Source of the DNA: Phoenix dactylifera
Taxonomy: Eukaryota; Streptophyta; Magnoliopsida; Arecales; Arecaceae
NCBI RefSeq assembly: GCF_009389715.1
Contig: NC_052407.1
Span: forward strand, 8,776,475 to 8,840,474
Length of the DNA: 64,000 nt
Direction: 5' to 3'
Shown here: in pieces, positions 1 through 64,000 of the stretch
How positions within the stretch are numbered: position 1 is the stretch's first letter
Layout: each line of letters begins with the position of its first letter
Translations under genes and position numbers: made by a program
The notes under the pieces: model-generated
What the model was told of the DNA's origin: nothing
The model's database searches: none
The model's input: the letters and a program-made list of their open reading frames with translations, nothing else

Positions 1-3000
1 TGATGGGTGTATTGCTATCGCTACAGAAGACGGATCCCGAGTACTACACCGACCAGATGATCAAATCTCTTGGCGTGGTAAGTTGTCCTGCCTTGTCCAG
101 ATATCTATCCATTTTTTTGGTCTTTGTGGATCCAAATCTATAAAATAAGTCCAGTCCGATTTAGATGTCACCATTTGCTGCAATTGTGGGATAAAGAACG
201 GTTCCTTGTCGTTTTTCCACTTCAGAAGTGTGATGCAAGGATCCATTAATCGCGGGTGGCTGTGGCTCCCACTTACTAGCATGAGTTGACGTGGCACATG
301 ATCCCACATCCACCGCCATTTCCCAAATTAATTATTTGGCCGGTGGGTTAAATTTTTTTAATCATAATCTATTATAATTATAAAAAAACTTATATAGCTA
401 CTTTCCAGGTTCTGCTTCTCAGGTTGAATCATTTATGCTTAGGTTTCAAAAATTTAAAAATATTGATTAGCCACCAAAATTTTAAATTTATTATAACGTG
501 GCCTAGCAATCTATCTTCATTATAAAATATTATCATATTGGGATCTCTCAATAACTATTTTTTTGTAAAATTTCAAAACTATCATTCCCACTAATTTAGC
601 AAAAGACTTTTAGCAAATTGAAAGGAAGAGGAACAAGAGTCACATAAATAAAGCGCTTTAAGATCTTTGGAGGTAGATGGATGATAAAAGATTAATTGCT
701 TTGAGATCCCTGCAGTCAGATGAATGTTAAAGGATAGAATGTTTTAAGATCTATGCATGATCATGAATGATAAAGGACATAATGCTTGGAGATCTATGCA
801 AACGGATGAATAACAGAGGATGAAATAAATTGAGATTTGTGCAAGTAGATAAATGATAGAAAATGGAGTGCTTTGAAATCTATGTAGGCAGATGGATGAT
901 AGAGGATGAAGCACTTTGAGATCAGTGTAGGAGGATGAATGATAGAGAAATATAGTGTTTTAAAATCTGGGCACGTGAATGGATGATAAAGGATGGAGTG
1001 CTTTAGGAGCTGTGTAGACAGATGCATGATAAGAGATGAAGCCTTTTAAGATCTATGTAGGCTGATGAATGATAGAGGATATAGCGCTTTAAGATCTGTG
1101 CAAAAGGATGGATGATAGAGGACAAAGCGCTTTGAGATCTATATATGTGAATGGATGATACATTGAGTGCTTTGAGATATATGGAAGTGGATGGATAATA
1201 GAGGATGAAGTGCTTTGAAATTTGTGTAAACAGATAGATGATGGAGGATAGAGTGCTTAGAGATCTGTGCGGAGATGGATGATAAAAGATGGAGTACTTT
1301 GAGATCTGTGCATGTGGGTAAATGATAGAGGATAGAGCACTTCAGGATTGCATGAAGGCCATGATCTTATCTCTCTAAATTAAGAATATTTTTATCTTTC
1401 TTCTTACTATATTAACGGTGTGAATATCAAGATAGATAATAGCTAGGCTGTATTGCAATGAAAATAAAATTTTGGTGGCTAATTGAAATTTTTTAAATTT
1501 TTAAGATCTAAGTGTAACTGGACCAAATTTGAAAGTGTCTTTGTAATTTTTTTAAATTATAATTATATAGTTCTCCAAAAACTATCTTGGGTCTATTTAT
1601 TGATACATATTTACCAACTATTTTTGTCCAGGACCACCTTTGATGTTGCTTACGATTTTTCCGTGTTCTTCCTCACAACCCTTTTCCTTTCTTACATTCT
1701 GCAAGACAAATTAAGCCTCTAGAAGAAGAAAAAGAATTTCATAGGTGTCAGAGTTTAAGAATAGGTTTCTGATGAATTATCTTCAGCCGTCGATATATAC
1801 CAGCAATAAAAAAAAGGAAGGTTGCGGGGAGCAAACAAACCTTTTCTGAAAAACTCCGAGAACGCCGCGGGTTTGAATCAAGCGAAAGCAGATTCGAGGA
1901 AAAATACTGGAGCGCAACAGATTCGATGCTCGAACAAAGGTTCGGGGCCCAACGGTAACTGCTCGCGCAGCTGTGACTGCAGCCCCCTAAGCCGCGGCTT
2001 AACTGCAAGCTACGGGCTGCCTTTGCGGCTAGACTGCGGCTGCAGCAAGGTGCTGCAGCTGCGGCTTGACTGTGAGAGGCTGCGGCTCCTATTTCTTATT
2101 TGCTTTCATGTACTTCTCTGTCCCACTTAATTTCTTTTTTTTATTACCTAGTACTTGGAGCCATACAATATTGCAAGCCTTGTCACGATTCTATTGATTT
2201 CTTTCTTAAATTTCCAAAGTATGGGCATATTTTATAATATTCCAAATATATCTTTTCATGCTATCCAATATGCTCTAATTCTATTACATATATTTTCATC
2301 CATCTTCCTATTATTTTTTATAATAAATCTTAGAAAATAAAATTGGTCACTCTATAGTATCTCCTGTATATCAATTTTAATTGTTGTTATACCTTCATTT
2401 TATTCTCATTAAATTTCTATTTCGCATACTCTATCTTTATATATAATTTTTAAACCATTATTTTCTCAAATTTTCCTCCATAATGTTAATTTAGTATTTA
2501 ATCTAATTTTATTTTCATCAACAAAAGCCACATTGTCTACAAATAACATAGATCATGGTCTATCTTCTTGAATATTAGACGTGAGTTCATCTTTGATCAG
2601 TATACAAAATAATAGGTTTGTTGCTGTTTGCACCGTATATTTGCTCACATATGTGGTCCAATGGGCTTGTTGAGCCAAATTGGTTATATGATGAATGCAC
2701 CCAACGAATGGATTGGATATCTTCAAAATTCAATGATAGATTTAGGCGGAAAAAATCTGTCTATCGTATGTTTGAAGATATGGTCAGTTAGAGACAACAT
2801 AGGGGGCAAGTGGGGAATAACTAACCACTACTTGGAACTGCATGAGAAGATAAGATGTATAAAAGAAAATTTGTAATGAGAGCAAAAAACACTTCTTAGA
2901 ACAAAAAAATTGATGTATATTATTATCTGCTTTATTTTTCTCTAGGGTAGATTTACGACAAATTTAAGTAGTATTATGTGATCTCAAAAGTTCTTAAAGG

Positions 3001-4164
3001 TTCAAAGCAACTGAACTCGATCTTATCTTCTTCAAATTCCGACGATAGACCAATGGCATACTGCACAAATCTCCTCACGCCGCCATTTGCTTGATATTCA
3101 TGTTTTAATCTGAAAATCTGAGAAATAGTTGTTGATTCTTGATGTAAATATGTAGTGACTGGAAAAATTTTTGTTGTACCACACCAACACCCAACACTTG
3201 TTAATACCTAACCTACATATTCTTAATTATTTTTGTATATCATTTATGTGCACCTTTTCTTCCTAAAATTCTCCAAATCACTTTTCTCGGCATAAGCTTT
3301 CTCTAAATCAATATGGAGAACAATTGGGCATCTTCTTGCTGAACTAATTTGTTCTCTAAGTTCTCACTTCAACTGTGAGAACGTGCCAAGCCTACATTGG
3401 CTTTTAGTTTCTCTTTATCTACAACGAATGTCCATTAATATTGCAGCCAAGTTAAATTCGACCCAATTATATAGCAGTTTATTTTACATCCAAACTATCA
3501 TGCTAAAAATTGTCACTCAAATTCACAATGCAGCACTTTTCTTTGACAGGGTTTATTAGCAGCAGGCACAGATACTTCATCTGATACAGTTGAATGGACC
3601 TTGTCTCTCCTACTTAACAACCCACAGGCACTGAAAAAGGCCAGGGAAGAGATAGATGCCCGTGTAGGAAAAGGTCGCCTGCTGGAGGAGGCGGATTTTT
3701 CTAACCTTCCATACCTCCAGTGCGTCATCACTGAAACTCTTCGGTTGTACCCAGCTGCCCCACTCCTACTGCCTCATGAATCATCCCAAGAGTGCAGTGT
3801 GGGAGGCTTTCATATTCCATGCGGAATGATGCTGCTAGTCAATGCATACTCAATTCACAGGGACCCCAAGGTATGGGAGGAGCCTACAAGGTTCATGCCA
3901 GAAAGATTTGAGGGTGGGAAAGGGGAAGGGAAGTTGATGATCCCCTTTGGGATGGGAAGGAGAAGGTGCCCGGGTGAAGGCCTTGCAGTGAGGGTGGTTG
4001 GCCTAGCATTAGGAGCCTTGATCCAGTGCTTTGAGTGGGAAAGAACTGGAAAGGAAGAGGTGGACATGACAGAAGGCTCGGGTCTAACTCTGCCCAAGGC
4101 TATTCCTCTAGAGGCCATGTATCGGCCACGCCAAAGCATGCTGGATACTCTCAAGAAACTCTGA
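1..4164 (+). CDS. CYP81-family cytochrome P450, gene 1 (5' end outside window)
   Basis: Microsomal haem-thiolate monooxygenase of the plant CYP81 family; members hydroxylate specialised metabolites such as isoflavones, lignans or glucosinolate intermediates, and some detoxify herbicides. The substrate here cannot be read. Only the last 25 codons of exon 1 are inside the window (frame starts at base 3, ends 77, then GTAAGT). The intron is 78-3549 and exon 2 is 3550-4164 (205 codons with stop). Exon 2 shows the I-helix AGTDTSS motif, the K-helix ETLR, PERF, and the haem loop [10 protein letters not shown] with its cysteine ligand, so the visible part looks functional. The intron is unusually long (3,472 bp) and full of repeats. 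Exon 2 differs from gene 3 by about 11 residues. A Cys replaces the usual Arg in the P-R-G motif (codon TGC at 3820). The family call is firm; the subfamily is not. Confidence 0.9.
649..1350. repeat. 43-bp minisatellite in the P450 intron (copy A)
   Basis: About 16 diverged tandem copies of a 43-bp unit. The recognisable core reads GATGGATGATAGAGGATG followed by an AGTGCTTTGAGATCTATG-like half. The same array lies at the same intron position in gene 3, so it predates the duplication. Open frames across it on the minus strand come from the periodicity and are not genes. Confidence 0.9.
1722..2092. other. GC-rich block present only in the gene 1 intron
   Basis: About 370 bp replace a short stretch of the gene 3 intron (after 32567). 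From about 1965 it is rich in GCGGCT/GCAGC hexamers that can pair with one another. No recognised domain or clear target duplication was seen; it could be an insertion in copy A or a loss from copy B. Confidence 0.5.
2375..3370 (-). mobile_element. Decayed non-LTR retrotransposon (LINE-like) fragment in intron
   Basis: Present in gene 1 and absent from gene 3, where the flanks are joined at a short TCAA overlap. On the minus strand, codons at 3292-3309 read DLEKAY, part of the conserved IDLEKAYD block of plant LINE-type reverse transcriptases. The surrounding frame is broken. The rest of the segment is AT-rich with no continuous frame, so the element type rests mainly on that motif. Confidence 0.4.
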
Positions 4165-5735
4165 ATCATTTCTGCATGATTTAATCAAGAATTAGCTATC
4201 AATACTAGTTGACAGTTCGATTGAAATCTTTTAGATAAGTATTTTGATAGTGACTATGTATAAGTCTGAATAGGAGATATTGGTACTTTCTGTCTTGATT
4301 GGTATGCACGTAGTTCCTGATTTAAACTTATCTAGCCCAGAAACTATGTAAATTTACTTTTCTTCTTTCTTTTTGAACACAGTTTACACTCTCTCTTGCG
4401 AAGAGAACAGCGGATGTCCAGACTCTTGCGAATAGAAATCCAAACAGATATGGAATTTCATACTTGTTAGCATTAGAAAGCTCTTTTTCTATTTTGGAGA
4501 TACTAAGAGAAACTATCTAAGAACTTTTATACTTCGGTTGCCGATTTGCTGATGATGTTCAAAGCTAGCAGATTAATTAATAAAACTTATGCTAGTTAGC
4601 ATCTTTTATAAGCGAACAAAGATAGATGGATTGTAATGTGTTTTTAAATTTTGAAACAACAAATTATGATTTTACAAATTTATATGGAATTAGAGATTTC
4701 TATTCTAGGAGACCTTTCTTATGTCTTATTCTCTTGTTAATTTTCATTCTAGATCTTTATCTATCTGATGGCCAGATGCCTTATGTCAAGGGTTTCGAGT
4801 GAGGGTACGATACTAGAGATACTACTACTTGCAGTGCGTTGGTACCACCAAGGCATTTCGAATACCAATTCCCTGCTGCGGAAGTAGACTTGAAAGCTCA
4901 CCTCAAAAGAATATATAGCATCCAACAGTCTTAACCAACTTATTTAAAAAATTCACACTTTAACTTGGATAGGTCAAATTTGAACGTATACGGTCAATCA
5001 ACCTAGTGCTACTTGGATAGTTCAAATTTGAATGCATACAATCAATAAACTTAGTGCTAACACCTTGGGTAGGAAACCCAAAATTGCCCAAAAATTAAAT
5101 GGATCGGGTCGGGTCTGAATTCAGTAAACTCAGACCCTATCCAAAAAATAGAACGAATCTAATTTTAGAACCTGATCCGACCCTATGGGTCCTCCCAAAT
5201 GGGTTGTGCCACGGGTTAACCCGACCTATTTGCAGCATTAGCCCCCATGGACATCAATATGAGCTCTTCAAATGAAGATTTTATTTTGGTCCACATCCTC
5301 CCTTCAGCTTGCCTCTTCGCCCTCAATCGCTTCGAAGAGGCCGAGCCCCCACCAATCCTTCTCCCCACCACCCTTCTCAACACTCTCGTCGTCCTCTGAT
5401 AATCCTTCTTCGTCGTCAACTATTGTCCTTTCTCTCTCCTTTTGCCACTGCACCACTGCCTTGTTGCCACGTCCACCGTTCGCGAAACCACGAATCACGT
5501 TGACCTTCTATCCATTGCGCTGGTAATTTCCTTGATCTTTTGGAGAGTATCTTTCAGAGAGGGGCGGAGAGGAGATGAGAATGGGTTTGGTCGGGCAAGC
5601 TACAAAAGATTAAAAATGATGTTAAGTCAGGTTCTCAGTCAGAGTTTAGAATGCACTAGGATGGATCATTGAGATTCAATAACAAAATTTGTATTCCAAA
5701 TGATTCTAAATGAAAAAGAGAAATTATAGAAAAAA
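4165..5735. other. Shared 3' flank of P450 gene 1, no convincing gene
   Basis: Mostly AT-rich sequence also found downstream of gene 3. A 50-codon frame starting at ATG 5247 (stop at 5397) is partly kept in copy B, where the ATG is ATA, but it resembles no family I know. GGTCGGGTC-type motifs recur at 5100-5220. Copy B lacks about 140 bp corresponding to 5594-5735. Confidence 0.5.
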
Positions 5736-6106
5736 CTCATAGCATAGAGTACATAGTGCGTCATGTGAGTACTAAGATATACAAATATTTGAAGAATATA
5801 TTTTGGTGGAATAACATGAAGAGAGATTGCACATGTTCGTAGCACAATGTTTGACTTATCGGCATGTTAAAGTGGATCATCAGAGACCAACAGGGTTGTT
5901 GCATCCTTTTTCGATTCCTGAATAAAAGTGGGAGCACAGCACAATAGACTTCGTCTCTGGGTTGCCTCGTACTCCTAATGGTTATGATGCCATATGGGTA
6001 ATTGTAGATAGATTGAGAAAATCAGCTCACTTTTTAGCATTTAAAATAAGAATGACATTAGAAAAGTTTGAAGAGTTTTATATTGAGCAGATAGTGAGGT
6101 TGCATA

Positions 6107-8459
6107 TGTTAGATGTATGCCCTAGAAGCCAATTTTGGCTGACACATTATTAATTCTAGGACATAATTTGTACTTGACTTTATTATTATTGAATAAATGA
6201 AAGGCATCTTTTTTATTCATATTATTATTGTGTCTATGAATCGTCTAAAGAATTAATAAGATGATGATGCATATTCTCAAGAGTTGAGAATTTGAGCCAT
6301 GTATCATTAGTGATTAATTTCTAAACGCTCCTGATCGATGGATCATCACGAGGACGGTGATCGATCCGATGAGATTAGTGCACACATTACTTTCCCTATG
6401 GATGGACGAGACTCAAGTCCACGGTGTAGGGACACTGAAGTAATAGTGCAGGTGCTTGTTTGAGAACAAGGGTACTGAGCGTGACCAATACAAGAAGTCA
6501 CTTGGATGTCTATCCACTCGTCAGTGACTTGCTTGATGTTGCAGTAGTGTGACTGGTCCTTTGACCTACAATGCTTCGGCTACTCACAGTGAGGTTATTG
6601 TAGTTTGACTGCACACATACATGGTCTCTAGCCATATGGGTCCATGCAGTGTAGATTGGCTGCAGTAGGTTCACTGTAGGAGTAGGGTATGCACCAATAA
6701 GGAATCTATCGACCTTGATAGATAAGGAGAGATCCTATGTGATTTATAAGACTGAGTTCGTAAGACCTCGGCCGGGGCAGATTGCACAGTGGAGAAAGAG
6801 TTCTCCGCTCTCGAACTTAAGTCGAATAAATCTTGACATATGACAGACGAAGGGGTTTGACGAGTTATCCATGACCTCCATCTTGTAGGGATCTACGATA
6901 GAAGGACTGTATCACATGATAACTGCACCTAGAGGTTCATCATTCTATTCTACTGGATAGCCACTACATGCTGCTAGGTGTCACTGGTGGATGGTGGGAC
7001 TCATAAGGATTATCTCGATGATCGATAAACCCTAATGAGTAGAGTTAGAATCGTTCCAATCCAGTAAAAGGAGTTTTCAATGTTATTCTGATAGAGATCA
7101 CAATATATCTCACTACCAGTCAGAGTAGAACCTATGGGGTCACACACATAAGAAGCACTGACCGATCCGATGGTTGAATCGTGATTAGGAATCACAAGTA
7201 ATCAATTCGATTGATAATAAGTTGAAGAAGGAACAAAGAAAATTAATTAATTGGACTTAGACACAAATCCTACTTCGAGTAGGATTCCTAGAGTCCTAAT
7301 TGGATTAGGACTGGGAATCCTAATTGGAGTAGGACTGGGATTCCTACTTGGAGTAGGATTCCCACAATCCTAATTAGATTAGGATTTTGAATTCAATTTG
7401 GATTCCTACTTAGAATAGGATTCCTAGAAGTCCTAATTGGATTAGGACTTCGGATTCAAATAAGAGTCCTAATTGGATTAGGACTTCGGATTCAAATAAG
7501 AGTCCTAATTGGATTAGGATTTCTTAAGTCCTAATTAATTATTAATCTAACTAATCAACAAGACTCCTAATTGGATTAGGATTGAAGGGTTCAATTGAGT
7601 CATGGTTCATTAAGTTCTAATTAGATTAGAACTTACCTAGATTAAGCCCAAATTGGTTCACCTTTGGTCCAAGCCTAATTAGATTAGGACCAAACCATAA
7701 GAGGGACACCTAATCCTCCTTGGAGGAGGATTAGGTTAACCAAATAAGAGGGGCATGAGCCCCTCTCCTTTTTCTTGGTGCGGCATGAAGAGAGGGGGCC
7801 GGCGCCCCCTCTTTGGAAATTAGTCTAGGGCTCCTAAATTGTAGGAGCCCTAGATGGCTTTAAAAAGGGAGCAAGGGGCCGGCACCCTAATGAGTGAAAG
7901 CCCTCCTCCTTGCAGCCGTGGCCTCCCTCTCCTCCTTCTCCATCTTCAGCCGCAAGCAAGGGAAAGAAAAGGAAGATTGTTTGGTGGCCTCTTCCTCCTC
8001 CCTTCTTCCTTCCAACACAGGGAAAAGAAAGAAGGCTGCAGAGGCTTTGATCTTCTTCCTCTCTTCATCCTTCTTCCTCCTCCTCCCAAGCACAATCAAG
8101 GGTTGATTGAAAGGGAGAAAATCAGCCATCAAAGTTATCTCTGCAAGGGAGCTAGCACTCCGGGGAGATAGAAAGCTTAGATCAGTTTTCTGCTTCGTGT
8201 GGATACCCGTAGAGGCCGGGCACTTGAACGGCTTCAAGCGAACCTTCATCCAAAACCACGATCATCAGTTTGCGATGATCATCTACCCACACAAGGTGAA
8301 GATCTGATCTTCCTAAGTTTCTAAAAGTTTTAATTCTTATCTATCTATGAACTGTTTCTTGAAACACGTTCATGCGATGAACGTCGATCCCGCTTATGCC
8401 GATTCCGCTGCCATCTGAATTTTTTTTGAATTTTCTGCGGCATGGGCGGGTTCCCAACA
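6107..8459. mobile_element. Solo LTR of 2.35 kb with GCATA target duplication
   Basis: The insert begins TGTTAGATG, ends CCCAACA (TG...CA with TGTT/AACA ends), and is flanked by exact 5-bp repeats GCATA at 6102-6106 and 8460-8464. Copy B lacks it, so the empty site is visible. No second LTR, primer-binding site or pol frame is seen inside, which makes a solo LTR the best reading. Open frames at about 7854-8307 are not recognisable as genes. A strong hairpin lies at about 7791-7813. Confidence 0.85.
7265..7600. repeat. Iterated near-palindromes within the solo LTR
   Basis: About ten copies of a near-palindromic core TCCTAATTGGATTAGGA, spaced 18-40 bp apart, some separated by a GGATTCAAATAAGAG spacer. 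Each core has arms TCCTAAT and ATTAGGA. Such iterations may be LTR enhancer repeats; that role is inferred. Confidence 0.75.
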
Positions 8460-8759
8460 GCATAGAGTTCTTGTATCCATTGTATCCGACAAGGACTCTT
8501 GTGGCTTTTTTTTGGGATAGTTTGCATAAAACTTTGGTCGAATTTGCATATAATAATAGTTACCAAGCAAGTAATTAGATGGCCCCTTATGAGGCTCTTT
8601 ATGAAAGGAAGTACAGATCTCTTATTTATTGGGATAATATAAGTGAAAGAAGATTTATGGATTCTGAGAATGTTCAGCAAATAATAAAGAACATTTAGCT
8701 AATTAGAGAATGCCTCCGGATAGCTTAGAAGAGATTGTTCAGCAACGGATTTGCCAACT

Positions 8760-9043
8760 TCACTTAAAATTCTTAAATTAAAAAGCCGCGCCCATGCCCC
8801 TGCGGGTTCCCCACCCCTCCGCAGGCTCCGCCGCCCCTCCGCCCCTCCGCGGATCTCCGATGGCGGCCACAGGTCTCCTCTTTCTCTCTCTTCCCTGCGC
8901 TCTCTCTCGTTCTCTTTTTCTTCTCCGGCTCCGGCAGGAAAGAGCTGGCCGGTTTGTATCGGCTGGTTTCGGTACGAACCGGAACCGTACTGGTCCGGTA
9001 GGTGACCGATACGCCTACCGGTACCGGTACAGCGAACCTTGAT
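8760..9043. repeat. TACCGGTAC-rich dispersed repeat, copy 1
   Basis: A CT-rich tract (8870-8935) is followed by a run of overlapping CGGTAC/TACCGG words ending GCGAACCTTG near 9040. The same order of CT tract, then GGTAC words, then GCGAACCTTGG recurs at 46850-47020 and, more loosely, at 43660-43870. It sits at the junction where copy A lost most of the gypsy LTR. Confidence 0.6.
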
Positions 9044-9044
9044 C

Positions 9045-9641
9045 TAGATTAGTTTAGTTAGAACATTTTATTTGATTTGAATATTTCGACTTATGTCACT
9101 TTGGAGTAACTATAATGGTTTGTTTTAGATCATGATTAAATTAATTTACAAAAGATCAAAGAATTATTATTGCTTGGAGATTCTGATATGATTTGTAGCC
9201 TTGCATGCTTGCATAATTCGTCATGCAGGTATGCGTCATTTGTTACGCTTTGGGTTCGGGGCATGACACATGTGCTCTTGAGTTTTATTATTTTTTTGAG
9301 CTATCACTTTATCGCTCTTAGGAGATCTCCACTGAGAGTTTGCCTCACTTAGGCATCAGTGGGTGCCCTATTATTTACTTTCTAGCAAAAGAACTTTCGT
9401 ATGTTTGCTGTTTCAAGTTGGATCCTGTGTTGGAGCAAAGGTTCGAGCAAGATCCCCATCACTCAACACTATCTCGAGAGCAACTAGCATTAGAGCCATC
9501 ACCGCCCGAGCGTAGCAGCTGTCAAACTATTGTTACAGAGACAAGTGATGATCTTCGGCTTATCTTCACGATCTGAGAAGCCAATCACTCGAACTTTTCG
9601 GTAGCTCAGCTAGTGCAGTGCTTCAATCGGATCAATTTGAA
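9045..9641. mobile_element. 3' end of a gypsy-type LTR plus adjoining leader (copy A)
   Basis: 9045-9274 matches the last 230 bp of the LTR at 36690-38970 and ends in GGGCATGACA. The following approximately 370 bp matches 38971-39342. The rest of the LTR seen in copy B is missing here. Confidence 0.7.
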
Positions 9642-9734
9642 GGTTGCGCATGTATTGTTGTCAAAATTTTGGTATCCTTGGGCCAAACCATGCTCATTTT
9701 CATTCAAAAAAAAAAAGTTGTTTTTTTGTGTATG

Positions 9735-9962
9735 AAGGTCTTTCTATTTCACTGGAGCTTAACATCAGATCTTTGCATGCTTGGGGCAAACCTACTTGGT
9801 ACTCTTACTCTTGAAGCTTCCGACTTCTATTCAACAAAACATCTAATAGAGCTACCACAAATTTTTAAGACAAGCTCTAGTTAAATTATTCCTTGTTTTG
9901 TCATTGTGAAAACTGTTTAAGTGCCTTTTTTTCTCTAAATAGTTTTGAAGATGTAGTCAAGC
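9735..9962 (-). repeat. 228-bp direct repeat, left copy (right copy 13536-13764)
   Basis: Nearly identical to 13536-13764, both running from TCACTGGAGCTTAAC to AGTCAAGCAC. The right copy sits directly upstream (minus strand) of transposase-like exons and is probably part of that gene. The left copy is cut off from any such exon. The two flank a 3.6-kb block. Confidence 0.8.
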
Positions 9963-10149
9963 ACTGGAGAGACTGGCATAAAAAATAAAGGGTTGGTCGA
10001 GATCAAACACCCGCACAAAAGTGATATCACTTACTAGGATGCTGGTAGTGTAAGCTTCGTCAATGACCCTGCAAATCCTAGCCCCTCCAACTGAGCTCGG
10101 TCGCTCGGAAGTGTAGCACAATGGACGAGCTCACAGGCGACCTTGCTAG

Positions 10150-11730
10150 ACTCTAGTGCCATGTCATCCTTGAATAATTAAGACCCAAGCTGGAACGGCC
10201 TTCTGCCGGGCTCGGAGGAAGCGGGATGGACTTTGGAAGAGGTTGCGGCCCTAGAAGAAGATGGGAACTCAAAAGAAGACGGAGCCCCGAGCCCGCTCCT
10301 CGACTCGGGACCCGATTGGCGCGACCGGACGACCTTGCGGACATTCCGAGCCCACCATCAGGCACTGCAATAGACTGCTCCATTATGCCCCCTTCTACGA
10401 TCAGTGGGGACAGCTCGACCTCTACTGGTAGGACCTGCTCGGGCCCAAGCCGAGCAGGTTCAGCGATGACGACCCCAAGCTCGCCCCGCTCAACGCCAGA
10501 GCTCGAGGCAGCCCAGGCTTTCTTCGACTATTGCTCGGGCCGAGCTCCATCTGAGGCGGTCGCCCTCTTGTGGCACTTGGCTATCAAAGTCTCAGTGTCA
10601 AAAATCATCCCTGCAATTTCTGACAACGGAACTTAGTCAAAATTCATATAAAGGGGGAAGAAAAAGAAAAGAAATGACTGCATTGCCCTTGCCCCTGGGA
10701 TGAGCCGAGCTCAAGCCGACATTCAACAAGGCCTCCTCGCTAAGCAAGTCGGAGAGCCCTGAAGTTTCTCCCAGGCCGAGTAGCGTGTCTAAAGTCGCCT
10801 GCTCGAGCTGTGATAACTTGGGGAGTTTATTATTGATGGTGGCTCGCGGTGAGCCCCAGGTCAGGTCGAACCCCCACGACCGCTCGGAGGAAAGAAAGAA
10901 AAACTTGTACTTCTACCCATGAATGGAGGAAGGGGTGCCTCGAAAGAGTATGCGGCCTTTTCGAAAGGAGAAGTACCACCATCCTTTGTCTGTAGGATTG
11001 CCTTTTAATACAAAGCAACTCCGAAATACGTGCACCGAGGAGAGGAGGTCATGTGCAAGGTAGAGAGCAAGGAAACCAATTATCATTCTTCACGAGTTCG
11101 AAGCGAGCTGCGCAAGGATTAGGCGATAAGTCGCCTAAAACTCGTTCGCGAACCCGTGTAGAGGAAACCTCAATCCTGCTCGGAGTGTTTCTACATACAC
11201 CCCGATCCGACCTCTAGGAGGGTCGGCGACTCGCGCCCTAGGCTCTGGAAGCTCTAGGGTGAACTCACGAGGAATGAAGAACCGAGCCCGAATCAGGCCT
11301 AGCTCTTCTTCACTTATGTTCGAGTCGGTCCCATACGGACCATGATTCACCTCAAGCTCGGCTTCCTCCTTCGTCGAAGAAATCCGAGTTTGGGATGGAT
11401 CCATGCTAAGCATGAGGGCTCTCGAGAGCAATCCCATTGCTTTGCTCATGAAAAATTAAAGCAAAAGAAGACAGAAGAAAAAAGGCTCCTCCGAGCGATC
11501 GAGAAGGATGAAGACGCCTACCTAAGGTTTCACCAGAAAGAAAAATGAAGAAAAAGAGGAGAGCTGCCGGAAACTGAGAATAGAGTTTGCCGTGAAGTTC
11601 GCTGAGAAGCTCCAAAAATGGTCCGAAAGCCTCCCAGAAAGCTCAACGACGATGAAGGCAGCCGGAAAGAAGAGGGGAGCAAGAGATCAAATAAGGGCCC
11701 TTGGCGTCTCTCTAAGTTATATAGCCTACT
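10150..11730 (-). mobile_element. Gypsy-type element fragment with gag-like frame (minus strand)
   Basis: The minus-strand frame 11449-11135 contains a short ELPEPRARVADPPRGRIGVY-type block followed by AGLRFPLH. This is characteristic of the large putative gag or 'plant transposon protein' of Tat-like Ty3/gypsy elements. After a stop and frame change, similarity resumes down to about 10850 (PPFMGR, then FFPPSGRGGSTW-like segments). A minus-strand TATA-like box (GGCTATATAAC, 11716-11726) lies upstream. The frame is broken, so it is not functional. Base composition is far more GC-rich than the flanks. Confidence 0.6.
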
Positions 11731-12151
11731 TCAATGGCTCTGATCGGGTTCCCCATGCGACCAAGTAGCCGGATCTCGCCGCGTGGCGGGCCCAGGAGCC
11801 ATTACAGCAAATCTTTCCAGATCCGGTGCTAAAGGTCGATCAAATAAATGCCTCGAAAGACGAGGCATTAATGATTGGCCCCTCACGTTCCATTCAGCGA
11901 CACCTAGAAAAGAAGCGCGCATGCAATATATTAAAGAGCTCTCATGGCCGCTCCCACTTCTATTGACGTAGCAGCCTAATCCACTAAAGCTCGGCTCGCA
12001 ACCTGAAGTGATCAGCCCCCAATAATGCCAAGTACACCCAGTTCGGTGCGCACGTCTTCGTGAGCACTTGGCTATGACGTAGGACGACCAACAGTCCAGC
12101 TACTCCCTTCGCCCAAGCCAAAGACCAACTCAACCTCGGAAGTCGGAGAGC

Positions 12152-13008
12152 AAATGATGGGGGGCAAAATGGATCGTCCTGCTCACAATGTGGGACCACC
12201 CAATTTCAACCTAATAAGACAGCACCGAGCAGGCCAGACCTCGGTCCCTCTAAGAGCCAGTCCGACCTCAGACCTCGCCGAAGGCCAAGTCGACCTCGAC
12301 CGGATCTCTCCGCTGCTACGACCTACAGCAACCTCTTCTGACGCTTGTAATGACGTCTCAGGCCCGAGCTCGGAGCGCCCTGCTGTGTCGACTACAAGCC
12401 AAAGAGCTCCAACCTCAGGACTATACACCGGCCCGCTGTGACCGAGCTCGGGGCGCTTTAATACTCGACGACATCTCTGCCCTTATATTCGCCGGCACAC
12501 TCCGGCCAAGCTTGGGGCACGCTACTAAGCAAACCTCACTCGGGGAGGCTAGGCCGGCCTTAGTGCCCGCCGATCTCACTAAACATATGTCGCGGCCCCT
12601 AAATCGGCCCGACCTCAATGCTCACTAAGTTGACCTCGCCGAGTATATGCTACAGCCTCCAAGCGAGCCCGACCTCGCCCAGCACTCACTGCATCATATT
12701 TCACTTAATGGCCACATCAAACATGTCAATAAAGGACTACGTCTTACTGCCCCAGCCATGCCTGCTGAGAAGGGCCACGCCCTGCAGCACATGCCAATGC
12801 CATACTGTGCGCAGGGACAACCCATGCCGTGTTCCTCAAGTAAGTTGTGGCTACGTGCAGCCACCTAGGCACCGCGGAGACTATAAATTGCCCCATCTGG
12901 TAACACCTAAACAATCTCTCTCTCTCTCAGCCAACAATACACTCCACGCTAACTTAAGTATCGGAGGGCTCTCACCGAAAACCCTGGTGAGATTTTGTGC
13001 AGGTATGC
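12152..13008 (+). mobile_element. Gypsy-type LTR-like segment (plus strand)
   Basis: It starts TGATGGGGGGCAAAATGG and contains a TATA box CTATAAATTG (12881). A CTCTCTCTC tract and a TCGGAGGG...CCCTGGTGAG block follow, in the order typical of the R/U5 end of Tat-like gypsy LTRs. It ends near TTGTGCAGG (about 13001). Its orientation is opposite to the gag-like frame to its left, so the two may be separate insertions. Ends are approximate and no target duplication was found. Confidence 0.5.
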
Positions 13009-13089
13009 CGGCGCACGAGAGGTGGCTTTCCTTTCTCTCCTCCGACTGACAGCTCCCCTGGCTCCCTCGGCATGGTTACTCTTAGGCCA

Positions 13090-13535
13090 TGTTTAAACCA
13101 CAACAACGGGCAACCTTCTCTTCTATCATACCATCGTGCTTCCAGTTTGCCTTTAACTTTGCCCTATATTCTTTCTACTTGCGGTTGACAGACTTCAACA
13201 CCCAATCATGACCCTCTTTAGGGAGCAAAAACTTATCCTACACCAAAGTAAAGAATATTATAACAATGTTAAATCAAAAAATAAAATTAAGATAGTAAGC
13301 AAATTCAATTCTTTACCTCAATAACTCTAAGAAGCTCAACCTTATACGAAGGTTGCATTTCATTCCATTTTATATAGTTGAGTAGACACAACTGAACCTT
13401 CCACGCAACCGATCCTAGAAAAATCAATAAAATGCTTGCATTCCTCTTGATTGGCTGCCCCAGTTGATTGCAATGGGCGACAATCTTCTCATCCTCACAT
13501 AGGCTCCACACGTCCCGTACTCGAGCGAGTCCTCG
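13090..13535 (-). pseudogene. CACTA/En-Spm-associated transposase fragment (Transposase_24-like)
   Basis: The upstream exon (13511 down to 13317) reads NQLGQPIKRNASIL and a YIKWNEMQPSYK-like segment, matching the conserved block of the plant Transposase_24 family (NQ.GQPIG.N...FLG). A 79-bp intron with GT/AG ends (13316-13238 on the minus strand) follows. Exon two continues LLPKEGHDWVLKSVNRK and then a Lys-rich stretch, in the family order, but a stop interrupts it after NRK. The adjacent 228-bp repeat probably encodes more upstream sequence. Degenerate. Confidence 0.65.
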
Positions 13536-14499
13536 TGTCTTTCACTGGAGCTTAACATCAAATCTTTGCATGCTTGGGGCAAACCTACTTGGTACTCTTG
13601 CTCTTGAAGCTTCCCACTCCTATTCAACAAAACATCTAATAGAGCTACCACAAATTTTTAAGACAAGCTCTAGTTAAATTATTCCTTGTTTTGTCATTGT
13701 GAAAACTATTTAAGTGCCTTTTTTTTCTTCTCTAAGCAGTTTTGAAGATGTAGTCAAGCACTACATAAACAGAAGTATTATTTTTTATATTGTTCAACTT
13801 CATTACACTTAGGCACCTCCACATCCTTTCAAATTCTTATTTTCTTGAGGGAATTGCACACCTAATTAAGGCTAATGAAGACAATGATTAACACAGTCGC
13901 TAGTTCTGAAATCAACCCCATGACCTTAAGGTCACCAGCAAAACTTTCAACCAGATTAGTCATGAGTTTGACACTTTATATATATATATGTGCAATATTT
14001 TTGAAGCTTTGTTTTCCTACGCCATGCGGAAGTTTCCTTGCACAGATCAACCATGCAGGTGGACGATCAGAAGGTCTCGATGATTTTTTTTAGGATTCTT
14101 TGTAGAGCAAATTAAAGTCCTCTCAAAATGTTTGAATCCATGAATATACGGTGGGTACAGAGTGAAAATTAGTTGGAAACAGAAGCCAACGGCACAAGTC
14201 AACAAAAAGCTTCAGGCAACACCCATCCAACCTACGAACAGCAATAGGAGGGGCCTTTCTCATTGTCATATCTCCCTATTTAGCAACCCGGCCCCCTGTG
14301 TCTCGAAGAAAAAAAAATCAAAGACTAAAGAAAAATACTAGGCGTCTAAAAGGTGAAGACTAGTTCCTTAAAACCATCACAAGAAGAAATTTTCTATCTA
14401 ATAATTGTCAAATTTTCTATTTAATATCCAACACAAAAGTATCCGGATTACACACATCCACCAATAAATTATCAAGAAATTTTTTATTCCGTGGGGTTA

Positions 14500-14870
14500 T
14501 CAAATGATGCCTCTTTCTCCAGCGGAGGGGGATGGGATCGGCTGGTCGGCGCCGCAGAGGAGGGAGGAGGAGAGGAGGTTGTGGATGCGTGGTCGCATGG
14601 CATGGAGAGAATGGAGGAGGAGAGGAGCTTGGCGTCGGATGTCGCTCGGTGCCGGAGAGGACAAGGGTAGCTAGGGCTTAATCGAGGATGCCTATCGAAT
14701 AAGGAGGAAGGGGGGCAGCTGCTGGTTTTGTTGGGGATTGGCTTCTGATGATGCTTATAAGTGTTGTCTTAAGCCGTTAGTACGACGACGCTTATTAGCG
14801 TCGTCTATTGCCGACGCTTGGGAAAAACATTGGCAAAAAAATGTCAGTAAAACCGACTTTTTATGTAGTG
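14500..14870 (-). mobile_element. Terminal region of a CACTA DNA transposon
   Basis: Read on the minus strand from 14870, the sequence starts CACTACATAAAAAGTCGG. It is followed by subterminal CAATAGACGACGC and TAAGCGTCGTC repeats in direct and inverted order, as expected of a CACTA end. The GC-rich stretch 14510-14660 may be first-exon sequence. The Transposase_24-like exons further left are in the matching orientation, so both may belong to one element whose other end is lost. Confidence 0.6.
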
Positions 14871-15844
14871 ATATTTTATTTTTATCTTTATACTTTATCC
14901 TATAAATAGGAGTAACTTAGATCTTCTACGGTAGCCTAGAACTACACCCTTATAGTAGTCTAGCGCTGCATTTTTATCCTAACCCAGTGATACAATCTTT
15001 TACTGTAGCTTAGCGCTATACCCCTATCTAGATCTATCTCTTGGACCCATGTTACTCTATATCCTTTTTTTGATCAACATCTTTCTTAGTAGTTTAATGC
15101 CGGTAGCATGCCCATGCATACATCCAGATATCATCGGAGCAAGCTTGGTGTTGCGCCCTCTACTTTGACTAACTGAGTTTTTTTGGAGATCCCGAGTTTT
15201 TGGGCCCGCTCGGAATGGGAAGGAAAAGGCAGCAATGGTGGTATAACGTGCCGTTTGGGGTCAATCCCTCCAGTTATCTCCTCTGCCAAACGCTCGCTCA
15301 AAATGACGCTTTCTAGAGAGATAGGGAAGAGCGGTATTTAATTAAAATTTATAAAACTTAACACAATCATATGTCTCAGGATTTGAACATGGTAATCTTA
15401 TTGGGGTAAAGGCACATGACACTTAATATAAAGACAATTAAATAACATTTAAAGGTATATACCAGCAAGACAATGTTGAAGTCAACCTAGTTTGTAGGCT
15501 AAAGAAAGTTTTAGCCATAATCATCCACCATTAATACATGTACATAATGCAGTTCTAGCACAATTACAGAGCAAAATTTAAATGCTATTACGAGTTCGAT
15601 AACTAGTACTTTGCTCAAGAATATTGGTGTGGTTAAGTTCAAGCTTGCGAATAGATCGGAGCTGGAAGTCAGCAATCCCACAATTATTCGATTGGGAACA
15701 TCTCTGGATTGGATATTTCTTAAGTTAGATCACCAGATTTTCATTCAAAGCATCTTCTATGTATATCCTCATGTTTTACACGCAAACCATGCTGAATGCA
15801 TAAGTTTCTTGTTTTAACAAATGAGCTGTCTGTGGTACAGAAGT
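14871..15844. other. Intergenic, no gene recognised
   Basis: A TATAAATAGG box and alternating TAG...CTA motifs at 14890-15060 look like the tail of an old LTR. 15300-15840 is AT-rich. A 68-codon frame at 15611 has no recognisable features. Confidence 0.4.
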
Positions 15845-16199
15845 TATTGGACGATATCGCTGATTGAGCGGACCCATGACGCATGGATCTATTTTTGGTG
15901 ATTTACCTATTTGGTGTCTGGTGATTTTGGTGATTGTAATCAATGGGATTGTTTTTCCTTTTACTTTGGCAACATAATAGGAACTGTTTCCTTGATTTAT
16001 GGGAGCCGTTCCTTCTCCCTCTTCTCCTACTTTTGCCTATAAGAGAGAGGAGAACTATAGCCCTGAAAACATAATAAAAAGGTGTGAGGGATTTCTACTG
16101 TGGACGTAGGCTTACTGCAGCCGAACCACATTATCTCTTGGTCTCTACTCTTTCTCTCTTCCTCCTCCTTTCCATTACAATCTAATTTAGATTCTAACA
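15845..16199 (+). repeat. 5' LTR of the copia element
   Basis: 355 bp, with a TATA-like CCTATAAGAG near 16036. By eye it differs from the 3' LTR at about 20 positions, mostly transitions, so identity is near 94%. Confidence 0.9.
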
Positions 16200-19100
16200 T
16201 GGTATCAGAGCATTGATATCACACCCATGCGCATGGCTCTCATGGCCAAAAACAAATTTGGTTTCGGCGATGGAACCATCAGGAAGCCTGATTCATCCGA
16301 TGCTAAAGCCTCATAGTGGGAGCAATGCAACCGAATGGTATACTCCTGGATTCTGAATTCGGTGCATCATGACATAGCCAATAGCGTGATGTATGTCGAG
16401 AAAGCCAGCGAGGTATGGAGTGAACTCAACGACCGTTTCTCCTAACAAAACGCTCCTCGTATATTCCAACTCTCTCGGGTTATCGCTACTTATCAACCAG
16501 GTACTTCTCCCATTGCTACTTATTTTACTGGCCTAAAGGCATTATGGGATGAACTATCTTCCTATAGCACTATTCCATCTTGCACCTGCAGTTCCTCGAA
16601 GGAACTCACAGCTATTCAACAATGAGAAATGGTGATGCAATTTCTTATGGGCTTGAATGAAAGCTACAATGCCATATGTAGTCAGATCCTCTTGATGGAT
16701 CCTCTTCCCACTGTTAGCCGTGCATATTCCCTGTTACTTCAGGAGGAACGGCACCGCAATTTGCATTTGGTTACTTCTTCTACTGATGCTGCTGCACTTT
16801 CTGTTGGTCATCCTCCTATTTCAAAAAACGTACCTTGTATTGTGATCATTGCAAGAGGACCAAGTATACGATTGATCGATGTTTTCTTCTCCATGGATTT
16901 TTCAATAAAAATAATGGGCATCGATAGCAAGGGAGGAATAAATCGTCTCCTTCCAATCAGCGCAGCCAGCAAGCTTCTGCTTCTTTGGACACTACCACTA
17001 AAGGCCACGCTCATGGGGAGCCCTTCACTCCAAATCAGTATCAGCAGTTGATGGCCCTTCTCTCTACCATGGCTCCTACTACTTCATCTAACCCAGCAGC
17101 CAATGTTTCTGGTAATATCTCTTGTCTCTCTGCTTTGATTTCTTCATATTGGATTATTGATACAGGGGCTACACATCATATGGCTTGCTCCAAGTCCTCC
17201 TTTGTCACATTAACACCACAATCTACCATTGCTCCTGTCACTTTACCAAATGGTCAGACTGCAAATATCTCTTTTACATGAACTGTTATTTTACCTAATG
17301 GGCTTCGCCTAGATGATGTTCTTTATATCCCTTCCTTTAATCTAAATTTACTTTCTATTTCTCATCTCACACATACTTTTCCTTGCCTTGCAATTTTTCA
17401 TCCTGATCATTGTCATATTCAGGACCTTCAATCGAAAAGAACGATTGGAGTGGGTAGACTACATGGAGGACTTTATATCCTGGATTTACCACTTGCATAT
17501 CTTGCTTCTTCCACACCGCCCAGCACCTTCGACCGTTGGCATTGGCGTCTCGGACACCCTTCTCTTCAGCGTCTACAGCTTTTGTCTAAATCTATTCCTA
17601 ATATTTCTTTTTCTAAGAATTGTATTTGCGACATTTGTCCTTTAGCCAAACAAACTAGATTACCTTTTCCTTCTAGTTCTATTTCTACTACTCATGTTTT
17701 TAGTTTACTTCATTGTGATATTTGGGGTGGTTATCAAACCGCTTCCCTCTCAGATGCACATTATTTTTTAACCATTGTTGATGATTTTTCTTGTGCTACA
17801 TGGGTATTTTTAATGCGTCATAAATCTGGAACTCAATCTCTTCTCCGCCACTTTCTTTCTTTTGTCAAAACACAATTTCATACTTATGTTCAAACCCTTC
17901 GCACTGACAATGGCTAGGAATTTCTCGCCAATGACCTTCAACAATTTTTTAAGGAATATGGGCTTGTCCACCAACGCACTTATGTTCACACTAGCCAACA
18001 AAATGGTGTTGTAGAACGCAAGCATCGCCACGTACTTGAGGTGGCACGAGCACTTCGTTTTCAAGCCCATCTACCTCTTTCTTTCTGGGGCGATTGCGTC
18101 CTTACTGCCACATATCTGATAAACAAAATTTCTACTCTTCTATTATCTAGGAAAAGCCCCCATGAGATTCTTTTTGGCTCGCCCCGCTCCTACAGTCATT
18201 TGTGTGTCTTCGGGTGTCTCTGTTATGGTCGAAATTCCCAAATCTCTCATAAGTTTGATACCTGATCCTAGCCTGGCATCTTTATTGGTTATCCTCTCGG
18301 GCAAAAGGGATACCGTATTTATGACTTAGAGTCAAAAAGCATATATGTCAGTCGTGATGTGGTTTTTCACGAACACATTTTTTCTTTTCAAACTCTTGCA
18401 CCTGAGCATTCCTCTGTCATGCCACGTCCCATTCCTGATGCTTCTGATTCGCCAGTGCCTTCAACACCCACTATTACTGATTCTATTTCAAACCCTATTA
18501 CAACTCAAGACAATTCTTTCCCTCTGGTTGAACCCACATCCACCCCATCCCAAGATGAAACCAAAGCACCTCCCTCTCTCCTAACTCGCCAGTCTACTCG
18601 CCTATCCAAAACCTTGTTTACCTCCAGGATTTCGAATACTCCATTGCTGGGAAACCCAACTCCTCCTCTTCCTCTACTGCTCACCCACTTTCTCATTGTC
18701 TCTCTTATTCTCGACTCTCACCTCCTCACCGAGCATTTGTGGCGGCTCTCACATCCTCTATCACACCCGCTACCTTCACTCAGGCCAACAAACACTCACA
18801 TTGGCGGGCTGCCATGGATATTGAACTTAAAGCATTAGCTGACAATAACACTTGGCGTTTAACCATCCTTCCTCCGGGCAAGCATGCCATCGGATGCAAA
18901 TGGGTTTACAAGACCAAATATAAGCCAGATGGTTCTATCAAACACTATAAAGCGCGACTTGTTGCTAAAGGTTATACTCAATTGGAGGGTCTGGACTATC
19001 ATGAAATGTTCGCACCTGTTGCCAAACTCACTACTGTTCGCTGTCTTTTAGCTCTTGCTTCCATTAAGCACTGGCCGCTATACCAATTGGATGTGCACAA

Positions 19101-20328
19101 TGCCTTCCTTCATGGCGATTTAGAGGAAGAGGTCTACATGTAACTACCGCCTGGTCTCTCCACCATTCATCCTAGCTACTTTGGTTTGCAAGTTAAACAA
19201 ATTGCTCTATGGTTTAAAGCAGGCTTCTCGAAATTGGTTTTCCAAACTCTTGACTGCATTTATATGCTTTTGGTTTTCTTCATTCCAAAGCTGACTATTC
19301 TCTTTTCAGCAAATTTTCTAAGAATGGTTGTGTCCATGTTTTGGTTTATGTGGACGATATTGTTGTCACCGGTGACGATGCGCAAGCCATTACTCTTCTG
19401 AAGCAATTTCTCAATACTCGCTTTCACATGAAGGACTTGGGCACTTTAAAATATTTTCTAGGCATTGATGTTGCCCGCTCCACCAAAGGTATATTTCTCA
19501 ATTAGCGAAAATATATACTTGACCTATTAGATGATGTCGGCATGCTTGGCACTCATCCCGTCGACTTTCCCATGGAGCAGAACTTGAAGCTTTCCGATAC
19601 TGATGGCACGCCTATGTCAGATCCATCTCTTTATCGTCGTCTTGTTGGCCGGCTCATCTACCTGACAATTACTCGACCTAGCATTACTTATTCAGTTCCC
19701 ATACTCAGTCAGTTTATGCATCGTCCGCTTCAGCCACACTACAGTGTTGCTCTTCGGCTTCTCCGATATCTCAAAAGATCTCCTGGCAAGGGTATTTTAT
19801 TTCCATCTACTGGCTCTCTTTATATCACTGGCTATTGTGACTCTGATTGGGCTAGTTGTCCAATGACTAGGCGATTTACTAGTGGCTATACTACCATGCT
19901 TGGTTCCACACCACTTTCATGGAAAACAAAGAAACAAACAACAGTTGCCAGATCCTCCTGTGAAGCTGAATACCTCTCTATGGCTCTTCTTTGTTGTGAG
20001 TTCACTTGGCTTAAGTCCCTCCTCACATATCTTCGGATTCCTCATCATGAGCCTATCACTATTCATTGCGATAATCAATCTGCATTGCATATCGCTTCCA
20101 ACCCAGTTTTCCATGAAAGAACGAAACATATCGAATTGGACTGTCATTTTGTCCATGAAAAGCTACACGCTGGTCTCATCAAACCATCATATTCGCCTAC
20201 TAAAAGTCAACTAGCAGATGTGTTTACTAAAGTGCTTGGTCACGACAGATTCTTAAATATCATCTGCAAGTTAGGCATGTCTGACATATTTTCCTCTGTC
20301 CAACAACCTGCTCCAACTTGAGGGGGGG

Positions 20329-20683
20329 TATTGGACGATATCCCTGATTGGGCGGATGCGTGACGCATGGATCTATTTTTGGTGATTTACCTATTTGGTG
20401 TCTGGTGATTTTGGTGATTGTAATCAATATGATTGTTTTTCCTTTTACTTTGGCAACATAATAGGAATTGTTTTCTTGATTTATGGGAGCCGTTCCTTCT
20501 CCCTCTTTCCCTACTTTTGCCTATAAGAGAGAGGAGAACTATAGCCCTAAAAACATAATAAAAAAGTGTGAAGGATTTCTACTGTGGACGTAGGCTTACT
20601 ACAGCCGAACCACATTATCTCTTGGTCTCTACTCTTCCTCTTTTCCTTCTCCTTTCTATTACAATCTTCTTTAGATTCTAACA
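20329..20683 (+). repeat. 3' LTR of the copia element
   Basis: 355 bp, directly after the polypurine tract GAGGGGGGG, ending ATTCTAACA before the GAAGT target duplication. Confidence 0.9.
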
Positions 20684-20688
20684 GAAGT

Positions 20689-21342
20689 CATGATCCCTAA
20701 TAATGATGCAAGTAGGCTACTTCATAAGGTGCATAAATATGCGATCATCTCTTGCCTCAGCCGCGCCGAAATCTAGGAAGCAAGAGAGAACCGGAATTCT
20801 ACTTGGAATTCTACTTCATAAGGTGCATGGTCCTTCTGGAATCTGGACCCAGCTTCTGATTCTGCTTTTCCAGGCTAATGCTTATCCTCTTCGACCGCTT
20901 ATCGTCTGGTCAACAACAGCGAACCAAAGCCAAGAACCCGACCACCCGCGCCCGTTATGAAGACATGCGACGTGTCTGGGGCTCGAGACCGCCAAGGTAG
21001 ACCCAACGCCTCCAAACTCCATCGCGTAAGAGCCCGCGTCACGCTAATATTTTATTATTTCCTGGCAGTAAATCGTCCACCAGAATCACGCTGGTTGCTG
21101 CAGGCCTGCGTATGTGCTGACGTTTGCATGCAGAGTGTGACGTAACTTTCACAACGTGACCCAGGACCGGCCCCTAGGAATTTGCTCCCAAGCATACCGC
21201 TATATATAGGAATAGGATCATAGATATGATCATCAGGTGCACACGCCTCTCAAATCATCCCAATACAATATTACAATTCCTTTGGTTTTCGTACGAGAAA
21301 ATCATTTACTCTTCTGGTCCCGGTTAACCGTTGGTCGTGGCC
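20689..21342 (+). promoter_or_regulatory. Upstream region of P450 gene 2 with TATA box
   Basis: A clear TATATATA box lies at 21201-21208, about 135 bp before the ATG, giving a transcription start near 21235. The copia 3' LTR ends about 520 bp upstream of this box and could influence expression. The phrase ACTTCATAAGGTGCA occurs twice (about 20717 and 20813). Confidence 0.6.
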
Positions 21343-23647
21343 ATGGAAACGCTGTCCTACATCTCCCTCACCCTTGCTCTCCTCCTCTTCATCAAACTTT
21401 TATTGTTCCCCAGGAATGGGAAAAACTTCCCTCCAAGCCCTCCGTCGCTCCCCTTCATAGGTCACCTTTATCTCTTCAAGAATCCCCTCCATCGCGCCCT
21501 CGCTCGCGTTGCCGATCGTTATGGCTCCGTTCTCCTCCTCCATTTTGGCTCCCGCCCGGTCCTCGTCGTCTCCTCGCCCTCCGTCGCCCAGGAGTGCTTC
21601 ACGACCAACGACATCACTTTTGCCAACCGCGCCCACCTCCCCTCGTCAAAGCACATCAAGAATAGCAACATGGGTCTTGGCTCCTCTGACTACGGGCCCC
21701 ATTGGCGCAATCTCCGCCGCATCGCCACCGTCGACGTCCTCTCCAACCACCGCCTTCTCTCCTCCTCCGATGTAAGGGCTGCGGAGGTGCGACTCCTGGC
21801 CCGCCAACTCTTCCGAAAGTGTGGGGCCGGAGCGGAGGGGTTTGCGAAGGTGGAGTTGAAGTCGAGGCTTTTCGAGTTGGCTCTGAACGTGATAATGATG
21901 TTGATTGCTGGGAAGAGGTACTACGTTGAGGAGGGGGAGGTCTCGCAGGAGGCGAGGCAGTTTAGGGAGACGGTGGAGGAAACCTTCATGCTTGGTGGTG
22001 CGACGAAACTACGGGATTTCTTGCCGGTGCTAAGGTTGTTCGATTACCAAATGAAGAAGAAGTTGGTGAGGTTGGAGAAGGCGAGGAGTGAGTTCATGCA
22101 GAGACTGATAGATGGGGAAAGAAAGGAGTGCAAGGAGGACGGAGGAGAAACAAAGAAAAAGACAACTATGATTGCTCATCTGTTATCGTTGCAAAAGACG
22201 GATCCCGAGAACTATACCGACCAGACAATCAAAGGGCTTATCACGGTAAGTAGGCATGAGAAAAATCTCTCTTCCTCTAGCTGTAGGTTTATGAATGAAC
22301 GCAAGAGAAAAAGAGAAAAATAGAATTTTTAAACAAATTTTTCGCATACATATCCTTGCAAATATATATAGATTATTCTGCACGACCATCTCGTGTTTTT
22401 GAAACGCTACTCCTTCACTAGCATTTTCGCTGTCATTATGAATAAGCAGCGAGTCTACATGCCGGTTACCCTATTCGTAATCACTATTCTTGAAGAAGTT
22501 ATACAAAAACAAAGTTAGGCTAAATATTTTCAAATCTATTTATAATCGAAAAAGGTGATTTTCATTCGATGCTTAAAATTGTTATTTACCGATCATTTTG
22601 ATTGTCAAAATTTTTATAGAAGCCAGACTCGTTGCTATATGCATGCACGTATGCATTGTTTTTTATATAATATTTTTTAATAATCACTATTTACAATGTA
22701 TCCATCCATACATACATACATATGTGAAGCATAAATACATACATACATGCATAGATGTAAAAGCTTCTTTTTAAATTGATAATAGATAAATGCTTTCCCA
22801 CTTTCATTTACTACTGTCATTGTTTCTTCAAAAACGCTCGAGAACTAAATATAATTGCATTTACAAAAATGTATATGCACATAAAAGCTCACTAAAGAGG
22901 ACAATTTTAATTAAGAGTCCACTGAAGGTGGGAAGTGAGGGTTCACTTAAGAGTTTGCTTCATTTGGTACTTTGATTTCTCTGTCTCGATATGTAAAAAT
23001 GTTGTGATGACTGATTCCATTCCTGCCTCCAGAGTTTATTCCTAGCAGGAACAGATACTTCATCTAGTACTATTGAATGGGCAATGTCACTCCTACTCAA
23101 CAATCCAGAGAAATTGCAGAAGGCTCAGGCTGAGATTGATGAGCGTGTCGGAAACGAGCGCCTGCTAGAAGAATCGGATGTTTCTAATCTTCCATACCTC
23201 CACTGTATCATCAGGGAAACTCTTCGGATTTGCCCCGCTGGCCCACTCCTCCTGCCTCATGAATCAACAAACGAGTGTGTCGTCGGGGGCTTCAACGTTC
23301 CACGTGGAACCATGCTACTGGTTAATGCACACTACATTCATAGGGACCCTAAGGTGTGGGAGGAACCTACAAAGTTCAAGCCTGAGAGATTTGAGGATGG
23401 CGAGGATGAAGGGAAGCTGATGATCCCGTTTGGGATGGGAAGGAGGAGGTGCCCGGGGGAAGGCCTGGCGATGAGAGAGGTTGGCCTAACACTTGGGACC
23501 TTGATCCAATGCTTTGAGTGGAAGAGGGTGGGAGAAGAACAGCTGGACATGACCGAAGGTTCCGGGCTGACCATGCCCAAGGCCGTTCCACTAGAAGGAA
23601 TGTATCGTCCACGCCGTGCCATGGTTCGCGTTCTTTCAGGACTTTGA
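21343..23647 (+). CDS. CYP81-family cytochrome P450, gene 2 (complete)
   Basis: Microsomal P450 monooxygenase. Exon 1 is 21343-22245 (301 codons, donor GTAAGT), the intron is 787 bp, and exon 2 is 23033-23647, giving 505 residues, normal for CYP81. The start METLSYIS is chosen because gene 3 begins METISYIS; a few in-frame codons precede it without a better ATG. Visible are an N-terminal membrane anchor (about residues 5-25), the proline hinge [12 protein letters not shown], the C-helix WRNLRR, the I-helix AGTDTSS, ETLR, PERF and the haem loop [10 protein letters not shown]. It is intact and the most diverged of the three copies, with a short intron lacking the minisatellite. It keeps Arg in VPRGTM, where genes 1 and 3 do not. 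Substrate unknown; family members act in specialised metabolism. Confidence 0.93.
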
Positions 23648-24069
23648 GTCGTTGGGATGTACATTTTTGTGTGATTGATTCAGTATAGCCAAGTAGATTT
23701 ATTTTATGTTTGATACTACCACTCCCTCGAGCCCGTGCCTGTACGGAAGATCTGTCAAGGGAAATAATAAAGATATCTAATGCCACCTTTGATTTATGTA
23801 CAACCTCGATCGTTGCCTCTTTTGTTAGGGCAAGAGATGGAGAAGGCTGAATAAAGGTTGTTCCTTCAGATTAATATATTGCCACGTTCTTTCATTTGAC
23901 GGTTCCTGCAAAGATGATAAGATATTGTAGGTATAGTTGTTTCAGATCCCAAAGTCTCGAAGCTTTGACGGTGGACGACACACCAACTAGGTTAAAGCTA
24001 CTAGCGATTCTTGAATCCCATTTTTTGCAATAATTACTTAAATATGTGCATGAATAATTTTTAAATCAT
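23648..24069 (+). other. 3' flank of P450 gene 2
   Basis: A likely poly(A) signal AATAAAG lies at about 23765, 120 bp after the stop. GTTAAAGCTACTAGCGAT occurs twice, at about 23991 and 24088. Confidence 0.4.
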
Positions 24070-24480
24070 TTGTACATATTAACTAAGTTAAAGCTACTAG
24101 CGATCGAGCTCAAATTTCATCGTTTGCAGTCAAACGGAAAGTTTTTTTTTTCAGATAGAACTTTGACTAGACATAGCTCTCTATTCGAGAAAAATCAGAT
24201 AAAGCGAGAAAAGACAGAGTTGATGTGGAAATCGGAATCCACCTTCTCAAGATTTTTAGCTTTTTCTAGAAGATTTCTACTAGAAATATTTATTTTAGGA
24301 AAGAAAATCCTATTAGATTTAGAAAGAGAAATCTGACCCAAATTGTGTTAGGACGGATCTCATATTATAAATAGAGGCTATGTACTTTATTTTTTTAATC
24401 ATTAATAAAAAGAATGTAGAACTTAAAGCCCTACTTTAGTTTCAAAGTGCAGGAAGAGATTTCCAAATTCAAAAGAAAAT
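24070..24480 (+). mobile_element. Possible copia LTR fragment
   Basis: GGAAAGAAAATCCTATTAG, then TATTATAAATAGAGGC (TATA box near 24363), then a CATTAATAAAAAGAATGT stretch, follows the layout of many plant copia LTRs. Ends and target duplications were not found. Confidence 0.35.
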
Positions 24481-26226
24481 GGCAAAATAAGATTTATAGT
24501 GGTTACCTTGGATAGATGGCGCAATCCCTAGATTTGACGTTCCTCTAAAGTCAGAGACTTACTAGAACAACAAACATTGTTGGCCCTCAATCAAAAGAGA
24601 AATGTGTGAGAAAAAAGTAGTGAAGAGAGAGAGAGAGACTCGGTCTAGATCCAACCAGAGGCTTGGGCTTGATCTATTAGTGATAGAAAGAAATCAAGGG
24701 AGATGAGTATCTAGTCCACAAGTTAGGAAATGAGGAGAGAGAATATCAAGTGGAGGAGAGAGAAAGTCCATGGAGAGAGTCTATAGGGAAGAATAAAAGA
24801 AGAAAATAGGAAAAAAAAGAGAGAAAATAAGAAGAAGAACACGAAGGGAAAAGACAAAACAAGGAAAGAGGAGGTGCTAAGGGTTTGATGGTGGTCTGGC
24901 GAGGCATGGTAATAAGGACAAAGACGCGATGATGGTGGCGATGATGGCTTGTCACGGTGGTGAGCATTAGAGAATAGGGCCGAATAGGATCTTGAGTTGG
25001 CTACAAATTAGAGCAAATAGGGCTCAGCTTAAAGAAGAGGAGGGTTGAAAGTCTCACTGGCACTGGGAGAGGCTGGGGAAACATGGTCAGAGGCAGCAAC
25101 TTCAAAGAAGAGTGGGTGGAGCTCAAAATAGAGGAGGGCAAAAAATTAGGTGTCTTTTGGGTGGCAGCGGACGGTGCGAGGGCTCTACAACCACCTTAGA
25201 GGAGGAAGATGAAGGGGGAAGGAGTTGGGGGCTTGATGATGATCGATCGCAGGGAGGTATAGGAGAGTAAATAGAGGGATTTTTGAAAGAGATGAACTCA
25301 ACAAGAAAAAAGTTTAACGAGAGGGGCAATGTCGGCAGATCGTTAGTTAGGAGCAACCCCAATGGCCAAGCGATTGTTTTGTACTGATCTCATCGTGTCT
25401 GCACCAGACACTGCTTTATAGTAGCCTTATCTTCTCTGTCGAGGCTCAAGCAGAGGGTCGCATTCATGATCCTTTGTTTGAAGCCCTAATTTTTTTCTTC
25501 TAAAATTTCAGTTAAAGTTGTTAATCGATTTGCCAATTTCTCTTAGGGTGAAGTCAGCAAATCATTTGCCATCTGTACATTATTGTATAACTAATAGTTT
25601 TCATTGTTAACTATTTATTGGTTATTTTGTGATAAATTAGTATCATTGCAATCTAATTAGGATTTTTTGCAATGATAACATTTCATCACTAAATATGTAT
25701 TTTTTTAAAAAGATATCATATATATTTAAAAAAATTTAGAAGTAATTTAAGTTTCAATTATATATATTGACTATTATATATTCTATTTGTACTTAACAAG
25801 TTTTAATAGGTTAAAGATGCTAGTTTCAACATCATTTAGCCAAGCCTATTTATTGAGCAAGTTGCATGTTCAGTCAAATCAATAGTTGGAGAATTATAGG
25901 TTAGGTTCAGCTTGGGATTTTTAATATATTTCATAATAGTTTTATATAAGTTAGTGATTATTAATTGACTAAAAGTATATTACAAATAATTTATTAATAT
26001 AAGTGTATATAATATCTTTTACCTACTCTTATAAAAAAATAAACTTTAATTGTTATTGGGTATGAGAGGGAGAGTAAATCTAATAAAATTGTTTATATAT
26101 TATATTTTTATCTAAAATTTTTTGATAGGTTAGATAAGTTATTTTCAACTTGATTTGTTCTAATTCTTTTAATGAACACATTATATAAATCAAAATAGTT
26201 TAACCATTAGACAAAATTAGTTCTCA
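24481..26226. other. Intergenic, no gene recognised
   Basis: 24600-25370 is purine-rich on the + strand with short GAGAGA and GGAGGA runs, giving only low-complexity frames. 25500-26226 is strongly AT-rich. Nothing recognisable was seen. Confidence 0.4.
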
Positions 26227-26244
26227 ATACAAAATTCACTATCA

Positions 26245-27226
26245 GAGGCATGCTGCCCTGTTAGGAGCATCCTTGTGTAGCCCTGTTCTTCTGAAAGGTG
26301 GCTTGGGGGTGTTTGCTTACCAGTGGTGTGCTGGTGTGGTGGGTAGTGAGGATCCCTTCAACTTGTGCGGTCTGTCCAGAGGTGGAGGAGTCTATCTACC
26401 ATGTTCTCATCAAGTGTCCGCGACAGCGATGGACGTCCATTGAGGACTTCCTATGCTTCCTAGAGGCCTTAATGCGGGGGCCCGGGCTTAAGGATAGGGG
26501 ACGCATGCTGCCTACCTGACCTATTGGCTAGATTGAAATGCCCGAATCTTCGAGGATGGTAGCTCTCATCTAAGGGTGGTGACGGACAGAGCTCTACTGT
26601 ATGCAGCGAAGATTCTCGGCACTATTGAGGCATCGCTTGTTGGGTTGGCTAGAGAAATTTGGAGCTCTCATTATGCTTTTGAAACGTCCAGGAGTGTATT
26701 AGTTTTCTGGGTGCCCCCAACCTTAACTTTCTCAAGGTGAACTTCGATGGCAGCATGGGCAAGAGAGGAAGTTATAGAGGTATGGAATACGTTATCAGAT
26801 ACCACAACTGGTGGCGACGGAGGGTCGGCGGATCTTCGATATGTCTGTTGTTTACACCAAGCTTAGATATGCATAGGAGGGCATTGCCTATGTGAGGCTG
26901 GTGCTGGGCATTGCATCCTCCTCAAGGGGAACTCGACCATAGCGATCGAGTGGGTTTGGGCTCGGAGATGCGCTGTTGGGGAGAAGCCGCTGCTCCATGA
27001 CATCCGTAGACTATTGGAGGAGTGTGGCTTCCATCAGGCTACACATGTATACATAGAGGCAAACGGTGCAACAGATTGAGTTGCCTCCTTTGCAACTCAC
27101 CACTCCAAAAATTTTATCTAGACGAACCATGTGTAATTGCATGAGCCTTTGTATAATCTTTTATTTTTTGATCTTGTTAACCGCATTCACACCCATTGCG
27201 TGTGAGCCACCGTTGTACCAAAAAAA
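26245..27226 (+). mobile_element. 5'-truncated LINE with 18-bp target duplication
   Basis: It is flanked by exact 18-bp repeats ATACAAAATTCACTATCA (26227-26244 and 27227-27244) and ends in a short poly(A). It encodes the C-terminal end of a plant L1-type ORF2. The zf-RVT-like block (CPEVEESIYHVLIKCP, about 26361-26420) is followed by an RNase H-like start (VNFDGSMGKRGSYRG, about 26738), then several frameshifts and stops. It was inserted already truncated. The element at 60889-61882 is a relative. Confidence 0.85.
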
Positions 27227-27244
27227 ATACAAAATTCACTATCA

Positions 27245-28013
27245 ATATTGCATGCAGCACCCCAAAACCAATAATGGTCTAGGTCATAGTTAGCAAAAAG
27301 TTGCATGGAAACCGATTTAACCAAGAATATGGATTACTAATCCAACCTCATTTGTACTAAAAATATATAAAAAGTTTTAAAAAATATATAAAAATATATA
27401 ACAGAAAGTATTAAAATATTCTATATCAAATACCGTTACTTTTTAATTACAACATTAAGGAAAAGAATCCTGTATTATCTACCTTTAAAGGACTTAAAAA
27501 AATACATATACGATTGCAGAAATATATTAAAATTATTGATTTTTTTAAATATTTTAAATGGAAAGGTTTTAAAAATATTGTAAAGAATAAAATAAATTAA
27601 TTTATTTTTATTTTCTATTAAAAAGAAACTGAATGAATTTGATGTGGAAATAATAAATTATTAAAAGAATTATAATATATTAAAATAAATATATTTTATA
27701 ATATAAATAAGTTTTGAATAAGTATTATAAACCATAACTTAATACTAGAAGTTAATGTTGTCAAAGTGGTTGAAAAGTTAAAATACATGCTACAAGTGGT
27801 TTCTTTTTTTTGTTCAATCATCCATCTTTGATTTTTAATACTTGCATGCATAAGGGGATGAATAACTAGGCTCTCCATGTACTCTATGAAGGAGCCAAAC
27901 TCTATGCTGGAATATGTGTTGAAGTGGCTTTATGCCCAAATACTGTGACCATTTGTAATGCATACGTGTATACATATAGTTGACCAATTAAATAATTTTT
28001 ATTATATTTTAAA

Positions 28014-28087
<74 letters not shown>

Positions 28088-28879
28088 GGTAGCCTATCCG
28101 GCACAAAAATTACATTAAAGACGTGCAAAAGAAGAAAAAAAAAGATAAATTATGCATCAGGTTGATTGCATTACAAAAATCAAGAAATTAGGAAAACATG
28201 ATCCCCGCAAGTTGTGCGTTTGCATTATAAAAATTAAAATTCGAGGTGTTGCAAGCGCACGGTCAACTAGTCCGGTGCGCATCTAGACCACTCAAAATTA
28301 TTTTTATTTTTTTTCCTTAAATGGAAAATGGGTTTTGCAGTCACCATCCAAATTGCTTTGTTATTTTTGGTTCTTTAAAATGGAAAAGGGATTTGCAAAC
28401 ACCACCAAATTTGTTGACTTTATCGACCAACCCAGCTGGCATCCACTAATTTATGAGGAAAAATTGCATCACTTTAGTTCGCCTTTTACCGAGTTATGTT
28501 GAAAGCGATGAGAATTCTAAACAAGTCTGCACTTGCATTGAAAGCAATTTAGCTCTTATCAAAAAAAGAAGCAATTTAGCAATCTGAACGTAGGACAGAA
28601 ATTAAAAAGCTGCTATGACTCTTCCCCCGGCTTGAACATGCTTATCCCAGTCCGCGGTAATAAAAATCAAATAGATAAGCAGTCCTTATCAACTTGCATC
28701 CCTGCTTACGTTATTCGCCAGAACGCGATCGACGGCCGTGCCGCAGGCCAAGGGCTTTTTAGAAATATTAGTATGTCAACGACTCGATACGTGCACGTGG
28801 TTTTTGGATTGTTTGGTTCTGAAAAATCTCAGAGAGGTGATTAGATTATCTGTAACGCTTCACATATTCTCTAAAAAAA
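27245..28879. other. AT-rich intergenic region
   Basis: No gene recognised. 27300-28015 is more than 75% AT. 28250-28420 holds two imperfect copies of a phrase containing AAAATGGAAAA and TTTGCA...CACCA. Confidence 0.4.
28016..28084. repeat. (TA)n microsatellite
   Basis: About 34 perfect TA dinucleotides, likely highly polymorphic. Confidence 0.95.
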
Positions 28880-29340
28880 ATTAAAAATTTATAGTTTATA
28901 TTGTTTGATAAATAGTTTTTATAATTTCTATTTTTGCTTGATTAAATGGTCAAGCAAACTATGTTTTATCTTTAAGAATTAAACCTGTATTTTATATTTT
29001 TGAAAATAAGTTATTTTGAACATACAACCTATTTTCGAAAAGATTCAGTAGCTTACAAAAATAATTTTGTATCTATATATTCAGCATAGCTATAATCTAA
29101 TCTACCCCGTCAATAGGGCTTATACGTTAGCCCCATCAACTTGTAATCTGAAAAGTTAATTTTGACATGCACTACTAGTGATTAAAATAGTAGTATTCAG
29201 GCGACATCTATTATTTATAATTTGCTATCAGATCCATACCACTAAATTATATAGCCATTACCAAATGTTGGACTTAGTACCAGTTTGAAAAGTATACTTT
29301 GAAAAAAAAATATTAATCTTTAATATTTAATAGGAATGAA
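28880..29340 (+). mobile_element. Diverged fragment of the 36690-type gypsy LTR
   Basis: 29090-29330 follows 38285-38480 phrase by phrase: the CCAATAGGG-like, GTAATCTAA and ATTAGAATAGTGGTAT words occur in order. It is more diverged than the other copies, so it is an older insertion remnant. Confidence 0.6.
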
Positions 29341-30000
29341 AATTTGCTTGTGTTATTATATCTGATTTATTATCCGTGCTCTGGTCCACTCTGCAGTGTT
29401 TCGCCGTTAATTAGGCTGATGCCCCACACGCACACGAAAAGAACACATCAGACCAAATTACATAGAATAAACAGAGAAAACTAGTCCCTGTAGTTCAGTG
29501 CCACACCCTCAACAAGCTTAACAACCCTTCACCAAAAACCACATCCAACTTTCGACAATGAGAGCCATTTATGTTGAAATAAGTACAACATTAATCTACT
29601 ACACAATCAAATAGGTAACGCATGAGTCCTCGTCAGCACGCGTCAGCGCTAACGTTTTTTTGCTAGAACCAGCGCTGACGTTCGCACATACAAATTGTCC
29701 CATACTCCCATGACAATATCCCCACCGAATCTCGATGCATAAACTAGATGGCTTCCAATTATATAATTTTTGATAATCAAATAATTTAAAAATAATATAT
29801 TGCACCAAACGACTTAGATCATCATATGATTTTTGTTAAATCTAAGACAGTAACCAAATTCACTCAAGTGTAACCCGATCTTTCTCTCTCGTTTTTTTTT
29901 ATTTATTTTTTGTACATTGCATATGGCCGGTGTATGTACATATATCCCGTCAATGGCTGGAGCTCTTCCTCACCCACTGCAAGCCATTGTAATCTCCACC
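29341..30000 (+). promoter_or_regulatory. Upstream region of P450 gene 3
   Basis: Unlike gene 2, no clear TATA box is placed at the expected distance; TACATATATCCC (about 29937) is the closest match but lies only about 60 bp from the ATG. A T/A-rich tract precedes it. Confidence 0.3.
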
Positions 30001-33000
30001 ATGGAAACAATCTCCTACATCTCCCTCTTCCTTTCTCTTCTCATCCTCTTCGTCATCAAACTCCTCTTCTTCTCCGAGAAGAAGAAGAACCTCCCACCAA
30101 GCCCTCCCTCCCTCCCCTTCCTCGGCCACCTCCATCTATTGAAGAAACCCCTCCACCTCACCCTCGCCCGGCTCTCCGACCTCCACGGTCCCATCCTCCG
30201 CCTCCACTTCGGCTCCCGCCTAGTCCTCGTCGTCTCCTCCCCTTCCGCCGTCGACGAGTGCCTCACTAAGAACGACATCACATTCGCCAACCGTCCTCGC
30301 CTCCCGTCCTTGAAGCCGATAAGCTACAACTACACCTCCATCGGCGGCGCTAGCTATGGGCCCCACTGGCGCAACCTTCGCCGCATCACCACCGTCGAGC
30401 TCCTCTCCACCCACCGCCTCCAATCCTTGTCCGACATCCGAGCCGACGAGGTCCAGGCCACGGTTAGACAGCTCTTTCGAGACTGCAGGAAGGCCTCCTC
30501 GGCGGAGGGCTTTTCGAAGGTGGAGCTCAAGTCAAGGCTGTTCGCACTTTTTATGAACGTGCTCATGAGGATGATCACAGGGAAGAGGTACTACGGGGAG
30601 GAGGAAGGGGAGGGTGGGGTCTCCGAGGAGGCGAGACGTTTCAGGGGGCTAGTCGAGGAAGGTGCCTCCTTGATCGGAGCATCAAATCTTGGCGACTTCT
30701 TTCCGGTGCTGAGGTGGGTTGATTACAAGGGAGTTAACAAGAGGTTGGTGACGGTGCAGAAAGGAAGGGATGAGTTCATGCAGAGACTGATAGATGAGCA
30801 TAGGAGCAAAAGCAAGGATGAAGGGGTGGAGAAGAAGACCATGATGGGTGTATTGCTATCGCTACAGAAGACGGATCCCGAGTACTACACCGACCAGATG
30901 ATCAAATCTCTTGGCGCGGTAAGTTTTCCTGCCTTGTCCAGATATCTATCCATTATTTTGGTCTCTGTGGATCCAAATCTATAAAATAAGTCCAGTCCGA
31001 TTTAGATGTCACCATTTGCTGCAATTGTGGGATAAAGGAACGGTTCCTTGTCGTTTTTCCACTTCAGAAGTGTGATGCAGGGATCCATTATCGCGGGTGG
31101 CTGTGGCTCCCACTTACTAGCATGAGTTGACGTGGCACATGATCCCACATCCACCGCCATTTCCCAAATTAATTATTTGGCCGGTGGGTTAAATTTTTTT
31201 CAATCATAATCTATTATAATTATAAGAAAACTTATGGTGCTACTTTTCAGGTTGAATCATTTATACTTAGATTTCAAAAAATTAAAAATATTGATTAGCC
31301 ACCAAAATTTTAAATTTATTATAATGTGGCCTAGCAATCTATCTCCATTATAAAATATTATCATATTGGGATCTCCTAATAACTATTTTTTTGTAAAATT
31401 TCAAAACTGTCATTCCTACTAATTTAGCAAAAGACTTTTGTTTTGGGCGCAAATTGAAAGGAAGAGGAAGAAGAGTCATATGGATAGAGCGCTTAAGATC
31501 TTTGGAAGTAGATGGATGATAAAAGGCTAATTGCTTTAAGATCCATGCAATTAGACGAATGATAGAGGATGGAATGCTTTGAGATCTATGCATGAAGATG
31601 AATGATAAAGGACATGATGCTTTGAGATCTATGCAAACGGATGAATGACAGAGGATGAAATGAATTGAAATTTGTGCAGGTAGATAAATGATAGAAAATG
31701 GAGTGCTTTGAAATCTATACAGACAGATGGATGATAGAGGATGAAGCACTTTAAGATCAGTGCAGGAGGATGAATGATAGAGAATATAGTGTTTTAAAAT
31801 CTGGACATGTGAATGGATGATAGAGGATGGAGTGCTTTAGGATCTATGTAGACAGATGCATGATAAGAGGTGAAGCATTTTAAGATCAATGCAGGCTGAT
31901 GAATGATAGAGGATATAGCGCTTTAAGATCTGTGCAAAAGGATGGATGATAGAGGATGAAGCGCTTTGAGATCTATACAGGTGAATGGATGATACATTGA
32001 GTGTTTTGAGATCTATGCAAGTGGATGGATGACAGAAGATGGAGCGCTTTGAAATTTATGCAAGCAGATGGATGATGAAGGATGGAGTGCTTAGAGATCT
32101 GTGTGGAGATGGATGATAAAGGATGGAGCACTTTGAGATATGTGCATGTAGGTAAATGATAGAGGATAAAGTGCTTCAAGATTGCATGAAGGCCACGATC
32201 TTATCTCTCTAAATCAAGAATATTTTTGTCTTTCTTCTCACTACATTAATGGTGTGAGTATCAAGATAGATAGCTTGGCTATATTGCAATAAAAATAAAA
32301 TTTTGGTGGCTAGTTGAAACTTTTTAAATTTTTTATGTCTAAGTATAATTGGACCAAATTTGAAAAAGTGTCTTTGTAATTTTTTCTAATTATAATTGTC
32401 TAGTTCTCCACAATCTAGTTCTCCACAAACTATCTTGGGTCTATTTACTGATATATATTTATCAAGTATTTTTGTCGAGGACCACCTTTGATGTTGTTTA
32501 CGATTTTTCCGTTTTCTTCCCCGCAACCCTTTTCCTTTCTCACATTCTGCGAGACAAATTAAGCCTCTTAATATCTTCATTTCTTATTTGCTTTCATGTA
32601 CTTCTCTGCCCCACTTAATTTCCTTTCATGTACTTTTCTTATTACCTAATACTTTGAGCCATACAATATTACAAGCCTTGTCACGATTCTATTGATTTCT
32701 TTCTTAAATTTCCAAAGTATGGGCATATTATATAATATTCCAAAGATATCTTTTCATGCTATCCAATTTGCTCTAATTCTATTAGATATATTTTCATCCA
32801 TCTTCCTATTATTTTTTATAATAAATCTTAAATAATGAAATTGGTCACTCTATAATATCTCCTATATATCAACTGTAAGAAGGTGCCAAACCTACATTGG
32901 CTTTTAGTTTCTCTTTATCTACAACGAATGTCCATTAATATTGCAGCCAAGTTAAATTCGACCCAATTATATAGCAGTTTATTTTACATCTAAACTTTCA

Positions 33001-33664
33001 TGCTAAAAAATGTCACTCAAATTCACAATGTAGCACTTTTCTTTGACAGAGTTTATTAGCAGCAGGCACAGATACTTCATCTGATACAGTTGAATGGGCC
33101 ATGTCTCTCCTACTAAACAACCCGCAGACACTGAAAAAGGCCAGGGAAGAGATAGATGCCTGTGTGGGAAAAGGTCGCCTGCTAGAGGAGGCAGATTTTT
33201 CTAACCTTCCATACCTCCAGTGCGTCATCACTGAAACTCTTCGGTTGTACCCAACGACCCCACTCCTGCTGCCTCATGAATCATCCCAAGAGTGCAGTGT
33301 GGGAGGCTTTCATATTCCACACGGAATGATGCTGCTGGTCAATGCATACTCAGTTCACAGGGACCCCAAGGTATGGGAGGAGCCTACAAGGTTCATGCCG
33401 GAAAGATTTGAGGGTGGAAAAGGGGAAGGGAAGTTGATGATCCCCTTTGGGATGGGAAGGAGAAGGTGCCCGGGTGAAGGCCTTGCAGTGAGGGTGGTTA
33501 GCCTAGCATTAGGAGCCTTGATACAGTGCTTTGAGTGGGAAAGAACTGGAAAGGAAGAGGTGGACATGACAGAAGGCTCAGGTCTAACTCTGCCCAAGGC
33601 TATTCCTCTAGAGGCCATGTATCGGCCACACCAAAGCATGCTGGATACTCTCAAGAAACTCTGA
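30001..33664 (+). CDS. CYP81-family cytochrome P450, gene 3 (complete)
   Basis: Microsomal P450 monooxygenase of 510 residues. Exon 1 is 30001-30918 (306 codons, donor GTAAGT), the intron is 2,131 bp, and exon 2 is 33050-33664. An in-frame ATG at 29917 would add 28 residues, but METISYIS matches gene 2 and begins the membrane anchor. Features in order: anchor with a Leu/Phe-rich helix (about 5-28), hinge [18 protein letters not shown], the I-helix AGTDTSS, ETLR, PERF and haem loop [10 protein letters not shown]. It is the segmental-duplication partner of gene 1; exon 2 differs by about 11 residues. Here the P-R-G arginine is His (codon CAC at 33320). The intron carries the 43-bp minisatellite but lacks the 1-kb LINE-like block of gene 1. 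It looks functional; substrate unknown. Confidence 0.93.
31475..32190. repeat. 43-bp minisatellite in the P450 intron (copy B)
   Basis: Counterpart of 649-1350, with about 16 units in the same register and a few point differences per unit. Copy number has changed little since duplication. Confidence 0.9.
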
Positions 33665-33761
33665 ATCATTTCTGCATGATTTAATCAAGGATTAGCTATA
33701 AATACTAGTTGACAGTTCGACTGAAATCTTTTAGATAAGTATTTTGATAGTGACTATGTAT

Positions 33762-34031
33762 TGTTGATTTATGTTTAGTGTATTGTTTTAAGTGGTCAGT
33801 TATTACCATGTATGTGTTTTTCCTTTTTTTTGTTGGGATGTTTGTTACTTGTTGATTTAGTCTTCCTATCACGTTATAGCAGTTACGAAACATGGGCTAT
33901 GTTATTGCTTCCAGTTTTATTTTCAGTTCTCTGTAAGACTATTTAACAGCTAAGTTTGTTATTTAATATTATCAAGACGATTTCCTCCAATATTCTATCT
34001 ATGCAAATTCTTCAATCTATATTTCTTTACA
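33762..34031. mobile_element. 270-bp solo LTR with TGTAT target duplication
   Basis: Starts TGTTGATTTATG, ends TTTCTTTACA, and is flanked by exact TGTAT repeats (33757-33761, 34032-34036). Copy A has the empty site with a single TGTAT at 4257-4261. Size, TG...CA ends and 5-bp duplication fit a solo LTR of a small copia or TRIM element inserted after the P450 duplication, 98 bp downstream of the stop codon. Confidence 0.88.
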
Positions 34032-34036
34032 TGTAT

Positions 34037-35395
34037 AAGTCTGAATAGGAGATGTTGGTACTTTCTGTCTTAATTGGTATGCAAGTAGTTCCTGATTTAA
34101 ACTCATCTACCCCAGAAAAGATGTAAATTTACTGTTCATTTTTCTTTCTGAACACAATTTGCACTCTCTCTTGCGAAGAGAACAGTCGATGTCCAGACTC
34201 TTGCGAATAGAAATCTAAGCAGATATGGAATTTCATACTTGGTAGCATTAGAAAGCTCTTTTTCTATGTTGGAGATACTAAGAGAAGCTATCTAAGAACT
34301 TTTATACTTCGGTTGCTGATTTGCTGATGATGTTCAAAGCTAACGAGTTAATTAATAAAACTTATGCTAGTTAACATCTTTTATAAGCGAACAAAGATAG
34401 GTGGATTGTAATGTATTTTTAAATTTTGAAACAACAAATTATGATTTTACAAATTTATATGTTTGGTTCTGCAGTCAGATCCAAAAGTTTATAATATAAT
34501 GGAATTAGATATTTTAATTCTTGTAGACCTTTCTTATGTCCAATTCTCTTGTTAATTTTCATTCTAGATTTTTATCTATCTGACGACCAGACGCCTTATG
34601 TCAAGGGTTTCGAGTGATGGTACGGCACCAGTGATACCAGTATTTACAGTGCGTTGGTGCCACCAAGGCATTTTGAGTACCACTTCCTGCTGCTAAAGTA
34701 GATATGAAAACTCACCATAAAAGAATATATAGCATCCAACATGATCAGTCTTAACCAACCCATTTAACTAATTCACACTTTAACTTGGATAGTTCAAATT
34801 TGAATGCGTACGGTTAATCAACTTAGTACTATTTGGATAGTTGAAATTTGAACGCATACGGTCAATCAACTTAGTGCTAATCCTTAGGGTTGGAAACCCG
34901 AAATTGTCTAAAATTCAAATAGGTCAGGTCGGGTCTGAATTCATAAACCCAGATCCGATTCGAAAAATAAAACGGATTTAATTTTAGAACCTAATCCGAC
35001 CCCATGGGTCCTCTAAAATGAGTCGGGTCATGGGTCAACTCGACCTATTTATAGCCTTAGCCACCATAGACATCAACATGAGCTCTTCAAATGAAGATTT
35101 CATTTTGGCCCCTATCCTCCCTTCAGCTTGCCTCTTCGCCCTCAATCACTTCGAAGAGGCCGCACCCCCACCAATCCTTCTCCCCGCCACCCTTCTCGAC
35201 ACTCTTGTCGTCCTCCGATAATCCTTCTCCGCTGTTTTTCCTTTCTCTCTCCTTCTACCACTGCACCACTACCTTGTTGCCACATCCACCACCATCGTGA
35301 AACCACGAATCACGTTGACCTTCTCTCCATTGCGCTGGTAATTTCCTCGATCTTTTGGAGAGGAGTAGAGAGGAGATGAGGATGGTCGGGAATTC
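34037..35395. other. 3' flank of P450 gene 3, shared with copy A
   Basis: Matches 4262-5593 with small indels. A 67-codon frame at 35018 corresponds to the short frame at 5247 in copy A but has no recognisable domain. Confidence 0.5.
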
Positions 35396-36689
35396 GGGTA
35401 TGAAGCTCATAGCATCAGGTACATAGTGCATCCTGTGAGTACAAAGATATACAAAAATTTGAATAATATATTTTGGTGGAATAACATGAAGAGAGATTGC
35501 ACAGTTTATAGTATAATGTTTGACTTGTCAGAGGGTTAAAGTGGAACATCAGAGACCGGCAGGATTGTTGCATTCTCTTTCAATTTCTGAATGAAAGTGG
35601 GAACACATCACAATGAACTTCATCTCTAGGTTACCTCGTATTCCTAAGGGTTATGATGCCATATAGGTAACTATAGAGAAATTGACAAAATCAGCTCACT
35701 TTTTGGCATTTAAAATAGGAATGATACTAAAAAAGTTTGAGTAGCTTTATATTAAGCGGATAGTGAGGTTGCATGAAGCTCTTGTATCCATTGTATCCAA
35801 TAGAGACTCTTGTGGCTCATTTTTGGGGTAGTCTGCATAAAGCTTTGGAGACCACTTTTAGTTTCAGCACAGCTTTTCACTCTCAGACCGATGGCCAGTC
35901 CAAAAGGACCATTCAAATTTTGGAAGATATGTTGAGAGCTTGTGCGATTGATATAAAAAGTTCTTGGGACCATCACTTGCCCTTGGTCGAGTTTTCATAT
36001 AATAATAATTATCGAGCAAGTATTTAGATGCCCCTTATGAGGCTCTTTATAGAAGAAAATATAGATCTCCTATTTGTTGGGATAATGTCGGTGAAAGAAG
36101 ATTTATGAGTCTTGAGATTGTTCAGCAAACGTAGAGAAGATCTAGCTAATCAGAGAATGCCTCTGGATAGCTCAGAGGAGACAAAAAAGTTATGCAGACA
36201 ATAGAATGCAAGAATTAGAATTTCAGGTCGGAGAACATGTAATTTTGAAAGTATCTTCTACTAAAGGAATAATGCAATTTGGAATTTATGGGAAATTCAA
36301 TCCGCGTTATGTGGGACCTTTTGAAATTGTAGAAAGAGTTGGAGTTGTAGCATATAGATTGGCACTTTTACCTTCACTATCTGGAGGTCATGATGTATTC
36401 TGTGTTTCCATGTTAAGAAAGTATGTTTCAAATGCAGGTCATATGGTAGAGTTTGCTCTTTGACAACTCGGAGAAGACTTATCATTTGATGAGCAGCCGG
36501 TACATATTGTTGACAGGAAGGAGCAAGTATTAAGAAGGCACACAATTCCCTATGTCAAGATCCAATAGAGTAATCACACAGAACGTGAGGCTATTTGAGG
36601 ATTGGAGGATGAGACGAAAGAAAAATATCCAAACCTTTTGCAAACTAAGGTATGATAAATTTCGAGAACGATTTTTCTTTGAGGGAGAA
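35396..36689 (+). mobile_element. Ty3/gypsy integrase fragment, copy B
   Basis: Broken integrase reading frame in family order: zinc-binding remnant, catalytic core around 35640-36030 (HSQTDGQS and a WDHHLPLVEFSYNN-like segment), then the C-terminal GPY/F-like module (PRYVGPFEIVERVG, about 36299-36340). A polypurine tract TTTGAGGGAGAA directly precedes the LTR at 36690. Several stops and a deletion after GGTTGCAT (35775) make it inactive. Confidence 0.85.
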
Positions 36690-38970
36690 TGTGAGGATTG
36701 ATCCAATTGGGCCCATTTCCGATTGAAGTCGGCATTGCCCACTGACTTCAATTGGAAAACTACAAAAAAGAAGGATGAGTTCCTCCTATGCCTGATCCCC
36801 GGGCCATTGGGATAAGGTTGCCCCCAGCTGTGGCCAGTGCGGACTCGTCGGGCCGGTGCGAATGATCGGCGACCATTTGGGGCCACTGCAACCAACAAAC
36901 GGCCGACACGATTTGAGCCTATCGCCTCCCCCATACCTTTTATAAATTTCCTCCTTCCTCTCCACTTGATCAACCACCGAGCTCCCTCTTCTTCTTTCCT
37001 ACCTCTGCTTGCGACATACCGCCACAACCAAGTTCCACCACCCTTGAATCCTCTTCTTTTTCTCTAAATTTTTGGTTGCCCTGCTTCCCCTGTCTAAGAT
37101 CCACCTCTCTTCGTCGGAAGTTACCGCCGCCGTCGAGAAGTCCATCGCCGTTGCAGCTCGCCGATGAGTCCTCATCCTCCCATTGCTTCTCCAGGTTGAG
37201 CTGCTGCCACCTTGGGCAGCTTGGGATGCTTCCCTTTCCCTTCCTCTGTTTCCCTTTGTGCACATCTGAACCCCACGTCATCCTGCCACGGCTGCGCCAC
37301 CACACCGCTGGCTGTCGGCCTTCTACCACCAAGGCTCGGTCGCCGTCGAATCTTCTTTCCTCTCCTCTCCTCTCCTCTTTCCTTTCCCTCTCTTCCTTCC
37401 CATCTTCTTCTTCTTCTTCTTCCAGTTCTCATTTTTCTTCCCATTTTAGTTCCTTTATTTAATAATTAATTCATATATGTATATAATAATTCTGTTCTTC
37501 TTTTCTAGTTGTTAATTTCTCTTTTCTAGCTCATGGACCTGATAAAGAGATGAGTTATGCCACTATGACTGACCAAACCCAGATCCCTAATTGAACCCGG
37601 ACTAAGAATCTCTCTCTTCTTTCTCTTTCTCTCTCTAAGCCAACCTAAGGTATCTTGGTATAAAATTCTGTCTTCCTTTGCTCGGATCCAAGTTGACCCT
37701 TAGGGTGGATGCCTTGCACTGCATCAATTCCTGGGTAGCATACCAGACCAGTACCCCCAGCCTTATCAAGTACCCTTAGAATTTGGTTACCCTTGTCCTT
37801 CATTAAATTACTTAAATCATAGCTCATCTTGATTAGTTGTGTTCCCCTTGCTCAAACCGACTCGAGCAGTCAGACACTGCCACTTGACCAATTTGATTTG
37901 GGGGCATAAGGTCGTATTCTCAATAGTATTTTAATTTTCACGTTGCTTAGTTTTTAAAATAATGATAAAATTAATGGTGGTGTTTTAATGATATTAAAAT
38001 AGGTGAACTTGACCCACCTACCTAAAGTAGTATTTTGAAGCAAAAAGATGTAAGTAACCTAATGCTTCAAAGTATGTTTTCTATCTTTTGGTAAAGTTAT
38101 AATGAGTTTATTAACTTTGAATACAATCTATGTTTTATATTTTGTCAAATGGGTTGGGCATCTTATTGTTACAATAGTAAATCTTTTTTTAAAAAATATG
38201 TTATGTGCTATATTATAAAATTTAAAAAATATGATTGGATAAAATATAAAATTTATTTCATATATATATATATATATGTATTCTCAGCATGGCTATGATC
38301 TGGCTCTGCCAATAGGGATTATTTATTGGCTCCATCGACCTGTAATCTAAGAAATTGGTTTTGACACCAAACTACTAATGATTAGAATAGTGGTATTTGG
38401 CACTTTGCGAATTCTATTTTTGACTCATGTCACTTGGTTACGTGGCCATAGCCTGATGTTGGATTTCTAGTATCAATTTATGAAAATAATAATAAACTTC
38501 AAAGGCAATATATGTATTATTTGAAAATTGATTTATTTCCAGTCAGTATCATGCTCTTTAACTAATTATTTATTTGGCATGCTTAGACCCCACTTTGGGT
38601 GTTATGTTGCTTACTGAGCTAATATAGCCCATTATTTCTTCGTTCTCTATTTTTCAGATTCTGAATCATGATTGCTCAGAACTTGAAAAAGTGTGCTAGG
38701 TCTTCTGAAGATATTCATAATTATTGAAGTTCTGGTCTAAACTATTTAGATTAGTTTAGTTAGAACATCTTATTTGATTTGAATATATTGACTTATGTCA
38801 CTTTGGAGTAACTATAATGATTTGTTTTAGATCATGATTAAATTAATTTACAAAAAATTGAAGAATTATTATTGCTTTGAGATCCTGATATGATTTGTAG
38901 CCTTGAATGCTTGCATAATTCGCTATGCAGGTATGCGTCATTTGTTACGCTCTGGGTTTAGGGCATGATA
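36690..38970 (+). mobile_element. Gypsy-type LTR, 2.28 kb
   Basis: Starts TGTGAGGATTG right after the polypurine tract and ends GGGCATGATA (GACA in relatives). The 36950-37460 part is CT-rich and may be the 5' transcript leader. Relatives lie at 9045-9274 (3' end only), 28880-29340 and 53698-58084. The frames at about 36830-37470 are low-complexity and not counted as genes. Confidence 0.75.
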
Positions 38971-39848
38971 CATATGCTCTTGAGTTTTATTATTTTCTTA
39001 AGCTATTACTTTGTCGCTCTTAGAAGATCTCCACTAAGAGTTTGTCTCACTTAGGCATCGGTAGGTGCCCCGGCAAGTACTTTCTAGCAAAAGAACTTTC
39101 CTATCTTTGCTATTTTTGGTTAGATCCTGTGTTGGAGTGAAGGTCCGAGTAAGATCTACATCACTCAATGGTATCTCGAGAGCAACTAGCATTAGAGCCG
39201 TCACTGCCCGAGCGTAGTAGCCGCCAAACGATTGTTATGGAGACAAGTAAGGATCTTCGGTTGATCTTCATGATCTGAGGAGCCAACCATTCGAATTTTC
39301 CAATAGCTCAGCTGGTGCAACGCTTCGATCGGATCAATTTCAAGCAGCAACAATACACAATAGCAATGATGGCTAAGAAAATACAAATGCTAATCCAAAA
39401 TTTTGTAATTATAGTGTTGGAACTTGGAATTCATTTGCAGCGAGCTTGATAGAGGCCGGTCACATGCTGGTAGCATTCTTCGAAAAGCATTTCCATTATT
39501 TATCAAGATAGCAAATGTTTTAGGGGCACGTCTAATGTTGTCACTAATATTATAAAAAAGACATCTTGCGACAACTTTTACTAATTCTTTAAGGTAATAT
39601 TATTATAATTTATTTCTAAAAAATATTTTTGAGTTGAAAATTGCAAATTTTTTTTCCGACTCAACGATAAACGTGTAATTAAAATTTTGCTAGCATCCGG
39701 TCAGGTCACGTCGAATCAATCACCCATCCATGTCCCCAAGACGAACCACTTTTGAACAGAACCGCACCAGGCAGACTGTGACATAATCAACGGGAGAGGA
39801 TCCGAATCCGACGCCCAGCAACGCTCGTCCCCGACTCAAGAACCTAAC
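38971..39848. other. Post-LTR leader and unassigned sequence
   Basis: 38971-39342 is shared with copy A. TAGCTCAGCTGG at about 39304 matches a tRNA A-box but no B-box follows. 39343-39848 is unique to this side and shows nothing recognisable. Confidence 0.4.
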
Positions 39849-40170
39849 GTGCCGAATTTAGAGCACCTGGCTCGGTCCCGTGACGTGAGCCAACGGTATG
39901 ACACGGGCTTCCCCACGCCATCCTCACACGCGGCGCAAGAAGTCTCCACCCGAACGACAACTCCTTCCCCAAACCGGGTGCGCCCGCCCCGTTACGGCCG
40001 TTGGCAGCGCCAAACCCTCGGCCGTGCCGTTCCCCCGGCCCTCACCTTTATTTTGTCGCTTTCTTCTTGTGCCCAAACCCCAATCATCAAAACTTTGAGA
40101 GGCTGGAACTTTCAAGCCTCGCCCCTTGAGAGCTCTCTTGGGCAGTGGTCTTGCGAGAGCGAGGGGTTCG
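39849..40170 (+). promoter_or_regulatory. GC-rich promoter/5' UTR of the LisH-WD40 gene
   Basis: CpG-rich and without a TATA box, typical of a housekeeping promoter, running straight into the ATG at 40171. A 155-codon frame starting at 39849 overlaps it in another frame and is a composition effect. Confidence 0.45.
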
Positions 40171-43100
40171 ATGACGAAATCCACGATTACTTCCACCGAG
40201 CTCAATTACCTCGTCTTCCGGTACCTCCAGGAATCAGGTCAATCTCTCAATTTCAATTTCCCATCCCTCTTTCAAGAATTCGGTGTTTTATCTTTTTCTT
40301 TTCAATTTTTTGTTAATGTTATCTTTTTGATGGCTAGTCAGCTGATTTTTGTTAGTCTTTTTGTTGCCTTTCTAGGGTTTGTTCGTGCCCTAGGATTTCA
40401 GGACAAATTTGTACGATTTCTAGGGTTTCTTTTTTTCTTTTTTCTTTTTTTCCCTTAGGGTTTGCTGCACGAACTGCCCCAAGATGTTTTACCTTTTTGA
40501 GCTGCATATCATACCAAAGTAGGATTTCGAGATGAATAACTAGGCATTCCGTGACTAGATATTTTCTTATGGTAGAGTTCATGTTGCAGAGAAAAATTGA
40601 AACTTTAGAAGTTTTGTTTTCTTGTTTCATATTGAAAAGGTTTCCGTCCTCAGAGTTCATGTTGGCGAATCTTAGCTGCATCTTTGTAATTTGAGCTTGT
40701 ACTTCGGGAACGCTGTGGCTGAAAAAAGGAATTTTTTGTGCTTGTGATTGGTGCTTTTATTGATGATAAGCAAGTAATTATTTTGTTGTGTAGTTTTAAT
40801 TGTTCTCTTGCTATTCGATGGCTTGCCTTTTCTTTTAGATGTCGTATGTTAAATGCTTATTTGTTTTGCCAATATGTTTGTTTATATTCCTTCATCGTGT
40901 TCTTTGTATGAGTTTGTTTCCTTTGACCCAATCTTGTCTAGTTAATATGAATTCCTTCAATTCTTTTCCAATATTATGAAGGAAAATGTCTTTTGTAAGA
41001 AAAGGTTGTTGTGGTATGATATACTAACTCCCACTAAATGAATTATTCCAGGTTTCACACACTCATCATTTGCTTTAGGATACGAGGCAGGGATCAACAA
41101 ATGCGATATTGATGGAAACATTGTTCCACCAGGTGCTCTTGTGACAATTGTACAAAAAGGCCTTCAATATATAGAGTTGGAAGCAAACTTAGACTCTGTA
41201 AGTGTTTGGACCATCACCATGTTATGTTTAAGTATTGGAAACTTTTTTAAGGCATCGCAGGATGTATATTGGGGAGTAATAAATTTCTATGTTTCTTTGT
41301 ACTTCTTGAAACTTGCCAGAGTGAGTTGGATGTTGATGATGACTTTTCTCTGTTACAACCTTTGGATCTTATCACAAAAGATGTCGATGAGTTGCAACAA
41401 ATTATAAGAGAGAAGAAGAAGGAAAAACTTCTAAAAGAACGTGATAAAGAGAAAGAAAAGGATAAGGAACATGTTCAAGAACATGAACGGCAACCTGGAG
41501 GTGAGAGGGATAGAGAAAGACAGGATAGAGACAAAGATCAGGAGAGGAATAAAGAAAAGATGGAAAGGGATAAAGAACAAGAGAGAGAAAAGGAAAAGCA
41601 ACATGCGGAGCGCAAAGATAAGGCCAGACTTGATGAAAATGGGGGTTGTGGAGGTAGAATTTTTGAGTGTCTTTCTTCCTTTCAATCTTATGTGTATCCT
41701 TTTAGTCATAATCGTGTTTTTAAATTCTAAGGAATTTAGTTAAGTACATTGGATTTTGTTGTAATATCAACGTTAGCAACATTTGCTCCTTTCTTTTAAT
41801 TTACTTTTTAATGCTATAAGGTTAAAGCTGCACTTTGATTCAGTAATATCTTCATCTATCTCTCCATCCCATAACCTTGTTGAAGTGGAGAATGTTGGAT
41901 ATGAGAGGGGCCAAAAATTATAAAACCAACTTAATTACATAGATTATATTATTAGGCACTGTGGAGGGGTCATTAGCACTGAAGGATGTCTAGATGGATA
42001 CATGGTTGAACTAGGAGGGATAGAATTGAACTGTGTTACATAGGGTGGATATTAAGACCAAAACATCAAGCCTCACATTTATATTACTTTAAACTAAACC
42101 TTTTGAGCATAAGAATGCTCACTTCCCTCATGCCTGCAACTACAGTTCCCACTTTCAATTTTAACAAAATTTCCAGCCTCAGGTTCCAAATTTAGCCATA
42201 TTAAAAGTATGGGTTTGATGAAATAGTTATTATGTGCATAAAGGAGCCGAACATATGAAGATTTGCCATAGCTTGATATGAGGACCTAAACTGATAATGG
42301 TAACAATGCTCTGTGCCATTTTCAGCTTATTAATTAGAGCAAAGAATTCCTCACCTTTAGTAAATATCTAAGTAACCATTTGTAGGCACTGTTGCTTCAC
42401 TGCATCTTCTTTTTTCTGCGCATTGATGTTATGAACCACTCGGTGATTTATTGATTCCATGTACAAAACTAAACTACAATATTCACCCTGTTATTTAGAG
42501 ACCTGACTTGCATCTCTAGTGCTATCCTCAAGACAAAACATGCAATTTGGAATGATTGATATTATTAATTGCCATATATTTTTATCTTCTCAGCACAATC
42601 CTTTTGTTTCTATTTTAAGTGATTTCTCTCTCCTTTTTCCCCCCTCTGCAGAACTGTTTAATGTTTAGCAATCATTTAGTTTTCCACTTTTGTGATTTGC
42701 ATATCCAAATGTGTCATCCGCATTGTTATCGGCTACCACTGATGTATAACTTGCTTGTTCCGTTTTAGGGCCTGAACCAATGGATGTCACCCCTAGCTCA
42801 CAATCAGTACCTCATGAGATTTGTAGTTCTGATGTAACCACTTTGGAAGGACACAGTTCTGAGGTTTGGGCTTATAGTTATATATGATATTTTTTTGACA
42901 CATCTTTTTTTCATTTGTTAACCTGTCCTACTTGCCTCTTCCCTTTGCTTTTCTTTTGCTTTTAGGTCTTTGCTTGTGCATGGAGCCCAGCAGGTTCTCT
43001 TCTAGCATCTGGGTGGGTATAGTATTAGCTTATTCATACGACTTAGCAGAGCATTTAAAAAATAAAAAAACTGTTATTAATATGGTTGATTTGAGTTGTA

Positions 43101-46100
43101 TTTTTGAATGTTTCAGCATATTATTTCTTTCCTAAGAATTATAGCTGTTGAGATTGCCACTTATCTGTCTTCTTCAGACATGCATTAACCTCAGAAGTTC
43201 AGACAATGAGTTTTGAATGCTAAACTACCACTAAACCTGTTCTGACATATCTTTTGTTGACTTAGAATGTTAAGTATGCTATGTTAACATCTCTTAGAAT
43301 TCATATTACATCTTACAAGATGTTGAGTCTACAATCTAAATGAATTCAAGTCACTCATGGATCATGCTAGACCTGGACATGATGGATTCGATATGCAACT
43401 TTAGTCTCACCCAATATCTGTTCCATCTTTATCACAAAGTACTTTTTTTGACATTTTAATATGGAAAAGGTGTTTTCTACTCTTTTTCAAGAATAGAACT
43501 GCAAATATATCCTTAATATGGGCCTTAACATGAAACTTTGTATCCGACTGATGCATGGCCCAAATTTCCATAATTTTTAGGCATAATGTTATTGCTCGAT
43601 GGATGTGAATTTCTATCATCCAGTCACATGGATGGTGGGTTTTGTTTTAAACGAAATAGGGTCTGGATGGCAGAGCCCCTCTTCTGGCAGCCTCTGGAGG
43701 CCCCTCCTTCTCTTTCCCCCTCCCTTCCTCCCCCTTTCTCTCTCTCTTTTTCTCCCTCTCCCCCTCCTTTGTTGGCTTCTCATTTTGAATGTTGGAACCA
43801 TCTTGGTCCGCCGCCGGTATGGCTTGGTATGCCCCGAATCGGATGGGTTCAGGACGGTTCCACATTACTTGGTTTTATATGAAGTTTCTACTTGAACAAT
43901 ATAATGATAGATATGTTAAAGAAATTCTTATTATGAAAATGTATATTCATATTGTAATGTAGTCTTGAAATTTGAAAAAGTTGTATCTAAGAAAGGCTTG
44001 TACAGTGCTATTGTAGCAGTTGCAGGACATTGAAGCCACTAATTTTATCCCACTGTTTGTAGCCATAAGTTGTTGGCTGATAAAAGAACATATCCAAGTC
44101 CATGCGGTTGTATCTTTCTTGTAAAAAGAATATTATGCATTTTCAGAAATACATCTTAGTGGTGGAACCTGGGAACTGAGAAGTACTGACTCATCATAAA
44201 AACTAGTTCTAATTGCACCCTTATTAGTTACTTGTAGTAGGCAGACTCACCATCCTTCATAAGTGTCTGCATTATGAAACACCAAGTTGCTTTGAATTGT
44301 CAGATGTTAAAGTATTAATTAAAAGAACTAGTCAGGTAAAGACTTTGATCTTAGGGAGAATGATGGGCTTCTAAGTAATTTATCTACGCTCAAGTTTTAG
44401 CACTAGCATGACCTAAAAGGAGTTCATAGGATATCAATAATTCCTTTTAGGGATCAAGATTTGCTAACCGCAAACATTTGCAGAACTTACAATAGTCATT
44501 TTACTATTTTCTGTTTCTTTTGTTTTCGCATGGCAGGACATGTCTACATAAGAGTTTTGATTAAGAGGTTTTCTTATTTGGTTTTTATACAAGAGTTTTT
44601 CTATGTTGCTTTGTTGTTTATCTTGTATAGGATCTTTTATTCTTCACTTATTTATTTTTCTCTTACTTTCTGCATTCTCAATTGGTAGTTCTGGAGACTC
44701 GACAGCAAGAATTTGGACAATTCCAAATGGCCCTTGTGGTTCCAGTATGCAAGTTTCACCTCCAAATGTATATGTTCTGAAACATTTCAAGGGTAGAACT
44801 AATGAAAAGAGCAAGGACGTTACAACCCTAGATTGGAATGTGAGTTCCTCTCGTACTGTAATTGTGTGGCTGATATATTAAACTCTGAAATAAATATTTT
44901 CTAATGCAAATTTTCGAATTCAAACTCTAGAAAAGCTGGTTGCTGCAGTTGTAAGTCTGGTTGTGTTCTAGATATCCTTTTAGGAACTTTTGTTGATTCG
45001 TCCCTCTTCACCTGTATCTGTATAGGGAGAAGGTACACTACTTGCAACAGGTTCCTATGATGGGCAGGCAAGAATATGGAGTAGGGATGGTAAGTTGTTA
45101 TAGCATGATTTTTCATTTTGTTTAATTGTTTGTTTTGCTCCTGTTGTATGTTTTCTTTAATATTTCATTTTCCTCAACTCGTTATGATATTGTCTATGCT
45201 TTTGATGTTTAAAGTTTTCCTTATGCTATTTCCTATGCCTTCTGAAGTTTAAAGTTTATGGCAGTTGTTTGGGCTGTAGGGCAAGGCACCATATGGTTAG
45301 ATCAGATCCTTGTACTTTCTTTCCTACTTTATTTGCATGATGATGACATGTGGATGGAGAGATAACTTGAGCATTATCAGTCTTAATGCAATATTTTTAT
45401 GCGCTTCTTTCCACTTTTTATATATTGTCACTATTGTCTGTATTACTACACTGTAAGGTTAGATTTTTCCCCCTTCTAGATGAAAGTTGTATCAGAAGAA
45501 CATTTTCTCAGGTCAATTTCTTCTTTTAAGATCTAATCATGATGCGTGGGTGCATGACAAGCATATACACCTTCTATTTATTACAAATGATGTCTGTCTC
45601 CACTTTCTGAGACCATAATTATTTGCCTGCTAAGGTATATCAGTTTTGTGGGCTTCTTTAAACTTTGTTTGTTGGATGAGCTGCGGTTATGAGTGGTTCC
45701 TAGGCACTTTGCCGAGATTTTGACTAGCAGAAGATCTGAAAATGCTGGGGTCACCATCACCAAGACTGCCACGGTCGTACATATTTATTCATATGTGACA
45801 TATTTGTTGACAGATTTGCATATATGTATACACGTGGATGCGCATGCACATGACATGTTGAATGATATCTACTTGTCTAGTATATTTGAAATCAAAGAGG
45901 GATCAAATTGTTTTGAAAAGAACAAATATAACTTAATAGAAATGTTAAACAAGTGACCCTAATTGCTGTTCCAGTCATTTTCAGCAATTTACACCGAGCT
46001 ATGACAACAATGATAGAATTGTTTTAAATCGTCAATGAATCTTGCAATATAACAATCACATGTAAGGCATGTTAAACATTAATCTTTTGAAATTAGTATA

Positions 46101-49100
46101 TGGCTGAACTAAGAATTGATTAATTTTGCACTAAGTTGGTAGCTGGGAACTGATCTTGTACAAAGTCAATTATTTTTTTTGACGGACTGCCTGGGCAATA
46201 AGCTAGGTATATCACCTCAGGTTCTTTGGGCTATTTTACAATTTTGTTTCAATGTTGCACTTCGTTTGCATCTTAGAAAAATTCTTGTTTCAGCTTTGGA
46301 CAAATCCTTAACCAAGGGTTTGGATTAAAATATTTGGTCTCCTACTAGAAACACTTAAATTATTAAGAACAACGATAGGATTAAAAAGTATTAGGTAAAA
46401 GGAGGGTTTTTAGAAAATGACAAAAACATGCGACATCTAGAGTGTTAAAGTACCTTCTACATGCTCTTTTTTTTTCTTGAAGTGAAGCAGAATACATGGA
46501 CTATAGTAGTTTTATGCTTTTCATGTTTTGCCATAAAGAAGTAGGTTGTTTGGTGCCCCATGTTTGCTGGAAACTTGTTTGCCTCTTTGCCACCTTACCA
46601 ATTGAAACTCCGAGAATAATATCATAAGATTATCAATTGGAGGCCTAGTATTTACCAAGAAAAGCTTTAATGCTATTCATATCTTAAGATTTAATTAAGT
46701 TAACATCATCATTGAACTCTCAGACTTAATTTAGTACATATTGTTGGTTAACTTACATTTTTCTTTGATGAGCAACATTGTGGAGATGCTTCATACTATA
46801 ATCACCTAAAACCAAGTAACTTTGGTAACCTAATTTTAGTCTCTAGCATGATATGCTGTACTGGTCGGTACTGGTCAGTACCGAGCGTACCGTACCGGTA
46901 CCGATGGGTACCGGTATCGGTACGCCTGGCATACCGCATACCGTACCGTACCGACATTCGGTACGCCTATATTAGTGCGGCACCGGTACGGGGTTCGGTA
47001 CCGGTACGGCGAACCTTGGTCTCTAGCCTAAAGGTCTTAGCTCGAACTTTAGGGTTTCTTTTGGAGGTTAAGCTTCCCATCAACAATTATGTATAATAAA
47101 GTAATTTGTACGATATAACCAAATCATTAAGGCATAAATACATGCATTTTATTTATGATATGTACCTTTTTATGTAAAGATCATAAAGTTAGTACTTTAT
47201 TATTGATTCTACAATGTTAAATTCTTGTATCCTTTCTATAAATTTTGTTTGGATATTTTGTTTTTGGCACATTTCAGTGACAGTTTTATGGTGAATGGTG
47301 AATAGAGAATAAAAAAAAAATGAAATTTTTGTATCCTTTCTATAAATTTTGTTTGGATATTTTGTTTTTGGCATATTTCAGTGACAGTTTTATGGTGAAT
47401 GGTGAATAGAGAATTAAAAAAAAATGATTTGTTTCCTCATCTCGAGACTATTTCTGGCACTCTTTTCAGAATCATGTGTATTATAAGGCACCAAAATGTT
47501 AAATTATCTAATCCTTTCTGTTAATTTTGTTTTTGCCATCTTTGGGTTAAACAGGGGAATTGAGGAATACTTTAATTAAACATAAAGGACCAATTTTCTC
47601 CCTGAAATGGAATAAGAAGGGTGATTTTCTCCTTAGTGGAAGTGTAGATAAAACTGCTATTGTGTGGGATACGAAAACATGGGAGTGTAAGCAACAATTT
47701 GAATTTCACTCAGGTACTGTGTTCTTGCTATAATTACTTATATGTTTTTGTGCGTTGCTTCTAACGTTAGTGAAATATGACAGCACTGAAGTGTTTGACT
47801 TATGTTTATCTTTTCAGCTCCGACGCTTGATGTTGATTGGAGAAACAATAATTCTTTTGCAACATGCTCAACAGACAATATGATTTATGTTTGTAAGATT
47901 GGTGAGAATCGTCCAATTAAGGGTTTCTCTGGGCATCAGGTTTGTCCATTTTAATCTATTGATAATCATGGTGTGCTTTAACTAATAATTTGATTAAATC
48001 TCATTTGAGTTCCATTGTCATTCTGCCAATGTGATGCGCATCTCCCTTCATTATATGTGCAACTACAAAAACAACAAGCTAATTTCATAGCTTTATCTAA
48101 CTGTATTCTCCTTAATCCTTGTGCATTTTTTCCCTGGAACATGTGGCTCTGAAGTCAACCTTTGCTCTTAACCAGACACGTGCTATGTCAGTTTGATAAA
48201 AAGTTTCAAGACTGATTTATAGTCTGCTGGTGCTTGTAAGCAATGAAGTATCAGTTCCTATATATCATCAACTTGTTAAGTTTTGGGTTTTTAAAAACTA
48301 AAATATATGCAATTTAAAAACATGGCATATCCGTGCCTTCTTATAATTCTAGTTAAGGTTTCTTTTAATCTTGTGGAGTATGGTCAAAGTGTATCTTCTT
48401 GGGCAGTGTTGACAAGTCTCTATTTGTCTAGCCAGCTTGATCAGATCCATTGCCGATTAGACTAGGATGACTTCATTATATTAATTAAAACAATTCAAAG
48501 CAAGCAATATAATGGAAGAACTGTTTGAACTAGACAGGGTTGTTTATACTGCAGAGCCCGCTAGATGATTCGTTGAAACTACAGAGGAAAAAAATAAGGA
48601 ATGCAAAGTTTTTTGGCTTAAAAAATGAAAGGTGCTTTGGGTAAAAGATGGAAGGCCAATGCTGTAATGATTGTCACTTTAGTACTGATTAATGAAAGAT
48701 CTTGTAGAATATAGGTAAAACCTGTACACGAAAAAATTCCTCATTGGGCCACTGCAAGTATTTTTTTTTTCAGGCTGTCTTGTGGATCAACTCCTGCTTG
48801 AAGTGAAAACTATCATCTCTATCCTAAAAAATCATGATTATTCTCTACAGTGGCATACCAAGGCTCCGGAGCTTTTAGTTTCTTTTGAAAAATGGAATCT
48901 TTTTTATGTTGTAAACAAGAGATGAACGGCCACTATTGAGCTACACTTGTTATGACTGGTAGAAGCTTGAAGCATCATTCAGTACCAACAAATCCATATT
49001 TGAGCATTTCAGCCCAAATTTATAATTATTTAAAATAAACTTAGTTCAAAAAAAAAGAGAAGTGGAAAAATCAGAAAAAATATCAAAAATTTGAAATTTA

Positions 49101-52100
49101 TAAAAGAAAATATAGCAGCGATTGCTACATTGTATTGCCAATCTAGTAGAGGTTATAGAAAAGTTTCCATAAAGTTAAAAATATCTTATGCATATAATCG
49201 TTGATATATTAAGAAAAGAAGGATGTAATAGATGAGAGCCTAAAAATACTAAAATCAAGTGATACACTAGTAAGTAGGAAGGGTTCATGCTTTGCTAACA
49301 AGGCCATAGATCTCAAAAACTTTTAATTTCTTAGGATGAAATCACTTGTTACATGGAAAATGCTTATTGTCTATGTTGCATTTTTGTGTCAATTCTGATA
49401 AATCAACAAATATGCATAACAAATAAATCAACAATTTTTAACACCTCTCTTTGAGTCTTTCTTTAGGGGATGTGCTATTTGATAGCCTCCTGTCTCAACA
49501 TAATTATGTTGGATATGATGATTTTTTTTAAACGGTTAGATAGTTATAAATTAGGGAAATAGTTTGATAAAGTGATCACTTGTACCAGCAAAGTTACTGC
49601 TTGCCCTTAGTTGAAGATTGGATACCTGGTTTTTAATATGTCCATGCTCTTTGAGTAACTATAGTTCCATTTCAGAGTTCAAGCCTCTATAAACTATAGC
49701 GCATGCTAGTGCAAAATAATCAGCTATAATTGAAAATATTCTCTGCTGGTTGAAATAGAGATTGTGAAATTCAGTTGGCATGAGAGAATAATTCATCAGT
49801 TATTCATTTCAGGGTGAAGTTAATGCCATCAAATGGGATCCAACTGGTTCACTGTTGGCTTCATGTTCTGATGATGGAACTGCTAAGGTAACTGAACATC
49901 CCTGAAGCAAGAACTGTTTCTGTATGGCTTAGCTTTACGTGTCATTTGGATGTCTTTCCATGTCCATCATATCCATATGTTACCAGATTTAAAATATATT
50001 ATAGTCAACATTTGTACATCCTTCTCTTAAGTTATATTCTTTTAGTCAATTTAAGGTGTCACTTTTATTTTGTGTAGAGCCATATTTTCTTATTGTTTGA
50101 GGATAACTGTAAACATAATCTCAACTATCAAATGTTGTCCCAGCTATCTATAAGCAGCTAATACAATGCTGTTTTCAATAGACAATTCAATTTTTTTCTA
50201 AAAATTCTGCTTCAATTTATGAATGGTTTTCAACCTGCTTCAACCATTTTACTTTTTCTATCTTGGCTTGGGACATCATCTGCCACGATATGGTATTGTA
50301 CTATTTGTTCCTAGACATTATGCCCAACTCCTTGAATTTACTCGATGGTCCCTGATATTTGACGTGGAATATAAGTAGCTGTCTGGTGCAAGAACCTAAA
50401 AAGAAAATTTACTTCGAACCAGCCTCCTTGTTCCATTTGATAAGTGGAAACTTTTACTAGAGATTGAATCTGATGTCTTGTATAAAATTTTGACAGATTT
50501 GGAGTCTGAAGCAGGACAAATGTCTGCACGACTTCAAGGAGCATAGCAAGGTTCTGGATCTTTTGCTTAACATAACACCTTTTAGACAACTTTGTTACAG
50601 ATCTTGAATATTTTTTTTTCAGGAAATATATACTATTAGATGGAGCCCCACAGGTCAGGGTACAAATAACCCCAATCAGCAATTGGTGCTGGCAAGGTGA
50701 TCTTTTTCTTAATATTTCTAATACTGAGTTTGACTATATATGTCTCAAGCACTTGTTACTAGGAGTATTTTGACCCGTAATGAATAGGCTAGCATATTTT
50801 GGATTATAGCTTTAGATCTAGGTGTATTTGACCCCTAATGAATAGGCTAGCATATTTTGGTTTGTAGCTTCAGAACTTAAATGTGTACTGGTGCCTCATA
50901 TTACCATGCATAGTCATACCCCATGGGTTTCACAATTAGCTAGGAAGGACCTAATTATCCATCCTTGTCATGTTTGGTGGCAAAAAAAAAAAAAAAAATC
51001 AAAGAGATGAATTGTGTATTTTCTTTAAACCTGGTTTATTATCCCAAATCAACTAATTTGAGATCTCTATCCTGTTCCTTATTGGTTAAGTGTAATTATT
51101 TTAAGTGTGACTTGTTTTTGTTGGGGCACTTTTTTTTTTTTTTAATTTGCCCGTAAAATAACGAGCTTCCAGTCCCTGCCTAATCAATGACCTCATCATG
51201 AATTAAAAAGTTTGTTTTCGCAAAGCTATGGATTAGTTCTACTATGGCTGGAGCCTGGGACATGTTAATACTGTTCCCTTGTTTGTTGATTTTGGGTTTT
51301 ATTTTTCACTTATGTGGGCCTTTTCTCGGCTCTCTTTCTAGTATGCTTATGCTTTGTCATGGAAAACCAGATATGTAGAAGAGATGATATAATGAGAGGT
51401 TGTCAGCTATTCCTTTCTTTACAGCCTGTGTAACTACTTACATTTTATATGGAGTTGAAGAGCAAAATCAATTTAGGTATTGGTCGTATGTTTTCTTTAA
51501 TTGGTAAATTGATGGTATATAGTCCAAATAGTGTCAAACCCAAACATCAATCTGTAAACTAGAATAATGTTTTTGGGGGCAAGCTTAGGTGGTCACAATG
51601 TTCTTTTGCTAGTTTTTGACTATCTGCTTTTAGACTGCAATTCTTTGAACAGTGTCTGGCATGCTGGCAAATAGTAATTAGTTTGCTTTAGGAATTTCAG
51701 AGTATAAGATATGTGAAGAATGTCGCGCGATACTTGGGAGTACTATTTATGACCTACAGATATCAGTTATCACTGTGCTAACCTGACCAGTTAACTTGTG
51801 TTCTGTTTCTTAATGTGTTCTTTACCTCTGTGGACTTTCTGCCACATGAAACAAGTGCTTCAAATTGTGATTTAGGTTTCGGTATTAACTTATACCATGA
51901 CCAATGAACTAGTGTAGAACACTGTACTTTTTGGCGCTTTATAATTGTTTTTGTTATTTCATCATATTGAAAGGTAATCTGCAGTCAAGGTGGTCATCGA
52001 AGACTTCCTTGCTTGAGAATCCTTTTTAACAGATCTGAGTTCCCCCCTCCTCCCTCCCTTGGTCCTGGTTTCCTACCATCGAAATCCATATGACACTGCC

Positions 52101-52935
52101 AGCATGTTGCATTTTTTCTGTAAAAACATTTCTGTGATCATGACTCTGTAGAAAGGCATCCCTCAGCAGCAGGAAGGTGCAGAACAAAATATGAAAGCAT
52201 GGATACCAGCACATCCACCAACACAACTTGCACATTAGTTTCAGGTTGTTTAGGTTATATTGCTTTTATTGAATAGTTATACTGGTGAATATATTGTGCT
52301 TTTATTGCATCTAATGGCTACAATGCATCCTTGAACTGATTTTTTTTGCACTGAGGTAAATACTTTGATCTTTCAAGAAATTGTTCATAAGAAATCTTAA
52401 GGTGCAAATGATATGCTCAATAAGCCTCTCCAGAGCCATGATACCAGCCTTACATATCTACTATGTATTGCAAATTCACAATCGCTTCTAGCAATATCAC
52501 TCTCTCTCCTGGCTACTATTAATCACTGATTTTGGCAAATATACAGTGCATCCTTTGACTCGACGATAAAGCTATGGGATGTGGAGCTAGGACGCCTTCT
52601 GTACAGCTTAGATGGTCACAGGTACGACTGCAGACGCAATGCATGACATTGATGTTTTAATTAAGGTGATGATAATGTTTTTCTAACCATCAATTTCTAA
52701 TTATATAAATACCAGGCAACAGGTATACTCTGTGGCATTTAGTCCAAATGGAGAGTATTTGGCAAGTGGGTCCTTGGATCAATGCCTGCATATATGGTCA
52801 GTGAGAGAAGGGAGGATTCTGAAGACATATAGGGGAGGTGGTGGCATTTTCGAAGTCTGTTGGAACAGGGAAGGCGACAAAATTGCAGCCTGTTTCTCCA
52901 ATAACACAGTATGTGTAATGGATTTCAGAATGTAG
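40171..52935 (+). CDS. HOS15: LisH and WD40 repeat protein, HOS15/TBL1-like
   Basis: Nuclear WD40 protein homologous to Arabidopsis HOS15 and animal TBL1. HOS15 works with histone deacetylases in gene repression (cold response, flowering) and as a CUL4 ligase substrate receptor. Fourteen exons join in one frame to 560 residues: 40171-40237, 41052-41197, 41320-41653, 42769-42863, 42966-43012, 44689-44839, 45026-45089, 47555-47713, 47818-47939, 49813-49887, 50497-50550, 50623-50696, 52547-52621, 52716-52935. All introns have GT/AG ends. A LisH dimerisation motif lies at about residues 10-42 ([15 protein letters not shown]), a Lys/Glu/Arg-rich helix at about 100-175, and eight WD40 repeats from about 208 to the end (for example [23 protein letters not shown]). 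It is somewhat shorter than Arabidopsis HOS15 (about 610), mainly in the charged linker. No defects seen. Confidence 0.95.
43640..43875. repeat. CT tract plus GGTATGG-type repeat in intron 5
   Basis: A 90-bp CT-rich run (43685-43775) is followed by CCGCCGGTATGGCTTGGTAT and related words. The layout matches 8760-9043, so it may be a diverged member of that dispersed family. Confidence 0.4.
46850..47022. repeat. TACCGGTAC-rich dispersed repeat in intron 7
   Basis: More than fifteen overlapping GGTAC/TACCG words within 170 bp, many self-complementary (GGTACCGGTACC-like), ending GCGAACCTTGG exactly as the 8760-9043 copy does. Confidence 0.65.
47227..47428. repeat. 104-bp tandem duplication in intron 7
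   Basis: Two nearly identical 104-bp units start at GTATCCTTTCTATAAATTTTG (47227 and 47331). Each contains a TTTCAG|TG acceptor-like site. A third, degenerate start (ATCCTTTCTGTTAATTTTG, about 47511) leads into the real acceptor of exon 8 at 47554. Confidence 0.85.
50770..50880. repeat. 58-bp tandem duplication in intron 12
   Basis: Two copies of a unit containing TAATGAATAGGCTAGCATAT, at about 50772 and 50830, with a few differences. Confidence 0.8.
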
Positions 52936-53697
52936 GCGGCTGTTGGTATCCTAGGAACAATCTACTAAGAGGCTTGACTTAGGGTTTTCGAGGATGGCAG
53001 ATCTAAGAATATGCCTTGTAATTGCATGTTGTTTCATTTGTTACCCTTCATTTTAACCTGATCATGTTAATCAGTGTTGCACTCTGACTGAAGTATGCAA
53101 AATGCTTGAGAACTCCATGTTTAAGGAAGAAAGTGTATATAAGATTATTCTTCAAGCTGGACTCATGCTCTGGATATTTATCTTTAACATGAGTAGTACT
53201 GATGATTGGTTGGCTTTTGATAGGCTTCCGGCCGGCCTTTTGCTGTTTATAAAAGTTTGTCAATTAGTGAGAGTAAATGGCATGGACTGATAGGAGATCT
53301 AGTATATTTATATCTGTACATTTTGATTGCGTTTCACGAAATATGTGGATGGCTTGAATACATACAGATCTCATGGTTGCGTCTCATGTTTTTCTCTTTG
53401 AAAAACACACACAATTTATACTGTCTTTCTGTGCTGCATATGGGATTTTACTTCTCAATTAATCTGTAAATTTTACCGGCCGTGGCTATCCGTGACTGGC
53501 TGCGCCAAGCGGACGCTATATATTGCTTAATGCTTTTTCTTTTCCCTTTTATTTGAATTTTGTGATGCTGCTTGATCTTCTGCTTTACAAATTTTTATTA
53601 TTTACATTTTTGCTGTCTTTATTATTTGCTTTGGAGACTTTTAGACACTAGACTCAAGACAGTTTTTAAGAAACATAGCAAGTTACTGCTACGTAGT
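52936..53697. other. 3' region of the LisH-WD40 gene
   Basis: Probable 3' UTR followed by AT-rich spacer. Short frames at 53102 and 53257 are not recognisable. The gypsy-type LTR starts at 53698. Confidence 0.4.
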
Positions 53698-55138
53698 TGT
53701 GAGAATTGGCCCAATTGGGCCATTTCAGATTGGTGCCAGCATTGCCCACGGACTTCAATCGAGATGTTCGAAATTTTTGGGATTGAAATTGAGGAGGATG
53801 CATTTTTACTTTGCCGGATTTCCATGCTGTTGGGATAAGATTGCCTGCAGTTGTATTCGGTGGGGATTTGTCGGGCTGGTGTAAACGGCCGGCGGTCGTT
53901 GGAGCTTATTGTCTCTTCCAAAAGTCTTCTATAAATACTCGAGTCCTTTTGGTTTGATTCACCACAAGCTCTTCTCCCTCCTCTTTCTTCTTCTCTGATA
54001 GCCACCGCACCATCTCAGCCGGGCACCGCTGCCAAAACTTTTTCCGCGTCTCTCTAATTTCTTCTAAAGCCCATTTCTCTATTTTTTTTCTTATTTCAAG
54101 ATCCACTTTTTTCGTTAGAAGCCGCTGCCGTCGTGAAGTCCACTGCCACTGCAACTCCAGTGAGCTTCCTTCCTACTCCTTTTCCATTTTTCTTCCCAAA
54201 CTAAGTCTTGTTCCTTTGTTCCAAGCCAAACTGAAGATGTCCTTGCCTTCTTCCTCTATTGCCGATGTCGTCGGCTAGCCATCGACCCCTTGCTAGCCAT
54301 CGAATCTTCTTCCATCTCTTCTTTTCATTCTCTTTCCTCTCATCCTTCTCTCCATTCTATTTTCTTCATCCTCCTCTCATTCTTTATTTCTATTCACTTT
54401 ACTTATTTATTTACTTATGAATTAGTTTCTCAAATCCTCTTTTCTCTCTCCCTTGATGCATGGGTCATTTATGTTGATTGATTTAAGTTGGCCCATGCCA
54501 TTGACAACCAAACCTAGACCCTTGATTGAATCCGGATTGAGATTCTCTCTCTTCTCCCTCATTCTCTCTCTAGGTAGGCTCAGGGATCCTAGTGTAAGTC
54601 TTGCTTTTCTATTGGTCGGATCCAAGTTGCCCCGTATGGAGGCCCTGAATCGCTCCGGTACTCAGGCGGTAGACCAGTTCATTACTTTATTCTCCTATCG
54701 GATCTTTTTAAAATTTGACTACTATTGATCTTCATTGTGTTACGTAAATCATATCCGAACCTGATCAATTGAGTTCATCTTGATCGGATCGACCCGGGCA
54801 GTCCAGCACTATCACTTGACCAATCTGATTTAGGGGTATTAAGCTGTATTCCCAATAATATTTTTAATTTTTTGACTTCACTTGGCTTCTAAGGTGATGA
54901 TGAAATTAATTGGATTTTAATGATATTAAAATAGGTGAACCTGACTCGCTTACCTGAAGTAGAATTTTAAAGCAAAAAGAGGTAAATAACCTAATGCTTC
55001 CATGTGTGTTTTCCGAATTTTGGTAAAATGATAATTAGTTTATTATATATGATTATAATACCTATTTTATACTTGGTCAAATGGGTTGAGCATGTTATTA
55101 TTACAATAGTAAATCTTTTTAAATATATTATGTACTAA

Positions 55139-55386
55139 TGTTATTCTTAGAATTATTATAGGACCATTGAGCCAAACATAGTTGGCCTCCATAAAGGCTG
55201 ATTGTGCCAAACTTAGTCGGCCTTACCAAACTTTACTTTTTGATTGATTTATGATTGATTGTGTCAAACTTAGTTGATCTTACCAAATTTCATCAACCTC
55301 CTAGTACTATATAAAGGCTGCCTTTATACATTGTAATTGACGGACAGAAATTCAATTCTTTTCTCCCATTCTTTCTTTTCAATGCA
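55139..55386 (+). repeat. 5' LTR of the gene-capturing element
   Basis: 248 bp, TG...CA ends. It contains an internal duplication of a TGTGCCAAACTTAGT-type phrase (about 60 bp) that the 3' LTR lacks. A TATATAAAGG box lies near 55310. Confidence 0.75.
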
Positions 55387-55955
55387 GTATCAGAGTCACC
55401 GATCACGTAATTTGTTGTCATCATTTCTTTCGCTTTAGCTGTGGTCGTCGTCATCATCATTTACAGATCCTCTATTTCTTCTGTCTCGTTTGGAGGATAG
55501 CCGAGGCTCTGTCCCCGGCAACTTCTAAAGCTCCCATCTTCAAATCTAAGAAAAATTTAGTTTTTCTTTTTCTTATTTTTTGAGATGCGTAGGCGCTGTA
55601 GCGGCCTTTCTAGCTTCAGGATTGTCACCTCCCAATTCCTCCTAATCTTGTCCTCCACCTCCGAGTACAACCGCCCAAGCCTCTCTAAGTTGCCTGACAA
55701 CAAAGCCGAGAGAGGCGACCTGCGCGCCAAGACGCGCTTCCGTGCAAGCGCTTGACCCGGCACGCTCATGTCAAATCTGACGCCTCCCGAATCCCGACCC
55801 ACCCCGCTTCTCCGTAAGACGGTAACTACCTCTTGACCTCATCTTCTTCCCCTCTTCCCCTCCCCCCAAAAGAAAAAAAAACCCTTCTTATCGTCTTTCG
55901 ACTAGCTTTTTCTAAGGCTCCGGCCAGATTTTTTCTAGGGTTTCGCCGCGAGTGC
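55387..55955 (+). other. Leader region of the gene-capturing element
   Basis: Primer site, then about 550 bp with no recognised domain. A minus-strand frame (55802-55557) contains RLYSEVEDKIRRNWEVTILK, which I cannot assign; it may be a further captured piece. The last 100 bp resemble a plant 5' UTR (TTTCTAGGGTTTCG). Confidence 0.4.
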
Positions 55956-56330
55956 ATGGCAGTGAGCCTTCTGCAGTTTCATGAGGTGTCTGCCCTCTGC
56001 ATTGGGAAGCCGACGATGAAGTCTCTGCCGCCGTCCGCCACCATTAGAGAGGCCCTCCTCACCCTTAAGAGAGGTGGAGAGACTTTTGTTAGCATGTGGG
56101 TCGCTGATCGGGCGTCGCCGGAGAAGAAGGTGTGCGTCGGCAAAGTTTGCATGGTGGATGATGTCCTCTGGTGCCTCTGCTCCAAGGAGAACATCTCTTC
56201 CCTCGGGGCCGCACTCGCCATCCGCCCCCACGATCCCGCCCTCGTTGCGCTTCCCCTCATCAGCTGCGCCCTCGCCGACCAGACCTCCATCGCCGTCGTC
56301 CCCGACGACGGCAAGCTCATAGGCGAGATC
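55956..56330 (+). pseudogene. Captured fragment of a CBSX5-like CBS-domain gene
   Basis: From ATG 55956 the frame begins MAVSLLQFHEVSALCIGKP, as plant CBSX5 proteins do, and continues about 95 residues. It then jumps to a later part of that protein (ALPLISCALADQTSIAVV, then DDGKLIGEISP), so an internal stretch of the parent is missing. CBSX5 proteins are small cystathionine-beta-synthase-domain regulators; this copy cannot be functional alone. The frame runs on without a break into the proteasome fragment through a shared Ser-Pro. Confidence 0.8.
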
Positions 56331-56570
56331 TCCCCCGATGGCCACCTGTTCTAGGTGGAGTATGCCCTCGAGGCCGTCCTCAAGGGCAACGCCGCCGTCG
56401 GCGTCAGTGACACCGACACCATCGTCCTCGGCGTTGAGAAGAAGGCCACCTCAAGCTTCAGGACTCCAAATCGGGGAGGAAGATCGTGAGCCTGGACAAC
56501 CACATCGCGCTGGCGTGCGCGGGGCTGAAGGCCGACGCGCGGATCCTTAGCAACTTGGCCCGCGTCAAAT
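56331..56570 (+). pseudogene. Captured fragment of proteasome subunit alpha type-7
   Basis: Starts SPDGHLF, the conserved N-terminal motif of 20S alpha subunits. A TAG (56352-56354) then stands where the parent has CAG for Gln, followed by VEYALEAVLKGNAAVGV, TDTIVLGVEKK and, after a frameshift near 56450, KIVSLDNHIALACAGLKADAR. The order and wording are those of plant alpha-7 (PAD1/PAD2). It covers roughly residues 10-90 of the parent and breaks off at LARV. The 5' junction lies in frame with the CBSX5-like piece. Confidence 0.88.
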
Positions 56571-56782
56571 TCCAGAATCTCATGGCCGTCAGCCTCGACT
56601 ACTATGAGATCCTCATGTCCTGCTCTCGTAGCAGCACCAGCGGCGAGATGAGTTCCGAGGAAAGGGCCCAGCCGCTCAGGCCGGCATCTCCCCAGGCCTC
56701 ATCCGTATGTCCATGGGCTATAGTGGCACGTTGGAGCAACAATGGGGCCAGTTCGAGAGGGGCCCTCGCACTCACGCAGTAG
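56571..56782 (+). pseudogene. Captured C-terminal fragment of methionine gamma-lyase
   Basis: Directly after the proteasome piece the frame reads LMAVSLDYYEILMSCSRSS and TSGEMSSEER. After a frameshift near 56670 it continues AGISPGLIRMSMGYSGTLEQ and QWGQFER. This is the C-terminal end of plant methionine gamma-lyase, a PLP enzyme that cleaves methionine to methanethiol. After one extra G, ALALTQ and a TAG (56780-56782) probably represent the parent's own stop codon. Catalytic regions are absent. Homology here is clear, though the exact junction with the proteasome piece is uncertain by about 10 bp. Confidence 0.8.
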
Positions 56783-56852
56783 CACGCATCGCAGGATGCT
56801 ACCATGCATCTACTACAAGGTCCAAGAGAGGTCTGGTGCCTCAATCAGAGAG

Positions 56853-57170
56853 AGTTAAGCTTCCTGAGCATCCGCTTCCGGTGCTTATATTTCTCCAGAG
56901 ATGAGAGAGTTAAGCTCCTCGAGCACCCGCTTTCGGTGCTTCTGTTTCTCTGGAGATTAGAGCTTCTCGAGCACCTACTTTCGGTGCTTTTATTCCTCTG
57001 GAGATGAAGGAGTTAAGCTTCCTAAGCACCCGCTTCCGATGTTGCTGTTCCTCCAGAGATAAGGAATTTAAGCTCCTCAAGCATCCGCTTCTGGTGCTCC
57101 TATTCCTCCGAAGATGAGGGAGTTAAGCTCCCTGAGCACCCGCTTCTGGTGCTCTTGTTCCTCTATGGAG
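56853..57170. repeat. 55-bp minisatellite downstream of the captured genes
   Basis: Five to six tandem units of about 55 bp sharing GAGTTAAGCTCC, GAGCACCCGCTT and CGGTGCTT, each ending in a CTCTGGAGAT-like phrase. It lies between the captured methionine gamma-lyase end and the copia tail. Confidence 0.88.
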
Positions 57171-57599
57171 GCAGAGGCGACGCACGCCACACTGTACTGT
57201 CAGAAGCTTAGCGAATGTAAACTTGACAAGTGCAGTTCTATTCTCGATCACGCAGGAGCAGCGCGCCACACCGTATCGTCAGAAGCTTGGTAAAGGTAAA
57301 CTTGGCAAGTACGATCTCGCTCTCGATCATGAAGGCATACATCTATATGGCGCAGCCCCAGTCCTCAATCTCCGATTTTATTTGCTGCCTCCAGCTCCTT
57401 CATCATCTAGTTTGAGGTCTCTTGCTCTTCTTTTATGGTGCTTTCGTCTACGAGCATCGTTGAGCTTCAATTGTCTTCTCTCTAAGATCTATCCTCGCTA
57501 CGGATGTTTTCACCAAAGTTTATCCTTCTGGCATCTTCAGATCTCTTCTTTCCAAACTCAAGTTGGTGTATACTTTACCACCTTGAGTTTGAGGGGACA
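57171..57599 (+). mobile_element. Residual copia 3' sequence
   Basis: Two imperfect copies of a unit around CAGAAGCTT..GTAAACTTG.CAAGT lie at 57200-57330. A frame near 57495 reads DVFTKVYPSGIFRSLLSKL, the typical end of copia RNase H, leading to the polypurine tract. It shows the element's origin. Confidence 0.6.
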
Positions 57600-57784
57600 C
57601 GTTAGAATTATTGTAGGACCATTGATTGTGCCAAACATAGTCGACCTCAATAAAGGCTGATTGTGCCAAACTTAGTCGACCTTACCAAACTACATCAACC
57701 TCCTAGTACTAGATAAAGAATGCTCCTGTACATTGTAATTGATAGGCAGAAATACAAATCTTCTCTCATTCTTCTTTTTTAACA
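57600..57784 (+). repeat. 3' LTR of the gene-capturing element
   Basis: 185 bp, beginning CGTTAGAATTATTG (TG lost) and ending TTTTTTAACA. It aligns with the 5' LTR apart from the internal duplication there. Confidence 0.75.
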
Positions 57785-58089
57785 GTTACCAAATTTGAGA
57801 AACATGAATAAATAAATTATGAAATCTGTTTCATATGTATGTATTTTCAGTACGGTTATACTTTGGCTCCGCCAATGGAGATTATTTTTTGACTCTATCA
57901 ACTTGTAATTTAAGAAACTAGTTTCGACACCGAACCACCGGTGATTAGAATAGTGGTATCTGATACTTTGTGCATTCTGTATCTGACTCATGCCATTGGG
58001 TTACGTGGCCATAACCTTGCATGCTTGTATGGTCCGTCATAGAAGTATGCAGCGTCTATTGCGTTTTAGGTACAGGGCATGACAATAGT

Positions 58090-58651
58090 CGTCGATGTTA
58101 ATATCGAGGATGATAGGAGAGAAAAGCAGACTCTCATCGATTAATACCGAGGAATTTTTGTAAATAAAAAAATATATTAGCTATTGGAATGGGTTTGTAT
58201 CTTTGGCGCGAAAGAAGGGTTCGCCTTTCTTCACACGAATCCACATTTGGATCACCCACCACACAGCTCTCAAAGTGCTTGTGCTCACCATCTATCCATC
58301 TACACATATCTCAAAGTTAATAGTGGTCGATCCGATGGTCGATTTGCGCAGAAGAGGGCAAATCGTTGATTTGCGTTACTGCGTATCACAAATCTTGTAG
58401 CATCTGTTGCGTCAATATATAAAAACCTTTTGCAGCTTCCAAACGAGCGTTTAGCCTTGAGGAGCGGGAGTAGTGTCATCTTTCAATAGATTTTTCTGAT
58501 AATGTCCAAGGATTGTGGCTCCGCACCCTCCTCACTAATGCCAAAAAGTAATTAATATTTCTCTCACTCCGCAGTCCCATGCTTCAACGATGCCCATGGT
58601 TATTTCTGGATAAGGAGGTGACCAGAACTTCTGCACTGGCCTCCCCCAACC
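58090..58651 (+). promoter_or_regulatory. Promoter region of the PPR gene
   Basis: A TATATAAAAA box lies at 58416-58425, about 230 bp before the ATG. No other gene is seen between the gypsy LTR end and this box. Confidence 0.55.
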
Positions 58652-60568
58652 ATGTCCTCCGCCACCGCCGCCGCCGCCGCGGCCACCTCGACCGCCTCCG
58701 CCGCCGCCACTCACTTCTCTCCGCCACCTCCGCCCTTCCCCGCACCCCATCCCCTCCTCCCTCCCGAGCACGCCGCCTCCCTGATCGACCGGTGCCGAAC
58801 CGTCCGCCGCCTCCTCGAGATTCACGCCGCCGTCCTCCGCGCCGGCCACCACCACCACCCGATCGTCAACTTCAAGCTTCAGCGCTCCTACTCCTCCCTC
58901 GGCCTCCTCGACCGCCACCTCGCCCTCCTCCGCCTCACTCCCGACCCCAACGTCTTCTTCTGGACCGCCGCCATCCACGCCCACGCTCTCCACGGCCTCC
59001 ACCAGGCTGCCCTCCTCCTCCTCTCCCAGATGCTCTCCGCTGCCGTCGTCCCCAATGCCTTCACCCTCTCCTCCGCCCTCATATCCTGCCCCCTCCCCCA
59101 AGGCCGCGCCCTCCACGCCCACTCCCTCAAGCTCTCCCTCACCGCCGACCCCTACGTTGCCACCGCCCTCCTCGACATGTACGCCCGCGCCAGCGACGTC
59201 GCCTCTGCCCGCCGCCTCTTCGAAGACATGCCCGAGCGGCGGCTCGTCTCTTCCACAGCTATGATGACTTGCTATGCTAAGCTTGGCGACTTGGTGCAGG
59301 CCCGCCGGTTGTTCGACGAAATGGACCACAGGGACTGCGTCTGCTGGAACACTATGATCGATGGGTACACCCAGCACGGCCGCCCCAACGAGTCTCTGGC
59401 CCTCTTTAGGCGGATGCTAAGGTCCTCCGCTAGGCCCAATGAAGTCACGGTGATCTCCGTGCTTTCTGCTGTCGCCCAGCTGGGCTCGCTGGCTTCAGGC
59501 AAATGGGTGCATTCTTACATAAAGAACATCAACAATCGAATCGAGTTCAATGCCAAAGTTGGGACCGCGTTGATCGACATGTATTGCAAATGTGGGAGCT
59601 TGGAGGATGCTTGCTTGGTGTTCGACAGCATCAAAGACAAGGATGTCGTTGCTTGGAATTCGATGATCGGCGGTTACGCAATGCATGGCAACAGCAAGGA
59701 ATCCCTCAAGCTCTTCTCCAAATTACGCGCTGAAGGTTTTCAACCGACTGACATCACCTTCATTGCAGTCTTGAATGCTTGTAGCCATTCAGGTCTGGTG
59801 AGTGAAGGAAGGGAGCTCTTCCACATGATGGAAAATGATTACAGAATTGAGCCTAAAGTTGAGCATTATGGATGCATGGTTGATCTCCTCGGGCGTGCAG
59901 GGTTGGTAGATGAGGCATATGAGCTTGTTCGGAGCCTGAGATTTAAGCCGGACACAGTAATGTGGGGTTCATTGCTTGCAGCTTGTAGACTCCACAAAAA
60001 CATGGCTTTGGGAGAGAAGATTGCGAATTATTTGGTCAGCAATGGCCTTGCAAACTCTGGGACTTACGTTCTTCTGTCCAATATCTATGCAGCAGTGGGG
60101 AATTGGGAGGAGGTGGGTAGAGTGAGGACCTTGATGAAGGGGAGTGGGGTTCAAAAGGAGCCTGGTTGTAGCTCCATTGAAGTCGACAATAAGGTGTATG
60201 AGTTTGTTGTGGGGGACTTGAGTCATGCCAAGAGCCAAGAGATATATGCAATGCTGGAGGAGTTGAATGGCTTGCTCAAAGCTCATGGATATGTTCCCCA
60301 GGTAGAGCTGGTGTTGCATGATTTAGAGGAGCCGGAGAAAGAGCGAGCTCTCAGGGTTCACAGCGAGAAATTAGCTATAGCTTTTGGGCTGATCAGCACT
60401 AAACCAGGGACGGCGATTAAGATTGTCAAGAACCTTCGAGTTTGCACTGATTGTCATACTGTTACGAAACTGATCTCTAAGATAAGTGGGAGGAAGATTA
60501 TTGTAAGGGATAGGAATAGATTCCACCATTTTGTTGATGGCTTATGCTCTTGTGGGGATTATTGGTGA
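58652..60568 (+). CDS. ELI1: PLS-DYW pentatricopeptide repeat protein, ELI1-like
   Basis: Organellar C-to-U RNA editing factor. It is intronless and 638 residues long, close to Arabidopsis ELI1 (about 630), which is needed for editing of the chloroplast ndhB transcript. The Ala/Ser/Pro-rich N terminus (1-35) fits a plastid transit peptide. P, L and S repeats run from about 40 to 450 (for example YAKLGDLVQARRLFDEM, DMYCKCGSLEDACLVF, YGCMVDLLGRAG). E motifs follow, then a C-terminal DYW deaminase with HSEKLAIAFG (zinc ligand and catalytic Glu, about 570), the CTDCH zinc motif (about 598) and the final DYW. The first 700 bp are extremely GC-rich, giving long spurious frames on both strands. The frame is intact; orthology to ELI1 is likely from residue-level similarity along the whole length. 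Confidence 0.94.
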   Translation: MSSATAAAAAATSTASAAATHFSPPPPPFPAPHPLLPPEHAASLIDRCRTVRRLLEIHAAVLRAGHHHHPIVNFKLQRSYSSLGLLDRHLALLRLTPDPNVFFWTAAIHAHALHGLHQAALLLLSQMLSAAVVPNAFTLSSALISCPLPQGRALHAHSLKLSLTADPYVATALLDMYARASDVASARRLFEDMPERRLVSSTAMMTCYAKLGDLVQARRLFDEMDHRDCVCWNTMIDGYTQHGRPNESLALFRRMLRSSARPNEVTVISVLSAVAQLGSLASGKWVHSYIKNINNRIEFNAKVGTALIDMYCKCGSLEDACLVFDSIKDKDVVAWNSMIGGYAMHGNSKESLKLFSKLRAEGFQPTDITFIAVLNACSHSGLVSEGRELFHMMENDYRIEPKVEHYGCMVDLLGRAGLVDEAYELVRSLRFKPDTVMWGSLLAACRLHKNMALGEKIANYLVSNGLANSGTYVLLSNIYAAVGNWEEVGRVRTLMKGSGVQKEPGCSSIEVDNKVYEFVVGDLSHAKSQEIYAMLEELNGLLKAHGYVPQVELVLHDLEEPEKERALRVHSEKLAIAFGLISTKPGTAIKIVKNLRVCTDCHTVTKLISKISGRKIIVRDRNRFHHFVDGLCSCGDYW

Positions 60569-60888
60569 TTGTGATTTAATTTTGTAAGATTAATCTCACC
60601 TTCACTTGTAATTATCCTTGTAATTTGTAACGGATGGCCACCACTATGAACATATTCTCTCATATCCCAGACGTTGTCATTAGCCTCTTGCTTTGGGCAT
60701 CAACAAGTCTCTAGCAAGCATCCCAAGGCACTCTTACTGTGCCTAGCTCAAATAGCCGAATAGCATTCATTTACTTAACTATAAAGCTTTAACGTATCCT
60801 AATGAATGAAAGGAGTAAACGGGCTACCATTCCTGACCCAACAAATAAGAAAAAGGGTGGGTCTGAACCTCAAATCCAGGTGTGGCCC
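60569..60888 (+). other. 3' UTR and spacer after the PPR gene
   Basis: About 300 bp without a gene. No canonical AATAAA was found; GATTTAATTTTG directly follows the stop. It ends at the probable LINE target duplication. Confidence 0.4.
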
Positions 60889-61882
60889 TGTTTGTATGGA
60901 AGGTAGCCTGAAGATGCCTACCTAACAGATGAGTGCTAGTTTAGTATAGGGTTGGTATTTTTCAGATTGCTGGGCCTGTTTGACGATGGAGGAGTCCATC
61001 TTTCATGTTTTCTTTGGCTGTCAGTAACCTGTTCAGATTTGGGAGTGTGCAGCAGTTTCCTCCGGTCTGACACAGAGGTAGTCGTCGACAGAGGATTTCT
61101 TGATATTCCTGCGGGTTTTCTCCTAGAGGCTTGCCAGTGTGGAGCAGGAGATTAGGACAGCTTATCTGGCTTAGCATTGCTGGCTAGATAGGAATACCCA
61201 AGTCTTTGAGGACAGCGGTGCGCATCCGAGGCTGGTGGTGGACCAGGCTCTTACTCATGTGGTGGAGGCCTTCGGCATTGCCGCTGCATCGTCCCTTGGG
61301 CTGGCTAGGAGAATCTAGGATTTTCATTTCGTTCTTGTAGTGCCCGAAACTATATCTGTATCCTGGGAGCTCCCATCTCTGATTTTCTCGAGATAAACTT
61401 CAATGGCGGTATCAACGAGGTTGGAGGCTATAGAGGTGTCGGATTTGTCATCAGAGATCAGGAGGCCAAATTTGTGGCGGTCAGAAGTCGATGGATCTTT
61501 GAGCAGACTATGGCGGTGGTAAGGCCAGAGTTGCGTGGGAGGACATCTGCTACGCGAGGCGAGTGCTGGGCATAGACTATATTATCCTTGAAGGAAATTC
61601 TGCCACGGTGATCGAGTGGACCTACGATTCGTACAATGCAGCCAGCGGGATGCCCTTGATTCATAACATCCGCCGATTTTTGGGTGAGTGCATCACCTAT
61701 CGGGCCACTCATACTTTTAAAGAGGTAAATAGTATGGCTGACTGGATAGCATCCTTCATAACTCAGTATTTTGGAGGCTTTATTTAGGACAACTACATCA
61801 TGGTTCCATCTTTCTTATATTCTCTTTTGTGCTTTTGTGTGTGGGTGGCTGTTGTACCCAAAAAAAAAAAAAAAAAAAAAAA
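60889..61882 (+). mobile_element. 5'-truncated LINE with poly(A) tail
   Basis: The end of an L1-type ORF2: a zf-RVT-like remnant near 60975-61030 and an RNase H-like domain with NFNGG, VGFVIRDQEAKF and EVNSMADWIAS (61390-61780). Stops and frameshifts are present. It ends in 23 A residues (61860-61882). GTGTGGCCC occurs just before the start (60880-60888) and shortly after the tail (61887-61895), a probable target duplication. It is the same family as 26245-27226. Confidence 0.8.
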
Positions 61883-62067
61883 CTCAGTGTGGCCCGCCGT
61901 TAATGCCGTCCGCGTGACTAATATTATTTGCATCCGTATCGTCTTCGCGCTCTCCTCCTACTCTGCCGCTCGGGACCGCCTTCGTCGACTCTCCTCGCCG
62001 GAGCCGAATCTCGAATCTCAATCCGCCCGCTCTCCCACACCTCCCTCCTCCTCCAACCCTTGCTCAG
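61883..62067 (+). other. Possible 5' UTR exon of a gene running off the window
   Basis: GC-rich sequence with short CTC/CCG runs and a good donor CAG|GTGAGA at about 62068, typical of a plant non-coding first exon. No coding exon can be assigned downstream within the window. Confidence 0.3.
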
Positions 62068-62467
62068 GTGAGATCTCTTCTCCTCTCCTCTTCTTCTTTC
62101 TAAAATAGATTGTAAGTTTCAAACCCTAGTTTCTGCTGCTACAAATATGGAACCATGGAACCACACTGCTTGGCGAGCCTTCTTCCATCATTATCTTCGC
62201 CCAGGGCCCCTCCCTGGCCACCAGCACAGCCGCTAAAGAATGCCCTAGCCCTTCGCAGGAATCAGTTCATGGGCATCGATAAAGAAGCCTCTGCCTTCAG
62301 TCTCTCTTCATCTCTTCGCTTTCTTTCTCGTCATAGAGAGGAGTATCTGTGGGGATTTTTTTTCTACTCTTCGAGCTCTGCTCTTTCTTTTCTTCTTCTT
62401 CTCAGCTTTCTCCTTCTCCTCCTCTTCTCCGACTATGCATGTATAAAATTGAGGCGATGATGAATTG

Positions 62468-62647
62468 ATGATGAGTGACTCCTTAAGGGTTCTTCTTCTT
62501 CTCCTCTTCATTGCCATGGATGTATTCTTTTTGAGCAATAGACGAGGCAGCTCTGGAAGGTCTGCTGTTCCGCAGACAACCGACCTGCAGCCATTGCCAG
62601 CTGGGCGGGTCATTGGGGAAGAAGGAGAAGAAGAAGAGAAGGAATGA
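62468..62647 (+). other. Short open frame with a hydrophobic N terminus
   Basis: About 59 codons from ATG 62468. The protein has a Leu-rich hydrophobic stretch (RVLLLLLFIAMDVFFL), then a polar part with an acidic tail (GEEGEEEEKE). It would suit a small secreted or membrane-anchored peptide, but I recognise no family and chance is a fair alternative. Confidence 0.25.
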
Positions 62648-62675
62648 TATTTCCATCTCATCGAATCAAGAATTT

Positions 62676-62812
62676 TGTAACAACCCAGGACCTCACTCAA
62701 AATGGCTAGCTAGAAGGTATTATTTGGGTTCTTTGATCCTTTATAAGTACTCAAGATCTATGCAGCAAATAACTGATGTGGGACTAAACACACGCCTGTA
62801 CGGATCCTCACA
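62676..62812. mobile_element. Possible TRIM-type solo LTR, 137 bp
   Basis: Runs from TGTAACAACCCAGGACC to GATCCTCACA, with TG...CA ends and a near 5-bp flank pair (AATTT / AATCT). CCCAGGACCTCA, TTTATAAGTA and GATGTGGGACTAAAC are words I associate with a small, widespread plant LTR family. Confidence 0.4.
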
Positions 62813-64000
62813 AATCTCCTCTAAGCCTTCAAATCGTAGTTCTCCGGCTGGTTTTCTTTCTCACGGTTTGCTGGTGGTCTTCTTCTTCTTGTTCGGTAAT
62901 GGCCGTGAAGTTGTGCTTCTTTCTCTCCTTTTGTTTCTTTCTCACTGGATTTTGTTCTTCTTATTGGTATCTTGTCTTATACGAGGAGGCTGTGGTGATT
63001 CTTGGATGAGGATGTTGCTGAATTGTCGAGTGGGAAAATGGCTTTTCTAAATGGTGAGGCAACCTTGCACGGTCTTTTGTTTTTCTTGTGAAGGCAACGA
63101 TTTGTGGCCGTTTCAATCTGACCCACCTCTTCCTGTACTCTGCTTTTCTAGTTTCTGGGTTTTGTAGAAACTTAAAAATAAATCTTGTCATGCATTCCCT
63201 TTTCTCTGGCTGAGCACAGTAAAAACAACCAGCATATGGAAAAGTAATTCAAATAATTCATCAGATGTTTTCCCTTCTGGTTTGGATAAGAATGGATGGT
63301 TTAGAAATATGGTGCTGCTTTTGTGGATTAGAAATGTGCTACTGGTGTTTTTTCATGTGCCTTTACTCTCGTCGGCTGGTCCAATACAGGTTTTGTTTCA
63401 TATTCGTGGGCATTGTCTTTTTTTAAGCCAAGTTCTTATGAAAAATAGTTGGCTGTACTTGGCAAGTACTAAAATTTTGCCTTCTGATGGGAGCCTGTTC
63501 GTTGAAGTTTGATGCGATGACCTTTCTATAAATCATATTTGGTTTTAGATATTACAGAAACAATTTAAAGTATGCAGGCTTGTAATTTGATAGAAGCCCA
63601 TTTAGCCTAGCGCATTTGATAAAGCTTATTTAGTCCAGCCCAATTCAACCAAATAAACAGAATTGTATCCAACTAAATTTCTTCGATCGGTTTGAACCGG
63701 TTCTTGAAAATAGTTGGTTCGGTTTCAGTTTCTATTTTAGGAAACTGATTTGAATCGGTTCAGTTTCTATTTTAGGAAACCGATTTAAATCGTTTCGGTT
63801 TCAAGAATAACTCTAAACCGACTGCGAAGGAAAGTTGCGGCTTTTAATACAATTCATCTCTCCTGGTCCTTCTTCCTCCCCCCTCTGCTTCTCTTTCTCT
63901 TCTACTTCTTCTCTAGGTCATGATGGCCGCCACTCTCTCTTAGCCTTCTAGTTCAAGACCTCCGGTCTAGGAGCTCCAACCAGCGCCCCCTCCCGATCGG
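62813..64000. other. Unassigned sequence at the window end
   Basis: Mostly T-rich sequence in the style of a long intron, with no recognisable coding exon. 63690-63815 holds a short tandem repeat listed separately; 63850-63930 is CT-rich. Confidence 0.3.
63690..63815. repeat. Tandem 35-bp repeat
   Basis: Two to three units of CGGTTTCAGTTTCTATTTT followed by AGGAAACTGATTTGAAT, with small changes. Each unit contains the inverted pair GGTTTC / GAAACC. Confidence 0.75.

Follow-up and report, generated by a model that had tools for sequence, protein, structure and literature searches.

What does the LTR retrotransposon at this locus of date palm (Phoenix dactylifera) carry, how was its cargo assembled, and is it one of a kind? 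The window, that is, the whole stretch of 64,000 nucleotides analyzed here (C16:8776475-8840474), had been read from its letters as containing such an element with a primer site and a polypurine tract, and this was borne out. The element occupies 55145-57784 (2,640 bp, plus strand, as are all its parts unless stated otherwise). In an alignment of its 5′ LTR (242 bp; 55145-55386) with its 3′ LTR (185 bp; 57600-57784), 181 sites were compared, and they differ by 17 transitions and 7 transversions (K2P 0.149); the extra length of the former is mainly one internal stretch. The termini are TC...CA and CG...CA, and many of the related copies in the genome, hereafter siblings, start with TG. The primer binding site (GTATCAGAGTC; 55387-55397), whose form in siblings (TGGTATCAGAGC) we take to be of the initiator-Met tRNA type, directly follows the 5′ LTR, and the polypurine tract (TTGAGTTTGAGGGGACA; 57583-57599) directly precedes the 3′ LTR. 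A 5-bp target site duplication, GTTAT (55140-55144) and GTTAC (57785-57789), flanks the element, with four of five letters alike. When the genome was searched with a 28-base pattern comprising the tract and the adjoining LTR, 25 occurrences with at most three mismatches were found versus none for the reversed control; some of the 25 resemble another family (GTTAGCATAAT). That the LTRs are chance repeats was therefore rejected, given the primer site, the polypurine tract, the target duplication, and dozens of relatives. At plant substitution rates between 1.3e-8 and 2.6e-9 per site and year, the insertion would date back, very roughly, ∼6 to 28 million years. The window copy is old, decayed, and broken.

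The LTRs enclose a leader (55398-55615), alike in some other copies (L016, L021, and L023) up to ∼55581, then the cargo, and then a repeat-rich 3′ part. The latter consists of ∼55-bp tandem repeats (56852-57173), also present in many siblings, 79-bp repeats (57175-57332), of which the window has two copies and some siblings have more, and a conserved 3′ tail (57380-57582), recognized by alignment and resembling, by eye, the end of a Copia RNase H (ADVFTKA...SKLKLVSTLPP). The copy number of both repeats differs among the window and the siblings, and the repeats might help strand transfer or packaging. Approximately 870 bp downstream of the element, on the same strand, lies an open intronless frame of 638 aa (58652-60568), which by eye resembles a pentatricopeptide protein with a DYW end.

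The cargo had been described as pieces of a CBSX5-like gene, proteasome alpha-7, and methionine gamma-lyase, arranged head to tail and in sense. Each of the three was traced to a parent gene on a contig of its own, with DNA matches between 84 and 95%. The CBSX5-like piece (55826-56336) derives from a gene on C17, which is presumably CBSX5 (the analysis itself showed CBS domains, 1.4e-11); it matches at 88% over 55826-56217 and at 95% over 56207-56336, and spans from upstream of the parental start codon through exon 1, from where an imperfect 11-base repeat near 56207-56217 leads into exon 2. The proteasome piece (56329-56576) comprises two exons of a gene on C18 (Pfam Proteasome, 3.8e-42), matched at 91% (56329-56468) and 90% (56465-56576). 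The lyase piece (56572-56834) corresponds to the 3′ end of a gene on C2 (Cys_Met_Meta_PP, 9.1e-22), and also to the sibling copy on C15; its match to the C2 parent (84%) starts at 56579, or at 56572 if a 15-base gap is allowed, and stops just beyond the parental stop codon, at 56834. The trio therefore stands as described, but not the number of pieces: the cargo consists of five abutting pieces, one of them antisense. Upstream of CBSX5 lie 77 bases of ChlH, a magnesium-chelatase subunit (55616-55692, minus strand; C13:4557273-4557347, 88%), and a C5-derived stretch (55693-55826; C5:4523420-4523559, 86%). The ChlH parent on C13 was recognized by CobN-Mg_chel (1.7e-46) and by the structure of chloroplast ChlH (5ewu, 1.8e-51). 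Pfam matches of the reading frames in the window itself were weak and below the cut-off (CBS 0.001, Proteasome 0.00034); the identity of the pieces rests firmly on the DNA match to the parents. Because E-values of these matches range from ∼1e-17 to 1e-140 and an intron is exactly absent, the pieces are not chance matches. A transposed tandem of parent genes was rejected, as the trio's parents sit on three different contigs (C17, C18, and C2).

Whether the pieces arrived as RNA or as DNA can be read from introns and joins. Between the two captured exons, the proteasome gene on C18 has an 82-bp GT-AG intron, which the window copy and the sibling copy on C1 lack precisely; in a sibling on C888, the 585-bp GT-AG intron of a metacaspase gene on C31 is missing just as exactly. 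The CBSX5 intron is gone as well; because its loss sits inside a deletion, which differs between the window and C1 copies, it proves no splicing, and the proteasome piece is the only one with an exact splice in the window copy. The captured stretches of the lyase and of the arginine decarboxylase of another sibling contain no intron that could be scored for loss. In both the window copy and the C1 copy, CBSX5 and proteasome are joined at the same 8 identical bases (56329-56336 of the window), an overlap that was reached by 0.06% (0.0006) of random joins of the two parents (200,000 trials). At the proteasome/lyase join, 5 identical bases (0.7% of random joins, 0.007) result only if the lyase part is allowed its 15-base gap next to the join, and without it there is no clear overlap. 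Joins on short identities are predicted by template switching of reverse transcriptase. The exact absence of the intron together with the 8-base join fits the capture of spliced RNA by such switching, which would be the event behind the join. Patching at the DNA level, with genomic fragments entering the element by break repair or nested insertion and without RNA, would account equally well for the antisense piece of ChlH and the stretch from C5, whose junctions with one another and with CBSX5 show hardly any overlap; for the cargo as a whole, this is improbable in view of two exact splices, those of the proteasome and metacaspase pieces.

The sequence-only reading had also supposed that the trio may define a non-autonomous family that shuffles exons. 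When the 773-Mb genome was searched with the whole element (40 of 576 first-look candidates were scored), the full element length was found only in the window, and in the genome searches taken together no other copy had all three genes of the trio, so that the trio does not define the family. The family itself is supported by siblings with other cargo, by shared joins, and by the absence of reverse transcriptase from the frames scanned. The window and 38 further loci make up a set of 39 member loci, or 34 after merging five pairs that are duplicates including their flanks (L014/L015, L016/L017, L026/L051, L052/L053, and L055/L056). For example, L056, which has the 3′ tail, is 99.7% identical to L055 over 2,125 bases and is therefore no separate insertion. 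LTRs, leader, tandem repeats, and 3′ tail are the features that members have in common. The tail was present in the window and in all 37 loci of the main sibling set; in L062, it was not found in the 2.6 kb examined. Among 37 tail-bearing sequences, including the window, 21 matched the 5′ LTR over some length and 14 had a primer-like site; in the 16 without an LTR match, the upstream border of the element is putative.

Sibling frames were scanned for protein families (123 frames out of 187 with at least 60 residues and a GC content of at least 0.42, and 100 frames out of 203 others). Reverse transcriptase, integrase, and gag families were absent from these 223 frames, as was a pol gene order of the Copia type, and no autonomous helper was found among the elements examined. 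Judged by these sequences, the family would be one of non-autonomous LTR retrotransposons, and the primer site, the polypurine tract, and the tail as read by eye suggest that it probably derived from a Copia element.

A host-gene piece was recognized in 18 of the 39 member loci, the window included (15 of 34 once the duplicate pairs are merged); the remaining 21 loci yielded none at the thresholds used in the part of their frames that was scanned. At least two recognized genes are present in six of the 15 cargo loci: the window, L010, L016/L017, L041, L044, and L047, the last two with the same two genes. L010, the C1 copy, carries RACK1, CBSX5, and proteasome; L016/L017, to which the C888 copy belongs, carry DUF7138, arginine decarboxylase, and metacaspase; L041 carries histone H3 (4.7e-5) and FRIGIDA (3.3e-29), along with a stretch that resembles the OEP24-bearing sibling at 85%; L044 and L047 carry an ammonium transporter and GrpE. 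Single genes are carried by L062 (RACK1), L011, the C15 copy (methionine gamma-lyase), L026/L051 (metacaspase), L019 and L024 (SAM decarboxylase), L012 (bromodomain, 3.8e-6), L052/L053 (OEP24), L048 (ribosomal uL2), and L013 (EF-hand). No 5′ LTR was mapped in L010, L013, L026/L051, L041, L044, L048, and L052/L053; their cargo appears to lie within the element, judging by its position and, for L010 and L026/L051, also by joins or modules shared with loci bearing a 5′ LTR. Three Mlo frames and weak SCAB-ABD matches, all without an assigned locus, were kept out of these counts, and three L052 frames that were tried had no match to Mlo. A UDP-glucosyltransferase frame near L049 was not counted either, as its coordinates place it upstream of the 5′ LTR. 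A homologue search with one frame of the C1 copy found none.

Some further observations concern individual siblings. Some of the captured genes act in the metabolism of methionine, SAM, or polyamines (methionine gamma-lyase, arginine decarboxylase, and SAM decarboxylase; window, L011, L016, L019, and L024), perhaps only because such mRNAs are abundant; L024 also seems, by eye and without a Pfam match, to contain the start of an S-adenosylhomocysteinase. In L044 (3147-3589), the block of the ammonium transporter and that of GrpE have 9 bases in common, while in L047 the two are set apart by ∼1 kb with similarity to parts of L020 and L057. The loci L016/L017 and L026/L051 (C888, C107, and C414) have 3′ flanks in common at ∼95% or more, so that a segment with a metacaspase-bearing element inside it was either duplicated or entered the assembly repeatedly.

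Could the cargo have been retained because a fusion protein was useful to the host or to the element? The frame is retained across both joins of the trio in the window copy, and pairwise dN/dS of the proteasome part to its C18 parent was 0.32 (window) and 0.35 (C1), ratios that include the parent's own constraint and come from 77 and 140 codons. An OEP24 frame of a sibling (C7; L052:3459-3830) matches a listed date palm protein (P0002, outer envelope pore protein) at 100% identity, with 98% of the query covered. In the window copy, however, an open chimeric frame is absent, for the proteasome part contains a one-base gap and an in-frame stop (56352-56354), at a codon that still encodes the parental glutamine in the C1 copy, where the proteasome part has one stop and gaps of its own. 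Retention for a useful fusion is, in view of these lesions, very unlikely. Purifying selection on the cargo was rejected, since the ratios mix parent and element, the codons are few, and stops adjoin them. Another protein, P0105, was rejected as a sign of expression, as it corresponds to CBSX5 exon 1 without the join.

Several joins and modules occur in more than one sibling, in part with different neighbors. The RACK1-to-CBSX5 join is common to L010 and L062 (C1:1383k and C1:7958k), and the CBSX5-to-proteasome join to L010 and the window, with L010 extending further into the proteasome gene. The lyase module seems to begin at the same TTCCAGAA in the window and C15 copies, and in the latter it is joined to another neighbor. 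A 94-base module at the end of the L010 cargo is also present in L043, and one of 70 bases is common to L012, L016/L017, and L026/L051; the metacaspase module is found in C888/C107 and C414, and the OEP24-like stretch in C7/C741 and C1:26.27M. Such modules in different company fit recombination between the RNAs of siblings, which may have exchanged them. Single capture of a pre-existing chimeric host transcript or fused gene, which would account for the frame retained across both joins, is very unlikely: the three parents are located on C17, C18, and C2; in the C1 copy, RACK1 is fused to CBSX5 and the proteasome piece is longer; in the C15 copy, the lyase has another partner; and genome searches revealed no fused gene outside the family.

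The window element is thus very probably an old and decayed copy of a small non-autonomous LTR family, probably Copia-derived, that would have acquired its cargo by template switching onto co-packaged host mRNAs. The evidence for this origin comes from the anatomy, the parents, the intron loss, the shared joins, and the scanned frames, which contained no reverse transcriptase domain. Elements of this kind would keep LTRs, primer site, leader, 3′ repeats, tail, and polypurine tract and would borrow reverse transcriptase from an autonomous relative, putatively a Copia helper. Host mRNAs packaged with the element RNA would serve as templates, and the enzyme would switch from the 3′ part of the element to the mRNA of methionine gamma-lyase, from there to those of proteasome alpha-7 and CBSX5, and then, by way of the two short upstream pieces, to the leader of the element again. 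Most of these switches would take place where short stretches are identical, perhaps over several rounds, and switching between sibling RNAs would hand joined modules from copy to copy. More tentatively, and with somewhat less than even confidence, the family may be a continuing system of exon shuffling. In this view, the conserved leader and the repeat-rich 3′ module of a non-autonomous LTR lineage would tolerate or promote template switching again and again; many copies would then carry differing mosaics of host mRNA pieces, joined modules would pass between siblings by recombination, and new chimeric frames would be fed into the palm genome.

The single copy in the window is a fossil, and it is the family that is of interest. 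The element would preserve, as a record made by nature, how genes were fragmented and recombined by way of RNA, with at least one piece spliced. Because the parents are still in the genome and joins are shared by siblings, the order of template switches, the identity at each of them, and any bias among mRNAs become readable, and the family would make retrotransposon-driven exon shuffling countable. Element cargo also enters gene catalogues, as the sibling OEP24 piece listed as a date palm protein illustrates.

In the literature searched, which lay mostly outside subscription journals, no description of this date palm family was found. The sequence-only reading had named maize Bs1 as a precedent, aptly so: in this LTR retrotransposon, three unrelated host genes are represented by fragments that consist of exons only (PMC13317346; PMC4717578). 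Like Bs1, the date palm element is an LTR element with pieces of several unlinked genes and with introns absent, an exact splice being limited in the window to the proteasome piece; it differs in having five pieces, one of them antisense, in the genes captured, in siblings with different, partly shared sets, and in a broken chimeric frame. A second three-gene case is the soybean TRIM GmaRetroS15, described in PMC4717578 as small and non-autonomous, with gene fragments without introns and 5-bp duplications. The gene-bearing TRIMs reported there measure 1,172-1,449 bp and belong to one subfamily from Medicago and six from soybean; date palm TRIMs were also part of that survey (PMC4717578). In contrast to these TRIMs, the window element is 2,640 bp long and has tandem repeats and a pol-like tail. 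Its LTRs (185-242 bp) would fit the size limits of TRIMs, a class defined as very short and devoid of coding remnants; the pol-like character of the tail was read by eye. Pack-MULEs and Helitrons also capture host gene fragments, some of them in chimeric transcripts (PMC13317346). The date palm element shares the capture and differs in its LTRs, primer site, polypurine tract, and spliced cargo; within 53500-59500 of the window, there is no pair of inverted repeats of at least 30 bp, the terminal inverted repeats of a Pack-MULE or TIR element being absent. LTR elements with captured genes in maize B73, rice, and sorghum serve as a further comparison set (PMC3726574, PMC2774510, and PMC7264820). 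Among the 425 gene-bearing elements of the maize survey, none is reported, under its conditions, to contain pieces of more than one standard nuclear gene (PMC2774510), whereas the date palm family has six independent loci with at least two recognized genes. Multi-gene capture by LTR elements is seldom reported in these sources, namely for Bs1 and two TRIMs of the plant-wide survey (PMC13317346; PMC4717578). Capture of three genes by an LTR element is already known from Bs1 and GmaRetroS15; the window element is one mosaic in a date palm family of several, with joins shared among siblings.
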